DNA of 38,917 nt from Actinomycetota bacterium. Its GTDB lineage: Bacteria; Actinomycetota; Actinomycetes; Streptosporangiales; Streptosporangiaceae. How positions within the stretch are numbered: the stretch's first letter is position 1; each line of letters starts with the position of its first letter. The translations under genes and the position numbers were made by a program. The stretch lies in NCBI GenBank assembly GCA_003140115.1, contig PLIQ01000438.1, positions 48,275-87,191 of the forward strand, given 5' to 3'. The notes beneath the pieces are model-generated. The model was not told the origin of the DNA, did not search any database, and saw nothing but the letters and a program-made list of their open reading frames with translations. Positions 1 through 38,917 of the stretch are shown piece by piece.

Positions 1-768
1 CTGGACCGCGACGTGGTCCGCGCCCGCGTCCAGGTGCGCGGTCACGCCCCGGCCGAGCGTCTCCGCGTCGCCGTGCACGACCAGCGCGTCGATCAGCGCG
101 TCGCTGCCGCCGTCGGCTAGGTCGGCGTCCGCCCAGCCGAGCCGGCGCAGGTTGCTGACGTAGTTGGTCAGGCCAAGGTAGGGGTTCTGCACGCGCGGTC
201 GGCCGAGGGCGCGAGCCCGCTCGGGGTCGGTGTCCAGGACCACCTTCTGCTCGGGCGCGAGCAGCGGTCCGGGGCCCAGGATCTGCCGGGCCTCGCGGGT
301 GTGCTCCGGCGTGACCAGGTAGGGATGCGCGCCCGCGGACCGGTCGGCGGCGAGCCGCAGGACCCGCGGGCCGAGGGCGGCCAGCGCCCGTCCTTCGGCC
401 GGGACCTCGAGCTCGTCGAGTTCGTCGAGGTAGCTGACCAGCTTGGCGTAGGGCCGTTGGTACTGCGTGGTAGCTTCGGGATGGCCGATGCCCAGGCCGA
501 GGAGGAAGCGGCCCGGATGCCGGGCCGTGATCCGGTGATAGGAGGCGGCCACGGTAGTGGCGTCGTCCTTCCAGACGTTGACGATCCCGGTGGCTACCGC
601 GATGTGGTCCGTCGTGGCCAGCAGGTTCTCGACGACGCCCAAGTCGCCGGCGGGGGAGCCACCCACCCAGATCGCCCCGTAGCCCAGCGCCTCCACCTCG
701 GCCGCGAGGTCCGGGGTGAGCCCCGAAGGGTGCCTCCAGATACCGATCCTGCCCAATTCGATAGTCAT
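1..768 (-). CDS. LLM-class F420-dependent oxidoreductase, 3' end cut by window edge
   Basis: The reading frame starts at ATG 768 on the minus strand and runs 256 codons without a stop to base 1, so the C-terminus lies outside the window. The N-terminus (MTIELGRIGIWRH) continues through a TIM-barrel-like pattern with EALGYGAIWVGGSP, then LATTDHIAVATGIVNVW and PGRFLLGLGIGHPE. These are hallmarks of the luciferase-like monooxygenase superfamily that uses reduced coenzyme F420 (or FMN) to reduce or oxidise small organic substrates in the cytoplasm. The particular substrate cannot be read from the sequence. It is divergent from the padR gene, with only about 90 bases between the two starts, so the PadR-like regulator could also act here, although nothing shows this directly. 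The fold assignment is confident; F420 rather than FMN is inferred from the subfamily and the actinobacterial context. Confidence 0.85.
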   Translation of the reverse strand, partial: MTIELGRIGIWRHPSGLTPDLAAEVEALGYGAIWVGGSPAGDLGVVENLLATTDHIAVATGIVNVWKDDATTVAASYHRITARHPGRFLLGLGIGHPEATTQYQRPYAKLVSYLDELDELEVPAEGRALAALGPRVLRLAADRSAGAHPYLVTPEHTREARQILGPGPLLAPEQKVVLDTDPERARALGRPRVQNPYLGLTNYVSNLRRLGWADADLADGGSDALIDALVVHGDAETLGRGVTAHLDAGADHVAVQ

Positions 769-857
769 GCCATCGACAAGCCGAGCCAGGCCGTTTTTCA
801 TTCCGTCCGCGGGGTTACCGATGGACAGAGAATGTCTATATAGGTAGAGTGCCACTC

Positions 858-1220
858 ATGGGATCGCGGTCTGAGTTCTCGCCGCAGACGCTGGCGGTGC
901 TGGCGGCGCTGAGTGGACAGCCGTCGGCGTGGCAGCACGGATACGCGCTGGCTCGGGAGACCGGGCTGAAGTCGGGCACGCTGTACCCGATCTTGATCCG
1001 GCTCGCCGACCGGGGCCTGGTCCAGGCGTGCTGGCAGGACGAGCCCGTGCCGGGTCGGCCGCGCCGGCATCTGTACCGCCTCACTGCCGACGGGCTGGCC
1101 AGCGCCAGGACAGCCCTGGCCGAGGCGGAACTAGCTGCGGCGGAGCGGCCCGCCACCACGGCGCGTCCGGGTACGAGCGCCCGGCGCGGGCACGGTGTCG
1201 CGGCGCCCGTAGTGCCATGA
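858..1220 (+). CDS. PadR-family transcriptional regulator
   Basis: This is a protein of about 120 residues with the PadR winged-helix pattern. A helix (SPQTLAVLAALSG) is followed by HGYALARETGLKSGTLYPILIRLADRGLVQ, the recognition helix and start of the wing, then a wing with PGRPRRHLYRLTADG and an alanine-rich C-terminal helix. PadR proteins bind operator DNA as dimers and usually repress a neighbouring membrane or export gene in response to a ligand. ATG 858 is chosen because GGTAG lies about ten bases upstream; a GTG at 849 in the same frame is the alternative. The stop overlaps the ATG of the following membrane-protein gene by four bases (ATGA), so the two are translationally coupled. A second, truncated copy of its wing region occurs at about 2457-2540. 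Confidence 0.85.
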   Translation: MGSRSEFSPQTLAVLAALSGQPSAWQHGYALARETGLKSGTLYPILIRLADRGLVQACWQDEPVPGRPRRHLYRLTADGLASARTALAEAELAAAERPATTARPGTSARRGHGVAAPVVP

Positions 1221-2521
1221 GATGGCGGAGCCGGATCGCGGCCGCGGTGGGTCGGGGTGCGGTGCGGTTGGTGCCCGCAGGTCGGCGGGACTGGGCCGAG
1301 GCGGTCTGGGCCGAGGCGCACGAGGTGCCGGCAGGCTGGCCGCGGCTGGCCTGGCGGGCGGGCGGTCTGGGGCTGATTGCGAAGGAGGGGCAGATGGCAC
1401 GCACGATCGGCAGCTGGTTGCTGTTCGCGGGGGCGGCGGGGGCGGCGGCCTGGGGGGCCTGGCCAGGCTCCCCAGTCAGCCATGCCGCCCCGGTCCAAGG
1501 CGGCATCATCATCACGTTGGCACTGCTGGTCTGCCTTCCGCTGCTGACCCGTTTGGTGCTCGGATCGCCCGCCAACCGGGCGGCCCGGTGGCTCCGGGCT
1601 GGCTTCTACGTCGCGATCCTGGCCGTGATGCCAGCCGAGACCGCCATCCGGCTGTTCCTCGGCGCGGACCCGCGATCAGGTATTGACCGGCATATCTTCG
1701 ATGTCATCCAGGGCCCGGCGGTGCCGGGCACCGTGTCCGGCAGCGCGGGCTGGGCAGGCGAGATAGGGATCCTGGTCGTCACGGGCTGCTTTCTGGTGGT
1801 CCTCCTGGCGCTGACCGCACGTCGTACGCCGGTGGCCCCGGCCACGCTGGCTATCGGCGCCGGTGCGGGCCTAATGCTGGGCGTGGCGATGTATGCAATC
1901 TCACCGCTCGGGCTCAACATCAAGTTCCCAGACCGGCCATGGCTGCACGGCTCCGCAGCTGACGCGGTCGGGACGCTGGCCTGGATCCTGCTGTTCGGCG
2001 CGCCGTTGGTCGCCGGAGCCCTCGCGGGACGGCGCTGCAGGGTCGACGACGACCCCGCCAAGGCAGTCGTGGCCCAAATCTGGCAGGGTATGGCCGCCGG
2101 GGTGGTGTCCGGCGGCGTCGGGGCCGCACTCGTCACCGTGCTCGGCGCTGGCACTACCGCCCTCGTGGTCAGTTCGGCCTGGGTGCGGGATTTGCTCTAC
2201 CACGGGCAGCACGTGACCGCCTCCGCGGTTTACGGCCGTGAGCTTTACGCGAGCCAGGACGTCCCCACTTACGTCCTCCTCCTCTTCGTCTTCCCGTTTA
2301 TCGGGCTCATAATGGGCCTGATCGGCACGGGGATCGCCAACCCGAACCCTCGGCTGGCGGACGGCGGCCGCCCGGGGGGCCCGCCGGGTCCCGGTGCGCC
2401 CGAGCCGCTGCCGGCTCCGCCCGACGGCGGCCGGCACGTCGATGCGGAAGAACCGACCGTGCTGGCAGGAGGAGCCGATGCCGGGCCGACCGCGCCGACA
2501 CCTGTACTGGCTCACCACTGA
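1217..2521 (+). CDS. PadR-linked polytopic membrane protein, copy 1 (abnormal C-terminus)
   Basis: The protein has 434 residues, and its ATG sits inside the padR stop (ATGA). A cytoplasmic N-terminal segment (RLVPAGRRDWAEAVWAEAHEVP, about residues 17-38) resembles the prefix seen on membrane partners of actinobacterial PadR regulators. About eight hydrophobic segments follow, for example SWLLFAGAAGAAAW, ITLALLVCLPLLTRLVL, VVTGCFLVVLLALTA and VLLLFVFPFIGLIMGLIG. No catalytic or nucleotide-binding motif was seen, and the molecular role is unknown. Compared with the neighbouring copy (2478-3716), the homologous part ends at about base 2340 (GIAN). The remaining ~60 residues are proline/glycine-rich and read out of frame into the duplicated padR remnant, so the native stop seems to have been lost when the duplication formed. 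The gene overlaps the start of copy 2 by 44 bases. Confidence 0.75.
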   Translation: MRWRSRIAAAVGRGAVRLVPAGRRDWAEAVWAEAHEVPAGWPRLAWRAGGLGLIAKEGQMARTIGSWLLFAGAAGAAAWGAWPGSPVSHAAPVQGGIIITLALLVCLPLLTRLVLGSPANRAARWLRAGFYVAILAVMPAETAIRLFLGADPRSGIDRHIFDVIQGPAVPGTVSGSAGWAGEIGILVVTGCFLVVLLALTARRTPVAPATLAIGAGAGLMLGVAMYAISPLGLNIKFPDRPWLHGSAADAVGTLAWILLFGAPLVAGALAGRRCRVDDDPAKAVVAQIWQGMAAGVVSGGVGAALVTVLGAGTTALVVSSAWVRDLLYHGQHVTASAVYGRELYASQDVPTYVLLLFVFPFIGLIMGLIGTGIANPNPRLADGGRPGGPPGPGAPEPLPAPPDGGRHVDAEEPTVLAGGADAGPTAPTPVLAHH

Positions 2522-2541
2522 CGGGCTGGCCAGCGCTGCCG
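2457..2541 (+). pseudogene. Remnant of a duplicated padR wing region
   Basis: In the frame of the downstream membrane protein this stretch encodes CWQEEPMPGRPRRHLYWLTTDGLAS. It matches CWQDEPVPGRPRRHLYRLTADGLAS near the end of the intact PadR (bases about 1027-1102) almost residue for residue. The DNA-binding helices in front of it and the C-terminal helix behind it are missing. It shows that the padR/membrane-protein pair was duplicated in tandem and that the second padR was then reduced to its wing. Confidence 0.7.
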
Positions 2542-3716
2542 CGTCGGCCAGGCTGGGCAGCGCTGCACCCACGGCCGGGCGAGGCGTGCTGCGGCTGGTG
2601 CCAGCGGCGCGGCGGGACTGGGCGGAGGCGGTCTGGGCCGAGGCGCATGAGGTGCCGGCGGGCTGGCAGCGGCTGGCCTGGCAGGCGGGCGGAGTGCGGC
2701 TGATAGCGAAGGAGGCGCAGATGGTACGCAGGACCGGCATCCTATTGCTGTTCGCGGCGGCCGCAGGGGCGGCGGCCTGGGGAGCCTGGCCGGGTTCCCG
2801 GGTCAGCCATGGCGCCGCGGTCCAAGGCGGCATTATCGTTACGGTGCTGCTCCTGGCCGGCCTACCGTTGCTGACCCGCTTGGTACTCGGGCCGCCCGAC
2901 AGCCGGGCGGCCCGGTGGCTCAGGGCCGGCTTCTACGCCGCGATCCTGGCCGTGATGCCGACCCAGGGCGCCATCGGGCTGTTCGTGGGCATGGTCCCGC
3001 GAGGGGGTATCGATCGGCATACCTTCGACGTCTTCCAGGGCCCGGGGGTGCCAGGAAGCTCGTCCGGCGGTCCTGACTGGGCCGGTGAGATAGGGATCCT
3101 GATCTTCACGGCCTGCTACCTGGCGATCATCCTGGCGCTGACCGCGCGCCGCGCCCCGGTGGCCCCGGCCACGCTGGCCATTAGTGCCGGCGCGGGCCTG
3201 GCCCTGGGCGCCGTGATGTACGCGGTGGCACCGCTCGGGCTCAACTTCAAGTACCCAACCAGGCCATGGCCGCCCGGTTCCGCGGTTGACGCGTTCGTGG
3301 CCCTGGCCTGGATCCTGGTGTTCGGTGCGCCGTTGGCCTGCGGCGTTATCGCGGGGCTGCGCTGCCATGTGCCGGACGACCTCGGCCAGGCATCCGTCGC
3401 CCGGGCCTGGCAGGGCTTGGCCGCGGGGCTGGTATCCGGCGGCGTCGGGGCCTTGTTCGTCACCGTATTCGGCAGCGGCACGACCGCGCTGCTGGTCAAG
3501 TCGGCCTGGGTGCGGGACTTGCTCTACCACGGGCAGCACCTGACCGCCTCCGCGGTCTACGGCCGTGAGCTCTACGCGAGCCAGGACGTGACCGCTTACT
3601 TCGCCCTTCTCGTGGGCTTTCCGCTCATCGGGACCGTGATGGGCTTGACCGGCGCAGGGATCGCCAACGCGATCCGCCAGCAGCCGGAGCGCGCTCCGGA
3701 GAAGGTGACCGTCTAG
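2478..3716 (+). CDS. PadR-linked polytopic membrane protein, copy 2 (fused to PadR remnant)
   Basis: This is a 412-residue paralog of the preceding protein, strongly similar throughout (shared RLVPA.RRDWAEAVWAEAHEVPAGW, ARWLRAGFY.AILAVMP, WVRDLLYHGQH.TASAVYGRELYASQDV). ATG 2478 is chosen because a very good ribosome site (AGGAGGAG, 2467-2474) lies just upstream. With that start the first ~22 residues are the PadR wing remnant, followed directly by the membrane-protein prefix; the normal start region of the membrane protein is deleted. About eight membrane spans follow. The C-terminus (IRQQPERAPEKVTV) is probably the native end that copy 1 has lost. Function is unknown; presence with a PadR suggests a ligand-responsive membrane protein. 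The stop overlaps the convergent SPFH gene by four bases. Confidence 0.75.
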   Translation: MPGRPRRHLYWLTTDGLASAAASARLGSAAPTAGRGVLRLVPAARRDWAEAVWAEAHEVPAGWQRLAWQAGGVRLIAKEAQMVRRTGILLLFAAAAGAAAWGAWPGSRVSHGAAVQGGIIVTVLLLAGLPLLTRLVLGPPDSRAARWLRAGFYAAILAVMPTQGAIGLFVGMVPRGGIDRHTFDVFQGPGVPGSSSGGPDWAGEIGILIFTACYLAIILALTARRAPVAPATLAISAGAGLALGAVMYAVAPLGLNFKYPTRPWPPGSAVDAFVALAWILVFGAPLACGVIAGLRCHVPDDLGQASVARAWQGLAAGLVSGGVGALFVTVFGSGTTALLVKSAWVRDLLYHGQHLTASAVYGRELYASQDVTAYFALLVGFPLIGTVMGLTGAGIANAIRQQPERAPEKVTV

Positions 3717-4885
3717 CCGCCGACCCGCGTACCGCAGTTCGCGCAGAAGCGAGCCCCGCCGGGCAGTTCGTTGCCGCATTCCGCGCAATGCGGAACGGCG
3801 GGCGCGAGCCCTTGCCCGCAGCTCATGCAGAACTTCGCACCGGCCGGGTTCGCGGCCTGGCAGGACGCGCACACCGCTCCGGCCGCGGTCTGCGGGGCCG
3901 CAGGAGCCGCAGGAGCCTGGGGGGCTGGCGGAGCCTGCGGCGGACCACCCTGGGGCTGGCCACCACCCTGCCCGTACGGCACGCCGTACTGGGCGGCCGC
4001 CCGCTGCGCCGCCTCGGCCTGCTGCGATTGCATGGCCTGCGCCTGCTGCGCCCCGAACGCGCTGGCCAGACCGAACCCGGCGCCGAGGAACGCGCCTTCG
4101 GTACCGGCGCCGCCCTTGGCCAGGCCCTGCCCGGCACCCAGCGCCATCTCGCCCGCGGCATAGTTCTGGAAGCCGCCGGCCAGCTGCGAGTAACTGGTGT
4201 CCTTGGCCAGCTGCTTGAGCTGCTGTTCGTCCTCGGGGGAGAGGTTGACGTCGAAGTTGCCCATCCGGGTCAGCTGGACGCCGTAGGCGGCGAGCTGACC
4301 GTTGCCGGCGTCGATGGTGTTCTGCTCGATCTCCGCCGAGTACGCCATCAGACCCAGGATCGGCCACCCGTTGCGGACGATCTGGGTGGTGACGTGGGTC
4401 CGCAGCACCTTCAGCAGCTGATCGCTGACCCACCCGGCGATCCGCTCGTTGTCGGTGACGTCGACCGTGGCGGTCAGGTTGGTGATCAGCCGCACCGGGT
4501 CGGCGACGCGCAGCGCGTAGTCCCCGAACACCCGAAGCGTCACGACCAGCCCGGTCCGCGGGTCCTGCACGTCATCGACCCGCCCGCCGAACTTGAAGCC
4601 GGTGTACTCGCGGGTGCCGACGAAGTACATCTCGGCCCGGTAGGCGTTCCCGCCGCTGACGACGTCGATGATCGCGCCGAGTCCAGGCAGCTCGTTGGCG
4701 TCGATCTGGTGTCGGCCTGGGCCCAGGGTCTGCACGACCTGGCCCGTGTTGACGAACAGCGCCATCTCGTCCGCGTTGACGATCGCACGCGTGTAGCGAC
4801 GGATGGTGACGTCCGGCCATTTGAAGACGATTTGACCTTTGCGGTCATCAGGTACGGCGATGAACTCCCGCCCGAGCAGTGCCAT
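3713..4885 (-). CDS. SPFH/band-7-type protein with C-terminal double zinc ribbon
   Basis: This 390-residue protein has three parts. The N-terminal ~240 residues carry an SPFH (stomatin/prohibitin-like) pattern: ADEMALFVNTGQVVQTLGPGRHQI, then a beta-rich core and a helical stretch (DERIAGWVSDQLLKVLRTHVTTQIV) ending in EQQLKQLAKD. A Gly/Ala/Gln/Pro-rich linker follows. The last ~50 residues hold four CxxC pairs (CASC, CMSC, CAEC, CANC), that is two rubredoxin-like zinc ribbons. Proteins of this build resemble the Bacillus YdjI/virion-core-like group and are thought to form membrane-associated or cytoplasmic assemblies. ATG 4885 is preferred; an in-frame TTG at 4933 would add 16 residues. It is divergent from two zinc-ribbon AIM24 genes, which suggests a shared assembly. 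The biological role is not established. Confidence 0.85.
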   Translation of the reverse strand: MALLGREFIAVPDDRKGQIVFKWPDVTIRRYTRAIVNADEMALFVNTGQVVQTLGPGRHQIDANELPGLGAIIDVVSGGNAYRAEMYFVGTREYTGFKFGGRVDDVQDPRTGLVVTLRVFGDYALRVADPVRLITNLTATVDVTDNERIAGWVSDQLLKVLRTHVTTQIVRNGWPILGLMAYSAEIEQNTIDAGNGQLAAYGVQLTRMGNFDVNLSPEDEQQLKQLAKDTSYSQLAGGFQNYAAGEMALGAGQGLAKGGAGTEGAFLGAGFGLASAFGAQQAQAMQSQQAEAAQRAAAQYGVPYGQGGGQPQGGPPQAPPAPQAPAAPAAPQTAAGAVCASCQAANPAGAKFCMSCGQGLAPAVPHCAECGNELPGGARFCANCGTRVGG

Positions 4886-4960
4886 GGCAGAACCATACCC
4901 GCTGCCGAACTTTGAGGTATAAGACGATGTCAAAGGTCACTTCCCTGCTATCTTCCGAGC

Positions 4961-5758
4961 GTGGAAATGATCCAGTGCCAGTGGTGCCACGCCCAGAATC
5001 AGGCGGGCGCCACCAGTTGTCAGACCTGCGGCGCTCCACTCGACGAGCGGGACAAGGTCAGCGACTCCGGCTGGCGCGAGGCGCCCCGGCTGCGCGACAT
5101 GACCGAGTTCCAGTTCTCCGGCAGCACCTGCCAGGTCGAAGGCGAGCTCGTCCCGGTGGCGGAGATCAGCCTCCACCCGCAGGACGGCGTGTACTTCGAG
5201 CACCACGTGCTGCTGTGGAAGGACGAGTCGGTGCCGCTGTCGTCGATGAACACCGGCGGCGGGATGAAGCGCACGATCGGCGGCATGCCGCACATCGTGA
5301 CGGTGGCCAACGGCCCGGGCCGGATCGCGTTCTCCCGGGACGCGCCCGGCGAGCTCGTGGTGCTGCCGCTGCACCCCGGCATGGAACTGGATGTCCGCGA
5401 GCACGCCTTCTTGGTTGCCTCGCACAGCGTCCAGTACTCCTTCGTGCGGATCAAGGGCCTGGTCAACCTGCTGCACGGCGGGAACGGCATGTACGTGGAC
5501 CGCTTCGTCACGACCGGCTACCCCGGCATGCTGCTGCTGCACGGGAACGGGAACGTGCTCGAGCGGACCCTGCGGCCGGGCGAGAAGATCCTGGTCGAGC
5601 CCGGCGGTTTCCTCTACAAGGACTCCACGGTGCAGATGCAGGCCGCGCAGATGCCGCTCAAGACCGGCATGCTGCGGCACGGCATGTACCTGGCCGAGAT
5701 GACCGGGCCCGGCCGGGTCGGCATCCAGTCGATGTACGTCCACCACCACGCCGACTGA
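4961..5758 (+). CDS. AIM24-family protein with N-terminal zinc ribbon, paralog 1
   Basis: The protein has 265 residues. Cys6, Cys9, Cys20 and Cys23 form a short zinc ribbon, followed by a linker (VSDSGW) and the AIM24/TRAP-like beta domain: VPVAEISLHPQDGVYFEHHVLLWKDESV, MKRTIGGMPHIVTVANGPGRIAFS, GELVVLPLHPGMELDVREHAFL and a C-terminal GPGRVGIQSM. AIM24 domains are double-stranded beta-helix proteins; the mitochondrial member affects inner-membrane organisation, while the bacterial members are uncharacterised. The GTG start at 4961 keeps the ribbon complete; ATG 4967 would still include it. TATCTT lies six bases upstream of the GTG, so a leaderless transcript is possible. The gene is eight bases before its paralog. 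It is divergent from the SPFH/zinc-ribbon gene, so the three probably act together. Confidence 0.85.
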   Translation: MEMIQCQWCHAQNQAGATSCQTCGAPLDERDKVSDSGWREAPRLRDMTEFQFSGSTCQVEGELVPVAEISLHPQDGVYFEHHVLLWKDESVPLSSMNTGGGMKRTIGGMPHIVTVANGPGRIAFSRDAPGELVVLPLHPGMELDVREHAFLVASHSVQYSFVRIKGLVNLLHGGNGMYVDRFVTTGYPGMLLLHGNGNVLERTLRPGEKILVEPGGFLYKDSTVQMQAAQMPLKTGMLRHGMYLAEMTGPGRVGIQSMYVHHHAD

Positions 5759-5766
5759 ATACTGAG

Positions 5767-6648
5767 ATGAATACATACATCTGCCGGTACTGCCGCCAGC
5801 CGAGCGACCCGAGCTCACCGACCTGCCCGCTGTGCGGGGCGCCGGTCGACATCCGGTCCTCGGTCAGCGACTCGGGGTGGGTCCAGCAGCCGCCGATCAA
5901 GGACATGGCCCGGCTCCAGTTCGGCCAGTCCCACATCCAGATCGCGGGCACCACCGTGCCCGTCGCGGAGTTCAGCCTCGCGGCGAACGACTGGATCTAC
6001 TTCTCCCACCACGTCCTGCTGTGGACCGAGCCGGGCACCAAGCTGACCAACATGCCGATGCGCGGCGGGTGGAACCGCACGCTGGCCGGCCTGCCGCTGA
6101 TCATGGTCGAGGGCCGCGGTCCCGGCCACCTAGCGCTGTCCGACAACCACGCGGGCGAGGTCGTGGCCCTGCCGCTGCAGCACAACCAGCAGATCTGGGT
6201 CCGTGAGCACCGCTTCTTGACCGCAACGGGGAACGTCAAGTACGACTGGCATCCCACCGGCGTCTGGTACACCACCGGCACCGGCGATGACCAGGAGACC
6301 CGCTATCCGATGGGTCAGTACGGCGACACGTTCGCCGCTACCGGTGGACCGGGGCTGCTGCTGCTGCACTCGCCGGGCAATACCTTCGTCCGCGACCTGC
6401 AGCCCAACCAGACCCTGCTGATCCAGCCGAGCGCCCTGCTCTACCGAGATGTGTCGGTCCGGATGTCCTTGCACCTGGAGTACCCCCGGAACATGGGCTT
6501 CGCCTTCTGGAACAACCGGTGGAGCTACCGCAGCATCTGGCTTCGGCTGTTCGGTCCCGGCCGGGTCGCGGTGCAGTCCATGTACGCCGCACCCGAGGAC
6601 ACGGACATAATCACCAACCACTCCTACGCGACGACGCACCACTGGTAA
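5767..6648 (+). CDS. AIM24-family protein with N-terminal zinc ribbon, paralog 2
   Basis: This 293-residue paralog of the preceding gene has its four ribbon cysteines at the same positions (6, 9, 20, 23) and the same VSDSGW linker. The AIM24 domain follows (VPVAEFSLAANDWIYFSHHVLLWTEPGT, NRTLAGLPLIMVEGRGPGHLALS, GEVVALPLQHNQQIWVREHRFL, GPGRVAVQSMY). It carries an insertion of roughly 25 residues in the middle (WYTTGTGDDQETRYPMG), an aromatic-rich segment near the C-terminus (FAFWNNRWSYRSIWLRLFG) and a short polar tail. ATG 5767 lies eight bases after the previous stop, so both are read from one message. No enzymatic residues are apparent; a structural or scaffolding role with the SPFH neighbour is an inference. 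Confidence 0.85.
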   Translation: MNTYICRYCRQPSDPSSPTCPLCGAPVDIRSSVSDSGWVQQPPIKDMARLQFGQSHIQIAGTTVPVAEFSLAANDWIYFSHHVLLWTEPGTKLTNMPMRGGWNRTLAGLPLIMVEGRGPGHLALSDNHAGEVVALPLQHNQQIWVREHRFLTATGNVKYDWHPTGVWYTTGTGDDQETRYPMGQYGDTFAATGGPGLLLLHSPGNTFVRDLQPNQTLLIQPSALLYRDVSVRMSLHLEYPRNMGFAFWNNRWSYRSIWLRLFGPGRVAVQSMYAAPEDTDIITNHSYATTHHW

Positions 6649-6938
6649 CAGTCACGGCGTCAGCGAGGGCCGGGAGTTGAGCGCGGCCACGTCCGGCAGC
6701 GTAGTGGACCGGGTAGGCCTGGTCGAACGCGCCGCAGCGTGAGCGCCGCGTCGATGACCAGCGCGTCCATGATCCCCGGTATACGGGGGCAAACCCCACC
6801 CCAAAGAGGGGTGGAAGCCGCGTTCCCGCTCAGCGGCCCAGTCCCTAGCGTGAACCTCAGGTGCAGACGAGCGTGCCCGCCGCACGGGGGCCGGGCACGC
6901 TCCCGCACGACGAGGCCACAAACTACGGGAGGCACTTC
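6649..6938 (+). promoter_or_regulatory. Leader/intergenic region with three inverted repeats before the ABC-TCS operon
   Basis: No gene is supported in these 290 bases. Three perfect inverted repeats are visible. The first has arms CCCCG and CGGGG around GTATA (6774-6788). The second has CCACCCC and GGGGTGG around AAAGA (6796-6814). The third has 11-base arms GAGCGTGCCCG and CGGGCACGCTC (6869-6879 and 6892-6902). The third lies about 25 bases before the ribosome site of the ABC ATPase gene. They could be operators for the downstream response regulator, or RNA hairpins in a leader. None has a T-run, so a simple terminator is less likely. Confidence 0.5.
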
Positions 6939-7700
6939 ATGATCGAGGCACGCGGCCTGGTCAAGCGCTACGGCCCCACCACCGCCGTGGACAACCTCAG
7001 CTTCGACGTCCGGCCCGGCACGGTGACCGGTTTCCTCGGCCCGAACGGCGCCGGCAAATCCACCACGATGCGGATGATCCTCGGCCTGGACCGGCCGGAC
7101 GCCGGGACGGCCCGGGTCAACGGCAAGAACTACCACGAGCTGCGCTGGCCGCTGCGTGAAGTCGGCGCGCTGCTGGAGGCCAAGGCATTTCACCCTGGGC
7201 GTTCGGCCCGGGCCCACCTCACCGCACTGGCGGCGAGCAACGGCATCCCGCGTCGGCGGGTCAACGAGGTGCTGGAGATCACCGGCATGGGCAAGGCCGC
7301 GGAGCGCCGCGCGGGCAAGTTTTCCCTGGGCATGGCTCAGCGGCTGGGCATCGCCGCCGCGCTGCTCGGCGACCCCGCCGTGCTGCTGCTTGACGAGCCG
7401 GTCAACGGGCTGGACCCGGAGGGCATCCGCTGGATCCGCGGCCTGCTCAAGAACCTGGCGTCGCACGGCCGCACGGTGCTCATCTCCAGCCACCTGATCA
7501 GCGAGATCGCGCAGACTGCGGACCAGCTCATCGTGATCGGCCAGGGCCGGCTGCTGGCCCAGACCACCGTGGCCGAGCTCTGCGCCCGCAGCAGCTCGCT
7601 GGAAGAGGCGTTCTTCCAGCTCACCGACGGCAGCACCGAGTACTCCGCCAGCTACGCGGCCCACTACGGGGCCAACTACCCCCTGAGGAGCGTGTCATGA
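6939..7700 (+). CDS. ABC transporter ATP-binding protein (BcrA/DrrA-like exporter)
   Basis: This 253-residue ATPase of an ABC-2 type exporter has a P-loop GPNGAGKST at residues 34-42, a Q-loop region after it, the degenerate signature FSLGMAQRLGIA in place of LSGGQ, Walker B LLLDEPVNGLDPEG, and a switch histidine in ISSHLISE. The SLGM(A/K)QR signature is typical of the bacitracin/daunorubicin exporter group. The protein powers export of a lipophilic or peptide compound through the permease encoded next to it. ATG 6939 is chosen for the ribosome site GGGAGG at 6927-6932. Its stop overlaps the permease ATG by four bases. The two-component genes downstream suggest induction by membrane stress or antibiotic. 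The substrate is unknown. Confidence 0.93.
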   Translation: MIEARGLVKRYGPTTAVDNLSFDVRPGTVTGFLGPNGAGKSTTMRMILGLDRPDAGTARVNGKNYHELRWPLREVGALLEAKAFHPGRSARAHLTALAASNGIPRRRVNEVLEITGMGKAAERRAGKFSLGMAQRLGIAAALLGDPAVLLLDEPVNGLDPEGIRWIRGLLKNLASHGRTVLISSHLISEIAQTADQLIVIGQGRLLAQTTVAELCARSSSLEEAFFQLTDGSTEYSASYAAHYGANYPLRSVS

Positions 7701-8521
7701 CCACCGCGACGCTCGACCGCGCCGCCACTCCCGGCCGGATCCAAGGACGCTACGGCTTCCGCGCCGTGGCCCAGATGGAATGGCTCAAGCTGCGCAGTGT
7801 CCGCTCCACCTGGTGGACCCTGCTTGTCTTCGCGGCCGGCATGATCGGCCTGGCCGTCCTGGTCATGATCCACCAGCGCTGGGCCACCATGTCAGCCGCG
7901 GACCGGGCCTCCTTCGACCCGACCAACGACAGCTACGCTGGGCTGGCGATCGGCCAGCTCGCCCTCGGTGTCCTCGGCGTGCTGGCCGTGACCAGCGAGT
8001 TCTCCTCCGGCATGATCCGTGCCACGTTCGCCGCGGCGCCACGGCGTCCGCTGGTGCTGGCGGCCAAGGCGGCGATCGTCGCCGCGGTGGCGCTGGTGGC
8101 GGGGGAGATCTTGGCCTTCGTCGCGTTCGGGGTCGGCGAAGCGGTGCTCAAGAGCCCGGCGCCGCACGCCGCCCTCGGCCAGCCGGGCGTGCTACGCGCG
8201 GTGCTGATGGCCGGCGCCTACCCGGCGCTGATCGCACTCATCGGCCTTGGCCTCGGCGCTCTCATCCGGCACACAGCGGGCGCGATCAGTGCCGTGGTCG
8301 GGGTGCTGTTCGTACTGCCGCTGATCCTGGTCCCGCTCGGAACCTCGATCCAGAACTCGGCCGGGCAGTTCATGCCGATGCTGATCGCGGAGAACTCGCT
8401 GACCGCGGTAAAGCCGGTGGCGCACAGCCTGTCGCCCGGCGTCGGGTTCGCGCTGCTGTGCGGGTATGCCGTGGTGGCGCTGGCCGTGGGCACCTGGGCC
8501 GTAGCGCGCCGCGACGCGTGA
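7697..8521 (+). CDS. ABC-2 family transporter permease
   Basis: The protein has 274 residues. A cytoplasmic N-terminus (FRAVAQMEWLKLRSVRSTWWTLL, the usual entry motif of ABC-2 permeases) is followed by about six membrane segments, including LVFAAGMIGLAVLVMI, LAIGQLALGVLGVLAVTSEFSSGMIRATFAAAPRR, AAIVAAVALVAGEILAFVAFG, PALIALIGLGLGALI, AISAVVGVLFVLPLILVPLG and a final LLCGYAVVALAVGTWAVARRDA. It forms the membrane channel for the ATPase encoded just upstream, to which it is coupled by an ATGA overlap. A histidine kinase gene begins 32 bases after its stop. The ABC-plus-two-component layout is common in actinobacterial antimicrobial-peptide detoxification systems. Confidence 0.9.
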   Translation: MTTATLDRAATPGRIQGRYGFRAVAQMEWLKLRSVRSTWWTLLVFAAGMIGLAVLVMIHQRWATMSAADRASFDPTNDSYAGLAIGQLALGVLGVLAVTSEFSSGMIRATFAAAPRRPLVLAAKAAIVAAVALVAGEILAFVAFGVGEAVLKSPAPHAALGQPGVLRAVLMAGAYPALIALIGLGLGALIRHTAGAISAVVGVLFVLPLILVPLGTSIQNSAGQFMPMLIAENSLTAVKPVAHSLSPGVGFALLCGYAVVALAVGTWAVARRDA

Positions 8522-8553
8522 GCGCGGGCCGCTAGCGAGAGACAATAAGGTCC

Positions 8554-9870
8554 ATGGACGAGGACATCCGGCGGGTGACGGGCATCGTATTGCGTGCCCC
8601 GCTCACCCATCGGACCGTTCGCGAGCTGCTGTACTGCGGCGTCGGCGGCCTGGCCGGGGTGATCGGGTTCGAGATCACGATCGCCATGCTCGCCGTGGGC
8701 TTGAGCATTTCCGTGTCCATCGTCGGCACCGTGATCGGGCTGCTGCTGCTGACCCTGGCCCTGCGCGTCAGCGGGCGGCTGGGCGCGCTGCACCGCCGCC
8801 TGGCCGGGTGGCTGCTGCGCTACCGGGTCGAGCCGGCGCCGAAGTTCCAGCCCGGCACCGGCATCTTGAACCGGCTCGACAGGCGGCTGCGGGACCGGGC
8901 CGCCTGGCGGGCGGTCTCCTACAGCCTGGTCAAGCTGCCCGTCGCGGCCGTGCAGCTGTACGCCATCACGATCGCCTGCATCGGGCTGGTGGACATCACC
9001 TACCCGGTCGACTGGGTGCTGTTCCGGAACGACACGACCAGCCCGATGACGGTCGTGTTCCCCTTCCCGTTCATCGGAACCTTCCACGTTTACGGCTTTG
9101 CCGGCACCTACCTCGCGGCCATCGCGGGCGTCGTTTGCGTGCTCGCGGCGACGTGGCTGGCCCGGGCCATCAACGCGGGGGACCGGCGGCTGCTCCGTGG
9201 CCTGCTCGGGCCGAGGAGCATGTCCGAGCGGGTCAGCGAGCTCGAGCGGACCAGGACGCTGGCGGTGGAGGATTCGGCCGCGGCGCTGCGGCGGGTCGAA
9301 CGGGACCTGCACGACGGCGCGCAGATGCGACTGGCCGCGCTGGCCATGAACCTCGGCATGGCCCAGGAGAAGCTGGGCGACGACGAGCACGCCGACCACG
9401 CGACGGTCAAGGAACTGATCGACGCCGCGCACCGCAACGCGGTGGACGCCATGGCCGACCTGCGTGACCTGGCCCGCGGCATCCACCCGCCCGCGCTCGA
9501 CAACGGCCTGGCCAGCGCGCTGGCCACCCTGGCCGCCAGCAGTGCCATCCCCGCCGCGGTCACCGCCGACATCGGCACCCGGCCCGCTCCGGCCATCGAG
9601 ACGATCGCGTACTTCTGCGCGGCCGAGCTGATTACCAATGCGACCAAGCACAGTTACGCGAATCAGATCAAAATCAATATCCTCACCGAACGGACCGGGG
9701 TGCTCCGTCTCCAGGTCATCGACGACGGCATCGGCGGGGCGGACGCGGCCCGTGGTAGTGGCCTGACCGGACTGGCCCAGCGGGTGTCCACGGTGGACGG
9801 GCGGATCGACGTGTCCAGCCCACCCGGCGGCCCGACCACGGTTACCGTCGAACTGCCGCTGACGGCCTAG
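8554..9870 (+). CDS. Two-component sensor histidine kinase (NarL/HisKA_3 type)
   Basis: This 438-residue kinase begins with a membrane sensor of four or so hydrophobic spans (residues about 27-70 and 125-205), similar to the putative sensor domain often found in actinobacterial kinases. The HisKA_3 dimerisation helix follows, with the phosphorylated histidine His253 in VERDLHDGAQMRLAALAM. Next comes an HATPase_c domain with the N-box ELITNATKHSYA and glycine boxes (DDGIGGAD, GSGLTGLAQR). It autophosphorylates and passes the phosphate to the response regulator encoded 11 bases downstream. The position behind an ABC-2 exporter suggests that it senses the exporter's substrate or membrane damage. 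The stimulus is unknown. Confidence 0.92.
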   Translation: MDEDIRRVTGIVLRAPLTHRTVRELLYCGVGGLAGVIGFEITIAMLAVGLSISVSIVGTVIGLLLLTLALRVSGRLGALHRRLAGWLLRYRVEPAPKFQPGTGILNRLDRRLRDRAAWRAVSYSLVKLPVAAVQLYAITIACIGLVDITYPVDWVLFRNDTTSPMTVVFPFPFIGTFHVYGFAGTYLAAIAGVVCVLAATWLARAINAGDRRLLRGLLGPRSMSERVSELERTRTLAVEDSAAALRRVERDLHDGAQMRLAALAMNLGMAQEKLGDDEHADHATVKELIDAAHRNAVDAMADLRDLARGIHPPALDNGLASALATLAASSAIPAAVTADIGTRPAPAIETIAYFCAAELITNATKHSYANQIKINILTERTGVLRLQVIDDGIGGADAARGSGLTGLAQRVSTVDGRIDVSSPPGGPTTVTVELPLTA

Positions 9871-9881
9871 GGGAGCATGTG

Positions 9882-10532
9882 ATGCGGGTAGTGATCGCGG
9901 AGGACGCCGCACTGCTGCGGGAGGGGCTGACCCGCCTGCTAGAGGACCGCGGCCATTCGGTGTGCGCGGCGGTGACCGACGGCGACGCGCTGCTGGCCGC
10001 GGTGGGCGAGCACCAGCCCGACGTCGCGGTGGTGGACATCCGAATGCCGCCCACCCACACCGACGAGGGACTGCGGGCGGCGCTGGCCATGCGCAAGGCC
10101 TTTCCCGGCGTCGGGGTGATGATGTTCTCCCAGTACATCGAGACGTCCTACAGCGCGCAGCTGCTCGAGGGCGGTGCGGCCGGGGTCGGCTACCTGCTCA
10201 AGGACCGGGTGGCCAACGTCGCCGAGTTCGCCGCGGCGCTGGAACGGGTGGCGGGCGGCGGTACCGCGCTGGATCCCGAGGTGGTCAGCCAGCTGTTCCG
10301 GGCCAGCCGGCAGCGTGGCGGGCTGGCCACGCTCACCCCGCGGGAGCGCCAGGTGCTCGCGCTGATGGCCGAAGGCCGGTCGAACTCGGCGATCGCAGCC
10401 GACCTGGTGGTCTCCGGCGGGGCGGTGGAGAAGCACGTGGCCAGCATCTTCACCAAGCTCGGCCTGCCCCCCGACGAGAGCGACAACCGCCGCGTCCTCG
10501 CCGTCCTCCACTACCTCGGCTCCCCGGCGTGA
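9882..10532 (+). CDS. LuxR/NarL-family response regulator
   Basis: The protein has 216 residues. The receiver domain has acidic pocket residues in VVIAEDAALLREG, the phosphoacceptor Asp52 in VAVVDIRMPP, and a conserved Lys in YLLKDRV. The C-terminal LuxR helix-turn-helix is LTPRERQVLALMAEGRSNSAIAADLVVSGGAVEKHVASIFTKLGL. It is the partner of the kinase upstream and probably switches the ABC exporter operon, perhaps through the inverted repeats at 6774-6902. ATG 9882 is preferred because GGGAG at 9871-9875 gives good spacing; a GTG at 9879 would add one residue. The stop is 15 bases before the start of the large LRR-Roco-TIR gene. Confidence 0.93.
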   Translation: MRVVIAEDAALLREGLTRLLEDRGHSVCAAVTDGDALLAAVGEHQPDVAVVDIRMPPTHTDEGLRAALAMRKAFPGVGVMMFSQYIETSYSAQLLEGGAAGVGYLLKDRVANVAEFAAALERVAGGGTALDPEVVSQLFRASRQRGGLATLTPRERQVLALMAEGRSNSAIAADLVVSGGAVEKHVASIFTKLGLPPDESDNRRVLAVLHYLGSPA

Positions 10533-10547
10533 CGCTACGCTTACCGC

Positions 10548-13500
10548 GTGCCTTTCCGGAAAAAAGCCCCGGCCCGCCCGCTATCTGAGCGGCTGAAGAG
10601 GGAGATCGACGAGGTTCGGGCTGGGCGCGCCTCCTCCATCACACTAAAGGGCCGTCTCACAAAAGTTCCGGACGAGATCCGCGAGCTGGAGGGCCTGCGG
10701 TCCTTGGTCGTCGACAGTGGAGAAATCGAAACGCTCCCGTCCTGGCTCGCCGATCTCCCGCATCTTGAGGTGATCGATATAAGCAGTCATCCGATGGCTG
10801 CACTTCCTGACCTGCCGAATGTTCAGTGGTCTGTCGATGCCGAGACGATAATTCGATGCGACGACACGCTTAACCCTGCTAAAATTTGTGCGATCTGTAT
10901 AACTCCTGATACATCATCGCAGGCTGCGCGAAGAACATTCGATCTTGCTCGAAGCTCAATGCTCAGCGTTTCCGGGCTATCGATAGGCAATTACGTCTGG
11001 AACAGCGAGAGCCGTCAGTCGATCGAAGCCAGGTGGCCTGCCCTTGACCGGATTAAATCGAATATCGAGAAATTTCTTGAGTCTCAGCGGGATCTATTCT
11101 TCCTTCACATCTGGGGATGCCCCCTCGGGCGGGTTCCGGAGGCTATACGCACGCTGCAACACCTTACCGACTTGGCCCTGGTGCATCTATGGCCCGAGAC
11201 CTACCCGGACTGGCTTTTCGAAGTTCCCGCATTGACCAAACTTAGTTTTCGCTACAGCGGCCTTACGGATCTGCCTGAGTCCATCGGCCGAGCACGCAAC
11301 CTAAAATTTCTCGACCTGTATGGTAATCCCCTCACTCAGATCCCGGCCAGTTTCTGGCGGCTGGAGTCACTTGAGGAACTCAATCTACGCAACTGTCCGA
11401 TCACCGAGATACCGGCAGATATTCTTAATCTCAGGCGGCTTGCCAGCCTGGAACTTGATGCTGGTCGGCTCATCACGCCCCCGCCCGAGATCGCCGCGAA
11501 TGGGATCGAGGCGATCAAGCGCTACTGGTCTCAGCAACGCGATGTCGGCCCCGATTACCTGGCCGAGGCGAAGCTGCTGATCGTAGGCGAATCGGGGGCA
11601 GGCAAGACGTCGCTGGCCAAGAAGATCCTCGACCCGGAGTACGTGCTGGACGCGGGGGAGGGTTCCACCGAGGGCATCAACGTGCTGGCGTGGCAGTTCC
11701 CGGCGGCCATCCGGGTGCGGGACGAGGGAGGCGAGCGGGTCATCCAGCGGAACTTCCGGGTGAACATCTGGGACTTCGGCGGGCAGGAGATCTATCACTC
11801 CACGCACCAGTTCTTCCTGACCAAGAGATCCGTCTACGTTCTGGTCACGGACGAGCGCAAGGAAGACACCGACTTCGAGTACTGGCTCGAGGTGGTGAAC
11901 CTACTCAGCGGAGGCAGCCCGCTGGTCATCGTCCAGAACCGCAAGCAGGGCCGTCAGCAAGGGATCGACCTCGGCGCGTTGCGGCAGCGTTATCCGAACC
12001 TGTGCGGCACGGTGACCCTGGACTTGGCCGACAACTCAGGCTTGGAGGCCGCCGTCGCCAAGGTCCGCCGGGAACTGGAGCAACTGCCGCATATCGGCAC
12101 CTCGCTGCCGAAGACCTGGCGGGACGTCCGGGTGGCCCTGGAAGCCGACCTCAGGAACTACATCCCGGCCGGGGAGTTCTTCGAGATATGCCGGTCGAAC
12201 GGCTTCACCGACCGGCTGGAGATGAGCCAACTCGGCGGCTACCTGCACGACCTGGGCATCTGCCTGTTCTTCCAGGATGATCCACTGCTGTCCAAGACGG
12301 TCATCCTCAAGCCCGAGTGGGGCACGGGTGCCGTCTACCGCGTGCTCGACGACCCCGGGACCGCCCGGTCCCTTGGCGTCTTCCGCCGGGCTGACCTGCA
12401 GCGGATCTGGTCCGATCCGGCCTACGAGTCGATGCAGAACGAACTGCTGCAGTTGATGGTCAGGTTCGGGCTGTGCTTCCAGGTTCCGGGCTCGGATACG
12501 TTCATCGCCCCGCAGCTGCTCACCCCGAGCCAGCCGACGTATCACTGGGATGAGACCGACAGCCTGGTGCTGACCTATGAGTACGAAGTGATGCCGAAGG
12601 GCATTGTCCGGCGGCTCATCGTAGCCTTGCACGATCTGATCGCCCCCGGCGACTTCCTCTGGCGGAACGGTGCCGTATTCGAATACGACGCCAGCCGGGC
12701 CGAGGTCATCGAGCAGTACCGCCGACGGCTGCTGAGCGTCCGGATCCGAGGCGGTGACCCGCGCGTCCTCCTCGGCATGATCGATCGCGAGCTGGCGCTC
12801 ATCCATCGTTCCTATCCGGGCGTCAAGGTCGAGCAATTCATGTCATGCGACTGCGCTAGGTGCTCCGCCTCAAGCGAGCCAAGCACGTTCAAGGTCAGCG
12901 ATCTGGAGGATTTCGCCCGCACTGGTGACATGATCCAGTGCCGGGCTAGCCGGAAGCTTCTTGACCCGCTCATGCTGCTAAGTGCGCTCGCGTCTGACCT
13001 CGCCACGGAGACGCAGGCGGCCACCGGGCGGGACGCACCGATCCAGCCGGAGGTGTTCATCTCCTACAAATGGGGAGGTGACAGCGAGGCCCTGGTCGAT
13101 GAAATCCAGAGCAGGCTGGAAGAACGAGGGATACTCGTCACTCGCGACAAGAGCGAGGTCAGGTACCGCGATTCCATTGAGCAGTTCATGCGGCGGATCG
13201 GCACTGGCAAATGCGTCATACTAATCCTGAGCAAGGAATACCTGCAGTCGAAGAACTGCATGTTCGAGCTGACCGAGATCGCCGGCCGCCCTGAATTCGC
13301 GTCCCGCGTCTATCCCATCGTCATGCCAGACGCCGCGGTCTTCGACCCGATCAGCAGGCTCGGGTACGTCAAATACTGGGAAGACCAGCGGACCGCGCTG
13401 GACCAGGCGATGAGGCAAGTCGGCCAGGAGTATCTGCAGGGCATCAGGGAGGAACTCGATCTCTACGAGAAGATCAGGAACACGATCGCGGGGATCATGG

Positions 13501-13595
13501 GCGTGCTGGCCGACATGAACACCCTGACCCCCGAGATCCACAAAGGCACGGATTTCGAGCAGCTCTACACCCAGGTGGCCACCGCCTTGTCCTAG
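10548..13595 (+). CDS. LRR-Roc-COR-TIR multidomain protein (bacterial Roco with TIR)
   Basis: This is a 1015-residue cytoplasmic protein. Residues about 35-90 and 195-320 hold leucine-rich repeats (LTDLPESIGRARNLKFLDLYGNPL, ITEIPADILNLRRLASLEL), separated by a non-repeat segment. A Roc GTPase domain follows, with P-loop GESGAGKTS (347-355), switch motif DFGGQE (409-414) and NRKQG (464-468) where a canonical NKxD is expected. The COR dimerisation domain comes next (about 500-760). It is followed by a Cys motif (CxCxxC at 767-772, Cys798) that recurs in this family. The C-terminal TIR domain (from about 833) has EVFISYK, and Glu907 in CMFELTEI aligns with the catalytic glutamate of NAD-cleaving TIRs. 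Such sensor-switch-effector architecture resembles immune receptors; NADase activity and an anti-phage role are inference. The GTG start is 15 bases after the response regulator gene. The LRR half is clearly AT-richer than the rest. Confidence 0.88.
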   Translation: MPFRKKAPARPLSERLKREIDEVRAGRASSITLKGRLTKVPDEIRELEGLRSLVVDSGEIETLPSWLADLPHLEVIDISSHPMAALPDLPNVQWSVDAETIIRCDDTLNPAKICAICITPDTSSQAARRTFDLARSSMLSVSGLSIGNYVWNSESRQSIEARWPALDRIKSNIEKFLESQRDLFFLHIWGCPLGRVPEAIRTLQHLTDLALVHLWPETYPDWLFEVPALTKLSFRYSGLTDLPESIGRARNLKFLDLYGNPLTQIPASFWRLESLEELNLRNCPITEIPADILNLRRLASLELDAGRLITPPPEIAANGIEAIKRYWSQQRDVGPDYLAEAKLLIVGESGAGKTSLAKKILDPEYVLDAGEGSTEGINVLAWQFPAAIRVRDEGGERVIQRNFRVNIWDFGGQEIYHSTHQFFLTKRSVYVLVTDERKEDTDFEYWLEVVNLLSGGSPLVIVQNRKQGRQQGIDLGALRQRYPNLCGTVTLDLADNSGLEAAVAKVRRELEQLPHIGTSLPKTWRDVRVALEADLRNYIPAGEFFEICRSNGFTDRLEMSQLGGYLHDLGICLFFQDDPLLSKTVILKPEWGTGAVYRVLDDPGTARSLGVFRRADLQRIWSDPAYESMQNELLQLMVRFGLCFQVPGSDTFIAPQLLTPSQPTYHWDETDSLVLTYEYEVMPKGIVRRLIVALHDLIAPGDFLWRNGAVFEYDASRAEVIEQYRRRLLSVRIRGGDPRVLLGMIDRELALIHRSYPGVKVEQFMSCDCARCSASSEPSTFKVSDLEDFARTGDMIQCRASRKLLDPLMLLSALASDLATETQAATGRDAPIQPEVFISYKWGGDSEALVDEIQSRLEERGILVTRDKSEVRYRDSIEQFMRRIGTGKCVILILSKEYLQSKNCMFELTEIAGRPEFASRVYPIVMPDAAVFDPISRLGYVKYWEDQRTALDQAMRQVGQEYLQGIREELDLYEKIRNTIAGIMGVLADMNTLTPEIHKGTDFEQLYTQVATALS

Positions 13596-13886
13596 TTTCG
13601 TGCCCGGCCACGTTTGCCTCAATGCGCTTTGCCAGCGGCTCGCCGGCACAGCTCAGCTGTCTCAATTGTCCCTGGCGTGTGCCATCCGGATAAGCGTGGA
13701 CCTTTACCTCGTTGAGGATGAGGTAGGTGTCCACGATGCCGGTCATCCTGGCCTGACTGGGGCGAGCGCAGTCGCGGCCGTGCTGGCGTCCCGGCAGGCA
13801 CAACGGCCCCCGCGGGCCCCAGATGACCGCACGTCCGATCGGCTGTTGACAGCCCCGCACGGCCGGTTGACATCCCTTTGCGGTGG
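13596..13886. other. Intergenic region without a supported gene
   Basis: These 291 bases separate two convergent genes. Short frames exist on both strands. The best is a minus-strand frame from ATG 13746, starting MTGIVDTYLILNEVKV, which runs 100 bases antisense into the TIR gene before stopping. It has no convincing ribosome site and no recognisable family. Two TTGACA hexamers occur on the plus strand (13846-13851 and 13867-13872) but lead into no plus-strand gene. The segment 13640-13740 is AT-richer than its flanks and may be a gene remnant. Confidence 0.35.
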
Positions 13887-14780
13887 TCAGCGGGGGTAGA
13901 AGGGAGCGAGGATGTCCCGGACCTGGTCGATGGTGCTGGCGGCGGCGGGGCCGTAGGCGGCGATGACGCTGAGGTGTTCGCGCAGGTGCAGGATAGGCAT
14001 GCGGTCGGCCCAGCCGGGCGGGGAGGGGTTGAGTTCCTGGTAGATCTCGAAGAACCGGGCGGCGGCCGGCGGGCGTGGGGAGCCCCACAACATGGACAGG
14101 TCGACTTCGGCCCAGGTCCGCGAGACGGCGGGGTCGATGACGGTGATCCGGCCGCTGGGCTGGCTGACGAGGTTACCTGACCACAGGTCGCCGTGGGTCA
14201 AGACGGAGGGCATGGCCGGGATGACCTCGGGCAGGCGGTCACACAGCCGTTCGATGGCGCGACGGTCGGCGACGGTCAAAGCTTGCTCGACGGCTGGTTC
14301 GCTCAGGTAGCGCTGCAGCCGGTGCTGGGCGAAGAACTGGTGGCCGTTCGCGGTCCAGGTGTTGACCTGGCGGAACCGTCCCAGGTAGCCGTCGTGGTCC
14401 CAGCCGAACTTGGTGCCTGTGGTGCTGCGGTGCGCGGCGGCCAGATCACGGGCGAACTCCTCCCAGGATCGTTCGCTGTCGTCGCGGGCCACCAGGGCCT
14501 CCAGCAACAGCAGTCGCCCGGTCACAGCCAGGACCTGAGGGGTGGCCAGGTGCCCGGTGCCGCGCAGCGCGATGAGCCCGTCGGCCTCGGCCTGGAACAG
14601 GTCGGGGGGCGCGCCGGTGACGGTCTTGCCGATCACCTGGGTGCCGTCCGTATAGGTGATGAGCCACACGTCGGCGAGGGTCCCGCCGGTCAGGCGGCCG
14701 AGCGCGCCGATCCGGTCGGCCCGGCCCAGTGCGCGCAGTTCTTCGAGCAGGACAGCGTCGCTGGTGTCGCTGGCCGGCAA
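13887..14780 (-). CDS. Fructosamine-kinase/APH-fold phosphotransferase
   Basis: This 297-residue small-molecule kinase has the aminoglycoside-phosphotransferase fold. A glycine-rich loop region (RLTGGTLADVWLI) leads to Lys52 in QVIGKTV. The substrate lobe follows with HRSTTGTKFGWDHDGYLG and FFAQHRLQRYL, features of the fructosamine-3-kinase family. The catalytic loop is HGDLWSGN (196-203) and the metal-binding motif IDPA (215-218). A following WAEVDLSMLWG is also typical. Members phosphorylate ketosamines on glycated proteins; others of this fold inactivate antibiotics. It lies 80 bases downstream of, and in the same direction as, an ArsR-like regulator and an MFS exporter, so an operon with a detoxification role is possible. 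The substrate cannot be told from the sequence. Confidence 0.85.
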   Translation of the reverse strand: MPASDTSDAVLLEELRALGRADRIGALGRLTGGTLADVWLITYTDGTQVIGKTVTGAPPDLFQAEADGLIALRGTGHLATPQVLAVTGRLLLLEALVARDDSERSWEEFARDLAAAHRSTTGTKFGWDHDGYLGRFRQVNTWTANGHQFFAQHRLQRYLSEPAVEQALTVADRRAIERLCDRLPEVIPAMPSVLTHGDLWSGNLVSQPSGRITVIDPAVSRTWAEVDLSMLWGSPRPPAAARFFEIYQELNPSPPGWADRMPILHLREHLSVIAAYGPAAASTIDQVRDILAPFYPR

Positions 14781-14860
14781 TGTCCGTTCTCCCGCTGATC
14801 CCTCGCCGGGCTCCGGGCACCAGGCCTGCCCCGCTGGTGCCGGTTCCGGATGCGGGCAGT

Positions 14861-16123
14861 CTAGGTGAGTGGAACGGGCTGCTCCTGCGCGGCCGCCGGG
14901 CTGGCGCTGCCGGGTGGTGAGTCGGTTGCGGGCTCTGGGGTGGGGTGTAGCACGAGCAGGAAAGCGCAGACGCCGGTTACGGCGATGACGGCGAGCAGCA
15001 GAATGCGGTAATCGATGTAGGAGATCAGGACCGCGCCCGCGGCAATGGAGATGGTCTGGGGCGTGATGACCAGCATGGTCCAGGCCGCGGTGGCCCGCCC
15101 CTGGAGCCGTGGGGGCGTGTAGCGCTGGATTGCTGCGCCGGCCACCGCCACGAGCCAGACGAGCCCGATGCCGTCCGCTACGGCTCCGGCGAGTACGACG
15201 GCGGTCGAACTGGTCAGGCAGGCGAGTGAAGAAAGGGAGACCCCGGCGATGGCCAGGCCCGTCATGCGCGCCGATCCCATCCGGCGGAGCAGCCGGGACA
15301 TGATGATCCCGCCGGCGATGGCGCCCGCGCCTTGGACGCTGCTGTAGACGCCGAAGAACGTGGGCGGCCGGTGAAGTCCCTGGCCGATGACGGCAAAGAT
15401 GACGGTCTCGTTCAGTCCCAGGACGGCGAAGGCGCAGGCGGTCACGACCGTGATCTGAGCGAGCAGCAGCACGGCGCGCAGATGTCGGAATCCGGCGGCC
15501 AGTTCCCGGCGGAATGATCCGGTCGCCCTGGGCTCAGGTGCGGACTCGGTGAGGCGGATGCTGGCCAGCGCGGCGATGGCAGCGATGAACGTCGCGGCGT
15601 CGAGCAGCGCAACGGCGCCGCCGCCGAACGCGGCGAAGAGCGCGGCGCCGACCAGCGGGGCGATGATCCGCAGGCCGTAGCCAAAGCTGGTCAGGGCAGC
15701 GTTCGCGGCGGCCAGGTCCTCGCCGGAGAGCAGGTCTTTTTGCAGGCCGGCGAAGGCGCTGCCCAGCACGGTGAAGGCGATTCCGTAGCCGAACGCCACC
15801 AGGTAAATGATCCACAGCCGGCCCGGTGAGTGTACGGCCAGGAGCGACAGGACCATGACAGCAGTGACGAGGTTGGCCCACAGGAGCAGGGGGCGCCGCC
15901 GGACCCGGTCGGCGAGGTGGCCGGCTGCGGGGGCGAACAGGGCGGGAATGCCCAGCGCTAGGAACACGGCGCCCGCTGCGGCGTTGCTGTGGGTCAGTGA
16001 CTTGGCCCAGATCCCCAGCGTCAAGTAGAGCGCGGTGTCGCCGAAACTGGACAGGGATTGCCCGGCCAGGAGCCGCCGGAACCGGGGGTCGGCGAACGGG
16101 CCCGTCGGGCGCAGCCTGGTCAT
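14861..16123 (-). CDS. MFS transporter (MdtH/TetV-like drug efflux type)
   Basis: This 420-residue major-facilitator protein has about twelve membrane spans. The N-terminus FADPRFRRLLAGQSLSSFGDTALYLTLGIWA is the usual first span of actinobacterial MFS exporters of the macrolide/enterobactin type. The motif-A region between spans 2 and 3 reads GHLADRVRRRPLLL. The second half begins after a loop with ESAPEPRATGSFRRELAAGFRHLR. It probably exports a drug or natural product by proton antiport. ATG 16123 overlaps the stop of the regulator gene by four bases (ATGA), so the two are coupled and the twin operators at 16701-16747 should control both. A C-terminal tail after the last span is polar and Pro/Ala-rich. 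Confidence 0.88.
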   Translation of the reverse strand: MTRLRPTGPFADPRFRRLLAGQSLSSFGDTALYLTLGIWAKSLTHSNAAAGAVFLALGIPALFAPAAGHLADRVRRRPLLLWANLVTAVMVLSLLAVHSPGRLWIIYLVAFGYGIAFTVLGSAFAGLQKDLLSGEDLAAANAALTSFGYGLRIIAPLVGAALFAAFGGGAVALLDAATFIAAIAALASIRLTESAPEPRATGSFRRELAAGFRHLRAVLLLAQITVVTACAFAVLGLNETVIFAVIGQGLHRPPTFFGVYSSVQGAGAIAGGIIMSRLLRRMGSARMTGLAIAGVSLSSLACLTSSTAVVLAGAVADGIGLVWLVAVAGAAIQRYTPPRLQGRATAAWTMLVITPQTISIAAGAVLISYIDYRILLLAVIAVTGVCAFLLVLHPTPEPATDSPPGSASPAAAQEQPVPLT

Positions 16124-16695
16124 CTTGGCTTGACCGGGCGCGGTGCGACGGAGGTGGCGACGAAGATGCGGGCTTCGCGGGCGCCGGGCGGGCGGCGGTC
16201 CGGCTCCTCGTCGCGGTCGGCGTACCGGCTGGCGATCTCGAGCTGTTGCCTCTTTATTTCCTGGAGTTCTGCTGCGGTCATCCAGCGGGTCGTGCCCAGG
16301 AGGTGGCTGGCCTCGCGCCATTCGCTGGGTTCGTGGTCGCGGCGGCGGAGCCGGTCTTTGATCCGGTCCAGCTCGTGGTCCAGGAATATCTCGGTGGCGT
16401 CCTGGGCGGCGAGCGCGCCGGGCTCGTCCAGGCCGTCCGGGGACAGGTCTTGCTCCCGGCGGGCTAGCTGCCATGGTTTCTCCCGGCCCGCCTGGTCGGG
16501 GACCAGCTCGATATAGCCGTACTTGGCCAAGATGCCGAGATGGTAGCTGCAGCTGGCCACGCTCTCGCCGAGCACCTCGGCGCAGCGGGTAGCCGTGGCG
16601 GACAGCTCGCTGCCGATCAGGTCGAGCAGCTTCCAGCGGAGGGGATGGGTCAGCGCGCGCAGCGTGAGCGCGTCTCGGCTCTGGGGTCCGGGCAT
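16120..16695 (-). CDS. ArsR-like winged-helix regulator (HTH_20 type)
   Basis: This 191-residue regulator has a winged-helix domain in residues about 8-75: LRALTHPLRWKLLDLIGSELSATATRCAEVLGESVASCSYHLGILAKYGYIELV, the classic ArsR-type pattern. The C-terminal part is helical and charged (FLDHELDRIKDRLRRRDHEPSEW), typical of the HTH_20 group that accompanies MFS exporters. ATG 16695 is chosen over an in-frame ATG at 16746, because the longer form would translate through the twin palindromic operators. It most likely represses itself and the MFS gene from those sites. The ligand is unknown; the metal-binding cysteines of classic ArsR proteins are not evident. Confidence 0.85.
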   Translation of the reverse strand: MPGPQSRDALTLRALTHPLRWKLLDLIGSELSATATRCAEVLGESVASCSYHLGILAKYGYIELVPDQAGREKPWQLARREQDLSPDGLDEPGALAAQDATEIFLDHELDRIKDRLRRRDHEPSEWREASHLLGTTRWMTAAELQEIKRQQLEIASRYADRDEEPDRRPPGAREARIFVATSVAPRPVKPR

Positions 16696-16700
16696 AATTA

Positions 16701-16747
16701 TCAAGATATCTTGAGCAAGGAATACTGCACAAGATATCTTGCGCAAG
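16701..16747. promoter_or_regulatory. Twin palindromic operators of the ArsR-MFS operon
   Basis: Two near-identical palindromes lie directly upstream of the regulator start. They are TCAAGATATCTTGA (16701-16714) and CAAGATATCTTG (16730-16741). Their centres are 28 bases apart, and both are followed by a matching GCAAG (16715-16719 and 16743-16747), so the unit is also a direct repeat. This is what two dimers of a winged-helix repressor would need. The site overlaps the likely promoter of the minus-strand operon. Confidence 0.75.
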
Positions 16748-16831
16748 ACTTCTTAAGTTGCATCGCGAGCGATACGGCCGACCCGCCGGGGCCCGGCTGC
16801 AAGGGGCCGGTGGTCACGGTTGACATACGTG

Positions 16832-16846
16832 GCTAATTAGATTAGC
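16832..16846 (+). promoter_or_regulatory. TetR-type operator and promoter of the hydrolase-TetR operon
   Basis: The perfect inverted repeat GCTAAT-TAG-ATTAGC lies just downstream of a consensus -35 hexamer TTGACA (16820-16825), in the -10 region. A further half-site, ATTAGCTAC, occurs at 16862-16870 next to the ribosome site. The TetR protein encoded second in the operon is the natural candidate to bind here and repress its own transcription. Confidence 0.65.
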
Positions 16847-16879
16847 TTTAAGGCTACGGAGATTAGCTACGAAGGGATC

Positions 16880-17734
16880 ATGATGACCGAGTTCCTGGAT
16901 ATCGAGGGCGGCCGGATCGCATACGACGTAACCGGTAGCGGGCCGCTGGTCGTGCTGTCGCCCGGCATCGGCGACCGCCGGCAGGCCTACCGGTTCCTGG
17001 CGCCCATGCTGGCCCAGGCCGGGTACCGGGTGGTCAGCGCGGACCTGCGCGGGCACGGTGAGTCCAGCATGGGCTGGAAGTCCGTCACCGGCACCGACGC
17101 CATCAGCCGGACCGACATCGCGGGCGACCTGCTCGCGCTGATCCGTCACCTGGGCGGTCCCGCGGTCATCGTGGGCCACTCGATCTCGGGCGGGGCGGCC
17201 ACCATCGCCGCGGCGCAGCAGCCGGACCTGGTCAGCGGGATCGTCGAGATCAATCCGTTCACCAAGACGCAGAAGATCAGCCTGGGCGCCCTGGTGCGGA
17301 TCCGCCGTTACCGTCAGGGCATCTCGCGGCTGGGGGGCATGCAGCTGTTCCACAGCCTGCGCATATGGCTGCGCTACCTGGACGTGGCGTACCCGACCAA
17401 GCCCGCCGACTATGCCGAGTACATGGCGGCGCTGGCCGCCAAGCTGCGCGAGCCGGGCCGGATGGCAGAGTTCATGAAGACCGGGAAGTCCACGCCCGCC
17501 GACGCCGGCGCCCAGCTGCCCAACATCACCGTCCCGGCCCTGGTCATCATGGGTACGCTGGATCCCGACTTCGCCGACCCGCGGGCCGAGGGCGACGCGA
17601 TCGTGGCCGCGATGCCGTCCGGGCTGGGCACGGTGGCGATGGTCGAGGGAGCCGGCCACTACCCTCACGCGCAGTCCCCGGACCAGGTGGCCGCGCTGGT
17701 GATTGGATTCTTGAAGGAGAACGCGCGTGCCTAG
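16880..17734 (+). CDS. Alpha/beta hydrolase
   Basis: This 284-residue cytoplasmic hydrolase has an oxyanion-hole region at PLVVLSPGIGDRR, nucleophile elbow GHSISGG with Ser101, likely acid Asp228 in MGTLDPDF and catalytic His260 in EGAGHYPH, a complete triad. The motif SADLRGHGESS precedes the cap region. It belongs to the broad group of esterases, epoxide/haloalkane-like hydrolases and lactonases; the substrate is not evident. The start is at ATG 16880 (a second ATG at 16883 is possible), behind AAGGG. It overlaps the following TetR gene by eight bases, so the regulator presumably responds to the hydrolase's substrate or product. Confidence 0.88.
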   Translation: MMTEFLDIEGGRIAYDVTGSGPLVVLSPGIGDRRQAYRFLAPMLAQAGYRVVSADLRGHGESSMGWKSVTGTDAISRTDIAGDLLALIRHLGGPAVIVGHSISGGAATIAAAQQPDLVSGIVEINPFTKTQKISLGALVRIRRYRQGISRLGGMQLFHSLRIWLRYLDVAYPTKPADYAEYMAALAAKLREPGRMAEFMKTGKSTPADAGAQLPNITVPALVIMGTLDPDFADPRAEGDAIVAAMPSGLGTVAMVEGAGHYPHAQSPDQVAALVIGFLKENARA

Positions 17735-18296
17735 AGCCGGTCTGACCGGAAACGACGTGGTCGCTTCGGCTGCCGGGCTGGCTGACGAGATCGGGTTCCA
17801 GGGTGTCACCATGGGCCTGCTCGCGAGCCGGCTCGGCGTCCGATCGCCGTCCCTGTATAAGCACGTCGGCGGGCTGGCCGACCTTCAGCACCGGCTGGCC
17901 ACCCTGGCCCTGACCGAGCTCGGCGAGGTGGTCCGCGACGCCGTGCAGGGCAAGGCGGGGCGCGACGCGCTGGCCGCGATGATGATCGCGATGCGCGGCT
18001 ACGTCAGTGCGCACCCGGGCCGCTACGCGGCCACCACCGGTGCCGAGACGACCGGGCCAGATGACCCTCTGGAGGTCGCGAGCGCCCGCGTCATCGCCTC
18101 GATCGCCGCGGTGCTACGCGGCTACGGCATCGCCGAGGGCGAGATGACCCACGCCATCCGCGCCATCCGCAGCACCATGCACGGCTTCGCCATCCTGGAG
18201 GCCTCCGGCGGCTTCCAGTGGGACGCCGACCCGGACGAGAGCTTCGAGTGGATGATCGGCTTCATCGATCGCGGGCTACGACCACAGGCGAGTTAG
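17727..18296 (+). CDS. TetR-family regulator (WHG-type C-terminal domain)
   Basis: The protein has 189 residues. The N-terminal helix-turn-helix is VVASAAGLADEIGFQGVTMGLLASRLGVRSPSLYKHVGGLADLQHRLATLAL. The ligand/dimer domain has the WHG-like pattern seen in many actinobacterial TetR proteins (IRAIRSTMHGFAILEASGGF, then SFEWMIGFIDRGL). It is expected to bind GCTAATTAGATTAGC in front of the hydrolase gene and to repress the pair until a ligand appears. The GTG start at 17727 has AAGGAG seven bases ahead and overlaps the hydrolase end. It ends in a four-base tail-to-tail overlap with the methyltransferase gene. Confidence 0.88.
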   Translation: MPRAGLTGNDVVASAAGLADEIGFQGVTMGLLASRLGVRSPSLYKHVGGLADLQHRLATLALTELGEVVRDAVQGKAGRDALAAMMIAMRGYVSAHPGRYAATTGAETTGPDDPLEVASARVIASIAAVLRGYGIAEGEMTHAIRAIRSTMHGFAILEASGGFQWDADPDESFEWMIGFIDRGLRPQAS

Positions 18297-19054
18297 CCCG
18301 CCAGCCGGGTGCTGCGCAGGCACCGGCAGATCAGCGGCAGATCGACCCGATCCCACGGCTGGCGGTCCAGGAAGGCCCGGACCCGCCGGGAGAAGTCGGC
18401 TCGCTGTTCGGCGTCGAGCGTGATCACCCCGCTGTAGGTGCCGAGCAGCCCGGCCAGTTCGTCCTTGGTCATCGGTAGCGAGAACTCCACCGTGTGCTCC
18501 TCGGGCGCGGACAGCGGCGTCCCGGGCGGGAACGTCACCTCGCGGCGGCGGCGGCCGACCGGCGCGCCCCCGGGGCTGCGGTCCGCCTCGCGTGACTCGC
18601 GAGCTAGCCGGTTGAACTCCGTCACCCAGGGCACGCGTACGTCCCGGGAGATCCATAGCACACCCAGGACGCCGCCCACCCGCAGCACGCGGGTGATCTC
18701 CGGCACGGCCTGCTCGGGATTGAGCCAGTGCCAGGCGGAGGAGATCACCACCGCGTCTACCGAGGCGTCCGGCAGCGGGATATCCTCGCCGCGGCCGGCC
18801 AGGACCTCGGCCTCCGGGCACCGGGCGGTCAGCACCGCGCGCATCCGCTCGTCCGGTTCGACCGCGATGATCCGCGGCGCCCGCCCGATCAGCTCCCTGG
18901 TCACGGCGCCGGTTCCGGCCGCGAGGTCGAGGATCGCCCGCGCGCCTAGCGGAATCAGCCAGTCCAGCATCTGCGGCGGCGGGGAGGGGCGGTAACGGTC
19001 GTAGTCGGTGGCCACCGACCCGAAGGACAGCCTGCGCGTTTCGCGATCGGACAC
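18293..19054 (-). CDS. Class I SAM-dependent methyltransferase
   Basis: This 253-residue enzyme has motif I ILDLAAGTGAVTREL (41-55) for binding S-adenosylmethionine, motif II acidic VEPDERM, then GRGEDIPLPDASVDAVVISSAWHWLNPE and EITRVLRVGGVLGVLW, as in methyltransferase domain 11 proteins (UbiE/tRNA-unrelated small-molecule type). The N-terminus (LSFGSVATDYDRYRPSPPP) is typical of this actinobacterial group. The acceptor substrate is unknown. It lies 27 bases downstream of the aldo/keto reductase gene in the same direction, so it may be co-transcribed with the reductase and the EamA exporter. Confidence 0.88.
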   Translation of the reverse strand: MSDRETRRLSFGSVATDYDRYRPSPPPQMLDWLIPLGARAILDLAAGTGAVTRELIGRAPRIIAVEPDERMRAVLTARCPEAEVLAGRGEDIPLPDASVDAVVISSAWHWLNPEQAVPEITRVLRVGGVLGVLWISRDVRVPWVTEFNRLARESREADRSPGGAPVGRRRREVTFPPGTPLSAPEEHTVEFSLPMTKDELAGLLGTYSGVITLDAEQRADFSRRVRAFLDRQPWDRVDLPLICRCLRSTRLAG

Positions 19055-19081
19055 GCCCGCAGGCTATCGCCCGGAGCCCGG

Positions 19082-20065
19082 TCAGCTGTGCCCGAGTACC
19101 GGGTGCGGGAGGTAGGGCTCCTCCAGCTGGCGCACCTCCTCCTCGGTCAGGGTGAGCTGCACGGCGGCCAGCGCGTCGCTGATGTGGCCCAGCCTGGTCG
19201 CGCCGACGATCGGCGCGGTCACGGTAGGACGGCTGAGCAGCCAGGCCAGCGCGACCTGGGCCGGCGGGGCGCCGCGGGCCGCCGCTACCTCGGCCAGCCG
19301 GTCGGCCACGTCGAAGTCGCCGGGGGAGTTGTACCGCTCGTCGGACAGCGGGTCAGTTCCGGCCCGGGTCGTGCGGCGTTCGCCCTGCCTGCCGCGGTTG
19401 CCGGCCAGCACGCCGCGGGCCAGCGGGCTGTAGGGCAGCACGGCGACGCCCTGGTCGGCGCACAGCGGGATCATCTCCCGCTCTTCTTCCCGGTAGATCA
19501 GGTTGTAGTGGTTCTGCATCGAGGCGAACCTGCTCCAGCCGTGGCGTTCGGCCAGGTTCTGAGCCTTGGCGAACTGCCAGGCGAACATGCTGCTGGCGCC
19601 GATGTAGCGGGCCTTCCCGGCCTGGACCACCTCGTGCAGCGCCGCCATGGTCTCCTCGATCGGCGTCTGGTAGTCCCACCGGTGGATCTGGTACAGGTCG
19701 ACGTAGTCGGTGCCGAGCCGGCGCAGCGAGGCGTCGATCGCGGAGAGCACGTGCTTGCGGGACAGGCCCCGGTCGTTGGGCCCGGTCCCCATCGGGAAGT
19801 AGACCTTGGTGGCCAGCACGTAGTCCTCGCGGCGGTCAAAGAGCCTGCCGAGCAGGCGTCCGGTGATCTGCTCGCTCACACCGTCGGAATAGGTGTCGGC
19901 GGTGTCGAAGAACGTGACGCCGCCGTCGATGGCCGCCTTGACGATCGGCTCGGCCGCGGCCTCGTCGAGGTGCCAGGCGCGTTCGGCCGCAGTGCCGTAA
20001 CTCATCATGCCCAGGCAGATCGGGGATACCTTCAGCCCGGCCGATCCCAGCCGTACGTAGTCCAC
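19082..20065 (-). CDS. Aldo/keto reductase
   Basis: This 327-residue NADPH-dependent carbonyl reductase has a TIM-barrel fold. The catalytic tetrad is complete: Asp54 (FFDTAD), Tyr59, Lys87 (LATKVY) and His128 (LYQIHRWD). NADPH-binding motifs follow (ASSMFAWQ, MQNHYNLIYREEEREMIPLC, LPYSPLARGVLAG, IVGATRLGHI). It resembles the YajO/auxin-induced group that reduces small aldehydes and ketones. The GTG start at 20065 is supported by AGAAGGA (20071-20077); a longer frame extending upstream has no ribosome site and overlaps the EamA gene further. The first 230 bases overlap, in another frame, the 3' end of the EamA frame, which is unusual. Confidence 0.9.
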   Translation of the reverse strand: MDYVRLGSAGLKVSPICLGMMSYGTAAERAWHLDEAAAEPIVKAAIDGGVTFFDTADTYSDGVSEQITGRLLGRLFDRREDYVLATKVYFPMGTGPNDRGLSRKHVLSAIDASLRRLGTDYVDLYQIHRWDYQTPIEETMAALHEVVQAGKARYIGASSMFAWQFAKAQNLAERHGWSRFASMQNHYNLIYREEEREMIPLCADQGVAVLPYSPLARGVLAGNRGRQGERRTTRAGTDPLSDERYNSPGDFDVADRLAEVAAARGAPPAQVALAWLLSRPTVTAPIVGATRLGHISDALAAVQLTLTEEEVRQLEEPYLPHPVLGHS

Positions 20066-20990
20066 GCTGCTCCTTCTGGTTGGTTTGTTGTTTCTGATGA
20101 ATCGCGGTTCCCTGGTGGATCGCGACGCCGAGCACGACCAGGGCGATGCCCGCCACGTCAAGGACGGTCGGGATCTGGCGCAGCACGATCGCGCCGATGA
20201 CAGTGGCGAAGACCGGTAGCAGGGCCAGCATCAACGAGAAAGTCGCGCGGGGCAACCGGGCCATGGCCAGCTGATCGATCACGTAGGGGATCACCGAGGA
20301 ACACACACCCACCCCGGCCCCGGCCAGCAGCCACACCGGGTGCCCGAACGCGGGCAGCGCTCCGCCCAGCCCCCACGGCGTCGCGATGGCCGCCGCGACG
20401 ACCATGGCCCCCGCGAGCCGGTCGATGTTCGCCGGCCGTCCTTCCTGCGCGGCGCCCCGGCCGCCGGCGTTCGCCATCCGGTGGCCGAGCAGGATGTAGA
20501 GCATGAACAGCGCGCAGTTGGCGAAGGCGAAGACGAAGCCGAGCAACTGACCGGTGACGCGGATCGAGGTGATGGTGACCACGCCCGCCGTGGTCAGGAG
20601 CAGGGCTCCGGCGTTGCGACGGGTCCGCGCGCCGGCCGCGGCCAGGATCACGGTGCCGAGGAACTCGATCGCGCCCACCGTCGACAGCGGCAGCCGGTCC
20701 ACCGCGAGGTAGAACACCGAGTTCATCACCGCGAGCACCAGGCCCATGGTCACCAGGTTCCAGCGCTCGCCGACGCTGAGACGGCCGATGAGCCGCCAGG
20801 GCCGCCGCCAGAGCGTAAACACGACCGCCGCGCTGGCGACCCGGAGCCAGGCCACCCCGAGCACGTCGACCCGCGCGAACAGCAGCACGGCCAGCGACGG
20901 CCCCAGATAGTGGAAAACGGCGCTGACCAGGAAGAACGACTGTGGCGGCAGCCGGTCGAGCCGTCCGGGAGCTTGCCGTCTGTCGGCCAC
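19836..20990 (-). CDS. EamA-family (DMT) exporter with atypical C-terminal extension
   Basis: The protein has about ten membrane spans in two EamA repeats: SFFLVSAVFHYLGPSLAVLLFARVDVLGVAWLRVASAAVVF, LVLAVMNSVFYLAVDRLPLSTVGAIEFLGTVIL, LLGFVFAFANCALFMLYILLGHRM, and in the second half VCSSVIPYVIDQLAMARLPRATFSLMLALLPVFATVIGAIVL. Relatives (RhtA type) export threonine, homoserine or other amino acids. The usual end would fall near IHQGTAIHQKQQ at about 20090. No stop is present there, and the frame runs 230 bases into the aldo/keto reductase gene in a different frame, giving 384 residues. GTG 20990 is chosen; an ATG at 21050 would overlap the divergent Lrp start. Control by the Lrp-like neighbour is likely. 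Confidence 0.75.
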   Translation of the reverse strand: MADRRQAPGRLDRLPPQSFFLVSAVFHYLGPSLAVLLFARVDVLGVAWLRVASAAVVFTLWRRPWRLIGRLSVGERWNLVTMGLVLAVMNSVFYLAVDRLPLSTVGAIEFLGTVILAAAGARTRRNAGALLLTTAGVVTITSIRVTGQLLGFVFAFANCALFMLYILLGHRMANAGGRGAAQEGRPANIDRLAGAMVVAAAIATPWGLGGALPAFGHPVWLLAGAGVGVCSSVIPYVIDQLAMARLPRATFSLMLALLPVFATVIGAIVLRQIPTVLDVAGIALVVLGVAIHQGTAIHQKQQTNQKEQRGLRTAGIGRAEGIPDLPGHDELRHCGRTRLAPRRGRGRADRQGGHRRRRHVLRHRRHLFRRCERADHRTPARQAL

Positions 20991-21048
20991 GGGCGCAGCA
21001 TATGAAGCTGACGCCGCCACGCGGAAGAGCAAAGGTGCGGGAGCAAGC

Positions 21049-21552
21049 ATGGAAATGCCGTCAAAACAAAGGGATTTTGTCCGCCAGGCCTTCGAAATCC
21101 CGGAAGCTCCGCTGGACGCCGTGGACCGGCGCATCGTGGCCGAGCTGCAGGCGGCCCCCCGGCTCCGGATTGCCGAGCTGTCCCGCCGGATCGGCCTGTC
21201 CGGTCCGGCGGTAGCCGACCGGCTACGGCGGCTGGAAGAAAGCGGCACCCTGTCCTACCGCGCGGAGGTCAACCCACGCGCCCTGGGCTACACAATCTGC
21301 GCCATCGTCAGGATCAGCCCGGTCGGCGGGGGACTGCGGCTGATCCCCGGCATCGCCCGCGAGGTGCCCAACGTCACCGAGTGCTACCGGGTCACCGGGG
21401 AGGACTGCTACTTCGTCAAGGTCTACCTGCACTCCATCGACGACCTGGAACCGATCCTGGACCTGTTCACTCCGCACGGCCGCACCACCACCTCGATCGT
21501 GCACTCGGCGCCGGTCCCGCCGCGCCCGCTGCCCGTACCCGGACCCGCATGA
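21049..21552 (+). CDS. Lrp/AsnC-family transcriptional regulator
   Basis: This 167-residue regulator has an N-terminal AsnC helix-turn-helix (LDAVDRRIVAELQAAPRLRIAELSRRIGLSGPAVADRLRRLEESGTLSYRAEVNPRALGY) and a C-terminal RAM/AsnC ligand domain with VTECYRVTGEDCYFVKVYLHSIDDLEPILDLFTPHGRTTTSIV. Such proteins assemble as octamers and respond to amino acids. It is divergent from the EamA exporter, with about 60 bases between starts, the standard layout of amino-acid-responsive control of an exporter. ATG 21049 is chosen for GGGAG at 21039-21043. The effector amino acid is not evident. Confidence 0.9.
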   Translation: MEMPSKQRDFVRQAFEIPEAPLDAVDRRIVAELQAAPRLRIAELSRRIGLSGPAVADRLRRLEESGTLSYRAEVNPRALGYTICAIVRISPVGGGLRLIPGIAREVPNVTECYRVTGEDCYFVKVYLHSIDDLEPILDLFTPHGRTTTSIVHSAPVPPRPLPVPGPA

Positions 21553-21563
21553 CCGGTCGGCCG

Positions 21564-21594
21564 TTGACCCTCCTGTTAGGGGAGGATCGAAGAT
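21564..21594 (+). promoter_or_regulatory. MerR-type promoter/operator of the merR-like gene
   Basis: The -35 hexamer TTGACC (21564-21569) is followed by an inverted repeat CCTCC-TGTTAGG-GGAGG (21569-21585). Its centre lies 13 bases after the first base of the -35 box, exactly as in the stronger copy at 22476. A spacer of about 19 bases leads to a weak -10 (GAAGAT). The shared geometry suggests that the MerR-family protein controls its own gene here. Confidence 0.6.
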
Positions 21595-21636
21595 CACGGC
21601 CACGATTGTCATCACCGAACAGGTAGGCCTTACGTC

Positions 21637-22458
21637 ATGAGCGTCCTGGTATCGATCGGCGATTTCTCCCGCATGACTCACCTGTCCATCAAGGCGCTGC
21701 GCTTCTACCACGATCAGGGCCTGCTCGAACCAGCCCGGATCGACGCGTTCACCGGCTACCGCTTCTACGAGCCCGGCCAGGTCCCCGTGGCTCAGGTCAT
21801 CCGCCGGTTCCGTGACCTGGGCATGCCGCTGGACCAGGTGAGGGCGGTGCTGCAGGCCCCCGACGTGGAGACCAGGACCAAGGAGATCATCTCTCACCTG
21901 ACCGCCATGGAAGCCAAGCTGGCGGAGATGCAGATGAGCGTAGCCAGCCTGCGGGCCCTGCTCGAGGGGCCGCCGGTCGGCCCGGCCGTGGAGTTCCGGT
22001 CGATCCCGGCCACGCCGGCGCTGGCCGTGCGGGACACGGTAACCGCGCAGGAGGCCTGGACGTGGGGCACCGGCGCCTTCGAGGAGATCTACGGCCGGAT
22101 CGGCGCGGCCGGCCTGTCACCCGCTGGCCCGGGCGGGGCGCTGTTCCCGGCCGGCTTCTTCGAACTGGAGCGCGCCGAGCTGACCGCGTTCGTTCCCGTG
22201 AACGACGTGCCCCCGGCGGCCGGGCGGGTCCGGCCGCTGACCATCCCCGGCGTGGAGGCGGCGGTGATGCTGCATTGCGGGCCGATCGGAGACCTCGACC
22301 AGACCTACGGCCACCTGGGCACCGTGGTGGCCGAGCGAGCTATCGGAGTGGACGGGCCGATCCGCGAGTACTACCTCTCCCCGCTCACCGAGCCGACTCC
22401 GGCTGAGGACCAAAGGACCGAGATCTGCTGGCCGGTGTTCCACACGGCCGCGCCTTGA
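21637..22458 (+). CDS. MerR-family regulator with GyrI-like effector domain (BmrR-like)
   Basis: The protein has 273 residues. The N-terminal MerR winged helix is VSIGDFSRMTHLSIKALRFYHDQGLLEPARIDAFTGYRFYEPGQVPVAQVIRRFRDLGMPLDQVRAVL. A coiled-coil dimerisation helix follows (EIISHLTAMEAKLAEMQMSVASLRALLEG). From about residue 120 it continues as a GyrI-like/SRPBCC-type drug-binding domain (FRSIPATPALAVRDTV, ending LTEPTPAEDQRTEICWPV). Proteins of this build, such as BmrR, sense lipophilic drugs and activate multidrug transporter genes by twisting a promoter with an over-long spacer. Exactly such a promoter precedes the DHA2 transporter gene downstream, and a weaker version precedes this gene. 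Confidence 0.9.
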   Translation: MSVLVSIGDFSRMTHLSIKALRFYHDQGLLEPARIDAFTGYRFYEPGQVPVAQVIRRFRDLGMPLDQVRAVLQAPDVETRTKEIISHLTAMEAKLAEMQMSVASLRALLEGPPVGPAVEFRSIPATPALAVRDTVTAQEAWTWGTGAFEEIYGRIGAAGLSPAGPGGALFPAGFFELERAELTAFVPVNDVPPAAGRVRPLTIPGVEAAVMLHCGPIGDLDQTYGHLGTVVAERAIGVDGPIREYYLSPLTEPTPAEDQRTEICWPVFHTAAP

Positions 22459-22475
22459 CTCTCTCCTTACGCGAC

Positions 22476-22506
22476 TTGACTCTCCTCTTAGAGGAGACGA
22501 CAGGCT
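22476..22506 (+). promoter_or_regulatory. MerR-type long-spacer promoter of the DHA2 transporter gene
   Basis: The -35 hexamer TTGACT (22476-22481) and -10 hexamer CAGGCT (22501-22506) are 19 bases apart. The perfect inverted repeat CTCCTC-TTA-GAGGAG (22482-22496) sits in the spacer. This is the diagnostic layout of MerR-activated promoters. The ATG of the transporter gene begins seven bases after the -10 box, so the message is probably leaderless. A partial copy (TTGACTCTCTCCTTA, from 22455) overlaps the end of the regulator gene. Confidence 0.8.
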
Positions 22507-22513
22507 CGGGAGC

Positions 22514-23965
22514 ATGACGACATCGACTACTGCTTCCCGATCTGTCCAGTCCGAACCCAGTCCGTCATCGCCCGGCCGGGTGACGTGTAACCCCTGGTCG
22601 GCGCTGATCGTGCTGATGTCCGGGACGTTCATGTTCGTCCTGGATTTCTTCATCGTGAACGTAGCCCTGCCGTCCATCCAGCATGGCCTGCACGCGGGAG
22701 AGGGCGCCATCGAATGGGTGGTGGCCGGCTACGCGATCTCCATCGCAGTCCTGCTGGTGACCGGCGGCCGCCTCGGCGACCAGTTCGGCCGGCGCCGGGT
22801 GTTCGCCCTGGGGATGGCGATCTTCGTCATCACCTCCGCCGGGTGCGCGCTGGCGCCCGATCCGGCTGTGCTGGTCGCGGCCCGGGTGGTCCAGGGGGTC
22901 GGGGCGGCGCTGATGGCGCCGAACATCTTGTCCATCCTCGGCGTGGTCTACACCGGGCCGGCCCGGGTGCGGGCGATCAGCGTGTACGGGATGGTGATGG
23001 GCCTGGCCGCCACTTCGGGCCAGCTCATCGGCGGGATTCTCATCCGCACCGACGTGGCCGGGCTGGGCTGGCGCACGATCTTCTGGATCAACGTGCCCCT
23101 CGGCGTGGCCGCGCTGCTGGCCGCTCCGCGCCTGGTCCCCGAATCCCGCGCGGAGCGCGGGTCCCGGCTGGACCTGACCGGGGTGGTCCTGATCACCGCC
23201 TGCCTGGTCGCGGTCGTGTTGCCGCTGGTCGAGGGGCGGCAGGCGGGCTGGCCGGCCTGGTCCTGGGCGATGCTCGGCGCCGCCGTCCCGCTCGCCGTGG
23301 TGTTCGCCGTTCACCAGCGGCGCAAGGCTGCCCGTGGCGGGACGCCGCTGCTTAACCCGCGGATCTTCGCGTCCTGGCCGCTGCGCGCCGGCCTGTTCAC
23401 CCAGACGGTGTTCTGGTGCCAGCAGGCCGCCGGGTACCTGGTGCTCGGGCTGTACCTGCAGCAGGGACGCGGGCTGTCGCCCCTGGCGGCGGGCGGAGTG
23501 TTCACCTTCCTGGCCGCTGGTTACCTGGCCACGTCGTTCCGGGCCCCGGCGCTGACCATGCGCTACGGCCGCTCGGTGATCGCGGTCGGGGCGCTGATCG
23601 CGGCTCTCGGCGACGCCGCCCTGTACCTGGCCACGGCGCACGCCGGTACCAGCGGACCGGTCGCCTGGCTGTTTCCCGGGCTGCTGCTGCTCGGAGCCGG
23701 CCAGGGGCTGTGCATCACCCCGCTGACCACCACGGTGCTGAGCCACGCCGACCCCGCGACGGCCGGATCGGTGGCTGGGGCCCTGTCCACCGCCCAGCAG
23801 GTCGGTAACTCCGTCGGCGTCGCCGTCACCGGCGTGCTGTTCTTTGGCGCCCTCAGTCACGGATACGCCCTGGCCTTCGAGCGCAGCACGCTGCAGATGG
23901 CAGCGCTGCTCTTGGTGGTGGCCGCCCTGACCCGGCTGATGCCGCGGCGGCGGGCCGCCGCGTAA
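22514..23965 (+). CDS. MFS multidrug transporter, DHA2 (14-span) family
   Basis: This 483-residue proton-driven drug exporter carries in its first span the DHA2 signature FMFVLDFFIVNVALPSIQ. Motif A after span 2 is GGRLGDQFGRRRVF, and the antiporter motif C region is GVGAALMAPNILSILGVVY. The 14 hydrophobic segments extend to LLLVVAALTRLMPRRRAAA. Relatives include EmrB/QacA-type pumps for dyes, quaternary ammonium compounds and antibiotics. The gene follows a BmrR-like regulator and a MerR-type promoter, so it is drug-inducible by inference. The start at ATG 22514 lies where transcription should begin, implying a leaderless mRNA. A strong hairpin follows the stop. Confidence 0.92.
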   Translation: MTTSTTASRSVQSEPSPSSPGRVTCNPWSALIVLMSGTFMFVLDFFIVNVALPSIQHGLHAGEGAIEWVVAGYAISIAVLLVTGGRLGDQFGRRRVFALGMAIFVITSAGCALAPDPAVLVAARVVQGVGAALMAPNILSILGVVYTGPARVRAISVYGMVMGLAATSGQLIGGILIRTDVAGLGWRTIFWINVPLGVAALLAAPRLVPESRAERGSRLDLTGVVLITACLVAVVLPLVEGRQAGWPAWSWAMLGAAVPLAVVFAVHQRRKAARGGTPLLNPRIFASWPLRAGLFTQTVFWCQQAAGYLVLGLYLQQGRGLSPLAAGGVFTFLAAGYLATSFRAPALTMRYGRSVIAVGALIAALGDAALYLATAHAGTSGPVAWLFPGLLLLGAGQGLCITPLTTTVLSHADPATAGSVAGALSTAQQVGNSVGVAVTGVLFFGALSHGYALAFERSTLQMAALLLVVAALTRLMPRRRAAA

Positions 23966-23982
23966 CGGGGGACGGCCCGGCT

Positions 23983-24024
23983 GATGTGCTGCGGGTCCAG
24001 CTAGCTCTGGCCCCGCAGCACATC
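23983..24024 (+). terminator. Strong stem-loop terminator after the DHA2 transporter gene
   Basis: There is a perfect 13-base inverted repeat, GATGTGCTGCGGG (23983-23995) and CCCGCAGCACATC (24012-24024). A further CCAG/CTGG pair extends the stem inside the loop. It starts 18 bases after the transporter stop. There is no T-run, which is common for terminators in high-GC actinobacteria. Confidence 0.8.
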
Positions 24025-24114
24025 GCTGCGTAATCTCTTGGACGTTTTCCGTGATGATGGCATCTTGATTGACGGGGGAAACATTCACCCGAGAGAGCCA
24101 GAAGGACGGGCGAC

Positions 24115-24381
24115 GTGAGCACGTGGTTGTCAATCACTGTGATCGCTGGGGCTCAGGTTATATCGCAGTTGATCAGTGTCGTAGGCGCGATCCGCGAGGA
24201 ACGAGCACGCGCCGCGTCGCACTGCATCCAGATGCAGACGGCGGGGTCCAGTGGCGCCATCCTGTATGAAAGCCTCGAGGACGGGAGCGTCCTGCTGATC
24301 ATTCCGGAATCAGCCGGCCATGAGCGGGCCGCCACGGGCAGGGCCATATCCGGCGCTCTCCGCGAGCAGTCGCTGCCGTGA
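24115..24381 (+). CDS. Small protein with N-terminal hydrophobic helix, first gene of sigma/cNMP trio
   Basis: The protein has 88 residues. Residues about 4-24 (WLSITVIAGAQVISQLISVVGAI) are hydrophobic and could anchor it in the membrane. The rest is short and contains a beta-hairpin-like pattern (SSGAILYESLEDGSVLLIIPESAG). No family was recognised. It is accepted as a gene because its stop overlaps the GTG of the sigma-factor gene by four bases, because a weak purine-rich ribosome site (AGAAGGAC) lies upstream, and because the following two genes are coupled in the same way. A membrane tether or partner for the sigma factor is conceivable but not shown. Confidence 0.6.
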   Translation: MSTWLSITVIAGAQVISQLISVVGAIREERARAASHCIQMQTAGSSGAILYESLEDGSVLLIIPESAGHERAATGRAISGALREQSLP

Positions 24382-24938
24382 ACACGGCGTCGGAGGGGCC
24401 TCCCACACCGCCGGAAGGCCCCTACGAGGACATCGAGGCGCTGGTCCGCGCGACGTACGAAGAGTGCCACAGGGTTGCCTTTCGTATTCTCGGCAGGAAC
24501 GTTGACGCTGAGGACGCGACGCAAAATGCCTACGTCAGGCTGATGCTGAAATGGCTCCGCGTGAGCACATTCGAAACGGCACGACGGCAGCGCGCCTACC
24601 TGTTCAAAGTCGTTACGAACGAAGCCCTGCAGATTATCCGCGCGCGCGACCGTAGACCAGAATACGACGATGCCGACATGGCGGAGAAATTGCAGGTCCC
24701 TGATTACGCAGTGGAGCAGGTGCAGGCACGAGAAGGTCTTCGGCTCGCTTCGCAGGCTATCTACAAGTTGCCTGCGACGTGCCGCAGAGTGATGGTCTTG
24801 TACACGGCCGGTTACGAGTACGGGGAGATAGCAGGAATGCTAGGTATACACGTAAGCACGGTACGCAGCCATATGAGTAACGCAAGGGAATACCTAAAAG
24901 GGGTGTTGCCCGATATCGGGGAGGGGGAAGGGGAATGA
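24378..24938 (+). CDS. Sigma-70 family RNA polymerase sigma factor (ECF-like)
   Basis: The protein has 186 residues. Region 2 reads YEDIEALVRATYEECHRVAFRILGRNVDAEDATQNAYVRLM, with the usual helix and the D-A-E/D-A-x-Q core-binding pattern, then RRQRAYLFKVVTNEALQIIRARDRR. Region 4 is LPATCRRVMVLYTAGYEYGEIAGMLGIHVSTVRSHMSNAREYLK, a complete helix-turn-helix for -35 recognition. No anti-sigma gene with a cytochrome-like or zinc anti-sigma domain follows; instead a cyclic-nucleotide-binding protein gene overlaps its end (ATGA). The GTG start at 24378 lies in the stop of the small upstream gene. Codon use is less GC-biased than in most of the window, which hints at transfer. The target promoters are unknown. 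Confidence 0.88.
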   Translation: MNTASEGPPTPPEGPYEDIEALVRATYEECHRVAFRILGRNVDAEDATQNAYVRLMLKWLRVSTFETARRQRAYLFKVVTNEALQIIRARDRRPEYDDADMAEKLQVPDYAVEQVQAREGLRLASQAIYKLPATCRRVMVLYTAGYEYGEIAGMLGIHVSTVRSHMSNAREYLKGVLPDIGEGEGE

Positions 24939-25495
24939 GCAATGGGACACATCCAGATGCAGCCGATCACGGGGATATTCTCGACCGTATGCATACACAA
25001 GGCAGGCGACGTGATGAAAGAGTCCCTGAATTCGATATAGGGAAGACCCTGCGCCTGGTGCGCGCCGTCCGCGATCTCACCATGCGCGGGGCCGACCCGC
25101 CAACCTTCTGGACCGCCCTCACAACTGCCGAGCAGGGTGACCTGGTATCGACCGCGCAAAAGCGAACCTTTCCAGCTGGTACCGCGCTGATGCGCGAGGG
25201 CGAACGGGCCGATAGCGTGATGGTGATCCTCGACGGGCAGACGAAAGTCTGCATCCAGGAGAGGGGCCGGGAACGGGTCATCGCCGAACGTATGCCTGGC
25301 GACTTTGTCGGCGAGCGCGGCACGGCTCCAGGTGGTGTCCGGTCCGCCACCGTCATCGCGATCGAGCCGGTACTGGCCCTGGTCATAACGACGGAGGACT
25401 TCGCCGTCTTCGCCAGCGAGCATCCCGAGCTGCCAGACATTGTGAAGCAGCAGGTCTACGACCGGGTTACCGGCCCGCCCGATCCTCCCGGGTGA
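24935..25495 (+). CDS. Cyclic-nucleotide-binding domain protein without DNA-binding domain
   Basis: The protein has 186 residues. From about residue 57 it follows the cNMP-binding beta-roll: FWTALTTAEQGDLVSTAQKRTFPAGTALMREGERADSVMVILDGQTKVCI, then the phosphate-binding cassette GERGTAPGGVRSATVIAIE, with Glu127 and Arg136 in the positions that hold the ribose and phosphate of cAMP or cGMP. A short helix ends the protein. No helix-turn-helix follows, so unlike CRP it cannot bind DNA itself. It is coupled to the sigma-factor gene by an ATGA overlap and may regulate that sigma factor in response to a cyclic nucleotide; this is inference. Its 3' end overlaps the convergent sensor gene by 29 bases. 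Confidence 0.85.
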   Translation: MSNGTHPDAADHGDILDRMHTQGRRRDERVPEFDIGKTLRLVRAVRDLTMRGADPPTFWTALTTAEQGDLVSTAQKRTFPAGTALMREGERADSVMVILDGQTKVCIQERGRERVIAERMPGDFVGERGTAPGGVRSATVIAIEPVLALVITTEDFAVFASEHPELPDIVKQQVYDRVTGPPDPPG

Positions 25496-26768
25496 GACGC
25501 TCATCTAGATCAAAGAGGTCGGCTTCGGTGAGGCGTTCTGCGGGCAGTTGCGCCATCAGGTGGAAACCACATCGACACGTGGCGGGCTCGAGCGAGCGAT
25601 CTACCACGCTGACCAGGTCGGCCCGGATCCCGTCTAGGTCGACCGCGTCCTGCAGACGCGCCGCGAACGCAGCCACCGTCTGGTCCGCGTCGTACCGGGT
25701 CCGGTTGAAGCGCCGGTCCACGAGCCGTTGGACCCGGGTTCGCAGCGGGCTGAACAGCGCCGCCGCGACCAGCGTGGCCGCGGCCACCGCCACCGGCGAC
25801 TTGATCTCCAGGACCTGCGTGGCGAGGAGCACCACGCCCGTGTACACCCCGGCCAGCAGTCCGGTCACGATCGCGTAGGCCAGGGTCCGGCTGATGACCC
25901 GGTCGATGTCGTACAGCCGGTACTTCAGGATCGCCACGCCGATCCCGATGGGAAGCGCGGGCACACCGGCAATGGCGGCGTTGCCGATCGCCGACACGAT
26001 CGCGTTGGAATTGTCCGACAGGCTGAGAGCGACGAACCCGCAGGTAATGCTCACGGCGGTCCCGGCCAGCGCCCATTTCACCTGCTGACGGCGTTCGCCG
26101 CTCGACTTCACGAAGCCGGCCAGCTGACGACCCACCGAGGCCAGCAGGCTGACAGCCAGCAGCAAGAAGAACACGTTCTGGACCGCGGCCCACCAGGCCG
26201 TCGCAGCACCCGGGTTGTCGAGGCTGGCGAGTTCTCCACTCGAGTCCACGCTGATGTGATGTCCCGCAATGGCGGCGATCGAGATCTCCCAGGTGCCGCC
26301 GAGGTACACCACGGCTGCGCCCAGGTAGGTCCAGAGCAGCCAGCGCCAGTGACTCGACGGCAGCCGGCCGTCCGGGAACAGCAGGATGGTCAGGCCGAAC
26401 AGGACGAAGGCCGGTCCCCAGCCGGGCTGCAGCAGCAGGGCCAGCCAGCCAAGCGGCAGCCGTCCGTGATGGCGGCCGTAGTCCAGGGTCAGCCACATCG
26501 TGCCCTCGACGCTGAGGATCTCGGACACGCCGATGCCGAGGATGAGCCAGCCCATCGGATTAGCTGGCAAATGCCGGGCGACCACCACGCCCACCGCGGT
26601 GGTGGTCGTGATCAGCACCACGGCCGGGATGTCGCGCAGCGCGAAGATGTGGTTGACCGAGGCGGTCAGGATCGAGGCCGCCAGCAGGGCGATCACCAGG
26701 CCGCCGAGCACGAGCGCGGTCGGCGGAGACGCGAGGCGACGGCGCCCTCGGTGCTCGCTCGCAGTCAT
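25467..26768 (-). CDS. Multi-span membrane sensor lacking a kinase domain
   Basis: The protein has 433 residues. About nine to ten hydrophobic segments fill residues 15-320 (ALVLGGLVIALLAASILTA, LGWLALLLQPGWGPAFVLFGLTILLFPDGRLP, AVQNVFFLLLAVSLLASVG and others). They are followed by ILKYRLYDIDRVISRTLAYAIVTGLLAGVYTGVVLLATQVL and SPLRTRVQRLVDRRFNRTRYDADQTVAAFAARLQDAVDLDGIRADLVSVVDRSLEP. This matches the sensor half of a common group of actinobacterial histidine kinases, in which the GAF-like/kinase part would come next. Here the protein ends after ~55 more residues, with no H-box or ATPase domain. It is either a truncated kinase or a stand-alone sensor. ATG 26768 is chosen for AAAGG with six-base spacing; GTG 26771 is the alternative. 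Confidence 0.75.
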   Translation of the reverse strand: MTASEHRGRRRLASPPTALVLGGLVIALLAASILTASVNHIFALRDIPAVVLITTTTAVGVVVARHLPANPMGWLILGIGVSEILSVEGTMWLTLDYGRHHGRLPLGWLALLLQPGWGPAFVLFGLTILLFPDGRLPSSHWRWLLWTYLGAAVVYLGGTWEISIAAIAGHHISVDSSGELASLDNPGAATAWWAAVQNVFFLLLAVSLLASVGRQLAGFVKSSGERRQQVKWALAGTAVSITCGFVALSLSDNSNAIVSAIGNAAIAGVPALPIGIGVAILKYRLYDIDRVISRTLAYAIVTGLLAGVYTGVVLLATQVLEIKSPVAVAAATLVAAALFSPLRTRVQRLVDRRFNRTRYDADQTVAAFAARLQDAVDLDGIRADLVSVVDRSLEPATCRCGFHLMAQLPAERLTEADLFDLDERLTREDRAGR

Positions 26769-27052
26769 CACAGGCCTTTGCTGATCTGGCGCGTAGACGT
26801 GAGCCAGCCTAGGACGCGAGCGATACGGGATCGTTACGTCGTGCGGAGTGCGGAAACCACGGCCGTTCGGCCAAAACTTCTGCTCGCAGTCCTGTAGCTG
26901 GGCGTACAGCGGGTGGTGAACCGCGCGGCTGGCCCGCCCGTGTATTAGGTCGGGACCACGGGCGGGCGATGACGCCTGCCCGGACGGATAGCAGCCGGAC
27001 GGAACGCGTCGGCTGGACGTGGAAGGCGCTGGCCTTCCGAAAGGGGAGCACG

Positions 27053-28219
27053 GTGAAGTCGCGGAGCCTTGCCAAAATCCTGACCGCCATGATCGGTCTC
27101 GGCCTTACGGCCACTGCCTGTTCATCGACATCGACCTCAAGTTCATCAAGCCTGACGACCCCGACCACGACCCGCACGGCGGCACCGCAGTCGGCCGCGT
27201 TCCTCGGCCAACTGCACGGGCTGACCCAGGTCGCCTCGACGGTTCCGGGCAACGGCGACGTAAACCCGTACGGGGTCGCGGTGGTCCCGACCTCCGGGGG
27301 CCGGCTGACCGCGGGCGACGTCCTGGTCACCAACTTCAACGACAAGGCCAACGTGCAGGGCACCGGGAACACCATCGTCCAGGTTTCCCCGGCCGGCCAG
27401 GCCAGCGTGTTCGCCAGCATCGCCGCGCTGCCGGCCGGCCAGACCTGCCCAGGAGGGATCGGCCTGACCACGGCGCTGGGCATCCTGCCCGGCGGCTGGG
27501 TGATCGTGGGCAGCCTGCCAACCTCTCACGGGGGCGTGCTGCCCGGCCTGGATCCGGCCGGCTGCCTCATCGTGCTGAACGACCAGGGGACGGTGGCGGA
27601 GACGATCACCAATCCCGACATCGTCGGCCCCTGGGACCTCACCGTGAAGTCGAGCGCGACGTCGGCCGAGGTGTTCGTGTCCAACGCGCTGGGCGGCAAC
27701 ACCACCACCCATGACGGCGTGCCGATGACCGGGAACTGCACCGTGGTGCGCCTCGACCTGGCCCTGAGTCCGGCGTCGCCCCCCAAGCTCACCGCCAGCA
27801 CCGTGATCGGCACCGGCTTCCCGTGGCGCGCGAACAAGGCGGCGCTCGTCCTCGCGCCGACCGGCCTGGCCCTGGGCGGCGACGGGACACTGTACGTGGA
27901 CGACACGCAGACCAACTCCGTGTCGGCCATACCCGCGGCGCTCACCCGGACCAGCGCGATCACCGCGGTGGCCGGAACCCTCTCGATAGGCGGCGCACTG
28001 AACGCTCCGCTGGGCATGACCGTGGCGCCCAATGGTGACCTGGTGGTGGTTAACGGCAACAACGGCAACGCGGTCGAGATCACCCCGGCCGGTAAGCAGG
28101 TCGCGACGCGGACGCTGATCAAGAACGGCGCCGGCGACCTGTTCGGCATCATCACCACGCAGCAGGGCCTGCTCATCGCCAACGACGGGACCAACGCGCT
28201 GGACGAGGCGAACATGTGA
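27053..28219 (+). CDS. Secreted lipoprotein with NHL/beta-propeller-like repeats
   Basis: The protein has 388 residues. The N-terminus VKSRSLAKILTAMIGLGLTATACSS is a lipoprotein signal with a positively charged start, a hydrophobic core and a cleavage Cys followed by a Ser/Thr-rich linker. The mature part repeats patterns such as NPYGVAVVPTSGGRLTAGDVLVTNFND, NTIVQVSPAGQASVFASI, GPWDLTVKSSATSAEVFVSNALGG, APTGLALGGDGTLYVDDTQTNSVSAI and APLGMTVAPNGDLVVVNGNNGNAVEITPAG, as in NHL or YncE-type propellers. It is expected on the outer face of the membrane; its ligand or activity is unknown. GTG 27053 is chosen for AAGGGGAG just ahead; an upstream in-frame start would place a basic stretch before the signal. 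Confidence 0.82.
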   Translation: MKSRSLAKILTAMIGLGLTATACSSTSTSSSSSLTTPTTTRTAAPQSAAFLGQLHGLTQVASTVPGNGDVNPYGVAVVPTSGGRLTAGDVLVTNFNDKANVQGTGNTIVQVSPAGQASVFASIAALPAGQTCPGGIGLTTALGILPGGWVIVGSLPTSHGGVLPGLDPAGCLIVLNDQGTVAETITNPDIVGPWDLTVKSSATSAEVFVSNALGGNTTTHDGVPMTGNCTVVRLDLALSPASPPKLTASTVIGTGFPWRANKAALVLAPTGLALGGDGTLYVDDTQTNSVSAIPAALTRTSAITAVAGTLSIGGALNAPLGMTVAPNGDLVVVNGNNGNAVEITPAGKQVATRTLIKNGAGDLFGIITTQQGLLIANDGTNALDEANM

Positions 28220-28227
28220 GCACGACC

Positions 28228-29496
28228 TCAGCCGGACCAGGGCCCCGTTTCCGGGACGCGACCCGCTGACAGGTGCGCGGCCACGGCGGCACAGGACCGC
28301 AGGGTGTCCACCAGGTAGGCGGTGTTCTGCGCGTCCGGCCAGGACGACATCTTGACCACCACGGTGCGGGCGGCCCGGTCGGCGTAGATCAGCTGGCCGT
28401 GGATGCCGAGGCAGACCATGACCGGGCTGCCGGCACCTGGAATGACCCAGAACTGGCTCCGGTACCAGCCGCCGGGCAGCACGTATTCGTTGTCCGTGCG
28501 GGCGAAGGCCTCGCGGACCCCGGGCTCGGGCTGGCGGACGTCGGCCAGCCAGGCCGCCGGGACGACGATCCGGTCCTGGGCCACGCCGTCGTCGACCAGC
28601 ATCTGCCCGAACCTGGCCAGGTCACGGACGGTAGTCGAGATCCCGCCGTCGGGAATGGCCGAGCCGAGCGGGTCGCAGGTGATCTCGGCGTCGGCTTCGG
28701 CGCCGATCGGCTGCCAGATGAGGGCCGAGATGAGGTCGGCGAGCCGGGTCCCGCTAGCCCGCTCGCAGGCCCAGCCGAGCATGTCGCTGTCGGCCGACCG
28801 GTAGCTGAACTCGCCGCCGTGCGGCCCGGCACTGCCCAGGCTGGCCAGGTACGGGTAGGCGCCGGGCGGGTCGCCGGGCTGCGCCGGGCGCCAGCCCATG
28901 GAGCGTTCCATGACCCGGACCTCGGCGTCCAGCGCGGTGTAGGTCTCGTCGAAGGCGACCCCGGTCCGCATGTCCAGCAGGTCCCGGATCGTCGCGCCCG
29001 CGTAACCCGAGCCGCTGACCTCGGGCACGTAGGCGGTCACCGGGGTGTGCAGGTCGAGCAGGCCCCGGTCGGCCAGCACCCCGGCCGCGCACCCGAGGAT
29101 CGACTTCGACACCGACATGAGCAGGTGCCGGGTGCCGGCGGTCATCCCCGCGTGGTACCGCTCGGCAACGACCTGCCCTTCGTGCAGGACGAGGTAGGCG
29201 TCGGTGTAGGTGCCGGCCAGCACGTCCTCCACCGTCGCCGTGCTGCCGTCGACCCGCACCACGACCGGGTTGCCCAGCGGCTGGCCAGCGGGCAGCGGCG
29301 CCGGCGGGCCGGCCGGGATCGGGTGGGTGGGGATGAGCTCGCGCATGTGCTGGAACGCCCAGCGGTTGAACGGGGGATCCTGCCAGTTGGCCAGGGTGAC
29401 CTGGGCCTGCGGCGCCGGAGGGAAGCCGGTCATGAGCTCGGGCGCGCCGTCCCGCGGGAAGGGCGGGATCTGCGGACCGGCGCCGTCTTGGGTCAT
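28228..29496 (-). CDS. Beta-lactamase-fold serine hydrolase, paralog A (NylB-like)
   Basis: The 422-residue protein belongs to the class C beta-lactamase/penicillin-recognising superfamily. The nucleophile motif S128-V-S-K131 occurs in HLLMSVSKSILG and the second motif Y232-R-S234 in FSYRSADSDMLGW. The third-motif region is in VMVCLGIHGQLIYADR rather than a KTG. The N-terminal NWQDPPFNRWAFQHMRELIPT and the whole layout resemble 6-aminohexanoate-dimer hydrolase and related amide or ester hydrolases. No signal peptide is seen, so it is cytoplasmic and unlikely to be a resistance beta-lactamase. It is divergent from a close paralog, with 54 bases between starts. TAAGGT lies seven bases before its ATG, suggesting a leaderless message. 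Confidence 0.88.
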   Translation of the reverse strand: MTQDGAGPQIPPFPRDGAPELMTGFPPAPQAQVTLANWQDPPFNRWAFQHMRELIPTHPIPAGPPAPLPAGQPLGNPVVVRVDGSTATVEDVLAGTYTDAYLVLHEGQVVAERYHAGMTAGTRHLLMSVSKSILGCAAGVLADRGLLDLHTPVTAYVPEVSGSGYAGATIRDLLDMRTGVAFDETYTALDAEVRVMERSMGWRPAQPGDPPGAYPYLASLGSAGPHGGEFSYRSADSDMLGWACERASGTRLADLISALIWQPIGAEADAEITCDPLGSAIPDGGISTTVRDLARFGQMLVDDGVAQDRIVVPAAWLADVRQPEPGVREAFARTDNEYVLPGGWYRSQFWVIPGAGSPVMVCLGIHGQLIYADRAARTVVVKMSSWPDAQNTAYLVDTLRSCAAVAAHLSAGRVPETGPWSG

Positions 29497-29550
29497 GATG
29501 GGCACCTTAATGCACCGGCCGCACCGGGCGCCGTGACCTAGGATGCGGCT

Positions 29551-30927
29551 ATGTCGCTGGAGCGGGGCCCGGAGGCTGCGGGCGCGCCGGTCACCGCCTA
29601 CAACTGGCAGGACCCGCCGTACAACCGCTGGGCGTTCTGGCACGTGGACGACATCTTGCCCACCGCTGCGGTGTCCCGGGGCGACGGCCCGGCGCGCGTG
29701 CTGCCCGCCGCGACGGCGGCCCCTGACCTGTTCGGCCTGCCCATCACCCGCCTCGACGGGTCGGCTGGGACGGCGGGCGAGATCCTCGCGGACACCTTCA
29801 CCGACGCGTACGTGGTGCTGCAGGACGGCGAGCTGGTCACGGAGTGGTACGGCCCGCTCGGCGCGCCGGACCGGCCGCACGCGTTGATGTCGGTGTCTAA
29901 GTCCGTGGTGGGCTGCGTGGCTGCCGTGCTCATCGACCGCGGTCAGCTGGACGTCGGCCGCCTGGTCACCAGCTACGTTCCCGAACTGGCGGCCAGCGGC
30001 TACGCCGGTGCCACGGTACGGCACGTCCTGGACATGCGCAGCGGGGTCCGGTTCGGTGAGGAGTATTCCAATCCGCGATCCGACATCCGGCGGCTGGATG
30101 AGTGGATCGGCTGGGACGGCTCGAGCAGCAGCGAGCCTCGCGGGCTGTACCGGTTCCTGGCCACGCTGGCGGCCGAGGCGCCGCACGGGAGCCGGTTCCT
30201 GTACCGCTCGGCCGAGTCCGACGTGCTGGGCTGGGTGTGCGAGCGCGCGGCCGGCCGGCCTATGGCCGAGCTGATCTCCGCGCTGGTGTGGGCGGCGATG
30301 GGGGCCGAGTACGACGCCCGCCTGCTGCACGACGGCCTCGGCACCGCCGTGCACGACGGCGGCCTGTGCGCCACCGCCCGTGACGTGGCCCGGTTCGGCC
30401 AGCTGCTGCTGGACGGGGGAATTGTCCCCGACGGGACCGGGGGCACCCGCCGCGTCGTACCGCCGCGCTGGCTCCGCGACGGCTGGGCTGTGGACGCCGA
30501 CGTTCGTTCGGCGTTCGCCACGTCGCCGACCGAGGCCTCGTTTCCCGGCGGCTGGTACCGCAACCAGTTCTGGTTCCGGCCCGGCGCCTACGGCGACGTG
30601 CTGCTCGGCCTGGGCATCTACGGCCAGATGCTGCACGTCAGCCGGCGCACGAACACGGTGTGCGTGAAGTTCTCCAGCTGGCCGCAGGCGCAGAATCCGG
30701 CCTACCTGGAGGACACGCTGCGCGCGTTCGACGCCCTCGGCGGCGTGCTGGCCGGCCGGGACCCGAAGAATCCCACCCGGGGCCGAGGGCTGGCCGGGGT
30801 GGTCTCCGGCCTGAGCCGCCGAGGCGACACCGTGCCGCCGCCGCGACCGAACGTGATCTTACCCGGGCGGCCTCGACGGGTGCCCAGATGGCGCTTAACC
30901 TGGCGCTATATGGACGCGCGTCCCTAG
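29551..30927 (+). CDS. Beta-lactamase-fold serine hydrolase, paralog B (NylB-like)
   Basis: This 458-residue paralog of the divergent neighbour shares YNWQDPPYNRWAFWHVDDILPT, S114-V-S-K117 (ALMSVSKSVVG), Y218-R-S220 (FLYRSAESDVLGW), DMRSGVRF, ARDVARFGQLLLDGG and FPGGWYRNQFW. A basic, Pro/Arg-rich tail of about 60 residues follows the catalytic domain (from GRDPKNPTRG) and is absent from paralog A. Substrates of the family include linear amides, D-amino-acid peptides and esters. Its stop is 15 bases before the ATP-grasp gene, so the two are co-transcribed. TAGGAT (29539-29544) six bases before the ATG points to a leaderless transcript. Confidence 0.88.
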   Translation: MSLERGPEAAGAPVTAYNWQDPPYNRWAFWHVDDILPTAAVSRGDGPARVLPAATAAPDLFGLPITRLDGSAGTAGEILADTFTDAYVVLQDGELVTEWYGPLGAPDRPHALMSVSKSVVGCVAAVLIDRGQLDVGRLVTSYVPELAASGYAGATVRHVLDMRSGVRFGEEYSNPRSDIRRLDEWIGWDGSSSSEPRGLYRFLATLAAEAPHGSRFLYRSAESDVLGWVCERAAGRPMAELISALVWAAMGAEYDARLLHDGLGTAVHDGGLCATARDVARFGQLLLDGGIVPDGTGGTRRVVPPRWLRDGWAVDADVRSAFATSPTEASFPGGWYRNQFWFRPGAYGDVLLGLGIYGQMLHVSRRTNTVCVKFSSWPQAQNPAYLEDTLRAFDALGGVLAGRDPKNPTRGRGLAGVVSGLSRRGDTVPPPRPNVILPGRPRRVPRWRLTWRYMDARP

Positions 30928-30942
30928 GGCTGAGGAGGCCGA

Positions 30943-32409
30943 GTGACTGCTACGTCAGGTCCGAATGGTTCCCGCCGTCACCTCGACGGCATTGCCGAGA
31001 TCCGCACGTACTTCCGGACCAACCAGCAGCCGATCTATTTCGTGGGCCCGACCGCGTTCAACCTGCTCGGCATCGACCGCTGGGTGCGCAACTTCCAGTA
31101 CATCGCCTATTACGACTCCTGGGACGGCCAGCATCCCCGGGTGTTCACGCCGGAGAACCGCCCGTACATCGAGTTCGAGTCAAGCGAGCAGATCAACAAC
31201 TACCTGCTGCGCGACGCCGAGGTCCGCGAGCACCTGCGCCGGCGCGGCGGCGTGCCGATGGTGGCGATGGTGTTCTTCGACGAGGAGACCGAGGAGATCT
31301 GCCGGGAGCAGGGTTACGACCTGATCCTGCCGCCGGACTCGCTGCGGCGCCGGCTGGACTCCAAGATCGTGACCACCCAGCTCGGCAACGAGGCGGGGGC
31401 GCCGTCGGTCCCGAACGTGCTCGGCAAGGCCAGCAGTTACGCCGAGCTCATCGCGCTGGCCTCGGGAGCCGACCTGGGCACCGACCTGGTGGTGCAGACG
31501 CCCTACGGGGACTCGGGCAAGACGACGTTCTTCATCGCCTCCGAACCGGGCTGGGATTCCTGCGCGGCTGATCTCGGCGGCCAGGAGCTCAAGGTGATGA
31601 AGCGCATCAACAACCAGGCCGCGGCCGTGGAGGCCTGCATCACCCGGCACGGCACGATCGTCGGGCCGTTCATGACCGACCTAACCGGCTACCCCGAGCT
31701 CACCCCGTACAAGGGCGGGTGGTGCGGCAACGACCTGTTCCCCGAGGCGCTGTCCGAGGCCGACCGGGCCGTCGCGATCAGCCACGTTCGTAAGCTGGGC
31801 GACCGGCTGGCCCAGGAGGGTTACAAGGGCTTCCTCGAGGTCGACGTGCTCGTCGACATCGATACCGGCGCGGTGTACCTGGGCGAGCTGAACCCCCGGA
31901 TCTCCGGGGTCTCCTCGATGACGAACGTCACCGCCGGCGCGTATGCCGACGTGCCGCTGTTCCTGTTCCACCTGCTGGAATTCATGGACGTCGACTACAG
32001 CATCGACGTCGAAGAGATCAACGAGCGCTGGCTGGCCCTGGCCGCCGTGGACGTCTGGTCCCAGCTGATCATGAAGGAGCCGGGCGATGCGGTCGAGCGG
32101 ATCCTGGCCGCCCCGCGGACCGGAACGTGGCGCCTGGCCGACGGCGGCACGCTGAGCTTCGAGCACGTCAGCAACGACTGGCACGAGGTCACCACCGAGG
32201 ACGAGGCCTTCTTCATGCGGGTCTACGGCCCGGGCGAGTACCGGTTCCACGGTGCCGACCTGGGCATCCTGGTCACCAAGGGCCGGATGCAGACCGCCGA
32301 GGGGCTCACCGAGCGGTGCCACCGCTACATCGAGGGCATCCGGGCCCACTACCAGTCCGAGCTGCTGCCGCAGCCCCCGGCGGTCAAGCCCGTCGCCTAC
32401 GTCAAGTAG
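30943..32409 (+). CDS. ATP-grasp / biotin-carboxylase-like ligase
   Basis: The protein has 488 residues. The N-terminal part (IYFVGPTAFNLLGIDRWVRNFQYIAYYDSWDG) precedes an ATP-grasp domain: LRRRLDSKIVTTQLGNEAGAPSVPNVLG (entry to the fold), VVQTPYGDSGKTTFFI (glycine loop), KVMKRINNQAAAVEACI, a metal-binding strand in GFLEVDVLVDIDTGAVYLGELNPRISG, where Glu and Asn bind magnesium, and a C-terminal extension. Such enzymes join a carboxylate, activated as an acyl phosphate, to an amine or other nucleophile. The substrates are not evident. The GTG start at 30943 has GAGGAGG (30932-30938). Co-transcription with an amide-hydrolase-like gene and proximity to an APC permease suggest metabolism of an amide or short peptide. 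Confidence 0.82.
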   Translation: MTATSGPNGSRRHLDGIAEIRTYFRTNQQPIYFVGPTAFNLLGIDRWVRNFQYIAYYDSWDGQHPRVFTPENRPYIEFESSEQINNYLLRDAEVREHLRRRGGVPMVAMVFFDEETEEICREQGYDLILPPDSLRRRLDSKIVTTQLGNEAGAPSVPNVLGKASSYAELIALASGADLGTDLVVQTPYGDSGKTTFFIASEPGWDSCAADLGGQELKVMKRINNQAAAVEACITRHGTIVGPFMTDLTGYPELTPYKGGWCGNDLFPEALSEADRAVAISHVRKLGDRLAQEGYKGFLEVDVLVDIDTGAVYLGELNPRISGVSSMTNVTAGAYADVPLFLFHLLEFMDVDYSIDVEEINERWLALAAVDVWSQLIMKEPGDAVERILAAPRTGTWRLADGGTLSFEHVSNDWHEVTTEDEAFFMRVYGPGEYRFHGADLGILVTKGRMQTAEGLTERCHRYIEGIRAHYQSELLPQPPAVKPVAYVK

Positions 32410-32458
32410 TCCGCGCCAGTAGGCCTGCGCCAGTGGTCCGCGGCAATAGCCCGCGGCG

Positions 32459-33163
32459 TCACCCGAGCCCGGCCCCCCGGTCCGGGCTGAGCATGTCGCG
32501 CAGCGCCGTCATGACGTCTTGGGCGGCGCTGGCCGCGGTGATCTGCGGGTCGGCCAGCGAGAGCGGGATGCCCATCCCGTCGACGGCGGCGATGGTCAAG
32601 ACGGCGATCTTGTCCGGGTCGTACCTGCCGGAGAAGGTGCCTAGCTCGATGCCGCGCCGCACCACGTCGGCCACCAGCTGCCGCCAGGCGGTGTTATCGC
32701 GCAGCGCGTCGGCCCGCATCTCCGCGTCGCGAATGCCGAAGTGCCAGGACTCGATCCACAGTCGCCCGCCCTCGGGCGCGTCCGGCTGGTACCCGGTGAG
32801 CGACCGGGTGATGATCCGTTCCAGTTGCTCCCACGGGTCGCTGATGGCGGCCACTTCCGCTTCCAGGGCCGCGATCTCCGCGCTGGACGCGTGCCGGAAC
32901 GCCGCCACCAGCAGGTCCTCGCGGGACCCGAAGTAGTACTGCAGGGTGCTCACCGGGACGCCGCTCTCGGCTGCCACGTCGGCGAACCGGGTGGCGTCCG
33001 CGCCGCGCTCGGCGATGACCCGGCACGCGGCCTCCAGGACCGCGATCTTGCGGCGCCCAGCCCGGCGCCCGGGCCCGCGGCTCCCGGACCCTGGTCCAGG
33101 TCCGGAGCCGCGGACGGCCTCCCGGCGGGTTGGTCCTGCAGACTCCAGGCCCGCAGCGGTCAT
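32459..33163 (-). CDS. TetR-family transcriptional regulator
   Basis: The protein has 234 residues. After a flexible basic/Gly-rich N-terminus comes the helix-turn-helix RRKIAVLEAACRVIAERGADATRFADVAAESGVPVSTLQYYFGSREDLLVAAFRHA. The helical ligand domain (LERIITRSLTGY, LWIESWHFGIRDAEMRADALR, YDPDKIAVLTIAAVDGMGIPLSL) resembles BetI/TetR_C_6 proteins. Its ATG overlaps the stop of the APC permease gene (ATGA), so permease and regulator form one operon. The palindrome at 34688-34716 in front of that operon is the probable binding site. The ligand may be the transported amine or amino acid. Confidence 0.88.
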   Translation of the reverse strand: MTAAGLESAGPTRREAVRGSGPGPGSGSRGPGRRAGRRKIAVLEAACRVIAERGADATRFADVAAESGVPVSTLQYYFGSREDLLVAAFRHASSAEIAALEAEVAAISDPWEQLERIITRSLTGYQPDAPEGGRLWIESWHFGIRDAEMRADALRDNTAWRQLVADVVRRGIELGTFSGRYDPDKIAVLTIAAVDGMGIPLSLADPQITAASAAQDVMTALRDMLSPDRGAGLG

Positions 33164-34638
33164 GGGGTGCTCCCTTCGCCCTGCGCCGGTGCCGTGATCC
33201 CGTCCGCGAAGTACCGGGGCAGGAACCTGGACGTGACGACCATAATGATCACTCCGACGAGCAGCGAGCCGACGCCAATCAGGAAGATACCGCCGATCCC
33301 GTGAAAGCTGGAGTAGCTGCTCGCGGCGGGCCAGTACGACTTGATCGACAGGACGAACGCGCCGAGCAGGGTCAGCCCGCCGAGCAGCGGCAAGATGCCC
33401 TTGACCAGCAGGGCGCGGGGACCACGCAGCAGGTCCCGGCGGAAGAACCAGACGCAGGCGAACCCGGTGAGCCCGTAGTAGAAGGCGATCAGCAGCCCGA
33501 CCGAAGCCGCGGAGTCGGCCAGCACGTTCTTGGAGACAGCGGTCAGCAGCACGAAGAACAGCGCCGACACGATGCCCATGACCAAGGTGGCGACGGTGGG
33601 GGTGCGGTAGCGGGGGTGCATCCGGGCGAACCAGCGGGGCAGCGCGCCGTGCGCGGACATGGCCAGTGCCGCCCGCGCGGTCGGCATGATCGTGGTCTGG
33701 GCCGATGCGGCGGTGGAGGTCAGGACGCACAGCACGAGCAGCTTGCCCGGCGTGCTGCCCAGCACCGAGGAGGCCATCGCGCTGAGCACGTCGGTGTTGT
33801 GCGCGGCCAGGAAGGCGGGCCCGGCGTAGGCCAGCGAGGCGGCACTGATCACGGCGAAGATCGCGACCAGCATCAGCGTGGCCATGATCGCGGCGCGGCC
33901 CGGAGTGCGGGCGGAGTCCTTGGTCTCCTCGTTCACGCTGAGCGCGCAGTCCCAGCCCCAGTAGATGAACACGGCCAGCAGGAAGGAGTTGGACAAGCTG
34001 CCGAACGAACCAGTCCACGGGTTCAGCCAGCCGGCCGACGGGTGCGCGGCCCCGGGCAGCGCGTGCCCGGTGCCGGCCTTGACCAGCGCGACCACCGCGA
34101 AGACGGTCAGCGCGCCCACCTCGATGACCAGCAGCACCTGCTGCAGGCGGGCCGAGACCTCGATGCCCCGGTAGCAGACCCAGGTCAGCAGGGCGATGAA
34201 CGCTATGCCCACGGCGGTGACCCAGAAGGTCCCAGCCGAGCCGGCGCCCACCAGTTCGAGGAAGTACCGCCCGGCGATCTGAGACAGGCTGGCCATCACG
34301 ATGATGTCGGCCGCGATGATCCCCCAGCCGCCCATCCATCCCGTCCGGGGTCCGAAGGCGCGCGCCGTCCAGGTGAACGTGGTGCCGCAGTCCGGGTCGG
34401 CCTTGTTCAGCTCGCGGAACGCGTAGGCGATGCACAGCATCGGCAGGAACGACACGATGAGCGTGCCGGGGCTGTGCACGCCGACGACGGCCACGATGAG
34501 GCCGAGGGTGGCGGCCATGCTGTAGGCGGGCGCGGTCGACGAAACCGCGATCACCACGCTGGACAGCAGCCCGAGCGTGCCGGCCCGCAGGCCCTTGTCA
34601 GGTGGAGCGACGGGCTCCGCGATGGTCAGGGTGGTCAT
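33160..34638 (-). CDS. APC-superfamily amino acid/amine permease
   Basis: The 492-residue permease has twelve or more membrane spans. The first begins LRAGTLGLLSSVVIAVSSTAPAYSMAATLGLIV, the conserved entry of APC transporters. It continues with LPMLCIAYAFRELNKADPDCGTTFTWTARAFGPRTGWMGGW, a signature shared with amino-acid and polyamine permeases, FIYWGWDCALSVNEETKDSARTPGRAAI in the middle and LIAFYYGLTGFACVWFFRRDLL near the end. It imports an amino acid, amine or related compound across the cell membrane. ATG 34638 is chosen (GGAAGGCGG upstream); an in-frame start at 34704 would lie inside the palindromic operator. It is coupled to the TetR gene. Confidence 0.9.
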   Translation of the reverse strand: MTTLTIAEPVAPPDKGLRAGTLGLLSSVVIAVSSTAPAYSMAATLGLIVAVVGVHSPGTLIVSFLPMLCIAYAFRELNKADPDCGTTFTWTARAFGPRTGWMGGWGIIAADIIVMASLSQIAGRYFLELVGAGSAGTFWVTAVGIAFIALLTWVCYRGIEVSARLQQVLLVIEVGALTVFAVVALVKAGTGHALPGAAHPSAGWLNPWTGSFGSLSNSFLLAVFIYWGWDCALSVNEETKDSARTPGRAAIMATLMLVAIFAVISAASLAYAGPAFLAAHNTDVLSAMASSVLGSTPGKLLVLCVLTSTAASAQTTIMPTARAALAMSAHGALPRWFARMHPRYRTPTVATLVMGIVSALFFVLLTAVSKNVLADSAASVGLLIAFYYGLTGFACVWFFRRDLLRGPRALLVKGILPLLGGLTLLGAFVLSIKSYWPAASSYSSFHGIGGIFLIGVGSLLVGVIIMVVTSRFLPRYFADGITAPAQGEGSTP

Positions 34639-34687
34639 GATGGCGTACCGCCTTCCGCCTGGCGCGGGGGGCCAGGTCCTGTCGGTA

Positions 34688-34716
34688 CTGTATCGCAATA
34701 CCATATTGCTGTACAG
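34688..34716. promoter_or_regulatory. 29-bp interrupted palindrome, probable TetR operator
   Basis: The site is fully symmetric in its arms. CTGTA (34688-34692) pairs with TACAG (34712-34716), and GCAATA (34695-34700) pairs with TATTGC (34704-34709), around a central CCA. It lies 50 bases upstream of the permease start, between the permease-TetR operon and the divergent small gene at 34822, so it could control both. Confidence 0.7.
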
Positions 34717-34821
34717 GTCCTATATACGGGAATCTGGACGATCTTTCCCGACGTTGTGTGTTGGGTACCCTGACCGGTACGCCGCGGCAGCCGCCAGCCC
34801 CCCGAGCAACCCTGGAGAAAG

Positions 34822-35253
34822 ATGCCCAAGCGGGTTCGTCCCTATGGTTCCGCCGATGACGCCGAGTTCGCGGCGCTGGCCCGGAACAGGCCGGGATCCG
34901 GAGGTGAGCTGGCGAGCACGATGATGGCGCGCGATATCGCCAGCCAGGCGGCGCAGGCCGTCCGCGAGCTGAACGAGCTGACCGCGGACGGCGCGTATTT
35001 CACCAACCCCGATGACGTCCGCGACGTGATCGCGAGCCTGCGGCGGATGAGTCAGGACCTGCCGCGCCTGTGCGAGCAGCTAGCCCGGATCGTGGTGGCG
35101 CAGCGCGAGGACGGGCAGGTGGCACCCGATCCTGGCTTCTGGGTGGCCGACACGGTGGAGGCTCTCGCCGCGGCGGGCCAGGCCGCGGACATGCTAGCCG
35201 CCGCCCTGGCCCAGGCCGGCCAGGCCGCGTCCGAACTGCCGTCCTCGTCCTGA
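34822..35253 (+). CDS. Small helical protein of unknown function
   Basis: The protein has 143 residues and was not assigned to a named family. It is almost entirely predicted helix, Ala-rich and acidic, with segments such as MMARDIASQAAQAVRELNELTADG, DVRDVIASLRRMSQDLPRLCEQLARIVVAQRED and DTVEALAAAGQAADMLAAALAQAGQAAS. No signal peptide or membrane span is seen. A good ribosome site (GGAGAAAG) precedes ATG 34822. It is divergent from the APC permease-TetR operon and shares that operator region, and ends three bases before the convergent OsmC gene. Its length and heptad-like alanines suggest a helical bundle or a binding partner. Confidence 0.7.
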   Translation: MPKRVRPYGSADDAEFAALARNRPGSGGELASTMMARDIASQAAQAVRELNELTADGAYFTNPDDVRDVIASLRRMSQDLPRLCEQLARIVVAQREDGQVAPDPGFWVADTVEALAAAGQAADMLAAALAQAGQAASELPSSS

Positions 35254-35256
35254 TCG

Positions 35257-35778
35257 CTAGGCGGGGTTGATCTCGACCGGGATCGCGTTGCTCAGGGTCT
35301 GCCCCACCGGGGAGGTGGCGGCCACCCTCCGGTGCAGTTCGGCCACCGCGGCCTCGTCAGCGTCGGTGTCCAGGTGGACGGCCACCCGGATGGCGGAGAA
35401 TCCGGCGTGCCCGTCGGCCAGGCCGAGGAAGGTGTGCAGGTCGATGTCACCGTCAAGATCGATGCGCAGGTCGCGGATCGTGATGCCCGCGACCGAGGCG
35501 TTGGCGGCGTAGCCGACGGCGAGGCAATTGCCGAGGGAGCCGAGAAGCTGCTCGACCGGGTTGGGCGCACGGTCCGTGCCGCCGAGCCCCGCCGGTTCGT
35601 CGGAGGCGATCGGCGCGTGGCCGCGGACCGCGGCCACGCTGCGGAAGGCTCCGGTCCAGCGGACCTCCGCGGACCACGTGGTCTGGGCGGCCGAAGGGTC
35701 TTGCTTGATGGCCTCGACCAGGGCGCCCACGGCGTTCAGGTCAACCTCATTGAGCTGGCCATCGGTGGTCGTCGTCAT
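35257..35778 (-). CDS. OsmC-family protein with a single cysteine
   Basis: The protein has 173 residues. The OsmC fold is seen in WSAEVRWTGAFRSVAAVRGH, then APNPVEQLLGSLGNCLAVGYAANA with the first conserved Cys (Cys85). Strand/helix segments follow, IRDLRIDLDGDIDLHTFLGLADGHAGFSAIRVAVHLDTDADEAAVAELHRRVAATSPVGQTLSNAIPVEI. In peroxide-reducing OsmC/Ohr proteins a second Cys occurs in the ...CPV... motif; here the site reads TSPVGQ, so the redox pair is incomplete. It may be a thiol-dependent or non-peroxidase member. ATG 35778 is supported by GGGAGG upstream. An AT-rich promoter region follows it (35790-35830). Confidence 0.85.
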   Translation of the reverse strand: MTTTTDGQLNEVDLNAVGALVEAIKQDPSAAQTTWSAEVRWTGAFRSVAAVRGHAPIASDEPAGLGGTDRAPNPVEQLLGSLGNCLAVGYAANASVAGITIRDLRIDLDGDIDLHTFLGLADGHAGFSAIRVAVHLDTDADEAAVAELHRRVAATSPVGQTLSNAIPVEINPA

Positions 35779-35916
35779 GGCGCCGTCCTCCCTTTAAATA
35801 AAATCAATCGATAAAGTAGGATATGGCCCGGGTGCTCGCGCCGTCTAGGGTCGTTCGGCATAATCGACGGCGCCAAAGGCCGTCAGAGGCCTTATGCGAT
35901 CAGACGGCGCCCAGGC
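35779..35916. other. Short AT-rich intergenic region
   Basis: These 138 bases hold the promoter of the OsmC gene, including an AT-rich stretch at about 35793-35817, unusual for this GC-rich window. The end of the DsbA-like gene lies beyond. No gene was seen. Confidence 0.4.
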
Positions 35917-36549
35917 TCACTCGAATGAGGGCTTGCGGTCCCGGCTCCGCTTGAGCTCGAAGAAGCCGTCCGCGCCGGCTACGAGGGCCAGGCCGTCCCA
36001 CAGCTGCCCGGCGGCCTCGCCGCGCGGAGCGGGCGTGATGACCGGGCCGAACAGCGCCCTGCCGCGGATGCGGAGCACCGGAGTGCCCACGTCCAGGCCG
36101 ACGTCATCGAACGCCTCGTGGTGCGAGTCCTTGATCACCTGGTCGAACTCGTCGCTCTCGGCAGCCTTGGCCAGCGTGACGGGCAGGCCCACCTCGGCGA
36201 GGGCCTCGGGGATCACGTCCGGATCCTCGCGGCGCCCCTCGTTGTGGAACCTCGTGCCGATGGCGGTGTAGAGCGGCCCGAGGATGCCGGGGCCGCTGTG
36301 AGCGGCGGCCGCGGCGCAGACCCGGACCGGACCCCAAGCCCGGCTCATCCGCTCCACGTACTCCTGGGACAGACCCTCGCCCTCGTGCTGGATCAAGTTG
36401 AGATAGGCCAGCGACATGATCCGCCAGTCGGCTCGCACCGGCCGGACCTTTTCCACCTCCAGGATCCAGCGGGAGGTGATCCAGGCCCAAGGGCACAGCG
36501 GATCGAACCAGAAGGGCACGTCTTCCTGCGGCTGCGTTTGTGCTGTCAC
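35917..36549 (-). CDS. DsbA-fold protein of the mycothiol-dependent nitroreductase (Rv2466c-like) family
   Basis: The protein has 210 residues. The thioredoxin-like start VPFWFDPLCPWAWITSRWILEVEKVR carries a CxxA active site, Cys19-Pro-Trp-Ala22. Rv2466c of Mycobacterium tuberculosis has the reactive Cys at the same number, but CPWC. Further family features are VDWRIMSLAYLN-like (here ADWRIMSLAYLNLIQ), the helical insertion (SRAWGPVRVCAAAAA, GPLYTAIGTRFHNEGR) and the cis-Pro region VGTPVLRIRGRALFGPVITPAPRGEAAGQLWDGL. Members use mycothiol to reduce nitro compounds or disulfides in the cytoplasm. Loss of the resolving Cys suggests a monothiol mechanism. It is in the same direction as the OsmC gene, 138 bases apart. 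Confidence 0.85.
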   Translation of the reverse strand: MTAQTQPQEDVPFWFDPLCPWAWITSRWILEVEKVRPVRADWRIMSLAYLNLIQHEGEGLSQEYVERMSRAWGPVRVCAAAAAHSGPGILGPLYTAIGTRFHNEGRREDPDVIPEALAEVGLPVTLAKAAESDEFDQVIKDSHHEAFDDVGLDVGTPVLRIRGRALFGPVITPAPRGEAAGQLWDGLALVAGADGFFELKRSRDRKPSFE

Positions 36550-36622
36550 ATCGGCGGCAACAGCCGTCCGCAGCCCGGTATTCCGGTCGAACCGATAGGT
36601 ATCCCGCCGGTGTCGGAGGTGG

Positions 36623-37354
36623 TCACCAGCGGCCGACGGTCAGCTCGGACACGCCAGCCGTCGCGTCGACGTCGAACCGGGATCTGGCGGTGGACCAGCC
36701 CGGGGTGGCCAGCACGGTCCCGCCCGCCACCCCGGTCCGGGTCTGGCCGTCGACGGTCAGGTAGCCAGCGCCGCCGCCCACGATTACCTGAGCCGGCACG
36801 CCGTTGGGCAGGCTGAGCCGGAACTGGCTCGCGCCGCCCGCGAACAGGAACGGAACGGTGCCGGCAGGCCGGGGCAGGCTCACGTCCAGGATGTCACTGC
36901 CCGCCATTACGGCAATCGCGGCCACCTTGCCGCCGCGTAGGTCGGCGTCGGTCCGCTGGGTACCGCCCGCGAGGTCGATGCTCCAGGTCACCGCGGAGTT
37001 GAGGACCACGGCGACGGCGTATCCGTTCTTCTGATCCGCCGCGGGAGCGGCGTCGGCCAACGACAGCAGGATCGGCCGGGAGCCAGACAGCACCGGCCGG
37101 ACCGGAGCGCCCGACGGCGTGGAGACCCGCAGCAGGGTGCCGTTGAGCCGGGCCACGCTGATGTCGAGCACCGAGGTTCCCGAGGTGACCTTCAAGGCGG
37201 CCTGGGTCCGCCCGGCTACGGGCATGGACGCCACGTGCGGCGAGGACGCGGCCGGGAGGGCTATCGCGGTGCCGGCCGCAGCCGTGGCCGCGGCGACGAC
37301 CGCGATCGTGACGGTGCCCCGTTTCCGGATGAGCCAGCCGCGCCAGTCGTACAC
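36623..37354 (-). CDS. Exported or membrane-anchored protein of unknown function
   Basis: The protein has 243 residues. A basic N-terminus (MYDWRGWLIRKRG) is followed by a hydrophobic segment TVTIAVVAAATAAAGTAIALPAA (about residues 14-36), a signal peptide or anchor. The rest is beta-strand-rich with repeated small-residue patterns (SVLDISVARLNGTLLRV, DILDVSLPRPAGTVPFLFAGGASQFRLSLPNGVPAQVIVGGGAGYLTVDGQTRTGVAGGTVLATPGW). No enzymatic motif was recognised. It is probably on the outer surface. The GTG start at 37354 has a purine-rich AGGGTGAG ahead. No operon partner is obvious; the neighbouring genes lie 62 and 73 bases away. Confidence 0.72.
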   Translation of the reverse strand: MYDWRGWLIRKRGTVTIAVVAAATAAAGTAIALPAASSPHVASMPVAGRTQAALKVTSGTSVLDISVARLNGTLLRVSTPSGAPVRPVLSGSRPILLSLADAAPAADQKNGYAVAVVLNSAVTWSIDLAGGTQRTDADLRGGKVAAIAVMAGSDILDVSLPRPAGTVPFLFAGGASQFRLSLPNGVPAQVIVGGGAGYLTVDGQTRTGVAGGTVLATPGWSTARSRFDVDATAGVSELTVGRW

Positions 37355-37416
37355 GATCTCACCCTAGAGCGTCCGGTGCGCCCGAGGCGGCCCGCGGCGC
37401 TGCCGACACCAAACGG

Positions 37417-38709
37417 TCAGATCTGGCCGCGGGACATGCCGATCAGCCGGCCCAGGACCGCCCCACCGCTCACCCGCAGGCCGTCATGCTCGTATTCGCT
37501 GGTCACCCAGGTGCGCAGGCCGCGGATCGCGCTGGCCGTCCGCATCGAGAACTCGCGGTCCACGTACATGTCGTTGTAGTAGACGGCCGCGGCCACCGGC
37601 ACCTCGTTGGCGGCCAGCCGCGACGGGTCGTATAGCGGCGGCCAGTCGTCGCGCTCGGCCAGCAGCTCGGCGGCCTCGCGCAGCGGCCGCAGCACCGGAT
37701 CGGCGTCGATCATCCACGGGTAGACCATCTCGCCGGTGAACAGCAGGGGAGCGGTGCCCGGGTCCGCGTCCAGGACCGGGCCGGGGTCGAACCCGCCGAA
37801 CTCCGTCCTGATCCGCTGCGCGGACCACCGGGTCGCGAACCCCTGGGCGTAGCACGCCTCCTGGAGCAGCGCGTACAGCGGGCCGGCGGCGAAGCTGAGC
37901 TTGGCCGCCGCCGCGTACAAGAACGCGTCGGACAGGTCGTCACCGGCGAACGGGCTCTCCAGCAGGTAATGCAGCTCGTTGCTGCCGGTGCTCATGCCGA
38001 GCATGAGCCCCAGCGACTGGAACGCCTGCACCGACAGCGGCGCGCCGTTCGGCAGCCGGACGTCGTGACCGGCCAGGTACTGGGCCACCAGGGCGGCCGA
38101 CTCCACGTCACCCGGGTACCGCACGTAGTGCGCCGCGTTCTTTTCCAGCACCATGCGGTAGGTACGCCGGTACACGTCGTCGGCGGTGACGGACAGGCCC
38201 GGCAGACCGCCGGTGATGAACGCCTCGCGCAGGCCGTGCGGGGCGAAGGACAGGTAGGTGACCGTGCAGAAGCCGCCGAAGCTCTGTCCGAGCACGCTCC
38301 ACGGCGCACCGCCGCTCAGCTCGCGCCTGATGAGCTCGGCGTCCAGCACGATGCTGTCGGCGCGGAAGTGCGTCAGGTAGTCGGCCTGGGCCCGGGCCGA
38401 ACCCAGCCCGGCCAGCGTCTGCCGGGTGGCGGGGGTGGACCGGCCGGTGCCGCGCGGGTCAAGGAGCAGCACCCGGTAGTCGCTCAGCGCCCGGTCCAGC
38501 CAGGTGTCCCGGCCCTGCGGCCGCTGCGCCCCGAAGCCGGGTCCGCCCTGCAGGAACAGCAGCCAGGGCAGATCGGCGTTGGCCAGGTCCGCGGCGACGA
38601 CCTCACGGCCGAACACCTCGATCTGCTCCCCGTCCGGCCGATCATGGTCCAGCGGAACGCCGAACAAGTGGTCGGTCAGCACGGTGCCGGGCTGTCGGTA
38701 GGTACCCAC
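37417..38709 (-). CDS. Alpha/beta hydrolase, proline-iminopeptidase-like
   Basis: The protein has 430 residues. The oxyanion-hole motif QGGPGFG (55-61) is followed by LLDPRGTGRS (82-91) and the nucleophile elbow GQSFGG with Ser143, the pattern of the S33 prolyl aminopeptidase family. The C-terminal part includes LLFTGEMVYPWMIDADPVLRPL, YYNDMYVDREFSMRTA, and His in SEYEHDGLRVSG as the likely acid and base of the triad. S33 enzymes release N-terminal proline from short peptides. The protein is longer than the classic ~310-residue enzymes, as are many actinobacterial members. No signal peptide is seen. The GTG start at 38709 is the only reasonable start. Confidence 0.88.
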   Translation of the reverse strand: MGTYRQPGTVLTDHLFGVPLDHDRPDGEQIEVFGREVVAADLANADLPWLLFLQGGPGFGAQRPQGRDTWLDRALSDYRVLLLDPRGTGRSTPATRQTLAGLGSARAQADYLTHFRADSIVLDAELIRRELSGGAPWSVLGQSFGGFCTVTYLSFAPHGLREAFITGGLPGLSVTADDVYRRTYRMVLEKNAAHYVRYPGDVESAALVAQYLAGHDVRLPNGAPLSVQAFQSLGLMLGMSTGSNELHYLLESPFAGDDLSDAFLYAAAAKLSFAAGPLYALLQEACYAQGFATRWSAQRIRTEFGGFDPGPVLDADPGTAPLLFTGEMVYPWMIDADPVLRPLREAAELLAERDDWPPLYDPSRLAANEVPVAAAVYYNDMYVDREFSMRTASAIRGLRTWVTSEYEHDGLRVSGGAVLGRLIGMSRGQI

Positions 38710-38741
38710 GAGGCCGACGTTACCCCGGTAGGGTCACGGCA

Positions 38742-38917
38742 TGTTGCGTCCTGAAAGCTGGTCCAGGCTTACAGGTGAAAGTCCTGTTCGGGTAGGTACC
38801 GGAGCGCCCGGTAGCAGGCCCCGGTTCGTCGTTGAGAGGCGGCGGGCTGAGCGGGGTGTCAAAAGCCTCTTCGGAGGGAGCAAGCACGCGGGCGGTAGCG
38901 TAAAGCGAACCTTGCAG
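38742..38917 (+). mobile_element. Probable 5' part of a group II intron (domain I), cut by window edge
   Basis: From about 38742 the sequence no longer codes and is rich in short hairpins. Features typical of bacterial group II intron RNA are ACAGG-TGAAAGT-CCTGT (about 38770-38786), matching the common GGTG(A/C)AAGTCC loop, several further GC-rich stems (for example CCGGAGCGCCCGG), and a segment GGAGGGAGCAAGC...GGGCGGTAGCGTAAAGCGAACCTTGCAG. The exact 5' splice site was not fixed. A reverse transcriptase/maturase gene should follow just beyond the window. Confidence 0.5.

Follow-up and report, generated by a model that had tools for sequence, protein, structure and literature searches.

The window, the stretch of 38,917 nucleotides analysed here, contains one gene that joins leucine-rich repeats (LRRs), a Roc domain, COR-A and COR-B, a four-cysteine (Cys4) module and a C-terminal TIR domain (Table 1). 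This combination, proposed earlier in a sequence-only reading, is borne out by Pfam matches that follow one another along the 1015-aa protein, all above curated cut-offs: LRRs (e.g., LRR_4, 4.4e-14), Roc at residues 342-466 (1.1e-23), COR-A at 521-658, COR-B at 672-799 and TIR_2 at 836-952 (5e-15). The motifs named in that reading also lie where it placed them. GESGAGKT starts at residue 347, DFGGQE at 409, CDCARC at 767, with the fourth cysteine of the CxCxxC...C motif at C798, and CMFELTEI at 904, so that its glutamate is correctly numbered Glu907. Because Roc is directly followed by COR-A and COR-B, the protein has the domain composition of a Roco protein. Its best matches among solved proteins are 'Rab family protein' chains (6hlu, 4.5e-57), of which the 6hlu chain is presumably CtRoco; 4wnr (an LRR protein), other LRR proteins and LRRK2 are matched as well.

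The N-termini of homologs P0003-P0006 and P0009 ([MV]P[FS]R[KR][KR]AP) align with the annotated GTG start. The window's own protein is also present as a shorter, 878-aa version (P0002) beginning at Met138, which is probably a short gene call since the homolog N-termini match the annotated start. The protein search scored the 7994 candidates with the most words in common; 4222 remained at E 1e-3, and the best 120 of these, one of them the window's own protein, were considered. Among the matches listed, many are colinear over the full length, which excludes a chance architecture. The alignment used below comprises 81 of 121 sequences, P0001 among them, none shorter than 960 aa; it leaves out 38 shorter sequences together with P0109 and P0115, which have other architectures.

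Table 1. Location of the gene and its modules (positions in the window)
Feature	Residues	Positions	Strand	Basis or remark
LRR-Roc-CORA-CORB-Cys4-TIR gene	1015 aa	10548..13595	+	GTG start, stop included; ORF, Pfam, motifs
Sensor half	1-312	10548..11483	+	irregular and canonical leucine-rich repeats; low GC3; concave face most variable
Roc nucleotide-switch domain	338-515	11559..12092	+	GESGAGKT, DFGGQE; G4 is NRKQ, not NKxD
COR-A	521-658	12108..12521	+	PF16095, 1.6e-41
COR-B core	672-756	12561..12815	+	PF25497, 2e-26; Pfam match extends to 799
Cys4 module	760-812	12825..12983	+	C767, C769, C772, C798; predicted metal (zinc) site
TIR domain	834-952	13047..13403	+	profile and predicted fold
Glu907 codon, predicted catalytic glutamate	907	13266..13268	+	invariant in aligned homologs
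C-terminal helical extension of TIR	953-1015	13404..13592	+	conserved; DMNTLTP motif

Sensor, switch and effector modules

The sensor half is larger than its canonical repeats, at residues 181-306, would indicate. In our reading of the predicted secondary structure, repeat-like strands and helices cover most of residues 28-306. This half is also the most divergent part of the protein. In the 344 of 3240 pairs whose Roc identity lies between 0.85 and 1.0, mean identity is 0.51 for the N-terminal part and 0.59 for the LRRs, against 0.88 for Roc, 0.86 for COR-A and 0.77 for TIR. Within six 23-residue repeats, the five concave positions were compared with the other non-consensus positions and gave an entropy of 2.68 versus 1.66 bits in 46 close sequences and of 2.98 versus 2.13 bits in all 81, with a permutation p of 5e-5, the smallest value that 20,000 shuffles allow. 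A ligand-binding LRR would be expected to vary on its concave face in this way. Across four actinomycete gene pairs, the sensor parts have a dN about 2-7 times that of Roc, and dN/dS is 0.23-0.57 for the LRR, 0.10-0.30 for Roc and 0.14-0.41 for TIR. The LRR thus evolves rapidly, with a dN/dS above that of Roc and below 1; positive selection averaged over the LRR was rejected on these values (below 1 in all four pairs), and what they support is raised rates concentrated on the concave face. Base composition sets the sensor half apart as well, with GC3 at 0.60 in the N-terminal part and 0.62 in the LRRs compared with 0.89 in Roc, 0.91 in COR-A, 0.79 in COR-B/Cys4 and 0.84 in TIR. The contrast is milder in two of six relatives (0.80/0.90 in L166, 0.75/0.90 in L147) and absent in the other four. 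This mosaic would fit a sensor half swapped by recombination, or fast divergence.

The Roc domain keeps an intact G1 (GxxGAGKT) and G3 (DFGGQ), and K353, D409, G412, Q413, H417 and H420 do not vary among the 81 aligned sequences. Its G4, in contrast, is mostly N-x-K-Q. Position 467, where NKxD has the aspartate that confers guanine specificity, is Q in 75 sequences, H in 5 and L in 1, and none of the 81 full-length sequences has the aspartate. GTP specificity is therefore not assumed, and the GTPase switch proposed earlier becomes less certain. C767, C769, C772 and C798 are likewise identical in 81 of 81 sequences and are predicted to form a metal (zinc) site. The two traits co-occur, with or without a TIR domain: among 98 Cys4-bearing Roc ORFs from the loci, none has NKxD, 78 have NxKQ/H and 20 have another G4 (some NEKD-like, one unaligned), whereas 12 of 12 NKxD-type Roc ORFs lack the Cys4 module. 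A further 31 Roc ORFs have neither Cys4 nor NKxD, three of these being NxKQ/H. Cys4 and the altered G4 may mark one clade. No STAND, NACHT or NB-ARC domain exceeded the Pfam cut-off in the window protein, P-loop matches falling below it (nSTAND3, E 0.17).

The TIR domain is closest, by profile and by predicted fold, to the TIR domains of plant NLRs. Glu907 falls on the plant catalytic glutamate in the profile alignment and is identical in 81 of 81 aligned sequences and in 24 of 24 of a second set. The earlier proposal that this is an NAD-cleaving type of TIR agrees with structure prediction, in which the domain matches TIRs that are enzymes, among them RUN1 with NAD(P) bound; scaffold TIRs match the predicted fold as well as SARM1 does. 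The fold together with a glutamate at the catalytic position is that of NAD-cleaving TIRs and suggests that the domain cleaves NAD+ with Glu907 as its catalytic residue.

An NAD-cleaving conflict receptor is the most likely identity of the protein. It is probably a one-chain intracellular immune receptor that senses invaders and answers through its TIR domain. The LRR solenoid, with a concave face that varies among copies, would bind an invader-derived or damage-derived ligand. Binding would alter the nucleotide state and the COR-mediated dimerization of Roc-COR, as CtRoco and LRRK2 suggest, and this change may free the C-terminal TIR from autoinhibition and allow TIR domains to associate. The TIR would then cleave NAD+ with Glu907, leading to growth arrest or abortive infection. 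Alternatively, the TIR could be a signal generator or scaffold that makes a cyclic ADP-ribose isomer or recruits TIR proteins as the true effectors. The invariant glutamate, a single-chain layout that suffices for depletion and the fact that no ThsA-like effector was recognized by Pfam beside the gene (20 of the 33 other window ORFs) render this alternative improbable.

Distribution and genomic context

LRR-Roc-COR-TIR proteins are rare and patchy. Matches running from LRR/Roc through TIR occur in 1 of 394 sampled genomes in the class of G001 (G001 itself; any match at 1e-50, 2 of 394), in 7 of 300 genomes in the family of G001 (Paractinoplanes), which we take to be Micromonosporaceae (any match, 30 of 300), and in 5 of 194 genomes of Cyanobacteria, the phylum of G005, with 8 places in all (any match, 25 of 194). 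These counts are lower bounds, as at most two or four candidates were scored per genome. A phage-borne or plasmid-borne origin found no support: tblastn against phages returned 2 records covering the LRR part only, tblastn against plasmids returned 22 records, none with 80% query cover in one place, and for the 5 Roco loci of the viral-contig scan the profile scan showed no window-type TIR.

In the window, Pfam identifies luciferase-like, SPFH and AIM24 proteins, an ABC transporter, a sensor kinase and a response regulator upstream of the gene, and a fructosamine kinase, an MFS protein, a hydrolase, regulators and other genes downstream. The scan covered 20 of the 33 other ORFs, four of them without a match, and recognized no defence gene. 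For the relatives, a survey of 27 loci collected 224 neighbour ORFs of 90 aa or more, lying no further than 5 kb away, of which 78 were scanned, and conflict-type neighbours were found in at least 8 of the 27 loci (L003, L006, L013, L014, L148, L149, L150, L153), a raw count from uneven inspection without a background, on which no enrichment in defence islands is claimed. Two TIR proteins lie close to the TIR-Roco gene in L003; in both L013 and L014, two proteins match the ThsB model over its TIR part; a caspase-like neighbour lies ~3 kb away in L006 and a caspase-like gene ~9 kb away, at the locus edge, in L009; and L153 has a candidate PDC-M21A protein nearby. The PADLOC tallies for the neighbours also include single matches (PDC-M52B, M21B, M28B, M51A, PglX and DEDDh). 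In the other, less closely inspected loci no conflict-type neighbour was recognized. The survey of homolog neighbourhoods suggested by the sequence-only reading has a divided outcome: some relatives adjoin conflict genes or occupy an allelic hotspot, while the recognized neighbours in the window are not defence genes. The NLR-type logic it proposed draws support from the TIR fold, the invariant glutamate, the variable concave face and the conflict neighbours and hotspot of relatives. Counting against an immune receptor are the ordinary recognized neighbours of the window gene, a dN/dS that stays under 1, and a fold matched by scaffold TIRs as closely as by SARM1.

The window gene starts 16 bases after the stop of the response regulator, response-regulator-like genes form one BLAST cluster found in 7 of 37 loci compared (window included), and in our own reading a sensor-kinase gene lies directly 5' of the Roco gene in L147 and L166. 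This setting, and the named holders found (Paractinoplanes, cyanobacteria, Planctomycetota and Myxococcales), all groups with complex lifestyles, would suit a developmental or stress programme of cell death, in which the protein senses internal signals (wall, redox, metabolite) and cleaves NAD for differentiation or stress arrest, not for defence. Two-component genes are common, however, and the FxSxx and Nostoc loci described below have other neighbours. The patchy occurrence within class and family, the variable concave face, and presence/absence and module exchange at the Nostoc locus also argue against such a programme, which is accordingly rated unlikely, even though the accessible text of an eLife 2020 paper (PMC7159879) reports conflict systems of this kind mainly in multicellular prokaryotes. 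An operon with the upstream two-component system may exist but was not adopted as the main context: some loci lack such genes, and the composition of the sensor half is strongly different. As a marker for empty sites in the Paractinoplanes family the neighbouring sensor kinase was unsuitable, its matches listed from beyond the query genome being no more than 46-57% identical.

In three genomes (L148, L149 and L150; 3 of the 7 copies in one actinomycete family) the TIR-Roco gene adjoins an FxSxx system. FxsT was found by family search in all three (NF040586, 1.5e-209 to 2.3e-260), the scanned L150 copy lying on the 3' side; the HExxH hydroxylase was found by family search in L148 and as a BLAST cluster in L149 and L150; and FxsB was found by family search in L148 and confirmed by genome search at all three loci. 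The short peptides there are weak FxSxx matches, 18-28 bits against a cut-off of 28, with one just over. The seven holder genomes have 15 FxsB copies over the cut-off, and in G657 the adjacent copy is the sole one. These genes, and a link of FxSxx systems with TIR-AP-ATPases predicted in the accessible text of PMC7159879, would accord with a role as an arm of a RiPP (FxSxx cyclophane) system, in which the LRR reads the peptide once modified, or the failure of that peptide, and the role is in inter-bacterial conflict or alarm amplification in place of direct invader sensing. By our own reading, however, the other four family copies have no FxSxx-type genes in the flanks examined, Pfam gave no radical-SAM match for the 20 window ORFs that it covered, and the three loci may reflect one inherited association. 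The peptide-reading role is highly improbable.

Of the evolutionary signs of conflict seen here, the strongest comes from Nostoc. The TIR-Roco gene adjoins nadE in L009 and, by synteny, in L012, L013 and L080; in L009 the operon goes on with an NrtR-type NUDIX regulator, a NadD-like nucleotidyltransferase and NAPRTase. This adjacency to an NAD operon is a conserved flank and may be coincidental. Across the genus, NadE was found in 52 of 53 genomes and the gene on the other flank in 48; by our reading the two share a contig in 33 genomes, no more than 8 kb apart in 29 and more than 1 Mb apart in the other four. Of the 29 intervals, 23 were examined (G005, G009, G008 and 20 others), and the remaining six, at 1.1-1.6 kb, are too short for an intact gene. 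In nine of the 23 there is a TIR-Roco gene with Roc, COR and TIR in one frame (in G915 other frames encode part of the LRR). Another six retain just fragments or remnants of the gene, weakly matching in three cases, and the last eight are without it, including G937, whose inverted segment makes it not strictly comparable. G005 and G908 share 98% identity in NadE, 43% in Roc and 92% in TIR, whereas G005 and G009 share 96%, 95% and 63%, respectively. These opposite contrasts show that switch and effector have been exchanged independently at one locus.

Relation to known receptors

Plant TIR-NLRs combine a TIR effector, an NB-ARC/STAND nucleotide switch and an LRR sensor in one chain. The TIR of the window protein is closest to theirs (RPP1, Roq1, RPS4, RUN1, L6), yet the order is reversed, with the LRR at the N-terminus and the TIR at the C-terminus, and the switch is Roc-COR. 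Bacterial STAND/NLR-like defences (Avs, bNACHT) follow the same sensor-switch-effector logic through a STAND NTPase, for which the window protein has no match over the cut-off. Thoeris, SPARTA, Cat1, bSEFIR and other TIR/SEFIR defences share the TIR-fold effector (structure matches to SPARTA and Cat1, a partial profile match to bSEFIR), whereas the window protein has LRR-Roc-COR and no Argonaute or CRISPR front end. PADLOC gave no whole-protein component match, its partial matches covering only TIR or Roc (best, bSEFIR, 6.3e-10, residues 824-899).

The architecture itself was predicted in 2021, in a paper whose authors we take to be Kaur et al. According to its accessible text (PMC8195603; eLife 2021;10:e70394), proteins that join LRR, AP-GTPase and COR to a C-terminal domain of one of at least 24 types, TIR among them, are predicted counter-invader systems, a role that is there a prediction without experiment, and their LRRs evolve rapidly. 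The window protein has the same LRR, AP-GTPase/Roc, COR and C-terminal effector place and is a member of this class, not a new kind. The earlier statement that no characterized defence system has this architecture agrees with the literature searched, from which most subscription papers were out of reach and in which no experimental test or characterized Roco-TIR system was found, but the architecture is not unreported, having been predicted in PMC8195603. The accessible text of that paper mentions neither a Cys4 module nor an NKxD motif without its aspartate, and it has no word of alleles exchanging modules at one locus or of a Roco-FxSxx link.

Bacterial Rocos serve as structural models for the Parkinson's kinase LRRK2 and, in the portions of two papers available (PMC6337361; PMC11052575), are described as LRR-Roc-COR only, without an output domain. 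CtRoco and the other model Rocos share this core with the window protein and are alignable over it, whereas the latter has Cys4 and TIR in addition and no NKxD. Naturally fused to a TIR whose catalytic glutamate is intact, a Roco gains an output that can be measured (NAD+ loss, toxicity). This opens two questions to test: the function of bacterial Rocos, and the way in which LRR binding is relayed by Roc-COR to an effector. Should the role in defence be correct, a non-STAND switch joins the bacterial NLR-like receptors. Brown-algal ROCOs have likewise been proposed as immune receptors with LRR diversification in the accessible text of PMC11378527.

A broader reading is tentative. The receptor class might diversify by module exchange, with sensor, switch and effector recombining independently at dedicated chromosomal loci, as seen for switch and effector at the one Nostoc locus by the nadE/NrtR/NAPRT operon; its Roc, with NxKQ for NKxD, would lack guanine specificity, so that activation may follow another nucleotide state; and the FxSxx cyclophane peptide could be a ligand or alarm in some actinomycetes. 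Were this true, bacterial Rocos would be ancestral immune switches, and LRRK2 and DAPK later re-uses of the architecture.

Related Rocos bear other effectors. The N-terminal LRR, AP-GTPase, COR and variable C-terminal effector of the counter-invader layout are all found in the window protein and its relatives. Among Roco ORFs that did not match the TIR profile, 87 of 106 tails were scanned, and 15 matched TIR_2 and 8 CHAT. The TIR subtype of the window protein is also found at the end of longer Roc proteins (1228-1761 aa; L159-L162), and the precomputed domain list for P0115 places PF13271 (presumably DUF4062) and PF00931 (NB-ARC) where the LRRs would be.

NAD-synthesis genes beside Nostoc TIR-Roco genes

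At four Nostoc loci (L009, L012, L013 and L080), nadE adjoins the gene for the LRR-Roc-COR-Cys4-TIR protein (TIR-Roco). At L009, genes for an NrtR-type regulator and for NAPRTase follow past nadE, together with a NadD-like gene. This adjacency may couple NAD destruction to NAD synthesis, or it may reflect merely a conserved flank.

Variant domain architectures

The TIR domains of homolog loci L002 and L093 have a degenerate start, in which SHER or SYER replaces SYKWGG, and retain the predicted catalytic Glu. The same TIR subtype forms the C-terminal end of Roc proteins of 1228-1761 aa at L159-L162, in which the COR-A profile built in this analysis found no match. In its Pfam list, the homolog P0115 (1107 aa) carries a front with PF13271 (DUF4062) and an NB-ARC-like region, followed by Roc-COR-TIR. 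This single chain would hold two possible NADase domains along with two switches.

Neighboring elements

FxSxx RiPP systems adjoin the TIR-Roco genes of three actinomycete genomes (L148, L149 and L150).

Coordinates of the located features
Feature	Sequence	Position	Strand	Evidence
TIR-Roco gene and nadE region	L009	14099-18958		
Group II intron D1-D4-4	Window	38769-38903	+	Rfam match, 85.3 bits
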